This document shows positions 1 to 60,043 of a stretch of 60,043 bases of DNA, one piece after another; position 1 is the first letter of the stretch; the number at the start of each line of letters is the position of its first letter. The notes under the pieces are model-generated. The model had not been told where the DNA came from and ran no database searches. It was given only the letters and a program-made list of their open reading frames with translations. Both the position numbers and the translations under genes were made by a program. Origin of the DNA: a bacterium endosymbiont of Escarpia laminata (GTDB lineage: Bacteria; Pseudomonadota; Gammaproteobacteria; Chromatiales; Chromatiaceae); assembly GCA_003660235.1 (NCBI GenBank), contig QGON01000048.1:1-60043 (forward strand), read 5' to 3'.

Positions 1-239
1 TGAGCATATGTTGCAGACGTTGATCATCCGCTTCTACAACGACTTCCTCCATGCGTTCCATGTTCTTTTTCTGCGCTTGCATCAGGCCTTTTAGGTAATG
101 TGTCGCTGGTTGGAATACGGACCTTGTTTTGCTTCGAAAATGCGATTCGAAACGGTGCTGAAAATTCACGAATCGCTTCGCAATATAATCAATACTGCTT
201 ATGCATCTATTAGGTAATTCAAATGACCTTGGTGGTTGT
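1..239 (-). pseudogene. IS701-like transposase, N-terminal part, cut by window edge
   Basis: An open minus-strand frame runs off the left edge. It encodes a segment that includes YLKGLMQAQKKNMERMEE followed by DDQRLQHML, which resembles the N-terminal part of IS701/DDE_5-type transposases (YL-GLL...KNMERM...LQH). The frame has no ATG at its upstream end. A well-placed ATG with a GAAGAGG ribosome site at 240-242 starts a different frame that stops after seven codons, so a one-base frameshift near 225-240 is likely. The family call is from memory of the motif. The rest of the gene lies outside the window, so I cannot tell whether the element is otherwise intact. Confidence 0.5.
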
Positions 240-242
240 CAT

Positions 243-431
243 TTGACCTCTTCCCTTCAATAATCGTTTTTGAGTTTCACGACATATATTTTATATTATT
301 CAGCTAGTTACGTCATGGTGTAATCTGACAAAGTAGAATTAAGCACCCGGATTGATGGCCTGTACAGCTAATCATTTCCCTTGGCCCCCTCGTCAAACCA
401 TAAGAGAATTTACCATCATGCTCTATCTTTT
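243..431. other. Non-coding stretch between transposase remnant and array end
   Basis: This AT-rich stretch has no convincing gene. It should contain the outer end of the IS701-like element. The segment around 318-346 (TGTAATCTGACAAAGTAG and following bases) is a plausible terminal-repeat candidate, but the partner end is outside the window. It also lies just beyond the leader-distal end of the CRISPR array. Confidence 0.35.
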
Positions 432-3400
432 TTTCTGAGCTGCCTGTCCGGCAGTGAACTGCGTAAGTCAAAAATTTTGACTTGGTTACTTTTTCTGAGC
501 TGCCTATACGGCAGTGAACGGTTTTTATCGTGCCTCTATAGCACTCGACGTTTTCTGAGCTGCCTATACGGCAGTGAACTCCCGCCTGTCTCCGCGCCTG
601 CTGGCGTTGTTTTTCTGAGCTGCCTATACGGCAGTGAACCGATCGTGGACGCTAACGTGTAGGCGGCTGTGTTTCTGAGCTGCCTATACGGCAGTGAACG
701 AGGAGTTGAAATGAAGCATTAAATTTTAGAATTTCTGAGCTGCCTATACGGCAGTGAACTTCCTCTACAGGTGCTATTTCAGACTCAAGAATTTCTGAGC
801 TGCCTATACGGCAGTGAACGCCATCGAATAGGCGTGAATCAGGTTCTCTCCTTTCTGAGCTGCCTATACGGCAGTGAACGGTTAATCATTAACAGTGTGC
901 TGGGTTTCACATTTCTGAGCTGCCTATACGGCAGTGAACAACTGTTGATAGAAAATGGCGGTACATGGTCATTTCTGAGCTGCCTATACGGCAGTGAACA
1001 ACAATTCTCTTAATCCTGACGCCTGCCCTGCTTTCTGAGCTGCCTATACGGCAGTGAACATGCGAATATATCGCGCTGCGAACGGAGCGAGTTTCTGAGC
1101 TGCCTATACGGCAGTGAACCGCGTGACGATAGCATTTATAAGACGATGCCTTTTCTGAGCTGCCTATACGGCAGTGAACATGGATTGCCGGACGACACAG
1201 AGATCATCTTTTTTCTGAGCTGCCTATACGGCAGTGAACCATCGCCGCAGTAGAGATCAATAAACTGTTGGTTTCTGAGCTGCCTATACGGCAGTGAACC
1301 GGTAGTTGCTGGATCTAATCGTATTGTCTTTTTTCTGAGCTGCCTATACGGCAGTGAACACTATTCAATGCCTCATACATTGGTATAACAATTTCTGAGC
1401 TGCCTATACGGCAGTGAACTTTTAATGAGTGAATTGATTATCGGATTGGCGTTTCTGAGCTGCCTATACGGCAGTGAACCTGATCGCGCAAGCGCAGGGC
1501 ACGGCTGATGCTTTCTGAGCTGCCTATACGGCAGTGAACATCATCGGCGCTGATCTACCCACCGGACCGGATTTCTGAGCTGCCTATACGGCAGTGAACA
1601 CGCAGTTGATACCCTATCTCGCAAGCACCTATTTCTGAGCTGCCTATACGGCAGTGAACATATGTCGATCGTTCCGAGTCATGCCGATTATTTTCTGAGC
1701 TGCCTATACGGCAGTGAACTAATTCATGAATTCATGAACATTATTATTAGTTTTCTGAGCTGCCTATACGGCAGTGAACTCGTTCATCAACCACTGAGCA
1801 CCAGCGCGATATTTCTGAGCTGCCTATACGGCAGTGAACAGCTTTAGCAGCAGCATCCGCCGCTTCACTCTTTTCTGAGCTGCCTATACGGCAGTGAACT
1901 ATTGAATTTGTATTATATGGTAACAAATATATTTCTGAGCTGCCTATACGGCAGTGAACACTTCAGCAGGCAATCATTAATGCTCAAGACATTTCTGAGC
2001 TGCCTATACGGCAGTGAACAATGAGAGATAGTGAGTCCAATTAGACTCACTTTTCTGAGCTGCCTATACGGCAGTGAACTTGGCTTGATTAGCTTTCCAT
2101 TCCCAGCAATCTTTCTGAGCTGCCTATACGGCAGTGAACAATAGGAACTCGCTAGCTGCTCTGCTCCCTCTTTTCTGAGCTGCCTATACGGCAGTGAACC
2201 TGTTAATACTGCCATTAATCGCTCTTTTTGCTTTCTGAGCTGCCTATACGGCAGTGAACTAGCTTGAATTGCTGATTAATATTAAACTAATTTTCTGAGC
2301 TGCCTATACGGCAGTGAACGAATATTGCGATAGGATAAATCCTTCTTGATTTTTCTGAGCTGCCTATACGGCAGTGAACGTGTGTTCGGGCGTATAGTGT
2401 ATAATGGCTATTTTCTGAGCTGCCTATACGGCAGTGAACTATAATCACTATCCCTCTATACTACACCCCTATTTCTGAGCTGCCTATACGGCAGTGAACC
2501 ATCGGTTGTCAAATTGTCATCAGCTATTCTTTTTCTGAGCTGCCTATACGGCAGTGAACTCAATCTATTATTGATTTCGACATCAGCTACATTTCTGAGC
2601 TGCCTATACGGCAGTGAACGAATTATGGCAAGGCGACTGTTTGGAAATCATTTTCTGAGCTGCCTATACGGCAGTGAACTTCCAGCAGTTGAATGCCTTC
2701 ATTCAGCAGCATTTCTGAGCTGCCTATACGGCAGTGAACCTTAAAGTCACAGTCTGCACCTTTAGCTACCCTTTCTGAGCTGCCTATACGGCAGTGAACA
2801 ACAATGACGATCAGTGTCATTTTCAGCATCCTTTCTGAGCTGCCTATACGGCAGTGAACTACAACCTGGGTTATGTCCAGTTGGTTAATGATTTCTGAGC
2901 TGCCTATACGGCAGTGAACTAACAGAGTATCCCGGCTTTCTTATGCTTGTTTTTCTGAGCTGCCTATACGGCAGTGAACCCATTAAAGCTAAAGTGGCGG
3001 GTTATGTCGATTTTCTGAGCTGCCTATACGGCAGTGAACTTAGACTGAATATAGCCCAGTTACGCGCAGAATTTCTGAGCTGCCTATACGGCAGTGAACA
3101 AGCAAGCGGATCCTGCTATTAAAATTAAGGTTTTCTGAGCTGCCTATACGGCAGTGAACGATAAGTTCATGGGCCGTAAGTTCACCGAATCTTTCTGAGC
3201 TGCCTATACGGCAGTGAACGATTTCACCAACCCGTAGAGCTGATATTTTCCTTTCTGAGCTGCCTATACGGCAGTGAACATCATGGCGGGGGCGGCTGGG
3301 GTGTTGCTGTTTTTCTGAGCTGCCTATACGGCAGTGAACGATGATGTCCGGGTTTGAAATATCGGCGCATGTTTCTGAGCTGCCTATACGGCAGTGAACG

Positions 3401-5019
3401 ATCATGATGCGGCAGAGCCATTCGCGGCTGATTTCTGAGCTGCCTATACGGCAGTGAACACGCGGAAGAGGCGGGGATACAGGCAAGTCCATTTCTGAGC
3501 TGCCTATACGGCAGTGAACCTTTTCGTTATCGAGAACCTCAATTTTCCTGCTTTCTGAGCTGCCTATACGGCAGTGAACATGGCGGCTATCTCGTTGATG
3601 CGGAAATGGACTTTCTGAGCTGCCTATACGGCAGTGAACGACATCGCACGAAAGATGAACGCCGCGCAGTGTTTCTGAGCTGCCTATACGGCAGTGAACG
3701 GCAAAACTCAAGCGGTTAACCAGTTGGGCCGTTTCTGAGCTGCCTATACGGCAGTGAACGTCCAGCAGCAGTTGCAGTTCGAAGCCTGTCTTTTCTGAGC
3801 TGCCTATACGGCAGTGAACCATAGGCAACAGCCGTTACGGAAGGATCAGCATTTCTGAGCTGCCTATACGGCAGTGAACAATTTAACGACGGTGCCGTTG
3901 CCATGCCGTTCTTTCTGAGCTGCCTATACGGCAGTGAACTTGGAGGACCTGAAGCGGGACTTTTTCGAAGATTTCTGAGCTGCCTATACGGCAGTGAACC
4001 TCTAGTGCTAGGCCAAGGCAGGCTGTATGCATTTCTGAGCTGCCTATACGGCAGTGAACAGCTGGTTCAGGCGAATATACTGGCTATTGATTTTCTGAGC
4101 TGCCTATACGGCAGTGAACTTCTGCCGTGCAGCCTTGCTGCCCCGCTTGATTTTCTGAGCTGCCTATACGGCAGTGAACTTATGGCGCGGCGCTTGCTGG
4201 TCTATCGGTTTTTTCTGAGCTGCCTATACGGCAGTGAACTTGGCGAAACCGAGGGCAGCGCCTTTATGGTCTTTCTGAGCTGCCTATACGGCAGTGAACG
4301 GGACGGCCTTAGCCTCTGCCGTTCTGATCTCTTTCTGAGCTGCCTATACGGCAGTGAACCTTTTTTCTCGCTAAAGCTCCAATCATCATCTTTTCTGAGC
4401 TGCCTATACGGCAGTGAACTTAACGGCTTGGGTTTTGCCGCCGCCCGTGGTTTTCTGAGCTGCCTATACGGCAGTGAACCATAAACAAATGCCATTTCGG
4501 CGGCGGGTTGATTTCTGAGCTGCCTATACGGCAGTGAACACAGAAAGGGGCCATCCGGCCCCTTTTCTTTTTTTCTGAGCTGCCTATACGGCAGTGAACT
4601 TCCAGGGCCGTTCACGAGGATACTACCGATATTTCTGAGCTGCCTATACGGCAGTGAACGGTGCTGCAGTTGCCTCATGCGCAAACCACATTTTCTGAGC
4701 TGCCTATACGGCAGTGAACCATCAGGTATTCCAGCAGTTGAGAGGCCAGCATTTCTGAGCTGCCTATACGGCAGTGAACTAAGCAGGCAATGCTTTTGCT
4801 TATCTCGCACTTTTCTGAGCTGCCTATACGGCAGTGAACCGGCAGAAGACCGTATCTTTTCAATCCAATGATTTCTGAGCTGCCTATACGGCAGTGAACT
4901 GTTTCGTGGCGCTGCAAATGTCAGGACTATCTTTCTGAGCTGCCTATACGGCAGTGAACCGCAACTACTGACTGATGAAGATCTGCGAAACTTTCTGAGC
5001 TGCCTATACGGCAGTGAAC
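432..5019 (-). CRISPR. Type I-F CRISPR array, 77 repeats and 76 spacers
   Basis: A 28-bp repeat recurs every 60 bp from 432 to 4992 with no break in phase, so all 76 spacers are exactly 32 bp. In the crRNA sense (minus strand) the repeat is GTTCACTGCCGTATAGGCAG followed by CTCAGAAA. This is the classic I-F hairpin repeat: a 5-bp stem CTGCC/GGCAG, loop GTATA, and an 8-nt 5' handle CTCAGAAA after Cas6f cleavage. Only the repeat at 432-459 is degenerate, with TGTC in place of TATA, marking the leader-distal end. Orientation follows from this and from the cas6f-proximal leader at 5020-5148. The newest spacer is therefore 4960-4991. Apparent reading frames across the array are translations of the repeat. 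Confidence 0.99.
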
Positions 5020-5148
5020 TACAGATACTACTGAAAAAATCCTTATTGTTAAAGAGCTTACGGTTATTTAAGCTGGCGCACCCTGTTTTTATCGACGGGA
5101 GCTAAGTCTTTGATTATCAGACCACTCCCGCCAGGTTGAAAAAAAGGG
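5020..5148 (-). promoter_or_regulatory. CRISPR leader
   Basis: These 129 bp lie between the cas6f stop codon and the first intact repeat, on the side opposite the degenerate repeat. They are AT-rich next to the repeat. They contain a perfect IHF consensus and an inverted repeat (CGGGAG at 5096-5101, CTCCCG at 5125-5130) that brackets it. A weak promoter-like pair on the minus strand is TTCAAC, 16 bp, GATAAT near 5115-5142. IHF-dependent spacer acquisition is known for type I-F. Confidence 0.8.
5103..5115 (-). promoter_or_regulatory. IHF binding site in the leader
   Basis: The minus strand reads AATCAAAGACTTA, a full match to the IHF consensus WATCAANNNNTTR. It lies 84-96 bp upstream of the leader-repeat junction, where IHF bending could bring leader DNA to Cas1/Cas2-3. 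Confidence 0.65.
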
Positions 5149-5712
5149 TCAGAACCAGGGCACGGTGGCCGTGGGGCTAAGCCCGTAACAGCTGAATTCA
5201 CCTGCTATCGACTCACTTTGGATCGTTTTGTGGTCAATGAAGAGTCGAAAGCCCTGACCTGTACTTTGACTTTTTATCGTAACGAAAGGCAGTTTTAGTT
5301 GCTTTGCTGCGCTGTCAGGTATTGCGCGGCGTGCTTCCTCTTCGGTGATGCCTTTGCGTTTCATCAGGCGTCGGCGAAGCCGTTCAGGATTACTTTTAGC
5401 CTGCACCCGCCGGACGGTTCGGTGACCGACATTTTCTGGAACCGGGCTTGGTTCGGTCAGAGTGATGTGGTCACGCATACCCATGAGCCAGTTCAATGCC
5501 ATCAGGCGTTGCAGATCATCCGACTTGCCATGCAGGCGCAGGCGGTTTCCAATCGCCGGCGACTCCTGCCGCATATCGGGAAAGCTAAGACCAATGGCGT
5601 TGCTTTTCAGTTCGGCCAGCGCACGGTGCAATTTGGCGAACAGGGCGTTCATCAGCACCGAGGGGACGAATTCCGGATCGGGCAGCAGCCGGATCTCCAG
5701 ATAATGGTCCAT
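5149..5712 (-). CDS. cas6f: CRISPR endoribonuclease Cas6f (Csy4)
   Basis: Cas6f cuts pre-crRNA at the 3' base of the repeat hairpin and stays bound to the hairpin as part of the Csy surveillance complex. The protein is 187 residues, the same length as Pseudomonas aeruginosa Csy4. It begins MDHYL-IRL-PDPEF, has the catalytic His29, and keeps the arginine-rich helix (RVQAKSNPERLRRRLM) that reads the hairpin. The SQSTG segment carries the active-site serine, and the protein ends in the typical VPWF. It starts 3 bp after the csy3 stop codon and is the last gene of the csy operon, directly before the array leader. Its target hairpin matches the array and the repeat-like elements at 9347-9414. Confidence 0.98.
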   Translation of the reverse strand: MDHYLEIRLLPDPEFVPSVLMNALFAKLHRALAELKSNAIGLSFPDMRQESPAIGNRLRLHGKSDDLQRLMALNWLMGMRDHITLTEPSPVPENVGHRTVRRVQAKSNPERLRRRLMKRKGITEEEARRAIPDSAAKQLKLPFVTIKSQSTGQGFRLFIDHKTIQSESIAGEFSCYGLSPTATVPWF

Positions 5713-5715
5713 GGC

Positions 5716-6756
5716 TCAGTCCTTTTCGCCGAATACGCCACCACGAATGAGATTGGCCATGACGTAGTGTTGTTGTTCCGGAGCCGGAGTCTCACCTTTG
5801 AGTACCCAGTGGTCGAGCAGGTTGTAGAAGTCCATCTTCTGTTTCGGCTGTCGATAGGCACGACCTTGGGAGGTAACAGAACCGTAGGGTTCCACGGCGA
5901 TGGGACCAAGTTCTTCGCCATCTGGATTGGGGTACCAAGTATCAATGGTACGCAGGGCGTTGCCGATTTTCTGGCTGTGCATGGCGGCTGTGTCGCCTAC
6001 CTTGTAGAGGGTTTTGCTTTTCTGTCCTTTTTTATCGCCTTTGTCGAGGATAAGTTCTTGGGATGGGTAGACTTCCTGGCCATCGCCCATACGCGCGTAG
6101 GTGGTGATTTCCAACAGGACAAATTCAGCGCCATCCAGCCCGTGCTTGATGACTTCGGCCAGCTCAGTCAGTTCATGGGCAGCGTCAGATGGTGCCTCAA
6201 AACTGCGCAAGGAAAAACTTGTGGCGTCAAACTTCCACTGTTTGACGGCCTCACCTTGTTGTAGATGGCGAATGTCGATCTCAATCTGTTCAGCTCCCAT
6301 TCGATTGCGCCATAAAAAACGGCCATTGGCGAGATTGTGCGCATAACGCTGTGCCAGATCGGTAAAACCGAGTTCATCCTTATACTGCTGAAGCGTACTG
6401 GAGAGTTTGCTCTGGTAATCAGCGTTATTGCAGGCGGAAGGGGTGCCCGCGCCACCAAGCACTCGCAGGGTAAAACGAACTTGCAATGTGTCTGCTTCAC
6501 TGGACAGAGTCGCAAAATCGACAGTCTGCAGGTTGGGATTCTGGATTGAGGCATCAAGCTTTGCCGGATCCTGATCCTTGGTTTTCAGGCGGTTTGAAAT
6601 AGTGCCGCGGACAGATTTCTCATTGATCTTGATGGCTGGCCAGCTGCCGGCATTGACCTGATCATCCCAACAACCTGCGCGAAACAGGGCATCAGATGGA
6701 TCCAGTTTGCGTTCAAAGGCGAGGACGGAGGCGGTTTTCAGTTCATTCTTGGCCAT
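5716..6756 (-). CDS. csy3: Type I-F Csy3 (Cas7f) backbone protein
   Basis: Csy3 forms the six-subunit backbone that coats the crRNA spacer and flips out every sixth base. The start is set at the ATG at 6754-6756 ([20 protein letters not shown]), which has an AAGGA site about 8 bp upstream and matches the family N-terminus; the frame stays open for 44 further codons upstream, overlapping csy2. The protein is 346 residues. It has the conserved [40 protein letters not shown] and [19 protein letters not shown] blocks and ends in the usual [10 protein letters not shown]. It lies between csy2 and cas6f in one operon. Confidence 0.98.
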
Positions 6757-6767
6757 GGTGCGATTCC

Positions 6768-7724
6768 TTATGCGTTGTTTAGGGTGTTGGCGTATTGATT
6801 GGTGCAACGGTAGATGCCGGTTTCGATATCGGCTTCGTGCCGCCATAGCAGTTGATTGAGTTCGGTCAGTCGATGAGGACTGATCCATTGACCCAGTGAG
6901 TAGAGGCTTTCGACAAATCGAAAAGGTGTCACTTCATCTCGGGCGTTGGTAACTTCACCAGATGAATAGAGGGGCGAGAGCGCGGCATAGCCAACGGGAA
7001 CCGGAACCAGCCAGCCGGGTTTGCTACGGGCCCTCCACAGGGTTTCACTTGGTTTTTTAGGATCAGGGCCGCTCGGCTCCATGTTCAGACGGGAGAGATC
7101 CATCAGTGCATCGAGCACAGTGCTCTCGGCATTTTGTGTGCGCATTTCCTGTAGATGCTCTACCAGCAGGTCTTCACGTTGAATCAGTGCGAAGCCGGGT
7201 AGCAGATGATGGCGAAGTTTGCGAAATGCGGTGATGTTGTCTGCTTCGTCATCCCACCAGCCAAACCACTCAGGTTGATGGCGTTTGCTATAACGGGGAA
7301 GAATGCTGCCACCGGCCAGACGCATGCTGTGAATGGTGGTTAGCAAACGTTCTGTCAACTCTGTTTGATCTTCACCATCCAGCTCGGTGAGTACTTCGAT
7401 CACCAGACTGATCTCCATGTGGGCGCGGGCCTCTTCGACCAGTGCAGCGGTCGCTCCGCTCCGGTTAAGCGGATTTCGTGTCAGACAAAAAACCTGATGC
7501 CGCCGGTTGGCTGGCTGTGAGACCTGCGGCTCAAAGTGATGGCAGACAATACCAATACCGCCAAATTCCAGATCAAATTCTTTGCTGAGTCGACGCTCCA
7601 GCGCATGAACAAAGCCGGTAAATGCAGTTGGCGATGGAAACCCCCAGGTGAATGGGCCGGAAATCGAATTGGCATTTTGCACCTGTAGGTGGGGAACAAG
7701 CAGTACAGCAGCGGTATTACTCAT
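6768..7724 (-). CDS. csy2: Type I-F Csy2 (Cas5f) protein
   Basis: Csy2 pairs with Csy1 at the 5' handle end of the crRNA and helps shape PAM recognition. The product is 318 residues and begins with the family pattern [20 protein letters not shown], then [17 protein letters not shown]. It contains GG-ILPRY and the PGFALI block. Its start codon overlaps the csy1 stop by 8 bp (7717-7724), indicating translational coupling. It ends 11 bp before the chosen csy3 start. Confidence 0.96.
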
Positions 7725-9024
7725 GGTAGTTCAGCTCCTCTCGCAGCATGCCCAGTTCTGCTTTTAATACACTGCGCCACTCTGTATTTTCCACATCACT
7801 CATGGAAGTTTTGTCGGTATTAAGGCGGGCGTTCAACCAGTTACCAAAACGGTCATAAATGGTTTCCCGCCAGTTGTTTTTTAAACGTGCAGCGGCAAAC
7901 TCCTTGTCATCCAGACCTCGATATGGATCCAACCAATAGCACTCGTCAGGGTTCAGACGGCAATCTTCGTGCTGGCTCCATCCCGGGGACGACTCACGTA
8001 GCTGGGCGGAAAGCTGTATGACTTCATCGACGATGGATGCGACTAATTCTGCGCGTTTGTCACGGATGTTGATGTTGTTTACCGGCTGGACCTTGACCAG
8101 GAAGCCTCGGAGGGCCTTGGTGAGTTGGTAGAGTCGTTTGTTACGATTCAGCCAGCGGTCAAAGATGCTATCGGTTTTTAGGGGCGGACTTATGCGTTCA
8201 CTTTTCCAACTGGGTGGAACAGCGGCCAGCAGATAGTTTTCACCGTATCGTTCACTGTTGAGCTGACTGATGTTTTGCGGTTTGGTGCCACCAAATTTCT
8301 GGATGGCGAAATTTGGGTATTCACGGAAACCCTGGTCGTGGGGCTGCTTGTTCCGGCGGGCTTCACGGGCAGCCTTGGCGGCTTCAGAGAAGCGGTCTTC
8401 GCGTATGCCGGTGTAAATTCCGTGTACTAAAGCGGTAGGAAAAAGCGGGGCCAGCAGGTGATATTCGTTGCTGCCCAAGGGCCAATAAAGTTGTTTGGCC
8501 AGTTTATGGGAGGTGGGTTCTCCTTTCGGTTCAGTGAGGTTGGCGAATGCGGCCATCCAGCTTTGTGCAACTTCCATGTCGGCAGATAATGCAGCGGCGA
8601 GTGCCGGTGCTGAATCACTGGCAAGGCGAAGTAGCGTCTTGCCGCTTACCTCCAGACGCAGGAATTTGTAGACATCGAGCGCCGCTGCATTCCCAACCAC
8701 ATCGGAGGGGGCTGAACCATTCAGCGTATGAGTGCCAACGAGATGTTCACCAGCCGCAGGATTACCCTGGCTATTCAGACTGGTGCCCTTGGCGTCTGGG
8801 TGGGTGTACTTGATGGCGTGAGTGACTTGCTGGATCTGTCCGACCCGCCGGGCGGCATCGGCTATCCAGGTTTCCGGTTGGTGTGCCTCCAGGAGTTTTT
8901 GACGCTTTTCGTCTTCACCCTCCTTGAGTTTGTCGAGCTTAGGTTGCAGGCGTTCCTGCAGAAATTGGTTGATGACGGCTTGGATGCGGGCGCTATCTTC
9001 AGATTGATTGATTGGTGTGTCCAT
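7717..9024 (-). CDS. csy1: Type I-F Csy1 (Cas8f) large subunit
   Basis: Csy1 is the large subunit of the Csy complex; it contacts the 5' handle and the CC/GG PAM. I place the start at the ATG at 9022-9024, with AAAGGA 7-8 bp upstream. The protein then has 435 residues, beginning MDTPINQSEDSARIQAV. Family blocks include FLQERLQPKLDKLKE, DAARRVGQIQ, SDVVGNAAALDVYKFL and IQKFGGTKPQNISQLN. It is the first csy operon gene and is preceded by a long untranslated leader of about 220 nt from the promoter at 9252-9280. An in-frame upstream extension to 9090 lacks a ribosome site. Confidence 0.96.
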   Translation of the reverse strand: MDTPINQSEDSARIQAVINQFLQERLQPKLDKLKEGEDEKRQKLLEAHQPETWIADAARRVGQIQQVTHAIKYTHPDAKGTSLNSQGNPAAGEHLVGTHTLNGSAPSDVVGNAAALDVYKFLRLEVSGKTLLRLASDSAPALAAALSADMEVAQSWMAAFANLTEPKGEPTSHKLAKQLYWPLGSNEYHLLAPLFPTALVHGIYTGIREDRFSEAAKAAREARRNKQPHDQGFREYPNFAIQKFGGTKPQNISQLNSERYGENYLLAAVPPSWKSERISPPLKTDSIFDRWLNRNKRLYQLTKALRGFLVKVQPVNNINIRDKRAELVASIVDEVIQLSAQLRESSPGWSQHEDCRLNPDECYWLDPYRGLDDKEFAAARLKNNWRETIYDRFGNWLNARLNTDKTSMSDVENTEWRSVLKAELGMLREELNYHE

Positions 9025-9074
9025 ACACACGTCCTTTTTGATTAATGGATTTATTGGAACTGATTGCTGCGTTA

Positions 9075-9108
9075 TCATGGTCCCGTGCAAAGTAGCTCGG
9101 GACCATGA
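9075..9108. repeat. Perfect 11-bp inverted repeat in the csy leader region
   Basis: TCATGGTCCCG (9075-9085) and CGGGACCATGA (9098-9108) are perfect inverted copies separated by 12 bp. The repeat lies in the csy1 mRNA leader, about 50 bp upstream of the start codon. It could be an operator or an RNA hairpin; the sequence does not decide. Confidence 0.6.
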
Positions 9109-9137
9109 GGCTAGACTCTTCTAACAAGGGGGTTGTC

Positions 9138-9215
9138 ATGCACCTCAATATCCTCCTAACCGCATCAAACCCTGGGGTTGGGATCTCGTCACATACGAGA
9201 TATTGCACACACTAA
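9138..9215 (+). CDS. Possible 25-residue small ORF on the strand opposite csy
   Basis: The plus strand has AAGGGGG (9126-9132), then five bases, then ATG. A 25-codon frame (MHLNILLTASNPGV and further) ends in TAA at 9213-9215, directly before a rho-independent terminator. The ribosome site and terminator spacing look deliberate, but the codons are few, no homologue is recognised, and I see no good promoter upstream. Small toxins of the CreT type sit beside repeat-like RNAs in type I loci, so this is a candidate to test rather than a call. It would be antisense to the csy leader. Confidence 0.25.
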   Translation: MHLNILLTASNPGVGISSHTRYCTH

Positions 9216-9242
9216 GGGGCGTTCCAGCGCCCCTTTTCTTTT
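9216..9242 (+). terminator. Rho-independent terminator, plus strand
   Basis: GGGGCG (9216-9221) and CGCCCC (9228-9233) form a stem with a 6-nt loop, followed by TTTTCTTTT. On the minus strand no T-run follows. It therefore points to plus-strand transcription entering from about 9100-9215, against csy. Confidence 0.7.
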
Positions 9243-9251
9243 GTGCTATTT

Positions 9252-9280
9252 ATAATAGAAGAGGAATTCAATATTGTCAA
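9252..9280 (-). promoter_or_regulatory. Promoter of the csy1-csy2-csy3-cas6f operon
   Basis: Read on the minus strand: TTGACA (9280-9275), a 17-bp spacer, then TATTAT (9257-9252). This is a near-consensus sigma-70 promoter. It points at csy1 and gives a leader of about 220 nt. The DNA directly upstream of the -35 box carries the pseudo-spacer match at 9281-9300. Confidence 0.8.
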
Positions 9281-9300
9281 CCAGGTATCTTATTAGCAGG
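9281..9300 (+). promoter_or_regulatory. Candidate Csy-complex target: CC PAM plus 18-bp partial protospacer
   Basis: CC at 9281-9282 is the type I-F PAM. The next 18 bases, AGGTATCTTATTAGCAGG, match the pseudo-spacer AGGTAGCTAATTAGTAGC (9377-9394) at 14 of 18 positions in exact register. Positions 1-5 are identical. Mismatches fall at 6, 9, 15 and 18, and positions 6 and 18 are among the flipped-out bases of a Csy R-loop. The site abuts the -35 box of the csy promoter, so binding should block RNA polymerase. Confidence 0.72.
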
Positions 9301-9314
9301 GCTATCTTATTACT

Positions 9315-9342
9315 TTCTCAGGAATTATGCCGATCATGTAAT
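9315..9342 (+). promoter_or_regulatory. Weak candidate promoter for the crRNA-like RNA
   Basis: TTCTCA (9315-9320), 16 bp, TGTAAT (9337-9342) on the plus strand. The predicted start near 9349 would place the transcript start at the first repeat-like hairpin. The -35 match is 4 of 6, so this is tentative. Confidence 0.35.
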
Positions 9343-9346
9343 AATG

Positions 9347-9475
9347 GTTCGCACTACCGCATAGGTAGTTTAGAAAAGGTAGCTAATTAGTAGCATTTAC
9401 TGCCGTATAGGCAGCCCTATCTTAGACAGGTAGCCCTACACTAGGGCGCTATTCATCGCCCTAGTGTCTTTTCTT
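9347..9475 (+). ncRNA. CRISPR-repeat-like RNA, CreR-type candidate
   Basis: Two diverged repeats flank an 18-nt pseudo-spacer. Repeat-like 1 (9347-9376) keeps a 5-bp stem CTACC/GGTAG in which the array's G-C pair is replaced by A-T on both sides, then the handle TTTAGAAA (9369-9376). The pseudo-spacer is 9377-9394. Repeat-like 2 (9395-9414) keeps ACTGCCGTATAGGCAG, identical to the array over 16 bases. Cas6f cleavage after G9368 and G9414 would release a 46-nt RNA: 8-nt handle, 18-nt guide, 20-nt hairpin. A perfect terminator follows. The guide matches the csy promoter flank at 9283-9300. RNAs of this design (CreR, CreA) are known to direct Cascade to cas or toxin promoters; the assignment here is inferred from sequence. 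Confidence 0.75.
9438..9475 (+). terminator. Terminator of the crRNA-like RNA
   Basis: ACACTAGGGCG (9438-9448) and CGCCCTAGTGT (9457-9467) form a perfect 11-bp stem with an 8-nt loop, followed by CTTTTCTT. The T-run is on the plus strand only, so it terminates the crRNA-like transcript rather than cas2-3. It overlaps the cas2-3 stop codon by two bases and resembles the terminator at 9216-9242. Confidence 0.8.
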
Positions 9476-12400
9476 ACGTGTACCGGCTGAAACCCAAACT
9501 CGGATGATAATACCAACCCTGATCGCAGCCTTTTTCGGGTAGATCCACTACGCCAAACTTCCTGGCGCACTCCGCAGTCCCCATCCCCAGAGATTCAGCC
9601 AATGCTTCCAGTGCGCCCTCATAATCAGGTTCGCCCCAGAAGTTGATACGGGGGCCGGGTTCCAACTGGATGTCGTGCTTGAGTCCGTCCTGCTTAGTGG
9701 TTCCACCTTCCCGCTCGAAACGACGAAATTCAATCTCGTCATCCTCATTCGGCAACAGGCCGTAGCGGCGTCGGCCTTGGGGGTCTTTACGAAAGCGTTG
9801 TTTGCGTTGCAGCTCGCCGCTGAGATTTGCGCGGGTGTTGCACCATGCCTGCACAGAGGTCTGGCCCGGCATGCCCGGAAACTTTTCATCCAGCATCAGA
9901 GCGCGCAAGCGGGCGTGTTCGAGATCAACCAGATTTTGCTGGGGCGTGAGCGGGTCACGTTCCCGAATACGGGCGCTGGCGTCGATACGCGCGAGTTGCC
10001 CTGTTGTCAGCAGGTCCGTTAGATGATGGCGCTCAAGCAGATATCGCTCACCTTCAAAGCCTGGGCGGTAGAAGGCAGGCTTTGTTGATCCCCGTTCAAG
10101 ATGACGAACATTGGTATCCAGCAGATGAATATTAGGTGTTTCACAAATCTCATCACGGTGACGGCAAACTCGACCGGCAAGCTGAATGATGGAGCGCATG
10201 GATGAGGGTTCAACAATCGCCCAGTCGTAGTCGTGATCCCGCCCTACTTCGGCGACTGCGGTGGCGAGAACAATGAATATCTGATCCTGTTCTGCATATC
10301 GATCAAGCCAGCCACGCATCTCTTCATCCTGAAAAATCGCCCCTGGGTCTTTGCGGTTAAGCAGTCGATCCAGACGTTTTTCTATGCCGGAACGCACTAA
10401 CAGTGGATGTTGGGAGTGATAGATACAAAGGTGGATGCGCTGGTTTTTTTCCGCTCCCAGTGCATAGATGGACTCAGCCACGTTTACCAGTGGATTTATG
10501 TTGGCCATGCGGATCAGACCGAAACTGACGTGCTTGCCGGTTTTCGGATCTTGATTATGGTGGTGTGAGTGCAGCTTGGGTATTTGCTCAAGCAGAGATC
10601 TGGCCAGATCCTGGCAGATCAGCTCACGGATTTGTCCCTGGGCGATGGACAGAGGATGGATGATGGCCTTGCGGCGCTGTTTGGCCTCTGCCAGTTTTAT
10701 CAGCCGTTTTTCGACGAAGCGATGGTGTGCTTGTTGGAAGCTGTCGTCCTCAGCGTGATCGCTGGTCCCGGCATTGTATTCATCAAACCAGGCACAGCAG
10801 ATGTTGAGTGGTTGTCCCGGCTCACCCCGATTCTTTTGATAGATGCGCCGCCCCTCACGATAGGCCTGAAACAGACCCTGAATCAGGGCGGGTGGCAGAG
10901 TGGCGGAGGAGAGTAAGACCTTGCCGCCGAGCAGTCCGGTCCAATGTACCAGCCGGGTGAGGGCTGGCAGGTCTTCCAGGCCAAAATCATCCGGCTCGTC
11001 CAGTATCAGATCCGATGTCATCAGACGCAGCATAGGGGCTATCTGCTGGCCGCCCCGGGTGCCTTCAGTCGCAGGGATAAGATGGTCGATAGTGCTGATA
11101 AGAATGGGGGCGTTAAGTAGTTTTTGGGCGTCAGGGGTTTTCTTCAGCCATTTGTTGAGGGGGCCATCTTCCAGACTGCCCTCGAAGTGTACAAAATTCT
11201 GTTCGGCCAAGAGTGATTCGCTGGATTCGCTGCCGGCCTGCTCCAATTTTCCCTGCTTTTGTTGATGCTCATGCAGCTGTCTAATAGCGCCGCCACCGAC
11301 CAGAACGGCCATGTCTTCAGCGCCCAGCCCCAGACGCTCTCGGTAGGCATCGCCAGTTTGTAGCGTGAGGGCGCGTAACCCCAGGGCGATGTTGAATCTT
11401 GCGCCCTGTTGTGGATGCGCCAGTGCATAGAGAATACGGCCATTTGCGAGGGTCTTGCCGCAGCCTGTAGAGGCCATATTGACACCGAAAAACCCCTGTT
11501 TTCCGGCGCGGCTTTGTAGCCCACCCGCCAAGTCGAAGGCCCTGTCTTGCCAGCGAAAACGCTTGTCGCGGCTGCGTTGACGGAAACCCTTATGACGGGC
11601 AATGCGTGGCATCTGTTGTTCGAGATGCGGCAAGCTGCGAACAATGCGGGAGGCATTCACCTCTACCCCAATGAGATGTTCATCCAATCGCTGTTTTGCT
11701 TTGCCTGTATCACGGTCGGTATTGGCGATCAGCGGGTATCCAGCATCACCGTAGCGCGGATGGCTGGGTTCACTGGAGTAGAAGTGATCCGCCAGCATCA
11801 GCGCCATGCGGGAGAGATGCATTACGTAGGGATCATCCAGCCAAGGCGTTTCGAGTAGCGTGGTGCGTTTCAGCATCGCCTGGGCGATTCGGCAAACATG
11901 TTGCCGCCAGTGTTTGCTGTTGAAGGGGATGCCTTTGCTGAATTTCCAGCAGGCCGCCCTTGCCTTGGAATATTTCGCGCTGGATTCTTCGTCACGTCTA
12001 TTTCTGGCCCCACACCAACCAGCGGGAATATTCTCCGGCAGTTTTTCCAGTGTAGAGGTTCTAATGCCATCATCTGAAATAGGGTTTGCTGGCATTCGAT
12101 GATGGGAGAGGATTAACCAACCGACGGCTTGAGCCAGTGGTGGTAGTTTCTTCAGGGGCGCGGGAGTCTTTTGGTCGATGCCGTCACGCTGCAGCTTTTT
12201 TTGCCAGGTCTTATCTTCAGCATCGGGTAGTTCGACCAGACGTTTCAGCCACGTGGCATCATCATCCACGCCAACAAATGCCTCGAACAGGCGCAGTGAA
12301 ACCCACTCATGGCGGTAGGCATCTGCCAGGGGTTTGTTTCCTTTTAGCTTCTCCTGAAATGCCTGATTGGCCTTACCTAAATCGTGAAACAGGGCGGCGA

Positions 12401-12752
12401 GCGAGGTCAGTAGTCGAATATCTTCCGCGTGATGCCAGTCGTTTTCATCTTGGCTGCGTAACACATCACGCTCAGTGGTGTTTGTCGGCGTTCCACCTTG
12501 ATCGTTAAAACGACGATTGTCACCCACAACCCAGATCAACTCGCTGTGATCCTTGCCACGAATCCACAGACAGGCAACCGAGGTGTTCTTTCGCGCCGTC
12601 TTGCGCAACATGCGATGCAGGGTTACCAGTCCTTGCCGGGTGATTGCAGTTTGCCAGCTCCGATCACCGCGCCGTTCAGCAAACTGATCCAGAATGCGTC
12701 GGGTCTCCTTGAGCGCATTTTTACTGCATTGGGAGATGAGCATCACGTTCAT
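9474..12752 (-). CDS. cas3: Type I-F Cas2-Cas3 fusion nuclease-helicase
   Basis: The fusion joins Cas1 for spacer acquisition and is recruited by the Csy complex to unwind and degrade target DNA. The protein is 1092 residues. An N-terminal Cas2-like domain fills about residues 1-95. An HD nuclease follows with HH at 107-108 and LFHDLGKAN at 122-129. The helicase has Walker A STGCGKT (428-434), DEPD (585-588), SSATLP near 615-620, and motif VI QLAGRVCRH (857-865). The ATG overlaps the cas1 stop in an ATGA arrangement (12749-12752), so the two are one operon. No key residue appears lost. Confidence 0.97.
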   Translation of the reverse strand: MNVMLISQCSKNALKETRRILDQFAERRGDRSWQTAITRQGLVTLHRMLRKTARKNTSVACLWIRGKDHSELIWVVGDNRRFNDQGGTPTNTTERDVLRSQDENDWHHAEDIRLLTSLAALFHDLGKANQAFQEKLKGNKPLADAYRHEWVSLRLFEAFVGVDDDATWLKRLVELPDAEDKTWQKKLQRDGIDQKTPAPLKKLPPLAQAVGWLILSHHRMPANPISDDGIRTSTLEKLPENIPAGWCGARNRRDEESSAKYSKARAACWKFSKGIPFNSKHWRQHVCRIAQAMLKRTTLLETPWLDDPYVMHLSRMALMLADHFYSSEPSHPRYGDAGYPLIANTDRDTGKAKQRLDEHLIGVEVNASRIVRSLPHLEQQMPRIARHKGFRQRSRDKRFRWQDRAFDLAGGLQSRAGKQGFFGVNMASTGCGKTLANGRILYALAHPQQGARFNIALGLRALTLQTGDAYRERLGLGAEDMAVLVGGGAIRQLHEHQQKQGKLEQAGSESSESLLAEQNFVHFEGSLEDGPLNKWLKKTPDAQKLLNAPILISTIDHLIPATEGTRGGQQIAPMLRLMTSDLILDEPDDFGLEDLPALTRLVHWTGLLGGKVLLSSATLPPALIQGLFQAYREGRRIYQKNRGEPGQPLNICCAWFDEYNAGTSDHAEDDSFQQAHHRFVEKRLIKLAEAKQRRKAIIHPLSIAQGQIRELICQDLARSLLEQIPKLHSHHHNQDPKTGKHVSFGLIRMANINPLVNVAESIYALGAEKNQRIHLCIYHSQHPLLVRSGIEKRLDRLLNRKDPGAIFQDEEMRGWLDRYAEQDQIFIVLATAVAEVGRDHDYDWAIVEPSSMRSIIQLAGRVCRHRDEICETPNIHLLDTNVRHLERGSTKPAFYRPGFEGERYLLERHHLTDLLTTGQLARIDASARIRERDPLTPQQNLVDLEHARLRALMLDEKFPGMPGQTSVQAWCNTRANLSGELQRKQRFRKDPQGRRRYGLLPNEDDEIEFRRFEREGGTTKQDGLKHDIQLEPGPRINFWGEPDYEGALEALAESLGMGTAECARKFGVVDLPEKGCDQGWYYHPSLGFSRYT

Positions 12753-13726
12753 GATGAATCGTTCCCAAGCTCAATGGCCACGGCTTTAAGCGTATCGATC
12801 ATGAAATCCAGGGATTCGCTACGAGTGAGGGATTCGATACAAGCACGGCGAAACTCCTGCTCTTCATGACCGGCCATGGCAGAGATGAACGCCTGGGGCA
12901 GGATCACCGCATCCTTGATCAAGTCTGCCGCATCGAATACCAGACCACCCCGCCTTGTCTTGCCATGCAGTACCGCCAGCCCGTGGGGTAGTCCGAGTAC
13001 CCAGGTGGCGGTGGCTCCCAATCCGTAAGCCAGGTAGTTACCGTGGTCAAGAAAGCGATTGGCCGGATCGGTGCCTGTACCTTTCTTTGCCCGCACAAAA
13101 TCGCCGTAGCCGACGGTCTGTACAGCCAGCTTGAAGAGCTGTTTGGTCAGCCGGGCCTCTGCGGTGAGCAGAGCCGTTACATCTATTGCATCTTCGATAC
13201 TGTTGAGCGTCCCGCTCAGCAGTGTTTCAAGACGCGCAGGGTCGATTGAAAATCCGCTGTCCGCCAGCGCGCGATTCTTCAGCCAGTGATTTTGGAGTCG
13301 ATCAATGCGGGTGCGCTGGATTATTTTCGCCGCCTCAAGGCGCCGCTCATCGTCAAACCAGAATTTTACCCAGGCCTGAAGGTATTCGGTTGGGCGATAT
13401 TCACTTTGGGGTGAGAACCAAATGATGTCAGTGTCTCGCTCGACGCCACTAAACAGGGGCGTTCCTCCTCCACCACTGAATCCGACAAGTACGCCGGCTT
13501 TTGCCAGTTCTCGCATGGCCGCCTGTGTAATCGAAGTACCCGTACCCAACAAAATCGAGGTGGTGTTGGCGATGGGGATGTTCCAATAGAGAGAACGTTT
13601 GCCCTCATCGGTGACGTACTCAACCCGTCCGCCATTGACCAGCACACGACAGTGTTCCAGGTAGTAAAGATTGGCGCGCTTGGAGTGGAGTATTGTTTTC
13701 AGGTCAGAGGGAGAAAAGTCTTCCAT
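12749..13726 (-). CDS. cas1: Type I-F Cas1 integrase
   Basis: Cas1 forms the integrase complex with the Cas2 domain of Cas2-3 and inserts new spacers at the leader end. The product is 325 residues. The metal-binding residues fall at Glu190, His254, Asp265 and Asp268, the same positions as in P. aeruginosa Cas1. The N-terminal KRANLYYLEHCRVLV and IPIANTTSILLGTGTSIT blocks are typical of I-F. It begins the cas1-cas3 operon and is divergent from hsp20. A short palindrome at 13791-13803 lies in its upstream region. Confidence 0.97.
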   Translation of the reverse strand: MEDFSPSDLKTILHSKRANLYYLEHCRVLVNGGRVEYVTDEGKRSLYWNIPIANTTSILLGTGTSITQAAMRELAKAGVLVGFSGGGGTPLFSGVERDTDIIWFSPQSEYRPTEYLQAWVKFWFDDERRLEAAKIIQRTRIDRLQNHWLKNRALADSGFSIDPARLETLLSGTLNSIEDAIDVTALLTAEARLTKQLFKLAVQTVGYGDFVRAKKGTGTDPANRFLDHGNYLAYGLGATATWVLGLPHGLAVLHGKTRRGGLVFDAADLIKDAVILPQAFISAMAGHEEQEFRRACIESLTRSESLDFMIDTLKAVAIELGNDSS

Positions 13727-13790
13727 GAGAACCTCAATTTATTTTTTCGGCAGGGATCGTAGGGACGCCATTAGAATAACGCTACAGAAC

Positions 13791-13803
13791 AGTATTGAAT
13801 ACT
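13791..13803. promoter_or_regulatory. Palindrome in the cas1 upstream region, possible operator
   Basis: AGTATTGAATACT is a perfect palindrome about a single central base, 65 bp upstream of cas1. On the minus strand it overlaps a weak -10-like TAGAGT that lies 17 bp after TTGGAT. It could be a regulator site, but a 6-bp arm in AT-rich DNA is weak evidence. Confidence 0.3.
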
Positions 13804-13948
13804 CTATTTACAATCTGATTCGCATCCAAAAATCATTTAAGTCTGAGCCGTCAAAAAAACCCAAAAACACCAGATAAATCAGCCAATAAAATCAGTGATA
13901 ATCAATAACTATCAACAAGATAAAATCACAGCCCCCTTTCAACACACC

Positions 13949-13977
13949 CTTGAAAAAACCCAGTTTCAGACCCATTA
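13949..13977 (+). promoter_or_regulatory. Sigma-32 (heat-shock) promoter of hsp20
   Basis: CTTGAAA (13949-13955), 14 bp, ACCCATTA (13970-13977). This closely follows the RpoH consensus CTTGAAA, 13-15 bp, CCCCATNT. It lies 39 bp before the hsp20 start codon. Confidence 0.7.
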
Positions 13978-14015
13978 TTAAAGTAGGACAGGGTAATTCT
14001 GAAGAGGAGGTCATT

Positions 14016-14453
14016 ATGAACATCACACGATATGATCCCTGGCAGATGATGGACGATTGGCGTCGAGATATGGACAGGCCCCTCACCCCAGGCGAGCGGG
14101 ATGATATATCCCATGTGGTTGGTGGGGACTGGATACCGGCGGTCGACATCAAGGAAGAGGATGATCGGTATGTACTGCATGCGGATATCCCGGGTGTGGC
14201 ACCGGAGGATATCGAAGTCACCATGGAGAATGGTGTTCTGAGTATCCGGGGCGAACGAAAATTCGAGAAGACGGAGGAGAAGGAGAACTACAAGCGTGTC
14301 GAACGCGCTCGTGGTGTTTTCTATCGCCGTTTTACACTCCCGGATCACACCGACCCGGAAGGCATTAAAGCCACCGGTAACAATGGTGTACTCGAGGTCA
14401 TCATCCCCAAGATGCCCGTGACATCGCCGAAGCGGATCGAGGTGAACCACTAG
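14016..14453 (+). CDS. Small heat-shock protein, Hsp20/alpha-crystallin family
   Basis: An ATP-independent holdase that binds unfolding proteins. The start is the ATG at 14016 with a strong GAGGAGG site 5-6 bp upstream; the frame is open further upstream but without a ribosome site. The product is 145 residues with the alpha-crystallin domain from about residue 37 (DWIPAVDIKEEDDRYVLHAD). It includes PGV--EDIEV, GVLSIRGER and the C-terminal G-L-V motif (NNGVLEVIIPK). The short tail ends SPKRIEVNH, with an I-x-V motif. A sigma-32-like promoter precedes it and a terminator follows. Confidence 0.95.
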   Translation: MNITRYDPWQMMDDWRRDMDRPLTPGERDDISHVVGGDWIPAVDIKEEDDRYVLHADIPGVAPEDIEVTMENGVLSIRGERKFEKTEEKENYKRVERARGVFYRRFTLPDHTDPEGIKATGNNGVLEVIIPKMPVTSPKRIEVNH

Positions 14454-14460
14454 GCGAACG

Positions 14461-14488
14461 GAAGGGCCGGTAACGGCCCTTCTGCTTT
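14461..14488 (+). terminator. Terminator after hsp20
   Basis: GAAGGGCCG and CGGCCCTTC form a perfect 9-bp stem around GTAA, followed by TGCTTT. It lies between the convergent hsp20 and rsmI genes. Confidence 0.7.
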
Positions 14489-15335
14489 AAGAATCCTGTT
14501 TCCAGGCGAGCGCCTGTTGGTAGAGGGCGTTCTTTTTCTCACCGGTGATCTTCGCCGCCAGTGCAGCGGCCTGCTTTAACGGCAGTTCATCCAGCAGCAC
14601 CTTGAGTACCTGTTCGGTTTCCACGGTCTTCTGATCAGGCTGCTCTCTCCCTGCCCCCTGCACCAGAACGACAAACTCGCCCTTCTGCTGATTGGGATCT
14701 TCCGCGACGATTTCGATCAGCTCATCGAGTCTCCCGCGTAACAGGGTCTCATACACCTTGGTCAATTCGCGGGCCACCACTGACTCCCTCGCTGCACCAA
14801 ACACCTCGGCCATGTCCTTGAGGGCGGAGAGTATCCTGTGGCTCGATTCGTAGAACACAAGGGTGGCGCTCTGGGCCGCCAGATCCTGAAGCCAGCGTTG
14901 ACGGGCGGATGATTGCCGGGGCGGAAACCCGGCAAAGAGGAAGCGGTCTGTGGGCAGACCCGCCACGGAGAGCGCGCATATCGCCGCGCTGACCCCAGGC
15001 ACAGGCACTACCCGGATGCCCAAGCGACCCGCCTCCCGCACCAGCGGAAAACCGGGGTCACTGATCAGCGGCGTACCCGCATCTGAGACCAGCGCGAGGG
15101 ATTGTCCCTCCTCCAGCTGTCGCAGCAACCGCCCCATCACCTCCCGCTCATTATGTTCGTGCAGGGACACCATTTGAGTAGAGATGCCGTAGCGTCTGAG
15201 CAGGGGGCGTGTGTGCCTCGTGTCCTCCGCCGCAATGAGATCCACCGTCTCCAATACCCTGACGGCACGCACAGAAAAATCATCGAGATTGCCGATTGGG
15301 GTGGCAACAACGTAAAGTACGCCCTTTGACAACAT
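14487..15335 (-). CDS. rsmI: 16S rRNA 2'-O-methyltransferase RsmI
   Basis: RsmI methylates the ribose of C1402 in 16S rRNA using S-adenosylmethionine. The product is 282 residues and begins with GVLYVVATPIGNLDDFSVRA, the family signature. Further family blocks are LIAAEDTRHTRPLL, LVSDAGTPLISDPG and the FYESSHRI segment. It is divergent from lpoA, as in Escherichia coli (yraL/yraM), which supports the assignment. Confidence 0.96.
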   Translation of the reverse strand: MLSKGVLYVVATPIGNLDDFSVRAVRVLETVDLIAAEDTRHTRPLLRRYGISTQMVSLHEHNEREVMGRLLRQLEEGQSLALVSDAGTPLISDPGFPLVREAGRLGIRVVPVPGVSAAICALSVAGLPTDRFLFAGFPPRQSSARQRWLQDLAAQSATLVFYESSHRILSALKDMAEVFGAARESVVARELTKVYETLLRGRLDELIEIVAEDPNQQKGEFVVLVQGAGREQPDQKTVETEQVLKVLLDELPLKQAAALAAKITGEKKNALYQQALAWKQDS

Positions 15336-15394
15336 AGATACCTAAATTTAACAGGAGCTGACCGGATTCCCATCCTGCACACCCGGTCGAAACC

Positions 15395-17409
15395 ATGCAA
15401 GTGATTCAACGTATTTCGCCGCTACTGCTGATCTTCTCACTGCTGCTTCTGTTCCAGGGCTGCACCGCACCAGTCACAAAACCGGACGCCGAACCTGAAA
15501 AGGGGGTCACCCTGCGGCTGCAGGCGGATAGTCTCATCGAGGCTAAATCGTTTGCTGCGGCGGCTGTGCTGATCGAGTCACTGGCCCGCGACAGCCTTCC
15601 TCCCCGGCGGGAGGATCTGCTGTTGGAGGCGGCGGAAAACTGGGCCAAGGCAGGTAACTGGGAAAAGAGTGAATCCCTGACCAATGAGATCCGCAGCCCC
15701 GGCAGCGATGCGGAATTCATCCTGCGGCTGCGTATGCTGCAGGCCGAAAGACTGTTGCAACTGGGCCAGGTCGATCAGGCACTGGACCTGATGCAACCTC
15801 CTCCAGGTCCCGAAAGCTCTCTCGGTCTGCGCCAGCGGTTTCACAAAAACGTTGCGGAGAGTTTTCGCCTCGTTGGTAATCTTCTGGAGAGTGCCCGGGA
15901 GCTGGGCGAACTCGATATGGTATTGCTCGACCCCGAGCGCCGCCTGAAGAATCAGGCCATGCTGATCCAGACCCTCTCCGCCATGACTGATACGGCACTG
16001 GCACTGCTGCAGCCGGATCCACCTGGCACCTTGGGCGGCTGGATGGACCTTGCCCGGATCGTCAAAAACCGAGGCGACGACCCAGCCATTGTCGAGACAA
16101 AACTGGATGCCTGGCGGGAGGAGTACCACAACCATCCCGCCCTCCCGGCACTGCTTGTCGGCTATTTCGATCAAGGCAAGTCTCTGCTTGAACAGGTCAG
16201 TCACATCGCAATACTGCTGCCCCGTACCGGTCCTTACGCCAAAGTGGCTGCCGCCGCGCGCGACGGGTTCATGTCGGCCTGGTACCAGCGGCCAGCCAAT
16301 AACCGTCCTGAACTGCGTTTTTATGACAGCAGCGACCCCACTAAGATCATCGATATCTATCAGTTGGCGATCGACCAAGGGGCAAAAATGGCGGTCGGTC
16401 CGATCAGCAAGGCGGCGCTCAAGGCCCTGCTGCAAAAGGAGAACTTTGAGATCCCGTTGCTTGCCCTCAACCGGACAAACGGTGAGCCCCATCCATCTGC
16501 AAACTTTTACCAGTTTGGCCTGTCACCAGAAGATGAAGCTGAGCAGGTGGCCGAACGTGCCTGGCTCGATGGGTTCGGCAACGCCTTGGTACTGACGCCA
16601 ACAGGGAGCTGGGGCGACCGGATCTATGAAAGTTTTCGGGAACGCTGGGAATCACTTGGCGGCCGGGCAGTCGAACAGCAGTCCTACATCGCCAAGGAGA
16701 ACGATTTCTCCGCTCCCATCCGCAAACTGCTCAATATCGATGAGAGCAACGCCCGCAAGCAGGCAGTGCAACAGGTGCTGGGGGTTTCTCTGGAATACGA
16801 ACCGAGGCGCCGGGCGGATGCCGACTTCATCTTCCTCGCCGCCCGCCCACAGAAGGCACGACAGCTGCGCCCTCAACTGCAGTTCCACCATGCAGGGGAT
16901 CTACCGGTCTATGCCACCTCCCACATCTACAGCGGCAAACAGGCGCAGGAGAAAGACAAGGATATCGGCAAGATCAAGTTTGTCGACATTCCCTGGCTGC
17001 TGGAAGATGACCATCAGCAACCCCTGTCACGCAGCAGTCTGGCGAAGCTTCTGCCGGGGGTCGAAGAGCGTTATACCCGGCTCTACGCCATGGGCATTGA
17101 TGCCTTCAATCTGCTGCCCCACCTGCAACAGCTGAGTGATCAACCAGGACTCACACAGGACGGCAAAACCGGCAACCTCTACATCGACACCACAAACAGA
17201 CTACACCGCCAGCTCGCATGGGCTGAAATGGCGAATGGCAAAGTCAGGATGAGCGGTTTCGCTCCCCGCATGGAGGTACCGGAAAACACGCCATCCCCTA
17301 ATCATCCAATCCAGGGATTACCTGACGAATCCACTACAATCACCACGGACAACATGCCTCAAGAGATGACTGAAACATCCGTAACTCCAAGCAGGGCCCC
17401 ACAGAGGCC

Positions 17410-17413
<4 letters not shown>
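15395..17413 (+). CDS. lpoA: Penicillin-binding protein activator LpoA
   Basis: LpoA is an outer-membrane lipoprotein that activates PBP1A from the outside during peptidoglycan synthesis. The 672-residue product has a lipoprotein signal with lipobox LFQG-Cys23. An N-terminal helical (TPR-like) part runs to about residue 270. A C-terminal periplasmic-binding-like domain starts near IAILLPRTGPYAKVA and includes GPISKAALKAL. The tail after about residue 630 is low-complexity. Its stop overlaps the yraN start by 4 bp (17410-17413). Confidence 0.93.
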
Positions 17414-18385
<972 letters not shown>

Positions 18386-18386
18386 A

Positions 18387-18971
18387 ATGCAGCAATCAAA
18401 ATCGATCATCCTCGCCATCGTTCTGCTCACCGGTTTGCTACTGCATGGTTGTGCCGCTGTCATCGTCGGCGGCGCGGCCACCACAGCCAGTGTGGCCCAT
18501 GATCGCCGCACTGCCGGTGTCATCGTGGAAGATCAGTCTATCGAAATGAAATCCATGGAACGGCTCGGCAGCGACACCTCTCTCGACGAACACAGCAAAA
18601 TCAGCATCACCAGCTATAACATGGTGGTGTTGCTCACCGGCCAGGCTGAGACAGAGGCGATCCGTGCCCGGGCGGAGCAGATGGTAAAGGGTATCGAGCG
18701 TGTCCGCCGGGTGGTCAATGAACTGGAGATCGGTACTGCAGCCTCCATCGGGGAGCGGACCCGCGACTCGGCCCTCACCACCGAGGTAAAATTCAAACTG
18801 ACCGGGATCGACCTGCCCGATTTCGATACCTTTCGGGTCAAGGTCGTCACGGAACGCGGCGTTGTCTTTCTGATGGGACTCCTCACCCAGGCCGAAGGCG
18901 ATGCAGTGACCGATCTGGTCCGGCACATCAGCGGCGTTCGCCGGGTGGTGCGGGTCTTCGAGTACATCTAG
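18387..18971 (+). CDS. dolP: BON-domain outer-membrane lipoprotein DolP-like
   Basis: DolP (YraP) supports outer-membrane integrity. The product is 194 residues with a lipoprotein signal (GLLLHG-Cys22). It has two BON domains, about residues 50-120 and 130-193, each with the V--L-G-V pattern (MVVLLTGQAETEA; VVFLMGLLTQAEGDA). The ATG at 18387 follows the diaA stop by one base, giving tight coupling. A glycine/alanine-rich stretch after the lipobox is normal for the family. Confidence 0.9.
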   Translation: MQQSKSIILAIVLLTGLLLHGCAAVIVGGAATTASVAHDRRTAGVIVEDQSIEMKSMERLGSDTSLDEHSKISITSYNMVVLLTGQAETEAIRARAEQMVKGIERVRRVVNELEIGTAASIGERTRDSALTTEVKFKLTGIDLPDFDTFRVKVVTERGVVFLMGLLTQAEGDAVTDLVRHISGVRRVVRVFEYI

Positions 18972-18983
18972 ATTGAACCCAGG

Positions 18984-20369
18984 TTGAACACCTCTTCACT
19001 GCGCAACGCCCTGGCGGGGATCGTCGGCAACGACTCGGTACTCACCGATCCTGCCGACTGCCTGCCCTATGGCTATGACAACAGCCGCCTGCAGGCAATG
19101 CCGCAAGCGGTGGTCTTCGCCACCGAACACTCGCAGGTGGCGGCGCTCGCCCGTTTCTGCCACGAGCAACGGATCAGCCTGGTTGCCAGAGGCACGGGGA
19201 CCGGCACCACCGGCGCCACTGTGCCCATCGAAGGCGGCGTCCTGCTCTCCCTGGAACGCATGAATCGTATCCTCGAGATCGATCCCGACAACCGCCTGGC
19301 CAGGGTGGAGCCAGGTGTTACCAATCAGACGCTGCAAACAGCACTGGCGGAAAAGGGTTTTTTCTGGCCACCAGACCCAACCAGCGCATCGATCTGCACC
19401 ATCGGCGGAAACCTTGCCTACAATTCCGCGGGTCCCCGGGCGGTAAAATATGGAACCCCTCGCGAGAACACCCTCGGTCTCAAAGCGGTCCTCGGCAACG
19501 GTCAAACCATCCATACCGGCGTCAACACCACCAAGGGCGTGGTGGGTTACGACCTCACCCGCCTGCTGATCGGTTCCGAGGGTACACTGGGTCTGATCAC
19601 AGAAGCCACCCTCAAGCTGACTCCGCTACCGGAGACCAAACGAACCCTGCAGGCCAGTTACAAAGATATTCACACCGCCGCCCATGCGGTCTCCGCCATC
19701 ATGGCACAGCCTGTCACCCCCTGTGCGCTGGAGTTCATGGACGGTGCGGCACTGGCGATGGTACGGGACTTTTCGGATCTCAAACTCGATCCCGCGGTGG
19801 GTGCCCTGTTGATGATCGAGGTGGACGGTTCCGCACACAGCATTGAGTATGAGACCGCCGCCATCTCAGAAGCAGCGTCCAATCCGGGACTGCTGGAGAT
19901 ACACACTGCAGAGACAACAGAGGCCGTCGTTTCACTCTGGAAGACCCGCAAGGCGCTCTCACCGGCACTGCGCAATGTGGCACCCAAAAAGATCAATGAG
20001 GATGTGGTGGTGCCCGTCTCGCGCATCCCCGATCTGATAGGCGGTCTGGAGAGACTCTCCGCTGACACCGGTATCACCATCATCAACTTCGGCCATGCCG
20101 GAAATGGCAATATCCATGTCAACCTGCTGTTGGACCCGGATGACCCTGAGCAGATGAGCCTTGGCGAGCAGTGCCTGAGCCGCCTTTTCGATCTGACCCT
20201 GAGCCTCGGCGGCACCCTCTCCGGTGAACATGGCATCGGCCTGGTCAAACAGCCCTATATCGATCGTGAGATCGATCCGGTTACCCTGGAACTGATGCGT
20301 TGCATCAAACGGCAGTTCGATCCCCGGAATATTCTCAATCCGGGAAAAGTGTTCCCTAGCACCGCTTAG
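18984..20369 (+). CDS. FAD-linked oxidase, GlcD / D-lactate dehydrogenase type
   Basis: The 461-residue product has an FAD_binding_4 domain ([14 protein letters not shown], then [20 protein letters not shown]) and a C-terminal FAD-oxidase domain ending [11 protein letters not shown]...[11 protein letters not shown]. It should oxidise a 2-hydroxy acid such as glycolate or D-lactate and pass electrons to quinone. Glycolate is plausible because the window encodes Rubisco, whose oxygenase product feeds glycolate, but no glcE/glcF follow. The only fitting start is TTG at 18984, with a weak CCAGG site. It follows dolP by 12 bp. Confidence 0.9.
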
Positions 20370-20381
20370 TTTTGTGACCCG

Positions 20382-20461
20382 GGTTTCAGATTCCGGCCAT
20401 TCTGCCGACTCAATGTGAAGCAGTTCCTAAATATTTCTCTGTTCGGCCGTAATCTGAAGCC
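20382..20461. repeat. Imperfect inverted repeat
   Basis: GGTTTCAGATTCCGGCC (20382-20398) and GGCCGTAATCTGAAGCC (20445-20461) are inverted copies at 15 of 17 positions, separated by 46 bp. It lies between the oxidase and the next gene and could fold as a terminator-like or mobile-repeat structure. Confidence 0.5.
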
Positions 20462-20528
20462 ACAGGAGAGGGATAAAACCAGGGAGCGGCCAATCAGACC
20501 CGGTAACGACTTCGCAGAGGCAACCAAC

Positions 20529-20948
20529 ATGAACAACCTGAGACAAAAATCATTGAGCTTGGCCCTGTTGCTTGCGATTGGCACCGCCTCGACCTGCATT
20601 ATCGCAGAAGAGCGAACCCTGACTGTCGATGAAGAGGGTTTCTGCACCAGTCTCAGAACGGTAGACACCTCAGCTCTGTCGAAACAGCTTCGCAACCTGC
20701 AACAGAATCTAAAAAACCAGCAAATCGCACTTCAGCAACGCGTAGAGAAAGGCGCCTTTGGTGTTCTCGATGTCGCCATCACTATTCTTGCCCCTGGCGG
20801 CCTGGTCTACGCCGCAATCAAGCAGCAGACCCATTTTCAGGCGAAGAATCAGCTCGCACAAGTCTCGACCGATATGAATCAACTCTCCGTCGATCTTCTG
20901 AACTTCAACGAGGTCAACGGCAGCTATCAGGTAGCCGCGCTGCAATAA
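20529..20948 (+). CDS. Small exported protein of unknown function
   Basis: I do not recognise this 139-residue product. It starts at the ATG at 20529 with a signal peptide (MNNLRQK then a hydrophobic stretch to about residue 26). Residues 45-75 look like a coiled coil rich in Gln/Asn (QLRNLQQNLKNQQIALQQR). A hydrophobic segment follows near 84-100 (VLDVAITILAPGGLVYAAI), then a second helical stretch. It could be a periplasmic or inner-membrane-anchored protein. A REP pair and a bidirectional terminator follow. Confidence 0.6.
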   Translation: MNNLRQKSLSLALLLAIGTASTCIIAEERTLTVDEEGFCTSLRTVDTSALSKQLRNLQQNLKNQQIALQQRVEKGAFGVLDVAITILAPGGLVYAAIKQQTHFQAKNQLAQVSTDMNQLSVDLLNFNEVNGSYQVAALQ

Positions 20949-20962
20949 GCCAAGCCGGGGTT

Positions 20963-21060
20963 GCCGGTTCCGCTACGCTTGAACCGGCCTACCCAAGAAT
21001 AAACCATCCCGCCACCGTTCTTCTCAGGATGTAGGCCTGATCAAGCGTAGCGGATCAGGC
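20963..21060. repeat. Pair of inverted REP-type palindromes
   Basis: Unit 1 (20963-20988) has arms GCCGGTTC/GAACCGGC around the loop CGCTACGCTT. Unit 2 (21035-21060) has arms GCCTGATC/GATCAGGC around AAGCGTAGCG, the reverse complement of the first loop. Both have GTAG (or CTAC in unit 1) at the same foot. The same loop and foot recur at 57138-57225. Confidence 0.85.
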
Positions 21061-21075
21061 ATTCCGGTGAACCCA

Positions 21076-21114
21076 GGCAACAAAAAACCGGCATCAAGCC
21101 GGTTTTTTGTTGCC
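21076..21114. terminator. Bidirectional rho-independent terminator
   Basis: GGCAACAAAAAACCGGC and its 17-bp perfect inverted copy flank ATCAA. Each strand reads a GC stem followed by TTTTTT. It lies between the convergent 20529 gene and sulP. Confidence 0.9.
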
Positions 21115-21130
21115 TGTCGGTGATTAAAGA

Positions 21131-22891
21131 TCAATCAACCTGACGCCGCAGCGGGCACTGGGTGCGATCATAATCATCGCCCAAGCCATCCCAGGCATAG
21201 TTCAAAGCGAACTGGATACGCGAGAAGAAATGGTCCGGCCCAATCTCTTCAAGCAGGTGAGTATTACGGATAGTATCCATAAACTGTTTCTTCATCCGCG
21301 CCACCAGAAATTCGATATTATTCGATTTCAGACGCTCGGCCAGATGGCGCAGCACCTCTTCGCCAGTGGAGTCGATCTGGTTGATGCCCTCGCCATCGAT
21401 AATGATATAGCGCAGCTTGGGTTTACTCGCCACCAGCTCCAGCACCTTGTCCTCAAAATATCCGGCATTGGCAAAATAGAGCGAACCATCGAAACGCAAT
21501 AGCTGAATATAATCACTGGTGGGCAGCGGGTGCACGGAGATATCCCGCATGGTGCCATCGTGGTAACGGGAGAGCACTGCCACGCGCGGGCGCATGGAAC
21601 GCACGATAAACAATGAAATGGAGAGTATTAGACCCACCAGAATACCGATCTCCAGATGCGGCGCCATATAAAGCGTGAGCAACATGGTGACCACCGCCAC
21701 GAACGCATCCTGCTTTTCAGCCTTCCAGGCATGGATGATCGGTTTAATCTTGATCAGATTGATAACCGCCAGAATGATGACTGCGGCCAGGGTCGCCTGG
21801 GGCAGATGATAGAGCAGCGGAGTCAGGAACAGCAGCGTGATACCCACCACCAGACCCGTGACGACCGAGGAGAAACCGGTGACCGCTCCGTTATCGATAT
21901 TGACTGCGGAACGGGAGAAGGAGCCGGAAACCGGATAGCCGGAGAAGAGGCCGGAGGTTATGTTACTCAGGCCCTGTCCGATCAGCTCCTGGTTGGCATC
22001 CAGCTTCTGGCGGGTGCGGGCAGCCATCGCCTTGGCGATGGAGATCGCCTCCATGAAGCCGATCAGCGCAATGATCACCGCCGTAGTCATCAACTGCGTG
22101 GCTATGTCCCAGTCAATACCGCTGGGGATGGCGATGGGTGGCAGTCCAGCGGGGATGCTACCCACAACCTTGCCTCCCATGTCGCTCTCAAAACCGAGCA
22201 ACCAGGCCGCGACGGTAGTCACCACCACAGCCGCCAGCACACTGGGGATCTTTGGCAAATATTTCTTCAGCCCGACCATAATGCCGATGGCCACCACGGC
22301 AAATGCCAGCGTCATCATGTGAGTATCATGCATGGCCGCAACAACCACATTGTAGACTTTCTCAGAGTGGTGGGGCGCACTCTCTGCGGTCACACCGAAC
22401 AGCTTGCTCAACTGGGAGGTGGCAATGATGATGGCCCCGGCATTCGTGAAACCGACCACCACAGGGTGAGATAGCAGATCGACCAGCACGCCAAGGCGCA
22501 GCAGACCGAGCGAGATTTGGAATACGCCGACGAATAACGCCAGCAGCACCGCGTAGACCAGGAAACCCTCGGGATTGGCTGCGGCGATCGGCTCCAGTGC
22601 GGCGGCCGTCATCAGGGAGACCACCGCGACAGGCCCGGTTGCCAACTGCCGGGATGAGCCGAAGAAGGCTGCGATCATGGGCGGCAGAAAGGAGGCGTAA
22701 AGTCCGTAGTAGGCGGGCAAACCTGCCAGTTGAGCGTAGGCCATGGATTGGGGGACCAGTACCAGCGCAACAGTAATCCCCGCAAGGATGTCGGCCTTCA
22801 GGACCTTACCGTCGCGCAGTTCGCCAATCCAGCCGAAGAACGGCAGGAAACATTGCCGCAAGTAAGCGACTACGTCGTTTAGCCCAATCAC
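21131..22891 (-). CDS. SulP-family anion transporter with STAS domain
   Basis: SulP proteins move sulfate, bicarbonate or related anions. The 586-residue product has the family signature PQSMAYAQLAGLPAYYGLYASFLPP near residues 47-75. About ten to fourteen membrane segments follow to about residue 430, and a C-terminal STAS domain lies near 450-560 (YIIIDGEGINQIDSTGEEVL). The GTG start at 22891 has AGGGGG five bases upstream. It is divergent from nhaD and close to prk. Na+-coupled bicarbonate uptake (BicA type) is possible but not shown. Confidence 0.9.
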   Translation of the reverse strand: MIGLNDVVAYLRQCFLPFFGWIGELRDGKVLKADILAGITVALVLVPQSMAYAQLAGLPAYYGLYASFLPPMIAAFFGSSRQLATGPVAVVSLMTAAALEPIAAANPEGFLVYAVLLALFVGVFQISLGLLRLGVLVDLLSHPVVVGFTNAGAIIIATSQLSKLFGVTAESAPHHSEKVYNVVVAAMHDTHMMTLAFAVVAIGIMVGLKKYLPKIPSVLAAVVVTTVAAWLLGFESDMGGKVVGSIPAGLPPIAIPSGIDWDIATQLMTTAVIIALIGFMEAISIAKAMAARTRQKLDANQELIGQGLSNITSGLFSGYPVSGSFSRSAVNIDNGAVTGFSSVVTGLVVGITLLFLTPLLYHLPQATLAAVIILAVINLIKIKPIIHAWKAEKQDAFVAVVTMLLTLYMAPHLEIGILVGLILSISLFIVRSMRPRVAVLSRYHDGTMRDISVHPLPTSDYIQLLRFDGSLYFANAGYFEDKVLELVASKPKLRYIIIDGEGINQIDSTGEEVLRHLAERLKSNNIEFLVARMKKQFMDTIRNTHLLEEIGPDHFFSRIQFALNYAWDGLGDDYDRTQCPLRRQVD

Positions 22892-23229
22892 TGTAACCCC
22901 CTGAGAAAATAAAGTTAATCACCGCTATCTGGCTGTCAAAAGAGCAACAGTATCCAGCAGTGAAGAATGCCCGACACCCTGAATTCCAGCCGACCGACCC
23001 AGCGCCGCCCATCGATAATTTGGGCAGCAAATAAGTTTATACTAATTAACTACTTTTTACGAGGGCATACCGAAAGTAATGTAACGACTCAATAAATCTG
23101 CGGTAACATGCGTTAAAGTGATATAAAATCCTGCCGCTACTAAAAGGGCATGAAGGCAGCACCTCGACTATTGTTGCCGGCAAAATGCTGTCAATTAAGA
23201 CACTAATAACTTCCAAGGGAGCAAGCGCT
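22892..23229. other. Divergent sulP-nhaD intergenic region
   Basis: About 340 bp with no gene seen. It is AT-rich in the middle. The plus-strand segment around 23129-23139 (GTGATATAAAA) holds a TATAAA -10-like box that could serve nhaD. No clear operator was found. Confidence 0.4.
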
Positions 23230-24699
23230 GTGCGATTCCTGTTACCACTTCTACTCTTGATTCTGCCTGGGATAAGCCTTGCGTCCGGACGTGGCGAAAA
23301 CCACCTGATTCTTACCGACCACTGGGTGGGTTTTACGGCAATCGCCATCTTTGTGGTGGCCTATCTGCTGGTTATGGCGGAGGAATTTACCCACCTGCGC
23401 AAATCAAAACCGGTGATTCTGGCTGCAGGCCTGATCTGGGCCATCGTCGCCTGGTACTATCAGCAACACGGCCTGCCTCACGCCGCTGAGGTTGCGGTAC
23501 GACACAACCTGCTCGAATACGCTGAATTGATGCTATTCCTGCTGGTGGCGATGACCTATATCAACGCCATGGATGAACGCAATGTGTTCGAGTCACTGCG
23601 TTCATTGCTGGTACGCAAAGGATTCGGCTTCCGCCAACTCTTCTGGATCACCGGCGGACTCGCCTTCTTCATCTCCCCGGTGGCCGACAATCTGACCACC
23701 GCCCTGCTGATGTGCGCGGTGGTACTGGCGGTGGGCGGCAGCAACAACAAGTTCATACTGCTTGCCTGCATCAATATTGTGGTTGCGGCCAACGCCGGCG
23801 GTGCCTTCAGCCCCTTCGGCGACATCACCACCCTGATGGTATGGCAGAAGAACATCACCACGGCTCAGGGCCCCGTCGACTTTTTTGAGTTCTTCAATCT
23901 CTTTATCCCCTCGGTGGTCAACTGGCTGGTTCCGGCTGTGATCATGACCTTCGCCGTACCCAACGAAAAGCCTGCGGGTGGCGGTGAGGATGCCAAAATG
24001 AAGCGCGGCGCCAAGCGCATCATCTTGCTGTTCCTGGCCACCATCGTCACTGCGGTAAGTTTCCACAACTTCATCCACTTGCCACCCGTGATCGGCATGC
24101 TGACCGGCCTGGCCTACCTGCAATTCTTCGGTTACTACCTGAAGAAGACCTACCACAAAGAGCTGGCCACCACCAATGGTGAAGCCACCACCGAGTTGGA
24201 GCACGATGAGCAGATGGGTGACCCCATCGCCTTCGACATCTTCAACAAAATCGCCCGGGCGGAGTGGGACACCCTGCTCTTCTTCTACGGCGTGGTGCTC
24301 TGTGTCGGCGGTCTGGGATTCATCGGCTATCTGGCACTGGCCTCCGATGTCATGTACACCCAGTGGGGCGTTACCATGGGCCTCAGCCCCGAGATGAGCG
24401 CCACCCCAGCCAATGTGGCCGTAGGTGTACTCTCCGCCATCGTCGACAATATTCCGGTGATGTTCGCGGTACTCACCATGATGCCGGAGATGTCCGAGGG
24501 TCAATGGCTGCTGGCCACCCTGACCGCCGGTGTTGGCGGCAGCATGCTCTCCATCGGCTCCGCAGCCGGCGTAGCGCTGATGGGTCAGGCCCGGGGCAAG
24601 TACACTTTCTTTGGCCACATGAAATGGATGCCGGTGATAGCCTTGGGCTACGTGGCCAGCATATTCACCCACATCTGGATCAACTCGCACCTCTTCTGA
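23230..24699 (+). CDS. nhaD: Na+/H+ antiporter NhaD
   Basis: NhaD exports Na+ in exchange for protons. From the GTG at 23230 the protein has 489 residues and begins MRFLLPLLLLILPG, an N-terminal hydrophobic segment. AAGGGAG lies 8 bp upstream of this GTG. An ATG at 23185 is in frame but has no ribosome site. Family features include LTDHWVGF, EYAELMLFLLVAMTYINAM, FFISPVADNLTTALLM, and ANAGGAFSPFGDITTLMVW. The C-terminal part has IVDNIPVMFAVLTM and GSAAGVALMGQARGKYTF. It lies upstream of prk in the same direction. Confidence 0.94.
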   Translation: MRFLLPLLLLILPGISLASGRGENHLILTDHWVGFTAIAIFVVAYLLVMAEEFTHLRKSKPVILAAGLIWAIVAWYYQQHGLPHAAEVAVRHNLLEYAELMLFLLVAMTYINAMDERNVFESLRSLLVRKGFGFRQLFWITGGLAFFISPVADNLTTALLMCAVVLAVGGSNNKFILLACINIVVAANAGGAFSPFGDITTLMVWQKNITTAQGPVDFFEFFNLFIPSVVNWLVPAVIMTFAVPNEKPAGGGEDAKMKRGAKRIILLFLATIVTAVSFHNFIHLPPVIGMLTGLAYLQFFGYYLKKTYHKELATTNGEATTELEHDEQMGDPIAFDIFNKIARAEWDTLLFFYGVVLCVGGLGFIGYLALASDVMYTQWGVTMGLSPEMSATPANVAVGVLSAIVDNIPVMFAVLTMMPEMSEGQWLLATLTAGVGGSMLSIGSAAGVALMGQARGKYTFFGHMKWMPVIALGYVASIFTHIWINSHLF

Positions 24700-24708
24700 C
24701 TCAGCCTT

Positions 24709-24735
24709 AAAGGCCCGCCAACAGGCGGGCCTTTT
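24709..24735 (+). terminator. Terminator after nhaD
   Basis: AAAGGCCCGCC, loop AACA, GGCGGGCCTTTT. It is a strong 11-bp stem with a T-run, nine bases after the stop codon. Confidence 0.9.
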
Positions 24736-24773
24736 CCCTATCCCTTCCGCCCTGTGGAATTACCCATTCTCCG

Positions 24774-24782
24774 TGGTATAGT
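24774..24782 (+). promoter_or_regulatory. Extended -10 promoter candidate for prk
   Basis: TGGTATAGT fits an extended -10 element (TGn then TATAAT-like). No good -35 is present. It lies between the nhaD terminator and prk, about 100 bp before the prk start codon. Confidence 0.35.
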
Positions 24783-24884
24783 TGGCCCCACTCAGAATTC
24801 ATGTCTTGCCGAAAACTGAAGCGTAACGCACCCTTTTGGGGCGGTTTCCGGTTAGGTCAAAACGATTGCATAGGGGAGTAATTC

Positions 24885-25751
24885 ATGTCTAAGAAACACC
24901 CAATCGTAGCAGTTACCGGTTCTTCCGGAGCTGGCACCACTACCGTCAAGCTTGCCTTAGAGCACATTTTCTACCGCGATGGTTTCACCCCCGCCATAGT
25001 TGAGGGCGACAGCTTCCACCGCTACAACCGCGTCGAGATGCGCGAGAAAATGGTAGGGGGCATGTCCCACTTCGGTCCCGAAGCCAACCGCTTCGACAAG
25101 ATCGAAGAGCTGTTCAAGACTTACGGTGAGACCGGTTCCGGTCAGAAACGCTACTACCTGCACTCCGAAGAGGAGGCTGCCGAACACAACGCCCGTCTTG
25201 GCGTCGACAAGAAACCGGGTGAGTTCACCCCATGGGAGACGATTCCAGAGGGGACTGACCTGCTGTTTTACGAAGGCCTGCACGGCTTGGCAGTAAACGG
25301 TGACGACGTCGTCGCCCAGCACGTGGATCTGGGTGTGGGCGTAGTACCCATCGTCAACCTGGAGTGGATTCAGAAGATCTTCCGCGACAACGCCGAGCGT
25401 GGTTACAGCGAGGAGGCTATCGTCGACACCATCATGCGGCGCATGCCCGACTACATCAACCACATTACCCCGCAGTTCTCACGCACCGACATCAACTTCC
25501 AGCGCGTCCCCACGGTTGACACCTCCAACCCATTCATCGCCCGTGACATCCCGACTCCTGACGAGAGTTTCGTGGTTATCCGCTTTAAGGATACGAAGAA
25601 GTTCGGTACCGACTTCCCCTATCTGCTCTCCATGGTCGACGGATCTTTCATGTCACGCCGCAACAGCATCGTGGTGCCCGGCGGCAAGATGGGATTCGCC
25701 ATGGAGATCATCCTGCAGCCCATCATCGAACGCATGATGGATGCGCGTTAG
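24885..25751 (+). CDS. prk: Phosphoribulokinase
   Basis: Prk phosphorylates ribulose 5-phosphate to make ribulose 1,5-bisphosphate, the Rubisco substrate. The 288-residue product is the usual length for the proteobacterial type. It has the P-loop GSSGAGTTT (residues 12-20), the substrate segment VEGDSFHRYNR, and FYEGLHGL with the catalytic aspartate-type region around it. GGGGAG precedes the ATG by seven bases. It has its own terminator and works with cbbM at 31333. Confidence 0.97.
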   Translation: MSKKHPIVAVTGSSGAGTTTVKLALEHIFYRDGFTPAIVEGDSFHRYNRVEMREKMVGGMSHFGPEANRFDKIEELFKTYGETGSGQKRYYLHSEEEAAEHNARLGVDKKPGEFTPWETIPEGTDLLFYEGLHGLAVNGDDVVAQHVDLGVGVVPIVNLEWIQKIFRDNAERGYSEEAIVDTIMRRMPDYINHITPQFSRTDINFQRVPTVDTSNPFIARDIPTPDESFVVIRFKDTKKFGTDFPYLLSMVDGSFMSRRNSIVVPGGKMGFAMEIILQPIIERMMDAR

Positions 25752-25774
25752 GTCTAGCGCCTGCCTTCGAAAAA

Positions 25775-25810
25775 AACTGCGGTGGCCTTACGGTCGCCGC
25801 GGTTTTTTTT
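25775..25810 (+). terminator. Terminator after prk
   Basis: AACTGCGGTGGCC, loop TTAC, GGTCGCCGCGGTT with a T8 run. The stem has small mismatches. It separates prk from the convergent gloB. Confidence 0.85.
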
Positions 25811-25838
25811 GGCCGCCAATGGCCCTCCCGACAGCCTC

Positions 25839-26618
25839 CTAATCGTACTCCCGGTCTTTCCAGTTTCGCAGCGCGGTAAAGACTGCCTCATTGCCGGTAA
25901 GTTTTCTGCCGGCATAACGTTCAGCGGCGACAATCACATCCTTTACACCTGTACGCAAGAAGGGGTTGGTGGCCAGTTCGGTAGCCAGCGGCGCGGGGAG
26001 TGTCGGCCTACCCGACTCCCGACTGGCCCGGTCTGCCAGCAAACGCAATTTGATCGCCTCGCTCTCCGGTTCCACCCAGGCGGCGAAACCCAGGTTATCC
26101 AGCGTGTACTCATGGGCGCAGTAGACCTGTGTCTCCGCAGGTAAGCCTGCAATGCGCAGCAGTGATGCGGCCAGTGCCTCATGGGTACCATCAAAGACTC
26201 TGCCGCACCCGGCAGCGAAGAGCGTGTCGCCACAAAACAGGGCATCTTCACCAAGATAGGAGACGTGACCCGCAGTATGGCCGGGGGTATCCAGCACCCT
26301 GAGCCTCGTCGTCATGCCGGGTAGTTCGATCAGATCACCCTCGGTTACCCGCCGGTTCACGCCGGGTATCGGTTCCTTTGCGGGACCGAATACCTCGATG
26401 TCCGGGAACCGCTGCAACAGGCCGGGAATTCCGCCGACATGATCTGAGTGGTGGTGAGTCACCAGAATTGCCCCCAGCTTCAGGGATGCCTGTTCCAGGT
26501 ATGCCGCCACCGGCCCCGTTTCTCCGGGATCCACCACAACCCCAAGGGAGACGCCCGGCTCGGATATCAGCCAGATATAGTTGTCGGCAAAACTGGGGAT
26601 CGGGGTGACATCAAACAT
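25839..26618 (-). CDS. gloB: Hydroxyacylglutathione hydrolase (glyoxalase II)
   Basis: GloB hydrolyses S-lactoylglutathione to D-lactate in methylglyoxal detoxification. The 259-residue product has the metallo-beta-lactamase motif THHHSDHVGG, the second metal site DTPGHTAGHVSYL, and FCGDTLFAAGCGRVFDGT. The C-terminal substrate part includes YCAHEYTLDNLGFA. It lies 15 bp downstream of dxs on the same strand, so it is probably co-transcribed. Confidence 0.95.
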   Translation of the reverse strand: MFDVTPIPSFADNYIWLISEPGVSLGVVVDPGETGPVAAYLEQASLKLGAILVTHHHSDHVGGIPGLLQRFPDIEVFGPAKEPIPGVNRRVTEGDLIELPGMTTRLRVLDTPGHTAGHVSYLGEDALFCGDTLFAAGCGRVFDGTHEALAASLLRIAGLPAETQVYCAHEYTLDNLGFAAWVEPESEAIKLRLLADRASRESGRPTLPAPLATELATNPFLRTGVKDVIVAAERYAGRKLTGNEAVFTALRNWKDREYD

Positions 26619-26633
26619 AGGAGCAGGCCAGCG

Positions 26634-28559
26634 TCAGGCAGACGATTTCACGGCTTTCAGCGGATTCTCCTGCAACGCCTGATTCACCGACGCCAGAATA
26701 CCCACCACATCCAGACCACATTCGCTGAGTTGTTCCTGGTGGCTCGCGTGATGGATATATCGATCAGGCAGACCAAGATTCATCACCCTTACCTGGTGTC
26801 CAACCCTGGCCAGGTACTCGTTGACCGCCGAACCTGCGCCACCCTGAACCAGGTTCTCTTCCAGGGTCACCAGAATCTCATGCCGTGATGCCAGATCAAG
26901 AATCAGCGCCTCATCCAGCGGCTTTACGAAGCGCATATTGGCAACCGTGGCATGCAGGGACTCCGCAGCCTCCATCGCCGGCGCCAACAGGGAACCAAAG
27001 GCCAGCAGAGCGACCTGCTGTCCATCCCGCCGAATCTCCCCTTTTCCGAGGGGCAAAGGGTGAACCGGACGGCTGACAGCCACACCCGGACCGCTCCCCC
27101 GCGGATAGCGGACCATCGCCGGCCCCGGGTATTCGTAGGCGGTCTGCAACATCCGGCTGCATTCATTTTCATCAGCCGGGGTCATAACCACCATATTCGG
27201 TACTACCCGGACAAAGCTCAGATCGAGGCTGCCGGCATGGGTCGCACCATCCGCGCCCACCTGCCCGGCACGATCCACCGCAAACGTGACATCGAGATTC
27301 TGCATGGCAATGTCGTGCAGCAACTGATCGTAGGCCCGTTGCAGGAAGGATGAGTAGATGGCCACCACCGGCTTCACTCCCTCACAGGCGAGACCGGCAG
27401 CAAAGGTCAGGGCGTGCTGTTCCGCGATGCCGACATCAAAATAGCGCTTGGGAAACTGCCGGGAGAACTCAACCAAACCGGAGCCTTCGCACATCGCAGG
27501 CGTGATGGCCACCAATTTTTCATCTTCTGCCGCTACGTGGCAAAGCCAGTCGCCAAAGACTTGGGTATAGGTCGGCCCACCTGCCTTTTTTTGCATCTCA
27601 CCGGTAGCGGGATTGAACGGCGTTACTCCGTGATAGAAGCAGGGATCCTGTTCAGCGGGCTTAAAGCCGCGTCCCTTCTGGGTTACCACATGCAGCAACC
27701 GCGGCCCGGACATCTTGCGCATATTGCGCAGGGTCTTAGTCAGGGTATCCAGATCATGGCCATCGATTGGACCAATGTAGTTGAAACCCATCTCTTCAAA
27801 GAGCGTGCCAGGCATCACCATGCCCTTCATATGCTCTTCCCATTTTCCCATCAGTTCGCCCAGTTGCGGTGGCAAATGGCTGAGGGCGGACTTTCCACCC
27901 TCGCGCACCCGAGTATAAAAGTTCCCGGAGAGCAGGCGTGCCAGATGGTTACTGAAGGCACCAACCGGTTTGGAGATCGACATATCGTTGTCGTTGAGCA
28001 CCACCAGCAGATCCTGATCCAGGGCTCCCGCATGATTCAGTGCCTCAAAGGCCATCCCTGCCTGCATCGCGCTGTCCCCGATCACTGCGACGATTTTGCG
28101 GGACTCACCCCTCTGCTTCGCCGCCACCGCCATCCCAAGGGCGGCGCCGATAGAGGTACTCGAATGCCCCGTGCCGAAGACGTCATATTCGCTCTCGGTG
28201 CGTTTGGGAAAACCGGATAGACCGCCTTTCTGGCGCAGAGTCTGCATGCGCTCACGGCGTCCGGTAAGAATCTTATGGGGATAGGCCTGATGTCCGACAT
28301 CCCAGATCAACCGGTCTGCCGGGGTATCAAACACATAGTGCAGCGCGATGGTCAGTTCCACCACACCCAGCCCAGCAGCCAGATGCCCGCCTGTCTGAGA
28401 GACGATTTCAATCAGAAACCGGCGTAATTCGGTTGCCAGTTGCGGCAATTGGGAGGGCTCTAAACGTCTCAGGTCCGCAGGCAGATCGACCTGTTCCAGC
28501 AAAACGTAGCCGCCGGAGGGTGCAGCGTCGCCTGTTTGCTGGTTTTCAATTTCAGACAT
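26634..28559 (-). CDS. dxs: 1-deoxy-D-xylulose-5-phosphate synthase
   Basis: Dxs condenses pyruvate and glyceraldehyde 3-phosphate, the first step of the MEP isoprenoid pathway, using thiamine diphosphate. The 641-residue product is full length. It has [36 protein letters not shown], and the cofactor loop [14 protein letters not shown]. The central and C-terminal transketolase blocks [18 protein letters not shown] and MVRYPRGSG are present. It forms a pair with gloB. Confidence 0.97.
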
Positions 28560-28685
28560 TTAGCGCCAATTCCAAAAGGTAGCTGTTCAGATCAAACCCC
28601 ATCAGGATGCAACCGACTGCCAACCCTACGATTTTGAATGATAGTGTAACTGGTTAGTCTAACGCATCATGGCCTAAGGCGCATT

Positions 28686-29594
28686 TCATACTGCCTCGCG
28701 ACGTATGTTTTTTGCCTCAGCCAGGACAAAATCCCGGAAGGCAACGGCAGCCGGCGACAACCGTTTTCCTTTCCGATAGACCATATACCACTTGCGCAGA
28801 ATCGGAAATTGTTCGACATCGAGGATCACCAAACGCCCCGTCTCCACTTCGAGTTCGATAGTGTGCTCTGAAGCCACACTGAGCCCCATGCCCGCCCGCA
28901 CCGCCTGTTTGATCGCCTCGTTGCGGGTCATCTGCATGCCGCTCTTGAGTTCGAGACCATGCTCCTTGAAGAACCGTTCCATCGCAAGACGGGTGCCGGA
29001 ACCGCTCTCCCGTATAACGAAGGTCTCATCCTGAAGGCGGGAGAGGGGAATCCCGGGCACCCCATCCAGAGGATGGCCTGGCGGTGCTATCACCACCAGT
29101 GGGTTTTCCATGAACGCCTCCGATTCGAGCTCCAGCTTCTCAGGAGGATGTCCCATCAACACAATGTCGGTCTCATTGGCCTCCAGCAACGCCATCAACT
29201 GCTTTCGATTAGTCACGTCCAGACGCAGATCTATGCCCGGATAGCGCTGATGAAAAGCTGCCAGAAGCCTCGGCGCAAAGTAGTTGACAGTACTGGCGAC
29301 TGCAATGTCGAGTTGCCCGGTATCAACACCTTTCAACGCCGCCAGCACCTCCTCCATCTCTTCGAACATGCCAAAGATGGCGCGGGTATATTGATAGACC
29401 TCCCGACCGGCATCGGTAAGCTGGATTTTTTTCCCCGTCTGCTCAAACAAAGGCAGTCCGACCGTCTCCTCCAACTGCTTCACCTGCATCGAGACCGCAG
29501 GCTGACTGAGATGCAATTCATCCGCCGCCCGGGTGTAACTCAATCGTCTGGCAACCGCTTCGAAGACAGACAACTGTCTAAGCGTCACACGCAT
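28686..29594 (-). CDS. cbbR: LysR-family regulator, CbbR-like
   Basis: CbbR activates Calvin-cycle genes in response to metabolites such as RuBP or NADPH. The 302-residue product begins MRVTLRQLSVFEAVARRLSYTRAA..., with an HTH spanning about residues 18-45 (AADELHLSQPAVSMQVKQL). The effector domain follows from about residue 90 and contains FVIRESGSGTR, typical of CbbR. It is divergent from the diguanylate cyclase at 29769, with cbbM further downstream, rather than directly divergent from cbbM as is common. The CbbR name rests on similarity and location. Confidence 0.85.
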   Translation of the reverse strand: MRVTLRQLSVFEAVARRLSYTRAADELHLSQPAVSMQVKQLEETVGLPLFEQTGKKIQLTDAGREVYQYTRAIFGMFEEMEEVLAALKGVDTGQLDIAVASTVNYFAPRLLAAFHQRYPGIDLRLDVTNRKQLMALLEANETDIVLMGHPPEKLELESEAFMENPLVVIAPPGHPLDGVPGIPLSRLQDETFVIRESGSGTRLAMERFFKEHGLELKSGMQMTRNEAIKQAVRAGMGLSVASEHTIELEVETGRLVILDVEQFPILRKWYMVYRKGKRLSPAAVAFRDFVLAEAKNIRREAV

Positions 29595-29768
29595 AATGGT
29601 GTCTCATCTATTTATTGGCCGCCTGCCACAACCACAAAGCAAACCCATTCCATTCTTCATAGTTTACGGGGGGTTAAGTCACGATATGGCGCAAGTCACA
29701 GCAATTTATCACCTATACTTCGATTAAGTAACCGAGGCCGCAGCCAACACCATGAACCGCCGATCACC

Positions 29769-31118
29769 ATGAGCCATGCCGGAAAACTGCGTATCACCAT
29801 TGGCCTGTCGGACAGCGACTGCCGGCTGATAAAATTGCACCAACACTACCTTCGTGCCTCTCTCAACCACTGTCGCGTGGACTTTTACAACTGGTTCAGG
29901 GAGCACCTCGGCTGGACAGAGAAAAATGGCGATCCTTTGCTGGACGGCGTCTGCGAATCCTATATCGGCGGCAGTTACGATGAAACCTTCTGCTCCATAC
30001 AATACAATCAGGCGATCCACTGGCATAAAAAAGGCATGGGCGCCGAGCACGCACTGGCCGCACAGAGCACCCTGCGACATCTGTTTATCGACATCGCCCA
30101 GAAACAGGGCCAGACAGATCTGGCAAAAGCCCTCTGCCGCGTCATCGACCTCACCCAATCCGTGCAATCGATGGTCTTTCATCTGGCTCATACTCTCGAC
30201 CGGTTACGCCGGGTCGCTGAGTTTGACCTGGCCAGAATACAGCAGCCCTGCTCTACAGACCATGGCGACATCTCGCCAAGCGGCCTGAAAAAGGCCTACA
30301 TCGATCACTACCAATGGAAACTGCGTGCCTACGCGCTGGCACTGGGCGAACCACTGGACAATGAGAAACTGCCCATGACCTCTGATACCTGCGCCTTGGG
30401 CAAGTGGCTAAATACAGGTGGCCTCAATCAGATTCCGAAAGATGAGCAGGACGCATTTCTGGCTGCTCACGAGCGCCTGCATCTACTGGGGGTTCGCATC
30501 CTGAGCGAAGCTAAAGCCAAGCGCCCCTTCAACATCTCTGACTACCTGATGGACATGGAGGCCGCCTCGGAGGATATCATCGGTGTTCTCGGTCACCGCA
30601 TCGACTGCCAGTTGCGGCAGCTGGCCGCCGAAGACAGCCTCACCCATCTCGGCAACCGCCGTCTCTTCGAACGGGATCTGGAAAAGCGGGTGGCCCATGC
30701 CAAACGGTCCAAGGAGGGGCTTGGACTGCTCTTTATTGATATCGACAACTTCAAGAACATCAACGACCGCTACGGCCATGCAGTCGGCGACGAGGTTATC
30801 CGGGGAACAGCCCGCAGAATCGTCGAAGTCCTGCGCACAGCAGACAACATCTACCGCTGGGGTGGGGAGGAGTTTGCGGCTCTGGTTGCCGTCGACAGCA
30901 GGAAAGAACTGACAACGGCTGCCGAACGATTACGGGAGAGTTTCACCGAAACCGATCACTTCACTACCCAGGGCCTGGTCAACATCACCATCAGTATCGG
31001 CGGAAGTTACACATCACCAGCGGAAAAATCCGCACCCAACACCCTTTTCTCCCTGGCAGACCGAAGCATGCACCAGGCAAAGAGAGCCGGGCGCAACCGA
31101 GTCGTGATTGCTGACTGA
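29769..31118 (+). CDS. Diguanylate cyclase with zinc-binding CZB domain
   Basis: The 449-residue product (ATG at 29769) ends in a GGDEF domain from about residue 290. It has LGNRRLFERDLEKR, FIDIDNFKNINDRYGH and the active site RWGGEEF, so it should make cyclic di-GMP. A CZB-type domain sits before it, about residues 175-250, with its zinc ligands visible as a His (IDHYQWK), a Cys (TCALGKWL) and an H-x3-H pair (AAHERLH). The N-terminal 150 residues are helical and unrecognised. An upstream open frame overlaps cbbR on the other strand and is not used. It lies between cbbR and cbbM. Confidence 0.85.
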   Translation: MSHAGKLRITIGLSDSDCRLIKLHQHYLRASLNHCRVDFYNWFREHLGWTEKNGDPLLDGVCESYIGGSYDETFCSIQYNQAIHWHKKGMGAEHALAAQSTLRHLFIDIAQKQGQTDLAKALCRVIDLTQSVQSMVFHLAHTLDRLRRVAEFDLARIQQPCSTDHGDISPSGLKKAYIDHYQWKLRAYALALGEPLDNEKLPMTSDTCALGKWLNTGGLNQIPKDEQDAFLAAHERLHLLGVRILSEAKAKRPFNISDYLMDMEAASEDIIGVLGHRIDCQLRQLAAEDSLTHLGNRRLFERDLEKRVAHAKRSKEGLGLLFIDIDNFKNINDRYGHAVGDEVIRGTARRIVEVLRTADNIYRWGGEEFAALVAVDSRKELTTAAERLRESFTETDHFTTQGLVNITISIGGSYTSPAEKSAPNTLFSLADRSMHQAKRAGRNRVVIAD

Positions 31119-31210
31119 ATTCTGCTTGTCTCCTGTCGCCAAATCAGGCGAAAAACCGTCTGCCGACCAATCCATAAATATTTACTTATGGTTCGGATTA
31201 ATATTTCTGA

Positions 31211-31238
31211 TTTCACTTATGAATGATTCCACTATAGA
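31211..31238 (+). promoter_or_regulatory. Candidate promoter of cbbM
   Basis: TTTCAC (31211-31216), 16 bp, TATAGA (31233-31238). The AT-rich DNA just upstream (31170-31210) is where a LysR regulator would be expected to bind, but no unambiguous T-N11-A pair stands out. Confidence 0.35.
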
Positions 31239-31332
31239 TTGCCCTCCACGTTCCGAGGTTGTTCTCATAAATATTGAGTCAACAACACCGGAGACCCTGT
31301 TTCTTCACGTTCGAAACATTTAGGAGCGAACA

Positions 31333-32721
31333 ATGGCCTTATTAGACCAAACCAATCGTTACTCGGATCTGAGCCTGAAAGAAGATGAGCTGCTGGCTGG
31401 CGGCGGTCATATCCTGGTTGCCTACACCATGACCCCTGCTGCAGGTTTCGGCTATCTTGAAGTTGCCTCTCACTTTGCTGCAGAGTCATCCACCGGTACC
31501 AACGTCGAGGTCTCCACCACTGACGACTTCACCAAAGGTGTTGACGCACTGGTATACGAGATCGACGAAGCCAAGAGCATCATGAAGATTGCCTACCCGA
31601 ACGAGCTGTTCGACCGCAACATCATTGATGGCCGCACCATGATCGTCTCCTTCCTGACCCTGGCGATCGGTAACAACCAGGGCATGGGCGACGTTAAAGA
31701 GGCGCAGATGTACGACTTCTTCGTCCCACCGAAGATGCTGCAACTGTTCGACGGTCCTTCAATGGACATCTCTGATATGTGGCGTATTCTTGGCCGCCCG
31801 ATCAAGAACGGCGGTTACATCGCCGGTACCATCATCAAACCAAAATTGGGCCTGCGTCCCGAGCCATTTGCGGAAGCGGCATACCAGTTCTGGCTGGGTG
31901 GCGATTTCATCAAGAACGATGAGCCTCAGGGCAACCAGGTATTCTGCCCCACCAAGAAAGTTATCCCTCTGGTTGCAGACGCCCTGGCCCGCGCCCAGGA
32001 CGAGACGGGCGAAGCCAAGCTCTTCTCCGCCAACATCACCGCTGACGATCATCATGAGATGTGCGCCCGTGCTGACTACATCCTGGAGACCTTCGGCGAG
32101 AACGCCTCTCACGTCGCCTTCTTGGTCGACGGCTACGTTGGCGGCCCTGGCATGGTGACCACTGCACGTCGCAACTACCCCAGCCAGTACCTGCACTACC
32201 ATCGTGCCGGTCACGGCGCAGTGACGTCCCCCTCCTCCAGGCGTGGTTACACTGCTTTCATCCTCGCCAAGATGTCCCGTCTGATGGGTGCGTCCGGTAT
32301 CCATGTGGGCACCATGGGTTACGGCAAGATGGAAGGTGATGCTTCTGACAAGATCATTGCTTACATGATCGAGCGTGATGAGTGTCAGGGTCCTGTCTAC
32401 TACCAGAAATGGTACGGCATGAAACCCACCACCCCGATCATCTCCGGTGGTATGAACGCCCTGCGTCTGCCAGGTTTCTTCGAGAACCTGGGCCACGGCA
32501 ACGTCATCAACACCTCAGGTGGCGGCGCATACGGCCACATCGACTCTCCGGCTGCGGGTGCGATCTCACTACGTCAGGCCTACGAGTGCTGGAAAGAGGG
32601 TGCGGATCCTATCGAATACGCGAAAGAGCACAAAGAGTTCGCTCGTGCCTTCGAATCCTTCGAGCACGACGCCGATTCCATCTTCCCAGGATGGCGCGAC
32701 AAGCTGGGCGTACACAAGTAA
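31333..32721 (+). CDS. cbbM: Ribulose-1,5-bisphosphate carboxylase, form II
   Basis: Form II Rubisco fixes CO2 onto ribulose 1,5-bisphosphate without small subunits. The 462-residue product matches the form II length. The catalytic Lys169 lies in [11 protein letters not shown], and the carbamylated Lys194 in [27 protein letters not shown] and the C-terminal [18 protein letters not shown] are also present. TAGGAG lies 5-6 bp before the ATG. A strong terminator follows, so it is transcribed alone. No form I genes are in the window, which fits life at low O2 and high CO2. Confidence 0.98.
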
Positions 32722-32749
32722 TCGAACGGTTACGTACAAACCAGTACAG

Positions 32750-32778
32750 AAAAGCCCCGCTTCGGCGGGGCTTTTTTT
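32750..32778 (+). terminator. Terminator after cbbM
   Basis: AAAAGCCCCGC, loop TTCG, GCGGGGC, then T7. This is a textbook tetraloop terminator. Confidence 0.95.
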
Positions 32779-32883
32779 GGTGACCGGTTTCCGGAGTTTG
32801 TGTCGACCCGGAAACACGTCAAGCCCTATTTAACAATAATTTTGTAAACTCGCCTGTCACCTCACACGGCCCGCCTCCTGAAT

Positions 32884-33384
32884 TTGTATGCTACCCTTCG
32901 CCCCCCAGAACATACCCCGGTCAACACATTGAACGAAGACCACAAAAGCAACCAGCGTATCCTCCGGTCGGGAGAACGCGCCGAGCACTATTTCGCTGAA
33001 GGTTACTGCTGTTCCGAGGCGATCTTGCTCGCCATGGCCGATATCTATCCTAACAGCGCCAAAACCGAGATTGCCGGCCTTGCCAGCGGTCTATGCGGCG
33101 GCATGGGCAACAAAAAGGCCACCTGCGGCGTCTTCACCAGCGGGGCGGCAGCATTCGGTTTGGTGGCGGGAAAAGCACCGCAGAAAGGCGGTAACAGACA
33201 GATCCGGGAATTGGCCTCACGTTACCATGAAATTTTGGAACAGGAGGCCGGAGGACAGATCTGTGAAGAGATACTCAAACAGATGGGAATAGGTAATCTG
33301 AACAAGCGTCAGTGCAAAAAACTGACACGTCGCGGCAGCGAACTACTGGTCCAACTAATCGAACAGAGCAAGCTATCGACATGA
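32884..33384 (+). CDS. C-GCAxxG-C-C family protein
   Basis: The product has the family's spaced cysteines: GYCCSEAILLA, GLCGGMGNKKATCGVFTSGAAAFG, then single cysteines near GGQICEEI and KRQCKKL. This resembles putative redox or cofactor proteins of the C_GCAxxG_C_C type, whose function is unproven. Length is 166 residues from TTG at 32884; a TTG at 32929 is an equally plausible start, giving 151. No clear ribosome site decides. It lies between the cbbM terminator and the convergent hemolysin III gene. Confidence 0.8.
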   Translation: MYATLRPPEHTPVNTLNEDHKSNQRILRSGERAEHYFAEGYCCSEAILLAMADIYPNSAKTEIAGLASGLCGGMGNKKATCGVFTSGAAAFGLVAGKAPQKGGNRQIRELASRYHEILEQEAGGQICEEILKQMGIGNLNKRQCKKLTRRGSELLVQLIEQSKLST

Positions 33385-33409
33385 AAAACGTCGTCCAGTC
33401 AGGCTGATC

Positions 33410-34078
33410 TCAGCCTGGAGCATTCGGCACGACGTAGAAGAGTATGGAAAAAAAGTGGAATATGCTGCCGCCCAGAACAAATAGGTGCCAGACGGCATGG
33501 TGGTAAGCCAAACGCTTCCATACATAGAAGATGACGCCAAGCGAATAGCAGAGTCCACCGGCCAACAACAGAAGCAGTCCGCCAGTGCCGACAGACTCCA
33601 GCATCGGCTGGATAGCGATGACGACCAGCCAGCCCAACCCGAGATAGAGGCTGATGGAGAGACGCTTATAGCGTTTACGGGCGATCAATTCGAGTGCCAT
33701 GCCGGCCAGCGCGATACCCCAGACCAGACCAAAAAGCGTCCAGCCCCATGGTCCCCGCAGATTGACCAGGGTAAATGGCGTATAGGTACCCGCGATAAGC
33801 AGGAAGATGGAGGCGTGATCCAGCTGCCTTAGCAACGGCTTCGCCCTCGGCAAGGGGATACCGTGATATAGCGTGGAGGCAGTGTAGCAGAGGATCAGAG
33901 TGACGCCATAGATAGTGCTGCTAATGATGTGCCAGGCATCGCCATAGAGCGAAGAGAATGCCACCAGGATGACAAGTCCCGCGATGCTGAGAGGAATGCC
34001 CACACCATGAGTCACTGCATGGGCAATCTCTTCGCCCAAGCTATAACGCGCAGTCAGGGTCTCTGTTGAGATTTTCAT
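33410..34078 (-). CDS. Hemolysin III / PAQR family membrane protein
   Basis: The 222-residue product has seven predicted membrane segments and the family motifs. These are EEIAHAVTHGVGIPLSIAG near the N-terminus, ASTLYHGIP, DHASIFLLIAGTYTPF, and the C-terminal H-x3-H (AYHHAVWHLFVLGGSIFHF). Bacterial members are membrane proteins related to adiponectin receptors; their substrate is unknown. It is a single gene convergent with the previous one. Confidence 0.92.
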   Translation of the reverse strand: MKISTETLTARYSLGEEIAHAVTHGVGIPLSIAGLVILVAFSSLYGDAWHIISSTIYGVTLILCYTASTLYHGIPLPRAKPLLRQLDHASIFLLIAGTYTPFTLVNLRGPWGWTLFGLVWGIALAGMALELIARKRYKRLSISLYLGLGWLVVIAIQPMLESVGTGGLLLLLAGGLCYSLGVIFYVWKRLAYHHAVWHLFVLGGSIFHFFSILFYVVPNAPG

Positions 34079-34387
34079 GCCTCTTCACTGAAGTATTATT
34101 TCTGATCGGCCAAAACTGCCGTCATCCGCCAGGGGACAGACCACAGGCTCCCTGAGCCAGAATGGGACTCACTACAGGATGTGTCAAGTAGACGAAAAAC
34201 AGAGTCCATAGGGGATCAAGTGTAGTCGGCTCTGTGCAATACGCAGGTTTAAATGGAAAACTGTTGCCTTCCCTCAATCATTGAGCGGATTTTCCGCTTG
34301 GTTGCAGCTCCGATAATCGGTAGGCTGTAAAGTCATTTGACAGTGTGCAATCTGCACCAGACAACAAATCGAGATGGACATTAGGAT
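34079..34387. other. Intergenic region upstream of cbbQ
   Basis: About 310 bp with no gene seen. A TTGACA at 34338 followed by a short inverted repeat GTGCA/TGCAC lies about 45 bp before cbbQ, but no matching -10 was found at standard spacing. Confidence 0.35.
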
Positions 34388-35191
34388 ATGAGCGAATTTG
34401 ACCAGTATCTCATCAAAGAAGAGCCCTATTATCAGGCCCAGGCCGACGAGGTAGAACTCTACGAAGCCGCCTATGCGGCTCGCCTGCCGGTGATGGTCAA
34501 AGGCCCCACTGGTTGCGGAAAATCCCGCTTTATCGAGTACATGGCTTGGAAACTGGACAAACCCCTGATCACCGTGGCCTGCAACGAGGATATGACCGCC
34601 TCTGACCTGGTGGGACGCTATCTGCTCGATGCCGACGGCACCCGCTGGCTCGACGGACCACTCACCGTTGCTGCCCGCATCGGCGCCATCTGCTATCTCG
34701 ACGAGGTGGTGGAGGCGCGTCAGGACACCACGGTGGTGATCCACCCGCTGACCGACCACCGCCGTACCCTGCCCCTGGACAAGAAGGGCGAGGTGGTCAC
34801 CGCACACCCCGATTTCCAGCTGGTGATCTCCTACAATCCCGGCTACCAATCGCTGATGAAGGATCTCAAACAGTCAACCAAGCAGCGTTTCTCCGCCCTT
34901 GATTTTGACTATGCTCCAGCTTCCCTGGAGTCAGGCATCGTGGCCAAAGAGACCGGCATTGACGAGACGATTGCCGGGAAACTGGTCACCATCGGTGGGA
35001 CTGCCCGCAATCTGAAGGGACATGGCCTGGATGAGGGTATCTCCACCCGTCTGCTGGTCTACGCGGCGCAACTGATCAACCGGGGCATAGATCCGGTGGC
35101 TGCCTGCCGCATGGCCCTGGTGCGTCCAATCACCGATGACGCTGATATTGTCGCCACCCTGGACCACGCAATCGACGCCGTTTTTGGCTGA
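34388..35191 (+). CDS. cbbQ: AAA+ ATPase CbbQ, Rubisco activase subunit
   Basis: CbbQ is a MoxR-type AAA+ ATPase that, with CbbO, removes inhibitory sugar phosphates from Rubisco. The 267-residue product has Walker A GPTGCGKS (39-46) and Walker [11 protein letters not shown] (101-110). The family blocks [20 protein letters not shown] and [14 protein letters not shown] are present. Form II Rubiscos are commonly paired with a cbbQ-cbbO set. The two genes are separated here by a 147-bp inverted-repeat element. Confidence 0.95.
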
Positions 35192-35205
35192 TTTTGGTTA
35201 TTTTT

Positions 35206-35352
35206 CCGCAGGCTGCAACTATTCAGCTTGGTTTTGAATATGTGCTTCTTTGTCGGGTTACGTCGCACACCAAGAGCAGTGCCGTATTTCAGTCTTGCAC
35301 TGTCATGCGACTAACCCGACCTACGTTGGATTGCGCTGAATAGTTACTGCGG
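35206..35352. mobile_element. 147-bp nested inverted-repeat element (MITE-like)
   Basis: The outer ends are CCGCAG then AACTATTCAGC on the left (35206-35227) and the inverted GCTGAATAGTTACTGCGG on the right (35335-35352), with 4 extra bases on the left. Inside is a second pair, GTCGGGTTACGTCGCA (35252-35267) and TGCGACTAACCCGAC (35306-35320), the latter followed by CTACG. It has no coding potential. It lies between cbbQ and cbbO. Confidence 0.65.
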
Positions 35353-35388
35353 ACCCAATATTCAAACAACCCCGGCAACAGGTGTGGC

Positions 35389-37644
35389 ATGCCAATCAAC
35401 TCAGATCAGCTAGAACAGTATCGCGACCAGCTCTCATGCGGCTTCGAGCAGTTGGACCCGATCTTCGGTGACTGCATGGAAGAGGCGCTTGCGCTTCTCT
35501 CCGAACAGGGCATCGACGACTATCTGGAAGGCGCTTCCATGGCCTGCAAGATCGGCCGCGGAGTGGAGCCTGTCATCATCTATCTCGAAGAGATGCCTCA
35601 GGTGGCGGCACAGGTGGGCGAAGCTGCTCTGTCCCTGGTCTCAAAGACCGTATGGCGCATCTCCCGCACCCCCAACGGCAAATCCATCCTGCCCTTTCTT
35701 CAGGTACTGGCAGAAGCCAGCCGCCGGCTCGGCAGCCTTGAGCTCCTGGAGAACTACATCGAGCTGATCATGGATACCATGGACAGAACCACCGGCTCCG
35801 TCCACGGCTTTCACACCACCATCCCCAGCCCTTCGCTACCGGATCTGCTGAAGAAAATGCCCTATCTGCTCAGCCAGCTCTCCTGCAACGGCTTGAGAAA
35901 CTGGATCGACTACGGTGTTCGCAACTACACCAAGAATCCACAGCGTCAGATCGACTACTTCAGCCTGCAATCCGCCGACAGCCGCGCCATTCTGCAGCGT
36001 GAGCGACACGGTACGCTCTTCTACGATAATGAGCGCAAACTCGACTACTATATGCGGGCGCTCTGGGAGATCAAAGAGCAGCTGGTGCCCTACTCCGAGG
36101 GTTTCGACGAACTGCGCAAACCCATGCCCTACTACGACCCCCTGGGCGTTCGCGTGCCCGATGTCTACGACGACATCAATGGCATCAAGGGTATAGACCG
36201 TTATCGCGCCCTGCTCGCCCACGTCGCCGCACACAAGACCTGGACCCGACAGATCGTTGCCGATAACTTCAGCCCCTTCCAGCGGATTGCCATCGAGATG
36301 CTCGAAGACTCACGGGTCGAGTATCTGACGATGCAACGCTACCCCGGTCTGCGCCGACTCTGGCTGGCGCTGCATCCGAAACCCATCGAAGACGACTGCC
36401 ATCCGGAGCAGGAGTCCTGCATCCGCCACCGCCTGGCAATGTTCTCCTACGCCCTGCTCGACCCCGACCACGGTTACCAGAACCCTGACCTGCTGGAGTT
36501 CGTACAACGCTTCCACGAAACCATGACCCAAGGCGAATCAAGCACCAAGGATATCTCCAGTCTGGCCATCTCCTACATCGCCCGCACCCGCCGTCAGGCC
36601 GATCTCGCCGCCAAGGTCTACTTCAAGGACACAGAGATCAGTTATAGGGATGACAACCGTCACATGTGGATCTTCATCGAAGAGGGTGATGAAGAGGAGA
36701 TGTTCGATGCAGAATCGAAACGCAAGAAGTCAGAAGAGAAGTTGGAGGGCCTGCCCCCCCGCCACTACCCGGAGTGGGACTACAAGGCCAAGACCTACAA
36801 CCCCGACTATGTCAGCCTCTACGAGAGCCTGCACCCCGGTGGCAGCGCGGCTGAGATCGACGCCCTGCTGGCCAAACACAGCAGTCTGGCCAAACATCTG
36901 AAACGACTGCTCGAAATGCTCAAGCCTCAACAACTGGTACGCATCCGTTACCAGGAAGAGGGCAGCGAACTGGACCTGGATGTTGCGATCCGTTCACTCA
37001 TCGACTTCAAGAGCGGCGCCCAACCCGACCCCCGCATCAACATGAGCCACCGTACCGATGGTCGTGACCTGGCGGTAATGCTGCTCATCGACCTGTCGGA
37101 ATCTGTCGATCAGATCCCTCCCGGCTGCGACCAGTCGATACTGCAGTTGAGCAAAGAGGCGGTGACCCTGCTTGGCTGGGCCATCGAACAGCTGGGAGAC
37201 GCCTTCGCCATCGCCGGTTTCTCATCCAACACCCGGCACGAGGTCCGTTACCAACACATCAAGGGTTACGGTGAACACTGGAATGACACCGTCAAGGGAC
37301 GTCTCGCCGCCATGCAGGCCGGCTGGTCGACGCGCATGGGCGCCGCCATACGCCATGCCTGCCACTATCTCGGGGCACGCCAAGCCGACAAAAAACTGCT
37401 GCTGATCCTCACCGATGGTGAACCCTCGGATATCGACACCAGTGATGACCGGCAGCTCATCGAGGATGCCCGCAAGGCAGTGGTTGAGGCGGATCAGGAG
37501 GGGATCTACACCTACTGCATAAACCTCGACCCCAAGGCCGATGAGTATGTAAAAGACATCTTCGGCAACCAGTACACCGTCATAGACCGTGTCGAGCGAC
37601 TACCGGAGCAGCTCCCCAAACTCTTCATGGCGCTGACGAAGTAA
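35389..37644 (+). CDS. cbbO: CbbO, von Willebrand A adaptor of Rubisco activase
   Basis: CbbO binds Rubisco through its vWA domain and couples it to the CbbQ ATPase ring. The 751-residue product has a long helical N-terminal part and a C-terminal vWA domain from about residue 555. The MIDAS motif is seen in LLIDLSESVD (D-x-S-x-S, about 565-574), with TRMGAAIRHA and LLILTDGEPSDID further on. It is preceded by AACAGGTG. A 7-bp tandem repeat starts directly after the stop codon. Confidence 0.94.
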   Translation: MPINSDQLEQYRDQLSCGFEQLDPIFGDCMEEALALLSEQGIDDYLEGASMACKIGRGVEPVIIYLEEMPQVAAQVGEAALSLVSKTVWRISRTPNGKSILPFLQVLAEASRRLGSLELLENYIELIMDTMDRTTGSVHGFHTTIPSPSLPDLLKKMPYLLSQLSCNGLRNWIDYGVRNYTKNPQRQIDYFSLQSADSRAILQRERHGTLFYDNERKLDYYMRALWEIKEQLVPYSEGFDELRKPMPYYDPLGVRVPDVYDDINGIKGIDRYRALLAHVAAHKTWTRQIVADNFSPFQRIAIEMLEDSRVEYLTMQRYPGLRRLWLALHPKPIEDDCHPEQESCIRHRLAMFSYALLDPDHGYQNPDLLEFVQRFHETMTQGESSTKDISSLAISYIARTRRQADLAAKVYFKDTEISYRDDNRHMWIFIEEGDEEEMFDAESKRKKSEEKLEGLPPRHYPEWDYKAKTYNPDYVSLYESLHPGGSAAEIDALLAKHSSLAKHLKRLLEMLKPQQLVRIRYQEEGSELDLDVAIRSLIDFKSGAQPDPRINMSHRTDGRDLAVMLLIDLSESVDQIPPGCDQSILQLSKEAVTLLGWAIEQLGDAFAIAGFSSNTRHEVRYQHIKGYGEHWNDTVKGRLAAMQAGWSTRMGAAIRHACHYLGARQADKKLLLILTDGEPSDIDTSDDRQLIEDARKAVVEADQEGIYTYCINLDPKADEYVKDIFGNQYTVIDRVERLPEQLPKLFMALTK

Positions 37645-37645
37645 C

Positions 37646-37756
37646 GGTTTCAGGTTTCAGGTTTCAGGTTTCAGGTTTCAGGTTTCAGGTTTCAGGTTTC
37701 AGGTTTCAGGTTTCAGGTTTCAGGTTTCAGGTTTCAGGTTTCAGGTTTCAGGTTTC
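37646..37756. repeat. Tandem repeat, 15 full copies of GGTTTCA plus a partial copy
   Basis: GGTTTCA is repeated without change from 37646 to 37750 and followed by GGTTTC. It begins one base after the cbbO stop codon. The copy number may vary between strains by slippage. Confidence 0.98.
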
Positions 37757-37909
37757 CAAAAGCTTGCTTTTGCCGATAAACGCGTCAAGCCCTTATCTGA
37801 CATTTTATGTTAAATCGCCCTGTTACCTGTCACTTATCCCAGCCCACAATAGCGTGTATAATTTTTTGTTCACCTGAACAATTTCAAACCGAGTGGTCAT
37901 CCGATCCGC

Positions 37910-38965
37910 ATGAAACAGACTGACGACCTTCGCATCAAAGCGATCATAGAACTGAGCTCCCCTGCCCAAGTGCATGAAGAACTTCCCATCAGCGATTTGG
38001 CCGCTGATACTGTTTATGCTGCGAGACAGGCGGTTCACCGCATTCTGCACGACGAGGATGATCGCCTGCTGGTAATCATCGGTCCCTGCTCGGCTCACGA
38101 CCCGGAGGCCGCACTGGAGTACGCCAAACGACTGCAGCCGGTGCGTGAAGCACTGAAAGATGATCTTGAGATCATCATGCGCGTCTACTTTGAAAAGCCA
38201 CGCACCATCGTCGGCTGGAAGGGGTTGATAAACGACCCGAATATCGATGACAGTTTTGAAATCAATAAAGGCCTGCGACTGGCCAGGAAACTACTGCTCG
38301 ACATCAATAATCTCGGCGTTCCTGCCGGCACCGAATATCTTGACCTGATCAGCCCGCAATATATTGCAGACCTGATCAGCTGGGGCGCTATCGGCGCCCG
38401 CACCACTGAAAGTCAGGTACATCGTGAACTGGCCTCAGGACTCTCCTGTCCGGTGGGTTTCAAAAATGCCACCAACGGCAGCATGAGGGTCGCTCTCGAT
38501 GCCATCCGTTCATCCTGCCGGCCGCACCATTTTCTTTCAGTCACGAAAGAGGGCCGTTCCGCTATTTTCTCGACTCGCGGCAACGATGATTGCCACATCA
38601 TCCTACGCGGAGGGAGCCGGCCCAATTACGACTCCGAAAGCATTAATATTGCCGCAGATGAGATGGAAGCCACCGGCCAGCAACCACGCATGATGGTCGA
38701 TTTCAGCCATGCAAACAGCCGCAAGCAGCATGCGCGCCAGCTGCTGGTTGGCCTGGATATCGCCAGTCAGATCAGCCGCGGTGATACACGTATCATGGGC
38801 GCCATGATTGAAAGTTTCCTTGTCGCCGGCAGACAAGACCGTGAGGGGACCAAGCCACTGACCTATGGCCAAAGCATCACCGATGCCTGCATCAGCTGGG
38901 ATGAAAGCACACCACTACTTGAAGAGCTGGCCAGTGCTGTTGGTGAGAGACGGAAGAAACACTAA
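37910..38965 (+). CDS. aroG: 3-deoxy-7-phosphoheptulonate (DAHP) synthase, class I
   Basis: DAHP synthase joins phosphoenolpyruvate and erythrose 4-phosphate, the first step of the shikimate pathway. The 351-residue product is of the AroF/G/H type. It has LLVIIGPCSAHDPEAALEYA, MRVYFEKPRTIVGWKGLINDP, GARTTESQVHRELASGLSCP and the metal site near VDFSHANSRKQ. Which feedback type it is cannot be read with confidence. Confidence 0.95.
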   Translation: MKQTDDLRIKAIIELSSPAQVHEELPISDLAADTVYAARQAVHRILHDEDDRLLVIIGPCSAHDPEAALEYAKRLQPVREALKDDLEIIMRVYFEKPRTIVGWKGLINDPNIDDSFEINKGLRLARKLLLDINNLGVPAGTEYLDLISPQYIADLISWGAIGARTTESQVHRELASGLSCPVGFKNATNGSMRVALDAIRSSCRPHHFLSVTKEGRSAIFSTRGNDDCHIILRGGSRPNYDSESINIAADEMEATGQQPRMMVDFSHANSRKQHARQLLVGLDIASQISRGDTRIMGAMIESFLVAGRQDREGTKPLTYGQSITDACISWDESTPLLEELASAVGERRKKH

Positions 38966-39106
38966 GTTATCGACAATAGAAACCAGTATCTGCCGATAAA
39001 ACGTGCGCCAGCACAAATTCCCAGACCAATCCAGTTGACCCCTCATTTACTTGGCAGTAATCTCGAATGGGAAAAATCATTCCGCTTAACTGCAGGATAA
39101 TCGTGC

Positions 39107-41197
39107 ATGCCTGATCCAGCGATCGAAATACTCATCATCGGCAACGCCATGACTGAGGTGGAAAGCTACATCTCATCCCTGCGAAACTCAGGTGTAACGG
39201 TTCACGCCAATCGCCTGAATCAGGATGATCAACGAATTGCCAAGGCGATCCGCTCCGCTTCATCACTCGACATGGTGATCTATACCGCCGAATCAGGTGA
39301 TATCGGCATCGAGCATCTGATGTCGCTACTCCAGGAGTATGACGTTGCTGTTCCGGTAATCGCCCTAAGCGAGCCAGGAAATGAGGATTTCGTCGTCAAC
39401 GCCATGAATCAAGGCGTGAAGGATGTTGTTACGCGCAAAAACAGCGAACATCTCACCCTGGCAGTCAAACGGGAATTCAGCAGCCTGCTCACGGAGCGCA
39501 AACTCGACAAAACCAAATCTCAGTTGAAAGAGGCAGAAGCACGTTGTCACACACTGATCCAGAGCTCACGTGAGGCCATTGCCTATATCCATGAGGGCAT
39601 GCATGTCGAGGCAAACCCGGCTTATCTCCAGATGTTCGGTCAGGTTGAGCAAGAGGAGATCGAAGGTCTGCCGATCCTCGATATGATTGCCCCGTCAGAA
39701 CATAAGAAATTCAAAAAAATTCTACGCTCCCTTTCCGCAGATCATGAACAGACTGCAGAGATAGAGATCAGTTGCCTGCGTGACGATGAAAAGGAGTTCT
39801 GCGCCCAGCTCAGTTTTTCCCCTGCCAGTATTGATGGCGAACCCTGCACCCAACTGGTTATTCGTGACCAAACGAACGACAGACAGCTAGAAGATAAACT
39901 GCGCCTGCTAAGCACCCAGGACTCACATACCGGCCTCTACAATCGACAACATTTTCTCAGTATATTGGAGGAGACCACGCGTCAGCAGCAAGATCAGGAT
40001 TCACCGACTCACAGCCTGCTCTACATCACACTGGACAATTTTCAGGAGATTCGCAACAGTGCCGGAATCGCTGCAAGTGACAGCGTGCTCAATGAGGTCG
40101 CAGAACTCCTGACCGGCCTGACCCATACTGACGATCTGCTTGCCCGCTTCGGGGATCACACATTTACTCTGCTAACACCACTGACAGACAGACAAGAAGT
40201 GGAATCACTCGCTGTTCGCATTTGCAACGAAATCGATGCTCGCGAATACGCCGAGACTGCAAGTTATATCAGCCCAACCAGTAGCGTCGGCATCGCCTTT
40301 TCATCAGCGGAGATACCCGGTGGCCAGGAATTCCTCAACCTTGCCTACCATGCATGCGAAAATGCGCGTCAAGAGGGTGGAAATCAGTTTTCTGTCGCTA
40401 TCGCAGCGACCCGGCAGGAAGAAGAGGATAAAGCCGGCAATGAAACAGATCTCAGCCACCTGATCCAGCACGCCCTTGAAAATGATAAGTTCAAACTGGT
40501 CTACCAGCCCATTATCAGCTTACAGGGGGATACCAGGGAAAACTACGCGGTACTGGTGCGACTCATCGATCACAACAATGAGGAAATTCAGCCCAACTAT
40601 TTTCTCAAGCAAACCGATGAGATGGGAAAGATGGCTGCGCTGGACAGATGGGTTATCCGGCATGCCATTGCAGAACTCTCTGTACAGCGGAAGAAAGGTC
40701 GCAAGATCAACTTTTTCATCAATATTTCCGGCACGACACTGGAAGACGATACCCTGCTGTTATGGGTCTGTGACTGCCTGCGAGAATTTGAGGCCAAGGG
40801 GCCTTGGGTCATTTTCCAGATAAGCGACAGTGACGCTCGCGCTCATCTGCAACAAGTGCAGAAGCTGACTGAAGGCCTACAGAAGATCAAATGCCAACTC
40901 TCCATCGACCACTTTGGGCTCAACCCCAAACCGGAAACACTGCTGCGTAACCTGCGGATCAACTACATTCAGTTCGATCCAAAATTTCTCGATGACCTGG
41001 CCGGCAACCAGGAAAAACAGGACGCACTAAATGAAGCCAACAGGATCGGCCAATCCTACAACGTCAAAACCGTCGCCACCGGCATTGAAGACGCCAATAG
41101 TCTGGCGATACTCTGGTCCATTGGGGTGAACTATATAAGGGGATATTTCCTACAGGAACCCTCCCCTACCATCAGCTACGATTTCAACCAATCCTGA
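39107..41197 (+). CDS. FimX-like protein: receiver-like, PAS, degenerate GGDEF and EAL
   Basis: The 696-residue product has a receiver-like domain (1-120), a PAS domain (about 145-260), a GGDEF-like domain (about 270-440) and an EAL-like domain (about 450-690). The GGDEF active site is replaced by RFGDHTF, and the EAL signature by AVLVRL, so neither enzyme activity is expected. This order and decay match FimX, a cyclic di-GMP receptor for type IV pili and twitching. I infer a receptor role. No pilus genes are adjacent. Confidence 0.8.
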   Translation: MPDPAIEILIIGNAMTEVESYISSLRNSGVTVHANRLNQDDQRIAKAIRSASSLDMVIYTAESGDIGIEHLMSLLQEYDVAVPVIALSEPGNEDFVVNAMNQGVKDVVTRKNSEHLTLAVKREFSSLLTERKLDKTKSQLKEAEARCHTLIQSSREAIAYIHEGMHVEANPAYLQMFGQVEQEEIEGLPILDMIAPSEHKKFKKILRSLSADHEQTAEIEISCLRDDEKEFCAQLSFSPASIDGEPCTQLVIRDQTNDRQLEDKLRLLSTQDSHTGLYNRQHFLSILEETTRQQQDQDSPTHSLLYITLDNFQEIRNSAGIAASDSVLNEVAELLTGLTHTDDLLARFGDHTFTLLTPLTDRQEVESLAVRICNEIDAREYAETASYISPTSSVGIAFSSAEIPGGQEFLNLAYHACENARQEGGNQFSVAIAATRQEEEDKAGNETDLSHLIQHALENDKFKLVYQPIISLQGDTRENYAVLVRLIDHNNEEIQPNYFLKQTDEMGKMAALDRWVIRHAIAELSVQRKKGRKINFFINISGTTLEDDTLLLWVCDCLREFEAKGPWVIFQISDSDARAHLQQVQKLTEGLQKIKCQLSIDHFGLNPKPETLLRNLRINYIQFDPKFLDDLAGNQEKQDALNEANRIGQSYNVKTVATGIEDANSLAILWSIGVNYIRGYFLQEPSPTISYDFNQS

Positions 41198-41239
41198 CAG
41201 CTGAAAAATCAAAGCATTTCAGTCTTCCTGGCGGACAAC

Positions 41240-41274
41240 AAAAAGCCCCGCAGGAAGTCCCGGCAGGGCTTTTC
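41240..41274. terminator. Bidirectional terminator
   Basis: AAAAAGCCCCGC and GGCAGGGCTTTT form a stem with a mismatch and an interior loop. T-runs are present on both strands. It lies between two convergent genes. Confidence 0.8.
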
Positions 41275-41292
41275 AGCTGAGGCCAGCAAAAC

Positions 41293-41802
41293 TTACCACG
41301 GCATAAACGAGTTCCACTTTGTCATGGGTCTGGAAACATCCCGTATATTACGATTCATCGAACGCATATCGTGCGACATGTAGTAGGTTGACTCGGTCAT
41401 GGACTTCATCGATTCACTCATGGTATCCATACTTGTCAGGATAGGCTCCAAAGTCCTTACATCCCGAGCCATCGAATCAACACTGACAGCCATGGTGCGC
41501 ACATTTGCAGTCAACTGCCCCATACTGTCGGTCATACTCTGCACATTGCTTGCCATGATACTCATGTTTGAATCGACACTGAGCGCTAGAAAATGGACAT
41601 CTTTCGCCAAGCTGAAGACCAGATAGAATCCATAGGCGGCGAGTAAAATAAAAGCAAAGAGTGATGGGTAAACAATCAATTCCCAGCGCCTTGCGCTGGT
41701 TTCAAAGGCCAAGGAAAGCCTATCCATGCCGTATTGTTCACGTTTATTCTCGTCGGCTTCGGCAGTTTTTTCAGCTACAGCCTTCTCTTTTTCAGTCATC
41801 AA
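41293..41802 (-). CDS. Membrane-anchored coiled-coil protein, unknown function
   Basis: The 169-residue product is unrecognised. A charged N-terminus (1-38) is followed by one membrane segment (about 41-66, IVYPSLFAFILLAAYGFYLVF). The rest is helical and rich in Ser, Met and Asp with repeats such as QSMTDSMGQL, DSMARDVRTL, DTMSESMKSM and HDMRSMNRNI. That pattern suggests a long coiled coil on one side of the membrane, like phasin- or MCP-type helices. It is downstream of DUF302 and ParA-like genes on the same strand. A palindrome at 41834-41857 precedes it. Confidence 0.65.
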   Translation of the reverse strand: MMTEKEKAVAEKTAEADENKREQYGMDRLSLAFETSARRWELIVYPSLFAFILLAAYGFYLVFSLAKDVHFLALSVDSNMSIMASNVQSMTDSMGQLTANVRTMAVSVDSMARDVRTLEPILTSMDTMSESMKSMTESTYYMSHDMRSMNRNIRDVSRPMTKWNSFMPW

Positions 41803-41833
41803 TACAATACCTTACTCACATATGAGTAGCTGT

Positions 41834-41857
41834 TAAGTCTAGCATAGACCAGACTTA
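41834..41857. promoter_or_regulatory. Inverted repeat upstream of the coiled-coil gene
   Basis: TAAGTCT (41834-41840) and AGACTTA (41851-41857) are perfect inverted copies 10 bp apart. The spacing of one to two helical turns fits a dimeric regulator site; the regulator is unknown. Confidence 0.4.
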
Positions 41858-41964
41858 TCACAACAATTCATGAAGTATATATTAATACTCTAATATATTC
41901 CAGGTGACTGGCTTTTATTGTTCGTTTCTCTCGACTCAATCCTCCCCATCCACCCACTGGAACG

Positions 41965-41988
41965 AAAAAGCCCGGCAGAGCCGGGCTT
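41965..41988 (-). terminator. Terminator after the DUF302 gene
   Basis: On the minus strand GCCCGGC, loop TCT, GCCGGGC, then TTTTT. It lies 26 bp beyond the DUF302 stop codon. Confidence 0.9.
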
Positions 41989-42013
41989 CAGTTAAGCATT
42001 TAGGACCTTGACG

Positions 42014-42592
42014 TTAAAATTCGCCGGTAGCACCCCGATTCATAATATCAAGAATATACTCCTTCACCTGTATAGCTTCCTGCTTTAACTCAGGAGGCAA
42101 AGGTTCGCCGCCATAGATCATCAGGTCCATATTGAGTGCAACCAGCCAGAGCTTTCCTGCCTGATCTTCGATCAATGTGATCCGGCAAGGCAAGTAGGCC
42201 GAATAGGCGTCGGAATAGTCAAGCATCATCGCTGCAGTCAGGGAGTTGCAGAAGAGAAAGATCTTGACGAATCGGTAACTCTCCCCTTTTTTCGCTTCGA
42301 TATCCTTGGAAAGCGGCAGTTCACCCACCTGCGACATATTATGTTCGTTAGCCACGAACTTCATGGTCTCTTCGACCTCTTCCGCCGTTAGCCCCTCTTC
42401 AACCGGAACTCTCCAGATCGAGGCCTCTGCCGCATTTTTGGTCTCCAAAAGCTTCTCGACCATCTCCATATAGGCCTTTCCTGCCCCTGGGTCGAAACCT
42501 GATAAGGCGTCGCTATACTTACCATACAGCGTTCCAATCCCAAGCACCGCGACCAGACCGATCAGCGCCAATATATTTCTGATAAATCCCAT
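42014..42592 (-). CDS. DUF302 domain protein with N-terminal membrane anchor
   Basis: From the ATG at 42592 the product has 192 residues: an N-terminal hydrophobic helix (FIRNILALIGLVAVLGIGTLYG), then a DUF302-like domain. This domain has a heat-like FCNSLTAAMMLDYSDAYSAYLPCRITL stretch, which includes two cysteines. DUF302 proteins are frequent in sulfur oxidisers; their function is unclear. An in-frame ATG at 42613 lacks a ribosome site, while GGAG lies close to the chosen start. It has its own terminator. Confidence 0.75.
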   Translation of the reverse strand: MGFIRNILALIGLVAVLGIGTLYGKYSDALSGFDPGAGKAYMEMVEKLLETKNAAEASIWRVPVEEGLTAEEVEETMKFVANEHNMSQVGELPLSKDIEAKKGESYRFVKIFLFCNSLTAAMMLDYSDAYSAYLPCRITLIEDQAGKLWLVALNMDLMIYGGEPLPPELKQEAIQVKEYILDIMNRGATGEF

Positions 42593-42828
42593 CTCTCTCT
42601 CCATCAATCTCATCTGATGCCCATAGAGTCCGCATCATTATGATTATATTGACGCGCTAAAATCACGTCACTTTTATTCAAGTGTTCATCAGAAAAGATA
42701 ATTCACTACAAAGCGCACAAAGCCGCTGGCGAAAGAAAATATTGTTAATCAATCTATTGCCTTAGTGCTCTTTGTATTCCTTGTGGTTGGATATGATTTT
42801 CCGGACGGACACTAATTATTGTCAATAG

Positions 42829-43464
42829 CTAACCAATGTAGTGCGGGTAGACCGCTACTGTCAATGCATTGAATTCTCGAGTCCCTTTACCCCGTGGATC
42901 AAGCTCAAATACAGCAAGCCCTTCACTGAATGAGCGCCGAAAAACCGTACGCTGACACAGTCTCTGCTTAACAAAGCTGATGTCTGAAAGCGAGATCAGT
43001 GCTGCAGCAGCCTCATCTGACTCACGAATCGCCCTGTGGGTGTCCGCACGATTGATAAATGCTAAAAGTTCAGGATTCTTGCCGTCAACGTTATCATCGA
43101 CAAAACGGATAAACCTCTGGGTCGACCAGATATCCGCCTGTGAGGGGGGCACCGGAATCACAACCCGGTCCGCCAGCGTCAAGGCTCGCTTCATCGATTC
43201 GATATCTGCGGTGCCAACATCGATAAGCACCTCATCAAATTCCTTGAAGCGTTTTTTATGGTTCAATCCCGATGCATCCACGACCTGGATTTTGGGTTCA
43301 TAACCCTCTTCCACCCGGACATCCACAACATCCGTTAAGGTCGCTTGCGGATCTGCGTCAACAACCAACACCTTTGCATCTGCCAATGCCAACCACACAG
43401 CCAGGTTGAAGGTCACCGTACTCTTTCCGGATCCCCCCTTGAGACTCCCTATTACTGTTATCAT
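42829..43464 (-). CDS. ParA/MinD-type ATPase, orphan
   Basis: The 211-residue product has the deviant Walker A motif KGGSGKST (9-16), VLVVDADPQATLTD as switch I region, and EVLIDVGTADIES as Walker B. It lacks the N-terminal HTH of plasmid ParA. No parB follows, so it may be a positioning or partition-like ATPase for a cellular cargo. Single-gene ParA proteins of this size also include McdA and Soj-like forms. It lies between the F-R-P-L gene and DUF302 on the same strand. Confidence 0.85.
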   Translation of the reverse strand: MITVIGSLKGGSGKSTVTFNLAVWLALADAKVLVVDADPQATLTDVVDVRVEEGYEPKIQVVDASGLNHKKRFKEFDEVLIDVGTADIESMKRALTLADRVVIPVPPSQADIWSTQRFIRFVDDNVDGKNPELLAFINRADTHRAIRESDEAAAALISLSDISFVKQRLCQRTVFRRSFSEGLAVFELDPRGKGTREFNALTVAVYPHYIG

Positions 43465-43520
43465 GCACTCCCCTTTTCAAGTCTGTGGTGTAGCATTTAC
43501 CTTAACCAACAGGCCCGATT

Positions 43521-44750
43521 TCACTCCATCAGTGGAAAATGGTCAATATAATCTACCTGACTCATTGTTGGTGATGAATCAAATCCGTCCACGGCATATG
43601 GGCTTCTCTCAATTTGATACCAGTCCTGATCTACCGTCTGGTAGGCGCCCGGGTAACGCGGCTCATTGGCGCGTCCATTGATCCCCGTGTAATCAGCATG
43701 CGGTTCTCTCCACTCCCGGAATGACGACGGGTAGGGGTTGCTGTTGAAAACCTGCCTCCCGACCGAAATCGAAGGAGTATATTCTCTCTGCGGATAGCGG
43801 CTCCTCAGGACAGGGGGTTCAATCCTGCGGTTGGGCAGCACGGGCATCCTTGCGCCCGGCTGACCGGCAGCACGATTCACCGGTCGAAAAGCGTAGCGTT
43901 GGTATGGCTGATACCTATCCAATTTACGGGAGGCAGTACTTTTCGCGACAACAGTTGTACGCTTATTTACAGCAGGCCTGTACTGCGGATTGGCAGCAGG
44001 CAGGGATCTTTGCCTTTGCGCCAACGCACGATGGTCCCTCTGTACCGGCAAAACATTCATCGGCCGAAACATGGGTTGCGATATATGCTGCCGGACCTGT
44101 GGCCGATATCTCATTGCAGCGCGGGGTGGCTGAAAGGCCATGCGTGGAAGCTGTTGATTATTGGGTCGATAGGCTTTCTGCAGCGGTCGAAAGCGATATC
44201 CCGCAACATAGACCGGGGCAGGAATGGGATGATGATTATAAGCCACTTGAGGACGATACTGGGGCGCATATCGGACAGGTGCAGGGTTTACTGCATATTG
44301 TCCGGCATAACGAGGCTGAGGATTCACATAGACAGGGGGGACAAATCCCCGGCCCTGATAAGACTGATGCTGTGGACGCCACCGGTTTGCCGGAACGGGA
44401 TATCCAGGTACGGGACCGCGAAACACCATACGCGGGGCATTTGCCTGTCGCAAGGGTCTGAAGCGGTACCCCTGATAATAGTTTGCCGGCACACGAGGGT
44501 AAGCACGCATGCTCTCGTAACCACCGGAAAATCCTGCCTGACGATTCCAATCGGGACGATGGTGTCTCTGCTGATATTGCTGTTGCCTGGATACCTGGCC
44601 CCACTGCGGCGCATAACGATCAGCTTGCCACGCAGTCGGCGCTGTCTGATATCCTGCTGATGACGGATAAAAGGCCCAAGCCGATGCCCCAGGAAGTGCC
44701 AGCAAAAAAAGCGCGCCTAAGGAAAAAAAACGCAAACCTTTGGAATTCAT
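43521..44750 (-). CDS. Exported Arg/Pro/Tyr/Gln-rich protein with F-R-P-L motifs
   Basis: The 409-residue product starts at the ATG at 44750 with GGTGG seven bases upstream; the open frame continues 40 codons upstream without a site. A signal peptide is clear (FFSLGALFLLALPGASAWA). The mature part has low complexity, rich in Tyr, Pro, Arg and Gln, with repeated motifs YRFRPLRQA, YRFRPLQKA, MFRPMNV and YAFRPVNRA. I recognise no family. Its upstream neighbour shares the motif. A structural secreted or surface role is a guess. Confidence 0.7.
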   Translation of the reverse strand: MNSKGLRFFSLGALFLLALPGASAWAFYPSSAGYQTAPTAWQADRYAPQWGQVSRQQQYQQRHHRPDWNRQAGFSGGYESMRAYPRVPANYYQGYRFRPLRQANAPRMVFRGPVPGYPVPANRWRPQHQSYQGRGFVPPVYVNPQPRYAGQYAVNPAPVRYAPQYRPQVAYNHHPIPAPVYVAGYRFRPLQKAYRPNNQQLPRMAFQPPRAAMRYRPQVRQHISQPMFRPMNVLPVQRDHRALAQRQRSLPAANPQYRPAVNKRTTVVAKSTASRKLDRYQPYQRYAFRPVNRAAGQPGARMPVLPNRRIEPPVLRSRYPQREYTPSISVGRQVFNSNPYPSSFREWREPHADYTGINGRANEPRYPGAYQTVDQDWYQIERSPYAVDGFDSSPTMSQVDYIDHFPLME

Positions 44751-44918
44751 CTGTTTTCCACCTGTTTCAATATGCAGGAATTCATCTAAAAAGCGAGACA
44801 CGTTCCATGTCTCAATCACAATGCACAGTTTAACTGCAAACTCCCTTCTGAAAAACCGTTTGCCCCTCATTTGGTGAAATTTTAACGATATTCAGATAAA
44901 GAAAAGTAACAATCCACG

Positions 44919-45554
44919 CTATCTAGCCGACCTGTTTGAATCCAGTGGCCTAAAGCTGTTTGTATAGTCTCTCGCCTGAGATGGTGACCAGCGGTTGTTA
45001 CTATCCGAAAATCGTCTAGCCGGGCGATATTTCAGCATCTTGTTGGCGCCCTCCCACACAATGGGAGCTGGCCTATGCGACTTTGCTTCCGCTGGATCCC
45101 CTCTAAAACGGTATCTGTTTTCCCTCTTCTGTGCTTGCTGTCCCGCCGGTGAAATCGGATTCAGTCCATGTAGCCGTAATTGCTCGTCAGGTTCGATGGT
45201 TCGAAATCGAAACGCACCTATCTGTGGCGAGATAGGGCGCATCTCCTCGACCGGGCGATAGGTCCCTCGTGGAAGACCTGGGGGATTCACTAAGCTTGGG
45301 GGCAGGAGGGCAGGCTCGACATTGTGCTCCAATGCCTTCGGCGTCTGATATGCAGGCAACCCATACCCTTCCTGGATCAATGGCCGCCACTGAAAAGAGC
45401 GGACACCGCCGATTGCTGTTGAATTGGAAGAGGAAGCTTCTTCGAGCGGCCGAAAACCATAACTTCGAGTATCGCTTACGGCTTCAGTCATGCTTAAAAC
45501 ACACGCCAACAACCAACTCAGAGACAACCAGCCTATCCGAAGCAAAGTGATCAC
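44919..45554 (-). CDS. Exported protein sharing the F-R-P-L motif
   Basis: The 211-residue product has a signal peptide (RIGWLSLSWLLACVLSMTEAVS). It then has YGFRPLEEA, FQWRPLIQE, TYRPVEEMR, FRFRTIEPD, YRFRGDP, KYRPARRF and SFRPLDSN. The same motif occurs in the 409-residue protein encoded 168 bp downstream on the same strand. No family is recognised. Confidence 0.65.
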   Translation of the reverse strand: MITLLRIGWLSLSWLLACVLSMTEAVSDTRSYGFRPLEEASSSNSTAIGGVRSFQWRPLIQEGYGLPAYQTPKALEHNVEPALLPPSLVNPPGLPRGTYRPVEEMRPISPQIGAFRFRTIEPDEQLRLHGLNPISPAGQQAQKRENRYRFRGDPAEAKSHRPAPIVWEGANKMLKYRPARRFSDSNNRWSPSQARDYTNSFRPLDSNRSAR

Positions 45555-45665
45555 CTATTATTATTCATGCAGATGCTAACAATAAAAGCCGACAAGCAGC
45601 AGAATGTCCAGAAACTTAGGTATTAGCAGCAGCAACACCGGCTTGAACCGGCCCTCAAAAACGTC

Positions 45666-45698
45666 AAGGGGACAGAAAACCGAGTATTCTGTCCCCTT
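45666..45698. repeat. Perfect 12-bp inverted repeat
   Basis: AAGGGGACAGAA (45666-45677) and TTCTGTCCCCTT (45687-45698) flank a 9-nt loop. The GGGGACAG core resembles dispersed palindromes common in gammaproteobacteria. It sits between the RND permease end and the F-R-P-L gene start. Confidence 0.75.
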
Positions 45699-45735
45699 AT
45701 CTGTAACTCAATTACTCATCAGAAAAACCAGCCCA

Positions 45736-48700
45736 TTATTTCAGACGAATCCCCCGGCGTGCCGTTTTCTTACGCAGAGGAAGCGTTCTGACCTTGGGTG
45801 AAACGGATGTTGCGGCCTTTTTAGCAGGCTTTGCTGCACCGTTGCCGTTACCTTTCGCTTTAGCCGGAGTGGTAGTGCTGGTTTTCTTTGCACTGGCTGC
45901 GACTTTTTTCTTGGTCGCAACTTTTTTCCGCGTCGAAGGACGTTTCTTCGCCCGCTTCGGGGTTACTTTCGCTGCAACCGGTTTGGTGCTGGTTTCAGGT
46001 GAGTCTGCAGTCAGATTCACTACAGCCTCCTTTTGGTCACTTTTAGTCACGTCGACAGCGGCATCAGGTTCATTAGCCGCAGCCAAACTGACTTCAGTTG
46101 TTTCCACACTCTCTTTGGCGGGTGAAGCAGGCTTGGTAGCGACTGGTTCAGCCGCCTTCTCAGGCACCTTTTCTACGGTCTCTTGCTGCTTCTCGGCAGG
46201 CTTTTCAGCTGCGACTTCATCGGGGGAGCCGCTGTCAGGAGCCGATTTGCCAGATACTTGCGATTCGGCTGCCTGAAAACTTTCAGCCACAGGAGCCGCT
46301 GCCACCGGGGCCGGAACAGTCCCTGCCGGAGCGGGTGAGAACGCACCACCCCCACCAGAAGCCGGACCACCTGTCCCACCGGAAGTGGGGGATGTGGGTG
46401 GGCTTCCTCCCCGTTTGGAAGATTTTTTAAACAGATCTGCCAGCAATAGAAAGATGCCCCTGATCAAATAGAAAACCATCATCAGTACAGCAGCCAACTT
46501 ACCCCAAACCACCACCCACAGCGGCGTTTTCGCCGGAGCAGCTTCAGGCATCACCGGCTCCCCTGGGACCGGGGTTGCCGCGCCTGCAGTCTCCAGCGCG
46601 GGCATCTCCACTCCCGGCGGGCAGGTGGCAGCAGCAACTTCAATCAAATCCTTACTGGCATTGATACAACCCAATGGAATGACGATCAGGGTCAATACCG
46701 TGGAGACCAGTACACCGGAAGCCAGGGAGATCGCCATGCCCTGAAAAATCGGGTCAAATAAGATTACCGAGGAGCCACATACCAGGGCAAACGCAGTGAT
46801 CATGATCGGACGTGTTCTCGTCTTACACGCCTGAATCACCGCCTCAACAACCGTACTGCCGCGCTGGATCTCATGGATGGAAAAATCGACTAGCAGAATG
46901 GAGTTACGCACAATGATGCCGGCCAATGCGATCCAGCCGATCATTGAGGTTGCCGTGAATTCGCCACCCCATCCTGCCTGAAAGAAGAGCATGTGCGCGG
47001 GGATGATACCCAACAGGGTCAGCGGGATCGGCGCCATGATCAGCGCGGGGATACGGAAGTTGCCAAACTCCCACACCACCAGAATATAGATCATGATAAG
47101 CGCCACCATAAAGGCTGCGCCCATATCTCTGAATGTCTCATAAGTGACGGTCCATTCGCCCGCCCACTCAATCGCAGAGGTCGCATCATCCCCTGGCGGA
47201 CCCAACCAGAACGTATCCAGTGCAACGCCGTCAGGCGTGACATAGTGCGCCTGTTCCAGCAGATCCTGAACCTGAAGCATGCCGTATACCGGCGCCGCCA
47301 GCTTGCCGCCAACATCGGCGACTACATACTCCACGGCACGCAAGTCTTTATGGAAGATGATGTCCTCTTCGCGCACCTGCTCGAAGCGCCCCAGTTCCCT
47401 GAGCGGCACAGCGACCCCGTTGGTCGACATAATGGGGATATCCCCCAGCCGGGTGATCTCAGAACGTTCCGCCAACGGCACCTGGATGACGATATTAATC
47501 GGCTCATGACCCGCTCGCTGCTTGACATCCCCCAACGACGCACCACCCAGAGACATGCTCAGATTGCGGTTGATAGTGTCCACGGAGATACCACGCCTGA
47601 CCGCTTTCTCCGTATCCACGATAAAGCGCCAGTACTGATAGGAGTCGCGCATGTAGTTATCCACATCACGCAGGCTCTCCGCCTTTTGGAAGATCTCAGT
47701 CAGATCGCGGGCCACCTGGCGGCGAACTTCGGGACTCGGGCCATGTACCTCGGCCACCACGGACTGCAGCACCGGCGGCCCCGGCGGCATCTCTACCACA
47801 GCATATTTGGCACCAGTACCCTTCACCATTTTCTTGAGATCCTGACGGGTCTGGGTGGCAATTTCATGACTACTGCGATCACGCTTCGTTTTATGCAGCA
47901 GCTGTACCTGCACTTCAGCCTGCCAAGGACTCTTGCGCAGGTAGTAGTGACGCACCATGCCGTTGAAGTCGAATGGCTTCGCGGTTCCAGCGTAGACCTG
48001 TACCGCAGTCACTTCGGGGATTTGACGAACCATCTCCGCCATCCGATGCGCCAGATTGGCGGTCACCGGTAACGCTGTCCCCTCGGGCATGTCGAGGACA
48101 ATGGAAAATTCAGGCTTGTTGTCCAACGGCAGCATCTTTACCGCCACCGCGTTGAAATAGAAGAGGGAGCAGGCGACGGCAAACGAACCCCACATCACCA
48201 GCTTGAAGAGACGCGCCTTGGCGGGCTTCTCGATCATGGGAATGAGAACCCGCCGGAACATGCCTTCCAGCTTCTCCGCTTCCTTATGCTCCCTTTTACC
48301 CGCCGTCTCCAGATAGTTCATCGATGGCCGCAGCCAGTGGGACATGGTCAGGTAGGGGGTAAAAACGAATGCCGCAAATACGGAGATCAGCATTGCCGAC
48401 GAGCCAAGAGCCGGAATCGGCTCCATATAGGGTCCCATCATGCCGGAGACGAACCCCATCGGCAGCAGCGCCGCGATAACCGTGAAGGTGGCGAGGATCG
48501 TTGGGTTACCCACCTCACGCACCGCATCGACTGCGGTATCGACGTCGGTCTTGCCCTCTTCCAGCCAGCGGCGGTAGATATTCTCAACCACCACAATGGC
48601 GTCATCCACCAGGATGCCGATGGAGAAGATCAGTGCGAACATACTCACCCGATCAATCGTGTAACCCATCAACCAGGCACTGAAGATGGTCATCAACAGC

Positions 48701-49935
48701 ACCACAGGAATAACCAAGACCACCACAATAGCGGGTCTGAAGGCACGGAACGCAACCAATACCAACAAGAAAACAAATCCCGTTGCTACGAACAGCTTGA
48801 AGAGCAGGTCACTGACCTTGTCATCCGCACTCTTGCCGTAATCGCGGGTGATGCTCACTTTCACATTATCTGGGATCAACGAACCCTTGATGCTGTTCAC
48901 CCGCTGGATAATCGAACTTGCAACGGTGACCCCATTGGAGCCCTCTTTTTTCGCTATCGCAATGGTTACTGCGGGCACGCCATCAGCCTTGAAATCGGCC
49001 TCGCTCGCAGCACCTGTATAGTACGCGACCAATTGCTTCGCATCCTCCGGTCCCTGCTTTACCCGCGCGATATCGTGCACATAAACCGGCACGTCGTTGT
49101 GGGTGCCGACGACCAAGCGATTGATGTCATCCACAGACCTGAGAAACGAGCCGGTTACCACCGTAAAATGGGTATCGCCCGCCTCAACACCACCGGCATG
49201 TTGTTCACTGTTGGCGGTCTTGATGGTGTTCGCCACCTGATCTAGGCTAATGCCAAAACCCGCCAGCCGCTCCGGGAAGACCTCAATCGTCACCTGCTCC
49301 CGACGGCCGCCCACCACAAAACCGCTGCCGGTATTCGGCAGCTCTTTGATCACCTGCAGCACATCGTGAGCCAACATGCGCAGTTGCCCGTCATCCACAT
49401 CCGGCATTCCGTCACCGTCTACATCCATGGACCAGAGCGTCAGTGTGACCGCAGGCACATCATCGATCCCCTTGGCCTTCACCAACGGCGGCATCACACC
49501 AGGCGGAATCAGATCCATGTTGGAGTCGATCTTGTCGTTGACCTTGACCAACGACGGCCCCATATTCTGGCCCACATCGAACTCTATGGTGACGATACCG
49601 CCTCCCCGCTGAGCTGCAGAATAGACGTGCTTCACACCCGGAATCTCCGACATGATCCGTTCCAGCGGAGCTATGGCCAGACCGGATACCTGTTCGGCAG
49701 CCGCACCGGGATACTGAACAAAGATATCCACCATCGGCACAGAGATCTGCGGATCCTCCTGGCGGGGCGTGACAACGAGGCCGAGCAAGCCCATTAGCAT
49801 CATGGCCATGAAGAAGAGGGGTGAGAGAGGCGACTCGATGAAGAATCTGGCGGTTCTGCCTGCCAGACCCAGATGGGCGTCGTTATTGGGATCCATCGAA
49901 TGGGACTGGTTGAGATTATTGTCGTTCTGACTCAT
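45736..49935 (-). CDS. RND efflux permease with H1-like C-terminal extension
   Basis: The start is the ATG at 49935, giving 1399 residues. The first 1090 or so form an AcrB/MdtB-type RND pump: FFMAMMLMGLLGLVVTPRQEDP, then FSIGILVDDAIVVVENIYRRW with the proton-relay aspartates, and MITAFALVCGSSVILFDPIFQGMA. Two features are unusual. A loop reading DVDGDGMPDVDD (about 181-192) resembles a calcium-binding repeat. A tail of about 307 residues adds two hydrophobic segments, a Pro/Ala/Glu-rich linker, and a Lys/Ala-rich end like histone H1 (KKVATKKKVAASAKK). The adaptor gene is 133 bp upstream. Confidence 0.92.
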   Translation of the reverse strand: MSQNDNNLNQSHSMDPNNDAHLGLAGRTARFFIESPLSPLFFMAMMLMGLLGLVVTPRQEDPQISVPMVDIFVQYPGAAAEQVSGLAIAPLERIMSEIPGVKHVYSAAQRGGGIVTIEFDVGQNMGPSLVKVNDKIDSNMDLIPPGVMPPLVKAKGIDDVPAVTLTLWSMDVDGDGMPDVDDGQLRMLAHDVLQVIKELPNTGSGFVVGGRREQVTIEVFPERLAGFGISLDQVANTIKTANSEQHAGGVEAGDTHFTVVTGSFLRSVDDINRLVVGTHNDVPVYVHDIARVKQGPEDAKQLVAYYTGAASEADFKADGVPAVTIAIAKKEGSNGVTVASSIIQRVNSIKGSLIPDNVKVSITRDYGKSADDKVSDLLFKLFVATGFVFLLVLVAFRAFRPAIVVVLVIPVVLLMTIFSAWLMGYTIDRVSMFALIFSIGILVDDAIVVVENIYRRWLEEGKTDVDTAVDAVREVGNPTILATFTVIAALLPMGFVSGMMGPYMEPIPALGSSAMLISVFAAFVFTPYLTMSHWLRPSMNYLETAGKREHKEAEKLEGMFRRVLIPMIEKPAKARLFKLVMWGSFAVACSLFYFNAVAVKMLPLDNKPEFSIVLDMPEGTALPVTANLAHRMAEMVRQIPEVTAVQVYAGTAKPFDFNGMVRHYYLRKSPWQAEVQVQLLHKTKRDRSSHEIATQTRQDLKKMVKGTGAKYAVVEMPPGPPVLQSVVAEVHGPSPEVRRQVARDLTEIFQKAESLRDVDNYMRDSYQYWRFIVDTEKAVRRGISVDTINRNLSMSLGGASLGDVKQRAGHEPINIVIQVPLAERSEITRLGDIPIMSTNGVAVPLRELGRFEQVREEDIIFHKDLRAVEYVVADVGGKLAAPVYGMLQVQDLLEQAHYVTPDGVALDTFWLGPPGDDATSAIEWAGEWTVTYETFRDMGAAFMVALIMIYILVVWEFGNFRIPALIMAPIPLTLLGIIPAHMLFFQAGWGGEFTATSMIGWIALAGIIVRNSILLVDFSIHEIQRGSTVVEAVIQACKTRTRPIMITAFALVCGSSVILFDPIFQGMAISLASGVLVSTVLTLIVIPLGCINASKDLIEVAAATCPPGVEMPALETAGAATPVPGEPVMPEAAPAKTPLWVVVWGKLAAVLMMVFYLIRGIFLLLADLFKKSSKRGGSPPTSPTSGGTGGPASGGGGAFSPAPAGTVPAPVAAAPVAESFQAAESQVSGKSAPDSGSPDEVAAEKPAEKQQETVEKVPEKAAEPVATKPASPAKESVETTEVSLAAANEPDAAVDVTKSDQKEAVVNLTADSPETSTKPVAAKVTPKRAKKRPSTRKKVATKKKVAASAKKTSTTTPAKAKGNGNGAAKPAKKAATSVSPKVRTLPLRKKTARRGIRLK

Positions 49936-50068
49936 GTGCGGTCTCAAAGTATCTGCAACTGCAGGATCCTATGATCTTGCAAGGGTTCAGGGCAAAAACC
50001 CGGGGAGGCACGCCTCCCCTCGATTCAAATGTCTTTAAAGTTATGCTGGACGACTGGGAAGACGCCGC

Positions 50069-51223
50069 TTATCTGGACGGTGAGGTCCAACCGGCACTGA
50101 TGCCGACACCGGGATTACGCGCCACCCGTTCGCCGGCCTTGAGACCGGACAGGACTGTGGTATAGCCGCCGGGAAGCTGCTCGCCAACCCGGATCAGCCG
50201 CAGTTGATGTTTGCCTTCGTCACCGAGCACATAGACGCCGGGGAGACTGCCGTTGTAACGAATTGCGCTACTGGGGATAACCGGGTTGCTGCGTGCCGGC
50301 GCATTGAAATCCGGCACCATCACCTTGGCATACATACCGGGCGCAGAGACTCCCTGGGGCAGATCGAATTTGACGGTCACGGTGTGACGTTGCGCATCAG
50401 CCATGGGAAAGATCTGCGCGACCCGCACCGGGATCTCCTGATCGCCAATATCCAGTTCCGCCCGCAGCATCATGCCTTCACTCAGACCGGGACGCAGACG
50501 GCCCGGGACATCCACAACAATCTGCAGATACTCCACATCGGCAAATTTCAACAGGGGCTGGCCCGGCTGGACAGTGTCCCCCACCTCGACAAACTTTTTC
50601 ATGATCATGCCGTTAAACGGCGCCACACTCTTGGCGTCCCTGAGCTTGGCATCGATCGCCCTGATCTCGGACTGAACACGCACGATCGTATTGCGCGCCG
50701 ACTGGATGCGGGTCTGGGAAGAGTAGATATCGGCGCCACGCTCAACATCGCGGTCGCGTTCACCCATCATGTCTTCCATGGGACTGGTGAACATTTGATC
50801 GAACAGGTTGGGTACACCCATGCCGCCCATCGAGGATTTGGTCTTGGGCGACCAGAGTTCGCGATTGTACTGTACGCCCGCATTTCGCAGCTGAACATCA
50901 GCATTCGCCAACTGCGCCATCGCGGCCTGGCGCTTGGCGCGTAACTCTCTCTCATCGAGTTCCACCAGCACATCATTGTTCTTGAAGGCATCACCTTCGA
51001 TACCCGCGAGAAACGTGACCCGACCCGGCAGCTGCGCTGAGAGGGTAACCTCTTTGTATGGCACCACGGTGCCACCAAGAGAGACATGCGGCACGCCCTG
51101 CGACTGCTGTACAACAAAGTAGTCGCCGCCACTCAGTGGCACCTGCGCCACTGCACTGGCCGATACCGCCATTGCAGATGCGATCCCGACGCTCAAAATC
51201 AACGCCTTTAGTCTGTCACCCAT
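50069..51223 (-). CDS. RND efflux periplasmic adaptor (membrane fusion protein)
   Basis: The 384-residue product has a signal peptide (LKALILSVGIASAMAVSASAVA). It then shows the MFP lipoyl half-motif LSAQLPGRVTFLAG...GDAFKNNDVLVELDERE, a helical hairpin, and the second half FNGMIMKKFVEVGDTVQPGQPLLKFAD. A beta-barrel domain follows with FPMADAQRHTVTVKFDLP. It links the permease at 45736-49935 to an outer-membrane channel, which is not encoded here. The two genes form an operon. Confidence 0.92.
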   Translation of the reverse strand: MGDRLKALILSVGIASAMAVSASAVAQVPLSGGDYFVVQQSQGVPHVSLGGTVVPYKEVTLSAQLPGRVTFLAGIEGDAFKNNDVLVELDERELRAKRQAAMAQLANADVQLRNAGVQYNRELWSPKTKSSMGGMGVPNLFDQMFTSPMEDMMGERDRDVERGADIYSSQTRIQSARNTIVRVQSEIRAIDAKLRDAKSVAPFNGMIMKKFVEVGDTVQPGQPLLKFADVEYLQIVVDVPGRLRPGLSEGMMLRAELDIGDQEIPVRVAQIFPMADAQRHTVTVKFDLPQGVSAPGMYAKVMVPDFNAPARSNPVIPSSAIRYNGSLPGVYVLGDEGKHQLRLIRVGEQLPGGYTTVLSGLKAGERVARNPGVGISAGWTSPSR

Positions 51224-51332
51224 AGTTCCGTACTATCCAATGCTTGAAGTGAAATGGTGGAATAATAGCCGATGCAACTGCCATCCTCGATGCCATGGGG
51301 TAGTAGCAGAGCGATGAAAAACCATTCAATAA

Positions 51333-51728
51333 TCAGGCGCGCCCCATCACTGAGAAGCTCTTGATAAACGGCTTCGCCATGCGCGGATCCTTGACCATGG
51401 CGGAATAGTCTCCAACCACGAACTTCATCTTGCGCGAGGTAAATGCCAAGCCGAGCCCCATCATTCCAGGCGGCTTGGTCATCCATTTGCGCCACTGCTC
51501 ATCAGAAGCGCGGATATCCCAATTCATCTCCTGGCCATCGAAGGCACCGGCCGCTGTCCCTTTGCCGTTTTCCACGACGAGCACGCCCTTGGGCTCTGCT
51601 TCGCCATCGAATCCATATCCGATCACACTATTGAAACCTATCTGTGCCAGTGCATCTGACAACTCGGGCTCGGCATTCCAGTGCTCCATAAAGCTCTTCA
51701 TCCACTCATCGGAAAACAGATCGGCCAT
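51333..51728 (-). CDS. SCP2 sterol-binding domain protein
   Basis: The 131-residue product resembles SCP2 carrier proteins: it starts LFSDEWMKSFMEHWNAEPEL and has GVLVVENGKGTAA, W-KWMTKPPGMMGLGLAFTSRKMKFVVGDYSAMV. Such proteins bind lipid-like ligands in a hydrophobic tunnel. It lies upstream of the RND adaptor on the same strand, 109 bp away, which could be a shared transcript. The ligand is unknown. Confidence 0.85.
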   Translation of the reverse strand: MADLFSDEWMKSFMEHWNAEPELSDALAQIGFNSVIGYGFDGEAEPKGVLVVENGKGTAAGAFDGQEMNWDIRASDEQWRKWMTKPPGMMGLGLAFTSRKMKFVVGDYSAMVKDPRMAKPFIKSFSVMGRA

Positions 51729-52048
51729 ATCGCCTCCTCAGGCTTGCATTCAGTTGAAATATCGCGGGACAAGCCCCGCTGGAGGGAGTGTCTCGGAACC
51801 TATCAGTATCCACGAAGCAGATTACCAATGCAAATAAACAGCCCGCAAAAACGCCTGTCATATAGAAATTTTAGTAATTAACCAATTTCCTAAATATATA
51901 GTTATCAAAGACCTAGAAACAACAACCAAAGAACGTTCGATTATCGGGAAAATTAAACTCAAAATAGGTCTGTTGCCGCCCTGTTTCACGCGCTAGTATT
52001 TACCGCATAAAGAATAAAAAGTGCCCGCTTGCAATTTAGGAGTCAAAC
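51729..52048. other. Intergenic region between SCP2 and the GTPase gene
   Basis: About 320 bp of AT-rich DNA with no gene seen. The TATCAAAGACCTA segment near 51904 is one base from an IHF consensus. TAGGAG before 52049 serves the GTPase gene. Confidence 0.35.
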
Positions 52049-53572
52049 TTGAAGATGCACCCCGCCGGACAGATTATCGAGTCGCGTTTAGCACATCTTG
52101 AATCCCACCTCGAACAGGAAAACCCGGTTCTGCTGAAAACCGTGCAGAGCTTCCGCATGCTTGACGGCATCGCCTTCAGGCTTGGGTTGTTGGAGGGGGA
52201 CAACTCTTTCGCAACTCAGATCCCCTGGTGGCCCCTTATCTCGATCCTTGGCACCTTCTCGGCGGGCAAATCGACCTTCATCAACCACTATATCCAGCAC
52301 AAGATGCAACGCTCCGGCAACCAGGCCGTGGACGACAAGTTCACTGTGCTCTGCTATAGCCGGGAAGAGACGGCGCACGCCCTGCCCGGCGTGGCACTGG
52401 ATTCCGATCCCCGTTTTCCTTTCTATCAGATGTCCAACGAGATCGAGAAGGTTGCGGTCGGCGAAGGCGTCCGCATCGACGCCTATCTGCAGTTGAAGAC
52501 CTGTCCCAGCCAAAAACTGAAGGGCAAGATACTCATCGACTCCCCTGGATTCGATGCTGACGCACAACGCACCTCCACACTGCGCATCACCGACCACATC
52601 ATCGATCTCTCCGACCTGGTACTGGTCTTCTTTGATGCCAGACACCCGGAACCCGGAGCAATGCAGGACACGCTCAGCCATCTGATAGAACACACCATCA
52701 AACGCCCCGACTCGGGGAAATTTCTCTACATCCTGAACCAAATCGATACCACAGCCCGGGAAAACAACCCGGAAGATGTCATTGCAGCCTGGCAGCGTGC
52801 ATTGGGTGAACGTGGTCTCACCGCCGGACGTTTCTACGCCATCTACAATCCCGATGCCGCAGTGCCCATCGAAGACGAAGCCCTGCGCCAACGTTATGAA
52901 TCAAAACGGGATGAAGATCTCAAGGAGATTCATGGCCGCATGGAAGAGGTCGAGATCGAACGCGCCTACCGCATCGTAGGCGCCCTGGAAAAGACTGCGC
53001 GGGATATCCAGGAGCGAACCATCCCGATGGTTATCCGCACCCTCGAAACCTGGCGTAGACGGGTTCTCTGGGGCGACGGCATTGTCATGAGCGGCCTGCT
53101 ACTGCTCCTGCTGGGATTCACCATCAATGCCGGGTACTGGCAAGGCCTCAGCTTCGCCCCTCCCTGGCTCGACACCAACCCCGGCAGCATCCAGCCATGG
53201 CTGATGATGATCGGACTGTTGATAGTGCTGACTCTGGTCCATTTCGGTATCAGATCACTGGCGGCAAAGACCCTGCTGGGCTCACTGAGAAAACAGGCTG
53301 AAAAGGCCGATTTGAAGGGTAACCCGATTGGCAGCTTTCTGCGCAGCATCAAGCCCTGGCGCAGCATTTTCAGGCGCAATCCCGCCGGCTGGGGCCGCAA
53401 GACCCGTAAACAGCTAAAAAATGTTTTGCAGGAGACGGATCTCTACGTGCAGACCCTCAACGATCAGTTCACCAACCCTTCTGGCTCAGCACAAATCACC
53501 ATGGATGAGGCGCCTCCCTCCTTCGCCGATGAACCAGCGGTTAAACAGGAAGCCACTATCGAAAACACTTGA
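52049..53572 (+). CDS. Dynamin-like GTPase with C-terminal membrane segments
   Basis: The 507-residue product has a GTPase domain near residues 65-270. It has P-loop GTFSAGKSTF (72-81), a switch region DDKFTVLCYS, G3-type ILIDSPGFDAD, and G4-type LNQIDTT. Two membrane segments follow near 345-365 and 388-408, and a charged cytoplasmic tail. This is similar to EHD/dynamin-like bacterial GTPases involved in membrane remodelling. TTG at 52049 is six bases after TAGGAG; the ATG two codons on is the alternative. It is a single gene. Confidence 0.82.
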   Translation: MKMHPAGQIIESRLAHLESHLEQENPVLLKTVQSFRMLDGIAFRLGLLEGDNSFATQIPWWPLISILGTFSAGKSTFINHYIQHKMQRSGNQAVDDKFTVLCYSREETAHALPGVALDSDPRFPFYQMSNEIEKVAVGEGVRIDAYLQLKTCPSQKLKGKILIDSPGFDADAQRTSTLRITDHIIDLSDLVLVFFDARHPEPGAMQDTLSHLIEHTIKRPDSGKFLYILNQIDTTARENNPEDVIAAWQRALGERGLTAGRFYAIYNPDAAVPIEDEALRQRYESKRDEDLKEIHGRMEEVEIERAYRIVGALEKTARDIQERTIPMVIRTLETWRRRVLWGDGIVMSGLLLLLLGFTINAGYWQGLSFAPPWLDTNPGSIQPWLMMIGLLIVLTLVHFGIRSLAAKTLLGSLRKQAEKADLKGNPIGSFLRSIKPWRSIFRRNPAGWGRKTRKQLKNVLQETDLYVQTLNDQFTNPSGSAQITMDEAPPSFADEPAVKQEATIENT

Positions 53573-53578
53573 GAAGAG

Positions 53579-53640
53579 CGCAGGAGCGGCGCACCGCCGC
53601 GAAATTGATGGAAAAATCGCGGTGGGGCACCGCTCCTGCG
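53579..53640. repeat. REP-like inverted repeat
   Basis: CGCAGGAGCGG (53579-53589) and CCGCTCCTGCG (53630-53640) form the outer arms. CCGCGA (53597-53602) and TCGCGG (53617-53622) form inner arms. The GGAGCGG...CCGCGA pattern resembles REP elements of Pseudomonas and Xanthomonas. It lies between the GTPase and the convergent diguanylate cyclase. Confidence 0.75.
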
Positions 53641-53655
53641 GTGGAAGGGCTGTGC

Positions 53656-54855
53656 TTAACCGCGTTCGCTCCCGTCAAACACCTTGCGCCGGTTGCGGCC
53701 TTCCCGTTTGCACTGGTACATGGCGCGGTCGGCTTCAGTGTAGAGCTGATCCACCAGCTCACCATCTGACATCTCTTCCTGGCCTTCCGGACGCAGACGA
53801 GTGATACCGATACAGGCGGTAATCTCCAGATTCGCTACCGCTTCATCTTTCAGTTCGATCTTGACCAACCGCTCCTGAATCCGTTGCGCAATCAGTTCGG
53901 TACCCTCTTCACCTGTATTGGGCAGAAGAATCACAAACTCTTCGCCGCCCAATCTGGCCACGATATCCCCACTTCTGATCTCATCCTTGAGAACATCCGC
54001 AATCATGCAGAGCACCCGATCGCCAATCGCGTGCCCCCAGTTATCATTGACCCGTTTGAAGAAATCCACATCCATCAACATCAGACTGCAAGGCAGCTCA
54101 TAACGCTTCGCCCGCGAAACCAGCGCTTCCGCCTCGTCGAAGAAGTAGCGGCGATTCGGCAGCCCGGTCAACTCATCTACCGAAGAGAGCTGCTCATATT
54201 TCTGCTTAAGTCCCTCTGCCTCCTGCAACGCAGTACGCAGTTCATGGGTACGTTGATCCACCAGATATTCAAGGTCGTGCAGCATTCGGTGATTGTGCAG
54301 CATCTGCCCCAGCGAACTACAAAACAGGCTAAGGGTGTGCTGCTGCCAAGGTTCAAAATATTCAGGCAGAGGATGTGAGGCGTTCAGCACACCCAGCACC
54401 TCGTCGGCCATCTTTATCGGCACACAGATCAATGAACCAGGCAGGTCTCCACCTGGCAAGGGGTTGGGTTTGAAACTGGCATTTTGCGCGCAGTCACGGC
54501 AATATTGTAACTGTCCTGTTTGCAAAGCAATGCCCATAATCCCTTCGCCGGAAGCAAACCGCATGAAATTTTGCCGGGTCTTTAAATCGGTCTTACCACC
54601 CGCAACCATGCCGTGGGATTCATTGATGCTGGTACCTGCCACACAGCGCAGCTCACTACCTTCAAGCCGGAATATGGAACAGTTCTCAAGATTCTGATAT
54701 CTGACCAACTCTCCCAGCGCTTTCTCGATAACCTGTTCTTCCGTCAGGCCATCAAGTTCAAGCTGAGTGAGAGCCCTGAGCGCGGACAGAGAATCCAGCA
54801 AGCTGAAAAATCTTTCACGTAAATCCATTGATGTATGATTGAAGGACAAATCCAT
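53656..54855 (-). CDS. Diguanylate cyclase with GAF domain
   Basis: The 399-residue product has a GAF-type sensor (about 45-190, GTSINESHGMVAGG, CRDCAQNASF with clustered cysteines) and a GGDEF domain from about 225. It shows DELTGLPNRRYFFDEAE, LMDVDFFKRVNDNWGHAIGD and the active site RLGGEEFVILLP, so it should make cyclic di-GMP. It begins 9 bp after the HDOD gene and its GAGGCG site lies in the gap. An alternative ATG is 27 bp downstream. Confidence 0.9.
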   Translation of the reverse strand: MDLSFNHTSMDLRERFFSLLDSLSALRALTQLELDGLTEEQVIEKALGELVRYQNLENCSIFRLEGSELRCVAGTSINESHGMVAGGKTDLKTRQNFMRFASGEGIMGIALQTGQLQYCRDCAQNASFKPNPLPGGDLPGSLICVPIKMADEVLGVLNASHPLPEYFEPWQQHTLSLFCSSLGQMLHNHRMLHDLEYLVDQRTHELRTALQEAEGLKQKYEQLSSVDELTGLPNRRYFFDEAEALVSRAKRYELPCSLMLMDVDFFKRVNDNWGHAIGDRVLCMIADVLKDEIRSGDIVARLGGEEFVILLPNTGEEGTELIAQRIQERLVKIELKDEAVANLEITACIGITRLRPEGQEEMSDGELVDQLYTEADRAMYQCKREGRNRRKVFDGSERG

Positions 54856-54864
54856 AAGACGCCT

Positions 54865-55737
54865 CTATCCCGCCAACATTCTCGCGAGTATCCGAATTTC
54901 ATCCTCTTTTTCTGAAAATTCGACTTCCAGTGACTCTAGCACCTCAGCCGGGATTCCCAAACCCTGTTGTAACACCATATCCTCTTTCAGCGATATTTGG
55001 TCATCACTCAACGAACCTTTGATCCAGCGCAGAGCGGCTCCGACGAGTAGTATCTCACTCCGCTCCCCCGTCGAGCGGAAATCATCGGGATAGATTTGGT
55101 AATTAATCACACGCACGACCAATTCAGGGAGATGCCAGCGATCCGCCAGCCAGCTGCCCGCCTCACTGCTGGTGAGTCCGATCAGCGCCTGCTCGAGCTG
55201 TACCATCTCCCCTTCCGGTTCGCGCTGCTGTCGCTGCAGTACCTGGGAGTACTCCTTCGGAAAACTGTTTACCAGTACCAAAACTCCTAAATCAACTAGC
55301 AGACCACCCAAGTAGACGCCATCCGCATCAGGCCGCTCTCCCGGTGCCATCTTCATCGCCAGTCGACGGGCAAGCGCTGCCCCTCCCAAGGCGGAGTACC
55401 AGTACTTCTCCAGCTCGAAACCCGGACACTTGGAGGTATCAAAAGCCCCGCACATGGCAATGCTCAGCGCGAGACTTTTCACCATATTCAGTCCCAGCAC
55501 ACGGATGATCGCCTCCTTGACGGTATTGACCGGCTGCGGTTGGGCGAAATAGGCCGCATTCGCCAGCCCAAGGATCCGCGCTGCCAACCCTGGATCCTGA
55601 CCAATGATCCGGGAAAGTTCATCGATATCGACATCTGGATCGGACACCATGCCGAGCAGACTGTTTGCTGTACCCGACAGAGGCGGCAGATGTTTGATCT
55701 GTATGATTTTTTGTTTTGCGGCTTGTGCTATAGCCAT
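54865..55737 (-). CDS. HDOD-domain protein
   Basis: The 290-residue product is an HDOD domain: IKHLPPLSGTANSLLGMVSDPDVDIDELSRIIGQDPGLAARILGLAN... in outline, then KEAIIRVLGLNMVKSLALSIAM and LALR-type helices. The HD catalytic residues are absent, as is typical of the family, which often has signalling roles. It is the first gene of a two-gene unit with the diguanylate cyclase, suggesting control of that enzyme. Confidence 0.88.
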   Translation of the reverse strand: MAIAQAAKQKIIQIKHLPPLSGTANSLLGMVSDPDVDIDELSRIIGQDPGLAARILGLANAAYFAQPQPVNTVKEAIIRVLGLNMVKSLALSIAMCGAFDTSKCPGFELEKYWYSALGGAALARRLAMKMAPGERPDADGVYLGGLLVDLGVLVLVNSFPKEYSQVLQRQQREPEGEMVQLEQALIGLTSSEAGSWLADRWHLPELVVRVINYQIYPDDFRSTGERSEILLVGAALRWIKGSLSDDQISLKEDMVLQQGLGIPAEVLESLEVEFSEKEDEIRILARMLAG

Positions 55738-56053
55738 TTTTTCAAATCCACGATGGTTTCAGATACCCATCTAATCGGCACATAAGTCATTTTCTTTAGG
55801 CCACAGGACAGCATAAACCCACAATACAACTTTAAGTCGCAATAATAAATCACGGAAAACTGCCCCGCAAACATAAACAGGCTTGCGGTATCGAAGGAGC
55901 TGCCTTTCGTTGTATCATCGGAGCATTACTAAAGTATCCTGATAGCACCGTGTTTTTCAGGAATCAGCAACGCTCCCTCGCGCACATCAGCCTAGGTCCA
56001 GACACCAGAACCGGAAAGAAATCATCCAAATAACATCGCATCAAAATCAGGTC
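55738..56053. other. Intergenic region between HDOD gene and nadA
   Basis: About 315 bp of divergent intergenic DNA. I saw no gene, clear promoter or repeat. Confidence 0.4.
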
Positions 56054-57124
56054 ATGAGTTCACAACAATCCCCTCTCAACTTACCCACCATAGACGTTCC
56101 GCCCCACCCTGAGTGGCCATCCCTTTCGGACAGTGAAAAAACGGCACTCAAGACACGCATTATAAAATTGCTGGAACAACAGAATGCCGTACTGGTCGCC
56201 CACTATTACACGAATGCGGACCTGCAGGCGCTGGCGGAGGAGAGTGGCGGTTGCGTAGCTGATTCACTGGAGATGGCCCGCTTCGGCGCCGCTCAGGACG
56301 CACAAACCCTGGTCGTCTGCGGCGTGCGATTCATGGGTGAGACCGCAAAGATACTTAACCCGGAAAAACGGGTTATCATGCCCGATCTCGGCGCAACCTG
56401 TTCATTGGATGAAGGCTGCCCGGCAGACAAGTTCAGCGATTTCTGCGACCAACACCCCGACCATACGGTGGTGGTCTACGCCAATACCAGCGCGGAGGTA
56501 AAGGCCCGCTCCGACTGGGTGGTCACCTCCGGCATCGCTCTGCCGATCGTCAAGTATCTGGCAGAGAAGGGCGAGAAGATACTTTGGGCGCCGGACAGAC
56601 ATCTGGGCAACTATGTCCAAGGCGTTAGCGGTGCCGAGATGCTGTTCTGGCCCGGCTCCTGCGTGGTACATGAAGAGTTCAAATCTGTGGCCCTGGAGCG
56701 GATCAAACGACTGCACCCGGATGCTGCAGTGCTGGTGCATCCTGAATCGCCACAAAATATCGTCGACCAGGCTGATGTCATTGGCTCCACCACCGCTCTG
56801 ATCAAGGCAGTCTCGGAGATGAAGAACAAGGAGTTCATCGTCGCCACCGATGGCGGCATCTTCTATAAAATGCAGCAGATGGCCCCGGACAAGGTGCTTA
56901 TAGAAGCGCCCACCGCCGGCGAAGGCGCAACCTGCATCAGTTGTGCCCACTGCCCCTGGATGGGCATGAACGCGCTACAAAATCTTGCTGAGGTGCTGGA
57001 GAGCGGCGCCAATGAAATCCATATCGATCCCGCGATACAGGAACGGGCGGTGGTGCCGATCCAGCGCATGTTGGACTTCGCCAGGACACATGACATCGGC
57101 ATGAAGGAAAAGGGCAACGCCTGA
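56054..57124 (+). CDS. nadA: Quinolinate synthase A
   Basis: NadA condenses iminoaspartate and dihydroxyacetone phosphate to quinolinate for NAD synthesis, using a 4Fe-4S cluster. The 356-residue product has [36 protein letters not shown], and [15 protein letters not shown] with Cys116. Further family blocks are HEEF after CVV, VLVHPES, and [14 protein letters not shown] near the C-terminus. The conserved cysteines expected for the cluster are present. REP units follow the stop codon. Confidence 0.97.
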
Positions 57125-57137
57125 GGACTCAGAGGAT

Positions 57138-57225
57138 GTGGGCCCGATCAAGCGTAGCGGATCGGGCACTTCGAACTGACACTACCCATGAGATCGCCGG
57201 TTCCGCTACGCTTGAACCGGCCTAC
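57138..57225. repeat. Second pair of inverted REP-type palindromes
   Basis: Unit 1 (57142-57167) has arms GCCCGATC/GATCGGGC around AAGCGTAGCG, with GTGG at the foot. Unit 2 (57196-57221) has arms GCCGGTTC/GAACCGGC around CGCTACGCTT, with CTAC at the foot. The order of orientations is opposite to that at 20963-21060. Confidence 0.85.
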
Positions 57226-57306
57226 TTTATGATGGGTATTTTCAACCTCGGCATTCATCGCCACCGGAACCATCGCGGGTTCCGGTGGCATATACCCGGC
57301 TCAGTG

Positions 57307-58617
57307 TCAGAGCTTGCTTTCCGACCAGGCAATCAGCTTGGGCGCCTTAAGATCCTCCGGCAGCATCTTGAACTTCTTCACCAGTCCTGGCCAAAGCAGA
57401 TTATAGTAAAGCTCAGCGCGCACGGAATCGACGCCTTTTGCCGGCATCTGATAGCCCAGCACCCGCGTTTCATAGGGTTTCAAACGCGTGTTCTTGCCAA
57501 CAGCCGATGCCTTGGGTGGCGGGGCAGGATGCCCGGCATCATCGGTCATGGTGTAGACAAAAAAGGCCTTCGGATCCTCTTTGGCAGGGTGCTTCTGGAA
57601 GTTCTTCCAGAGTACTTCACCCTCTTTGGAGAGCGCGGTCACCTTCACATAAATATTGCGAAACGGCGCACCAGTTGGCACGTTGTGTGGCTGCAGGTTC
57701 TCCAGCTCCACATTTACCGCCAACTGGTCGCCCTGCTTCTCTGTCTGAACTTCGAAGCGAACGGCCCGGCGCAGCATCGCAATATTATGTCCACCACCCA
57801 TTGAGTGATCGGCAATACCCTCACTCATCGGCATGTGGCAGGACTGGCAGGTCTCGCGGCTCTTGCCCTCCAGATACTCATCACCAGTCTGACAGAGTGA
57901 AACGCCCTTGGGGTTGTTGCGCTTGTCGTGACAACCGAGACAGGCCTGAGAGGTCTTCATCGCAGAATTGCCTTCCAGCGGCAGATTGATCTCCTTCATA
58001 TCCTCTTCGGACATGTAGGGTTTGCCGCTGTTATCCCGGCCAAGATGAGGATTCAGCTCACCCTCATCATCTGCGATAAAACGCACTTTGTCGGCCTTCG
58101 CACCCTGCTCATGCAGGAAACCGTTGGGCCCCTGAAGCGCATCGGAGTGGTCCCAAGCCTTGGCGCCCAGTTTCATCTTGCCATCGGCGCCGTTGATTCC
58201 CTTGTAGTTTTTCAGGGTGTGGCAGGCAACACAGTTGACCCCTTCGCTGTAGGCTGACGATGCGTCGAGTTTTGTCGTCTTATCCAGTGCTGCATTGGGG
58301 GAGTGGCATTGCAGGCAGACCGGATATTTACCCGAGGCCTTGTGTTTGACACCCTCTTTCGTCGGATCACCCACCACCTGCCGGTAGAACGCGCCATGGA
58401 TCGGATCCTTCAGTGCCGTGCTCTGCGCATGCATGGAGCCTTTCCACTGTTTGTAGATCTTTTTATGACACTCTTTGCAGGTTTCAGATTTGACCAGATG
58501 CATCGGCACCTCATTGCCATCCAATGTGGCGGCAACGAGTGATGTCTGAAAAAACGTACCGCACAGAAGTCCGGCAAGGGAGATGAGTGAAATATGCGTA
58601 TTTTTGTTGCGGATCAT
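57307..58617 (-). CDS. Exported five-haem cytochrome c
   Basis: The 436-residue product has a signal peptide (to about residue 30) and five CxxCH haem sites, with first cysteines at 47, 101, 129, 226 and 257. The layout up to residue 265 resembles cytochrome c554/NrfB-like multihaem proteins, with a C-terminal beta-rich domain (about 285-430, VELENLQPHNVPTGAPFRN). It should act in periplasmic electron transfer; the partner is not in the window. Convergent REP units follow. Confidence 0.88.
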   Translation of the reverse strand: MIRNKNTHISLISLAGLLCGTFFQTSLVAATLDGNEVPMHLVKSETCKECHKKIYKQWKGSMHAQSTALKDPIHGAFYRQVVGDPTKEGVKHKASGKYPVCLQCHSPNAALDKTTKLDASSAYSEGVNCVACHTLKNYKGINGADGKMKLGAKAWDHSDALQGPNGFLHEQGAKADKVRFIADDEGELNPHLGRDNSGKPYMSEEDMKEINLPLEGNSAMKTSQACLGCHDKRNNPKGVSLCQTGDEYLEGKSRETCQSCHMPMSEGIADHSMGGGHNIAMLRRAVRFEVQTEKQGDQLAVNVELENLQPHNVPTGAPFRNIYVKVTALSKEGEVLWKNFQKHPAKEDPKAFFVYTMTDDAGHPAPPPKASAVGKNTRLKPYETRVLGYQMPAKGVDSVRAELYYNLLWPGLVKKFKMLPEDLKAPKLIAWSESKL

Positions 58618-58763
58618 GAGCCCTCCTAGTCCACAAATTTAAGTTTTTATCGAATCGCGAATCCTACGCCAATCCCTTTTCCACACGGATGACAATTCTC
58701 AAGCTCGGGGTTGTAGATGAAAACGTCTGGAGTACACTGGCGGGATTATTAGGAGAATCAGCC

Positions 58764-59342
58764 ATGAGCTTCGATACCTACGACGTCTATTTCGCCGGCA
58801 GGATCATCGAGGGCAAAGACCCCGCTGAAGTACGTAACAAGGTCGGTGCCCTATTCAAACTGGAAGGTGAAAAACTGGAGCGGCTCTTCTCCGGCCAGCC
58901 TGTGGCCATCAAAAAAGGCATCGACATGGATCAGGCGGTGAAATACCGCGTCGCCTTCAGGGATGCAGGTGCGCTGGTGGAGATCCGGCCGATCGAGCAG
59001 CCCAGGCAGGCAGCGCCAGCGGCAGAACCCCAAACAACAGCACCTCCCACCGCACCGGATTACGACCTATCGCCTGCCAACACCGGCAGCCTGATCGACT
59101 GCGCTATGGAAGTGAAACCTCAGGTCATTCCCGATATCAGCGCCATCCACCTGGATGCACCGGGAACGCTTATTGATGAAACTGAGCCTCCGCCACCCGC
59201 TAACATCGATACAGGGGAACTCTCCGTCAGTCAGGCACGGGAAGGAAGTCTGGAGGATTGCCAAATCCCGACCCCTGCGGCACCGTTACCGGATATCAGC
59301 CACCTCAAGATCGACGAATCCGCAAAAAACGATCATAAGTAG
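58764..59342 (+). CDS. Small acidic protein with repeated GSL-DC motifs
   Basis: The product has 192 residues from the ATG at 58764, which has AGGAGA about 8 bp upstream; the frame is open further upstream without a site. Residues 1-75 form a compact domain (YDVYFAGRIIEGKDPAEVRNK, RLFSGQPVAIKKGID) found in other uncharacterised proteobacterial proteins. The C-terminal half is Pro/Ala-rich and repeats GSLIDC...PDISAIHLDAPG and GSLEDC...PDISHLKIDE. I assign no function. Confidence 0.65.
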   Translation: MSFDTYDVYFAGRIIEGKDPAEVRNKVGALFKLEGEKLERLFSGQPVAIKKGIDMDQAVKYRVAFRDAGALVEIRPIEQPRQAAPAAEPQTTAPPTAPDYDLSPANTGSLIDCAMEVKPQVIPDISAIHLDAPGTLIDETEPPPPANIDTGELSVSQAREGSLEDCQIPTPAAPLPDISHLKIDESAKNDHK

Positions 59343-59404
59343 TGTACGGCCAAAAACAATAATTCTCGTAAAGGTGCAAAGAACACCAAAAGCATGGTAA
59401 CTTC

Positions 59405-60043
59405 TCAAAAACCCGTGGCAAGAGCAGCCCGCTCGGTGATGATATCGGGTAATGGAGCAATGGTCTGTTCACCAATACCCAAACGATCTGTTAAGTAATG
59501 CCAAAACGAGATATCCAGCTTACGACAGGTTTTTTTCAAGCTGGCAAAAGTATCTCGGCAACGCCTGCCCTCATCACTGCGGGTTCCACCACTGATTTTT
59601 CGTTTCTTCACAAAATCACGGATATCCGTTTCACTGCCATTGGTGTGCAAAGGGATTTCAGGTCGATCAAGAACCACTAATAGTTCAGCTTTATTATGGA
59701 TTCGCTTTAATGTCTGGTTTAAGGTGGCGTAGCTGGTTTTCTGGGTAAATATCTCATCGAATCGATGACGGAGTATTTTTTGCTGACTTTTATCGGGCTT
59801 GCTTTTATATCGCTTCAGTTGTGCATAAAAGCGCCATATCTGATCTCTAATCTGAGCTATTTCCCGTCGGTGTGTCTCGTTGAGTGGCAGCATTTTATGG
59901 ATGAGTCGTTCGGTATGCACCCAGCATAAGGCATGTAATAAGATGTCGAACTGCCCGGCATCATCACTGACGATGGTGAGATCATCACACAGACCATGTC
60001 GTAAGACGCTGCCGAGCAAGGCTCCTTCGGTAGCAAAGCGTTG
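59405..60043 (-). mobile_element. IS66-like transposase, C-terminal part, cut by window edge
   Basis: The open minus-strand frame continues past the right edge. The visible part has CWVHTERLIHKMLPLN and, near the end, IPLHTNGSETDIRDFVKKRK and CRDTFASLKKTCRKL. These resemble the catalytic core and C-terminal end of IS66-type DDE transposases. The element end probably lies in 59343-59404, where TGTACGGCCAAAAAC is a candidate terminal sequence; no partner end is visible. The visible frame has no stop or frameshift. Confidence 0.65.

What the first reader, a model, noticed from the sequence alone, without database searches (positions are those of the whole stretch)
9281..9394. Pseudo-spacer matches the csy promoter behind a CC PAM
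The 18-nt pseudo-spacer aligns at 14 of 18 positions with 9283-9300, in exact register, directly after CC. The five seed bases match, and two of four mismatches sit at every-sixth flipped positions (6 and 18). The site abuts the -35 box of the csy promoter. A partial match would favour binding without cutting by Cas2-3. The Csy complex would therefore repress its own operon and be released when crRNA competes or an anti-CRISPR blocks it.
Basis: partly seen in the sequence, partly recalled or inferred. Interest (0 to 1): 0.94.

Follow-up and report, generated by a model that had tools for sequence, protein, structure and literature searches.

The report
CRISPR-guided toxin switch, copied by prophage
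A tiny CRISPR-like gene beside this bacterium's CRISPR system appears to steer the CRISPR machinery onto one of its own promoters, probably to hold back a toxic RNA, and a resident prophage that this CRISPR system should attack carries its own version of the same guide.

Summary
The 18-nt pseudo-spacer (9377-9394) pairs with 9283-9300 behind CC at 14/18, the best of 8542 CC sites in the window. In 24 I-F loci with such a mini-CRISPR, each guide matches its own CC-flanked site: mismatches are 0/24 at each of positions 1-5 and 19, 16 and 18 of 24 at 6, 12 and 18.

The promoter first transcribes a CreT-like RNA (Shine-Dalgarno, 33-bp mini-ORF with AGA AGA, stem-loop); csy1 follows with no terminator found. 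This is best read as a type I-F CreTA toxin-antitoxin module, with csy repression a likely by-product. Pure csy autoregulation (CreR) fits 12 relatives better. Both kinds are published.

New: a tRNA-Leu prophage in the same genome carries a mini-array with the strain's exact handle and a 14-nt guide identical to the host guide at 13/14. Four spacers of this window's array match that prophage behind CC, two perfectly, although the cas genes look intact. I propose a prophage RNA that both occupies Csy and acts as antitoxin. This is inferred, not shown; guides of 38 other viral contigs could not be tied to hosts.

The parts
9281..9300 (+). CC PAM (9281-9282) and partial target of the guide (9283-9300)
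   Evidence: only zero-mismatch site for CCAGGTANCTNATNAG in the genome
9252..9280 (-). Promoter-like site TTGACA-17-TATTAT upstream of the creT-like RNA and, without a detected terminator, of csy1
   Evidence: 11 of 12 consensus bases; shuffles average 1.2 such sites
9347..9376 (+). Degenerate repeat PsiR1; hairpin CTACC/GGTAG keeps pairing by a double change against CTGCC/GGCAG; 5' handle TTTAGAAA
   Evidence: Rfam CRISPR-DR4 30 bits, below gathering 35
9377..9394 (+). 18-nt pseudo-spacer (guide)
   Evidence: identical in L012
9395..9422 (+). Degenerate repeat PsiR2 with intact CTGCC GTATA GGCAG hairpin
   Evidence: Rfam 19 bits, below gathering
9438..9475 (+). Intrinsic terminator-like site after the mini-CRISPR
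   Evidence: 11-bp stem then CTTTTCTT
9076..9243 (-). Putative creT RNA: stem-loop 1 (9235-9214), Shine-Dalgarno AGGAGG (9157-9152), mini-ORF, stem-loop 3 (9107-9076); start of the RNA is inferred from the promoter
9111..9143 (-). 33-bp mini-ORF GTG CAT GAC AAC CCC CTT GTT AGA AGA GTC TAG
   Evidence: AGA AGA in frame after an SD also in L012, L017, L020, L080, L085
7717..9024 (-). csy1 (cas8f); csy2, csy3 and csy4 follow
   Evidence: TIGR02564
9474..12752 (-). cas2-3, upstream neighbour of the element; cas1 at 12749-13726
   Evidence: TIGR02562, TIGR03637
432..5019 (-). CRISPR array, 77 repeats and 76 spacers parsed, repeat GTTCACTGCCGTATAGGCAGCTCAGAAA
3880..3911 (-). Spacer, perfect match with CC PAM to the prophage at C5 8693
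1540..1571 (-). Spacer, 1 mismatch with CC PAM to the prophage at C5 8744
1420..1451 (-). Spacer, 2 mismatches with CC PAM to the prophage at C5 4245
1000..1031 (-). Spacer, perfect match with CC PAM to the prophage integrase at C5 17801

Best explanation
The locus is a CRISPR-guided repression switch of the CreTA kind. The mini-CRISPR (9347-9475, + strand) would be cut by Csy4 into a crRNA-like CreA RNA with an 18-nt guide. It loads a shortened Csy complex, which binds the CC-flanked partial match next to the -35 box of the - strand promoter and blocks it; short guide and mismatches should favour binding over Cas2-3 cutting. That promoter's first product is a CreT-type toxic small RNA (Shine-Dalgarno, GTG, mini-ORF with tandem rare AGA codons, stem-loop), thought to stall translation by tying up the AGA-decoding tRNA. 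csy1-4 lie downstream with no terminator found, so csy is probably co-repressed. Loss or inhibition of Csy releases the toxin. Shown: guide, target, PAM, co-variation, repeat hairpins, mini-ORF conservation. Predicted from sequence: promoter and terminators. Inferred: processing, binding, repression, toxicity. A resident prophage matched by this CRISPR array carries its own copy of the guide, most simply as a counter-measure.
For: Guide/target statistics and 24-locus co-variation, with positions 6, 12 and 18 drifted to the level of unconstrained bases and 1-5 invariant. PsiR1 keeps its hairpin by compensatory change. Same cas3-csy1 position, divergent creA, CC PAM and 33-bp mini-ORF as the tested I-F CreTA. 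SD plus in-frame AGA AGA in window, L012, L017, L020, L080 and L085, out of 23 loci examined; AGA is 15 of 4974 codons in 11 window genes. In L080 a further ORF and a terminator-like hairpin lie between creT and csy1, so there the guide is unlikely to act on csy alone (read by eye). Prophage.
Against: No RNA or toxicity data. The start-codon hairpin of WCHA45 CreT is not kept here (2 of 4 pairs), and AGA AGA sit at codons 8-9, not just after the start as in H. hispanica. Of 23 loci examined, 12 have the target within about 200 nt of csy1 and no SD-preceded ORF with AGA AGA, and three more have long spacing but other content, so csy repression alone can maintain the element. L020's ORF runs on to 30 codons. 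Two mismatches (9, 15) lie outside flipped positions. The promoter call is not above shuffles in number.
Confidence: 0.7

Rival explanations
1. CreR only: the guide makes Csy repress csy1-4 to tune CRISPR levels against crRNA and anti-CRISPR load; the roughly 220-nt leader is not a toxin.
For: One promoter-like site upstream of csy1 and no - strand terminator listed before it; 12 of 23 loci examined have the target within about 200 nt of csy1 without a tandem-AGA ORF.
Against: SD, mini-ORF with AGA AGA and stem-loop in 6 loci (5 lineages), with the stop changing TAG to TGA but ORF length kept between window and L012; L080 has an ORF and a terminator-like hairpin between creT and csy1.
Confidence: 0.25
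2. Decayed leftover: a short CRISPR array remnant whose resemblance to the promoter is chance.
For: Short spacer, degenerate repeats; single-locus chance about 0.005.
Against: 24 of 24 mini-CRISPR loci counted have a matching site in register, swapped pairs do not; hairpin compensation; terminator-like site of its own.
Confidence: 0.02
3. About the prophage: its mini-array is only an RNA anti-CRISPR (Racr-like decoy) and the guide is incidental or a past capture.
For: Racrs mimic repeats and inhibit I-F (PMC10651486 passages); prophage handle CTCAGAAA is identical to the strain's repeat; its guide matches the window target at 11 of 14 (mismatches 6, 9, 12) and at only 11 of 18.
Against: 13 of 14 identity with the host guide, the only difference at flipped position 12; within 14 nt only position 9 is an unflipped mismatch to the target, the same one the host guide has; that target pattern occurs once in 4.25 Mb at zero mismatch.
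Confidence: 0.3
4. About the prophage: it survives self-targeting because of an unrecognised anti-CRISPR protein or silent cas genes; the mini-array is unrelated.
For: 20 prophage ORFs were scanned against NCBIfam and no Acr family was hit, but many Acrs may lack a model; expression of cas is unknown.
Against: Does not explain the shared guide; all six cas proteins score above their cut-offs.
Confidence: 0.3

Closest known systems
CreTA, type I-F, Acinetobacter sp. WCHA45 (Wang et al. 2023, PMC10097628; Results parts 1-3 of 4 and Discussion read, other passages; figures and supplements not seen)
   Same: cas3-csy1 intergenic position, two repeat-like elements with Csy4-type hairpin, 20-nt guide with CC PAM that pairs except at 6, 11 and 18, divergent 33-bp mini-ORF with SD downstream of the target
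   Different: Their CreT acts through a start-codon hairpin and a loop that can pair with 23S rRNA, and the main text has no mention of AGA (their sequence figure was not seen); here that hairpin is incomplete and tandem AGA codons are present. Here the target lies upstream of the -35, theirs downstream of the promoter
CreTA, Haloarcula hispanica and Halobacterium hubeiense (PMC8501985, passages)
   Same: SD, start, two consecutive rare codons (AGA or AUA) and a stable stem-loop
   Different: Archaeal; AGA codons directly after the start in H. hispanica
CreR (original paper not seen; passages of review PMC12737573)
   Same: crRNA-like RNA directs the effector to the promoter of its cas operon
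   Different: CreR is described as generally not coupled to a toxin gene
Racr, RNA anti-CRISPR (PMC10651486, passages)
   Same: Phage-borne repeat mimic, near a promoter, active against I-F
   Different: Racrs are encoded as solitary repeat units; repeats clustered into arrays were set aside in that search
Phage RNA antitoxin mimic of ToxIN (phage phiTE; recalled, not from a call)
   Same: Phage supplies an RNA antitoxin
   Different: Type III TA, no CRISPR guide

Membership tests
CreTA (type VIII TA), I-F | Two repeat-like elements keeping the Cas6f hairpin around a short spacer | tested here: met
CreTA (type VIII TA), I-F | Guide partly matches a PAM-flanked site at the promoter of the adjacent gene | tested here: met
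CreTA (type VIII TA), I-F | Mini-ORF with strong SD downstream of the target, divergent from creA | tested here: met
CreTA (type VIII TA), I-F | Start codon inside a stem (nt 1-4 with 12-15) as in WCHA45 CreT | tested here: not met
   Window pairs 2 of 4 (G1-C15, G3-C13); read. This defines one CreT subtype, not CreTA as a whole
CreTA (type VIII TA), I-F | Two consecutive rare codons plus stem-loop (archaeal CreT) | tested here: met
   AGA AGA at codons 8-9, 11-bp stem-loop; AGA 15 of 4974 codons
CreTA (type VIII TA), I-F | CreT toxic, CreA/Csy repress it | not testable with these tools
   needs expression
CreR | Target at the promoter of the cas operon | tested here: inconclusive
   csy1 is downstream on the same strand with no terminator listed, but after the creT-like RNA
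CreR | Generally not coupled to a toxin gene | tested here: inconclusive
   creT-like element present; toxicity untested
Racr (prophage element) | Repeat mimic in a phage, with a promoter close by | tested here: met
   promoter TTGCAA-17-TATTTT read by eye, not scanned
Racr (prophage element) | Solitary repeat unit | tested here: not met
   two repeats around a 14-nt guide

The most novel reading that the evidence does not exclude
A prophage-encoded CreA mimic: the phage makes a crRNA-like RNA with the exact Csy handle of the strain and nearly the host's own CreA guide. It fills Csy complexes, so crRNAs cannot act, and parks them on the creT-csy promoter, so the toxin that normally punishes CRISPR inhibition stays off. 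It would be an anti-CRISPR RNA that is also an antitoxin, explaining how the prophage lives beside two perfectly matching spacers. The 38 viral contigs with short-spacer I-F mini-arrays may be the same strategy in other hosts.
Probability: 0.5. Interest if true: 0.92.

Novelty: new variant of a known kind. Interest (0 to 1): 0.74.

Why it matters
CreTA is thought to make CRISPR inhibition costly: block Csy and the toxin fires. A phage guide that copies the host antitoxin would be a direct answer to that trap and would merge RNA anti-CRISPRs with antitoxin mimicry. It is testable at once: one guide, one zero-mismatch target in the genome, two perfect self-targets. The 24-locus pattern also gives a clean evolutionary picture in which every sixth base of a Csy guide is free to drift.

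Tried and rejected
Viral guides against hosts: 48 guide occurrences (38 viral contigs plus the prophage) tested against 52, then 74, csy1-upstream regions and 64 larger cas loci do not match better than shuffled guides (shuffles in 46 and 61); the top hit, from L051, is a repeat-like sequence. So generality is not shown. A Pseudomonas-phage guide pattern with free sixth bases gave 23 viral hits; no control was run, and by rough estimate this is near chance. Mimics of the window or L080 guide in IMG/VR: none; one search gave one hit without a repeat hairpin in view. One search, with a looser repeat, returned 43 stretches, many of them coding sequence; L203, L212, L215 and L225 look like further mini-arrays. 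Related phages of the prophage: four weak or distant loci, none with a GCAG-NNN-AGAAA repeat. E. coli match for one viral mini-array, L038: none. The prophage mini-array in the phage collection: two short hits of 21-24 bases only. The order search repeated the same 210 genomes as the family search. G183's mini-array hit looks like an ordinary array unit and G293's is an ordinary array with a chance second hairpin.

Rows dropped before counts: L005 and L199 (same locus as L012), L079 (window itself), L008, L023, L030, L032 and L034 (csy1 fragments without the upstream region), L137 and L139 (fragments), class hits without a fetched locus, a cas3-side hairpin row of L012, and an ordinary array spacer in L167. 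Mini-array detection was 22 of 52 upstream regions (L018 only after widening the loop), 1 of 22 Pseudomonadaceae regions, plus L184 from 60 larger regions. L184 was not examined for creT, so one search covers 23 of the 24. Ranking ignored positions 6, 12 and 18; it did not reward mismatches there, but did not penalise them.

Spacer matches were sought only in 40 kb of contig C5, the rest of the window and the fetched viral contigs, not in the whole genome. Correction of my notebook (entry 4): the prophage/host guide score is 13 of 15 non-sixth positions over 17 nt; the 13 of 14 used here is plain identity over the 14-nt guide.

Papers: Shmakov 2023 (PMC10450183) was not held; the original CreR paper was not seen. 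Searches for a phage-borne CreA/CreR mimic showed none among the rows listed (6 to 20 each, mostly titles and abstract starts); preprints are not held.

Full report
What was claimed and what is there. The window holds a type I-F system on the - strand (cas1, cas2-3, csy1-4; all six above their NCBIfam cut-offs) with a 76-spacer array. Between cas2-3 and csy1 lie about 450 bp. On the + strand they hold a mini-CRISPR: PsiR1 9347-9376, an 18-nt spacer 9377-9394, PsiR2 9395-9422 and a terminator-like site from 9438. PsiR1 differs from the array repeat, but its hairpin is kept by a compensatory pair (CTACC/GGTAG for CTGCC/GGCAG). Rfam scores PsiR1 as CRISPR-DR4 at 30 bits and PsiR2 at 19, both below the gathering score of 35. 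The spacer matches 9283-9300 behind CC at 14/18, mismatches at 6, 9, 15 and 18.

Is it chance? Within the window it is the best of 8542 CC sites. Dinucleotide-shuffled guides reach 14/18 behind CC in the intergenic region in 91 of 20,000 cases. In the whole genome CCAGGTANCTNATNAG occurs once at zero mismatch; five more sites appear with one mismatch, and the reversed control pattern gives three. The decisive test is relatives. I collected csy1-upstream regions from the window's family (22 of 210 genomes with Csy1), its class (34 of 369), a Pseudomonadaceae sample (23 of 378) and three loci. A mini-CRISPR was detected in 22 of 52 and 1 of 22 of the regions examined, and in one larger locus (L184), 24 in all. 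Every one of these guides has a CC-flanked match on its own strand in its own locus, with 12-15 of 15 non-sixth positions; 538 swapped guide/locus pairs give 6-12. Mismatches: 0 of 24 at each of positions 1-5; 19, 16 and 18 of 24 at 6, 12 and 18 (close to the 75% expected of bases that do not matter); 25 of 360 at the other positions up to 17. Window and L012 are one lineage, and L025-L028 have related guides, so the loci are not all independent.

What the promoter makes. On the - strand the promoter-like TTGACA-17-TATTAT (9280-9252) abuts the PAM (such sites are as frequent in shuffles). Downstream come a stem-loop, AGGAGG, then GTG CAT GAC AAC CCC CTT GTT AGA AGA GTC TAG (9143-9111), then an 11-bp stem-loop (9107-9076) without a U-run, then csy1. 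An SD followed by an in-frame AGA AGA recurs in L012 (stop TAG to TGA, ORF length kept), L017 (12 codons), L020 (ORF runs to 30 codons), L080 (11 codons) and L085 (9 codons). L084 has AGA AGA after a stop codon, and L076 has TTA TTA at codons 8-9; the RNAs were aligned (mean column identity 55%). AGA is among the rarest codons in 11 window genes (15 of 4974). This matches the published recipe of tRNA-sequestering CreT (SD, start, two consecutive rare codons, stem-loop; PMC8501985 passages) and the layout of the tested I-F CreTA of Acinetobacter (PMC10097628). The start-codon stem of that Acinetobacter CreT is only half present here. In 12 of the 23 loci examined the target sits within about 200 nt of csy1 with no such ORF, the CreR arrangement; three more (L089, L092, L098) have longer spacing and other content. 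L184's pair, not examined further, lies about 4 kb upstream of csy1. So one guide system seems to serve two outputs, and in this window probably both.

The prophage. Searching the genome with the intergenic DNA gave one further place, contig C5 13738-13777. It is a mini-array (C5 13739-13795, - strand): CTGCTGAACAAGCAG CTCAGAAA, guide AGGTAGCTAATCAG, then a second repeat and a terminator-like hairpin with a T-run, with TTGCAA-17-TATTTT just upstream, read by eye. It lies in a prophage (primase, SSB, repressor, and an integrase beside tRNA-Leu), near a Lar-like gene and an excisionase-like gene that both score below their cut-offs. The left end of the prophage runs off the contig. Its guide equals the host guide at 13 of 14, the difference being flipped position 12; over 18 nt they also differ at 16 and 17. 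It matches the window target at 11 of 14 (mismatches 6, 9, 12). Its handle is the exact handle of this strain's array, which that of the host PsiR1 is not. In 53 Csy1-matching genomes the pattern hit seven places: five in host cas loci, one ordinary array, and this one, the only mini-array found away from a cas locus; the pattern misses degenerate repeats, including the window's own element. Four array spacers match this prophage behind CC: two perfectly (C5 8693, and 17801 in the integrase), one with 1 and one with 2 mismatches. With working cas genes such perfect self-targets would be expected to be lethal, so CRISPR is presumably held down here. A guide RNA that loads Csy and keeps creT-csy repressed would do both jobs. 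Unknown Acr proteins or silent cas genes are not excluded: 20 prophage ORFs were scanned, none with an Acr model.

Generality. A pattern for short-spacer I-F mini-arrays hits 38 IMG/VR contigs. Of 42 distinct spacers measured in them, 22 have a repeat-to-repeat gap that is a multiple of six, like the canonical 36 (no control run). One contig (L071) is close to P. aeruginosa phages. Their guides did not match the sampled cas loci better than shuffles; their hosts were probably not in the sample. This is a lead, not a result.

Verdict. Observation confirmed; the mechanism class (CRISPR effector as promoter repressor) is well supported by co-variation and already known in kind. The best filing is an I-F CreTA module with a tandem-AGA CreT, csy probably co-repressed. 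The new element is the prophage copy of the guide in a genome whose array matches that prophage.

Noticed in passing
L003 13739-13795, - strand (G000 contig C5): Prophage mini-array whose 14-nt guide copies the host guide, about 0.5 kb from a Lar-like restriction-alleviation gene (below cut-off).
   Followed up: yes
window 3880-3911, 1540-1571, 1420-1451, 1000-1031: Four array spacers match the resident prophage behind CC, two without mismatch.
   Followed up: yes
L035-L072, L203, L212, L215, L225: Short-spacer type I-F mini-arrays in many viral contigs; several guides recur in different contigs (L052/L060/L071, L042/L059, L035/L063).
   Followed up: partly
L076: creT-like RNA with TTA TTA where others have AGA AGA: perhaps a leucine-tRNA version.
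   Followed up: no
L092: Small ORF (about 60 aa) between target and csy1 instead of a creT-like RNA; possibly a protein toxin (CreP-like).
   Followed up: no
L184 about 6286-6400: Guide/target pair about 4 kb upstream of csy1, where cas1 would start (not verified).
   Followed up: no
L014, L015, L018: PsiR1 hairpins with loops of 23-36 nt and spacers of about 29-33 nt, unlike the short-spacer forms.
   Followed up: no
window 4558-4571 and 9229-9242: One array spacer shares 14 nt (AAAAGAAAAGGGGC) with the start of the creT-like RNA; no CC PAM, probably chance.
   Followed up: no
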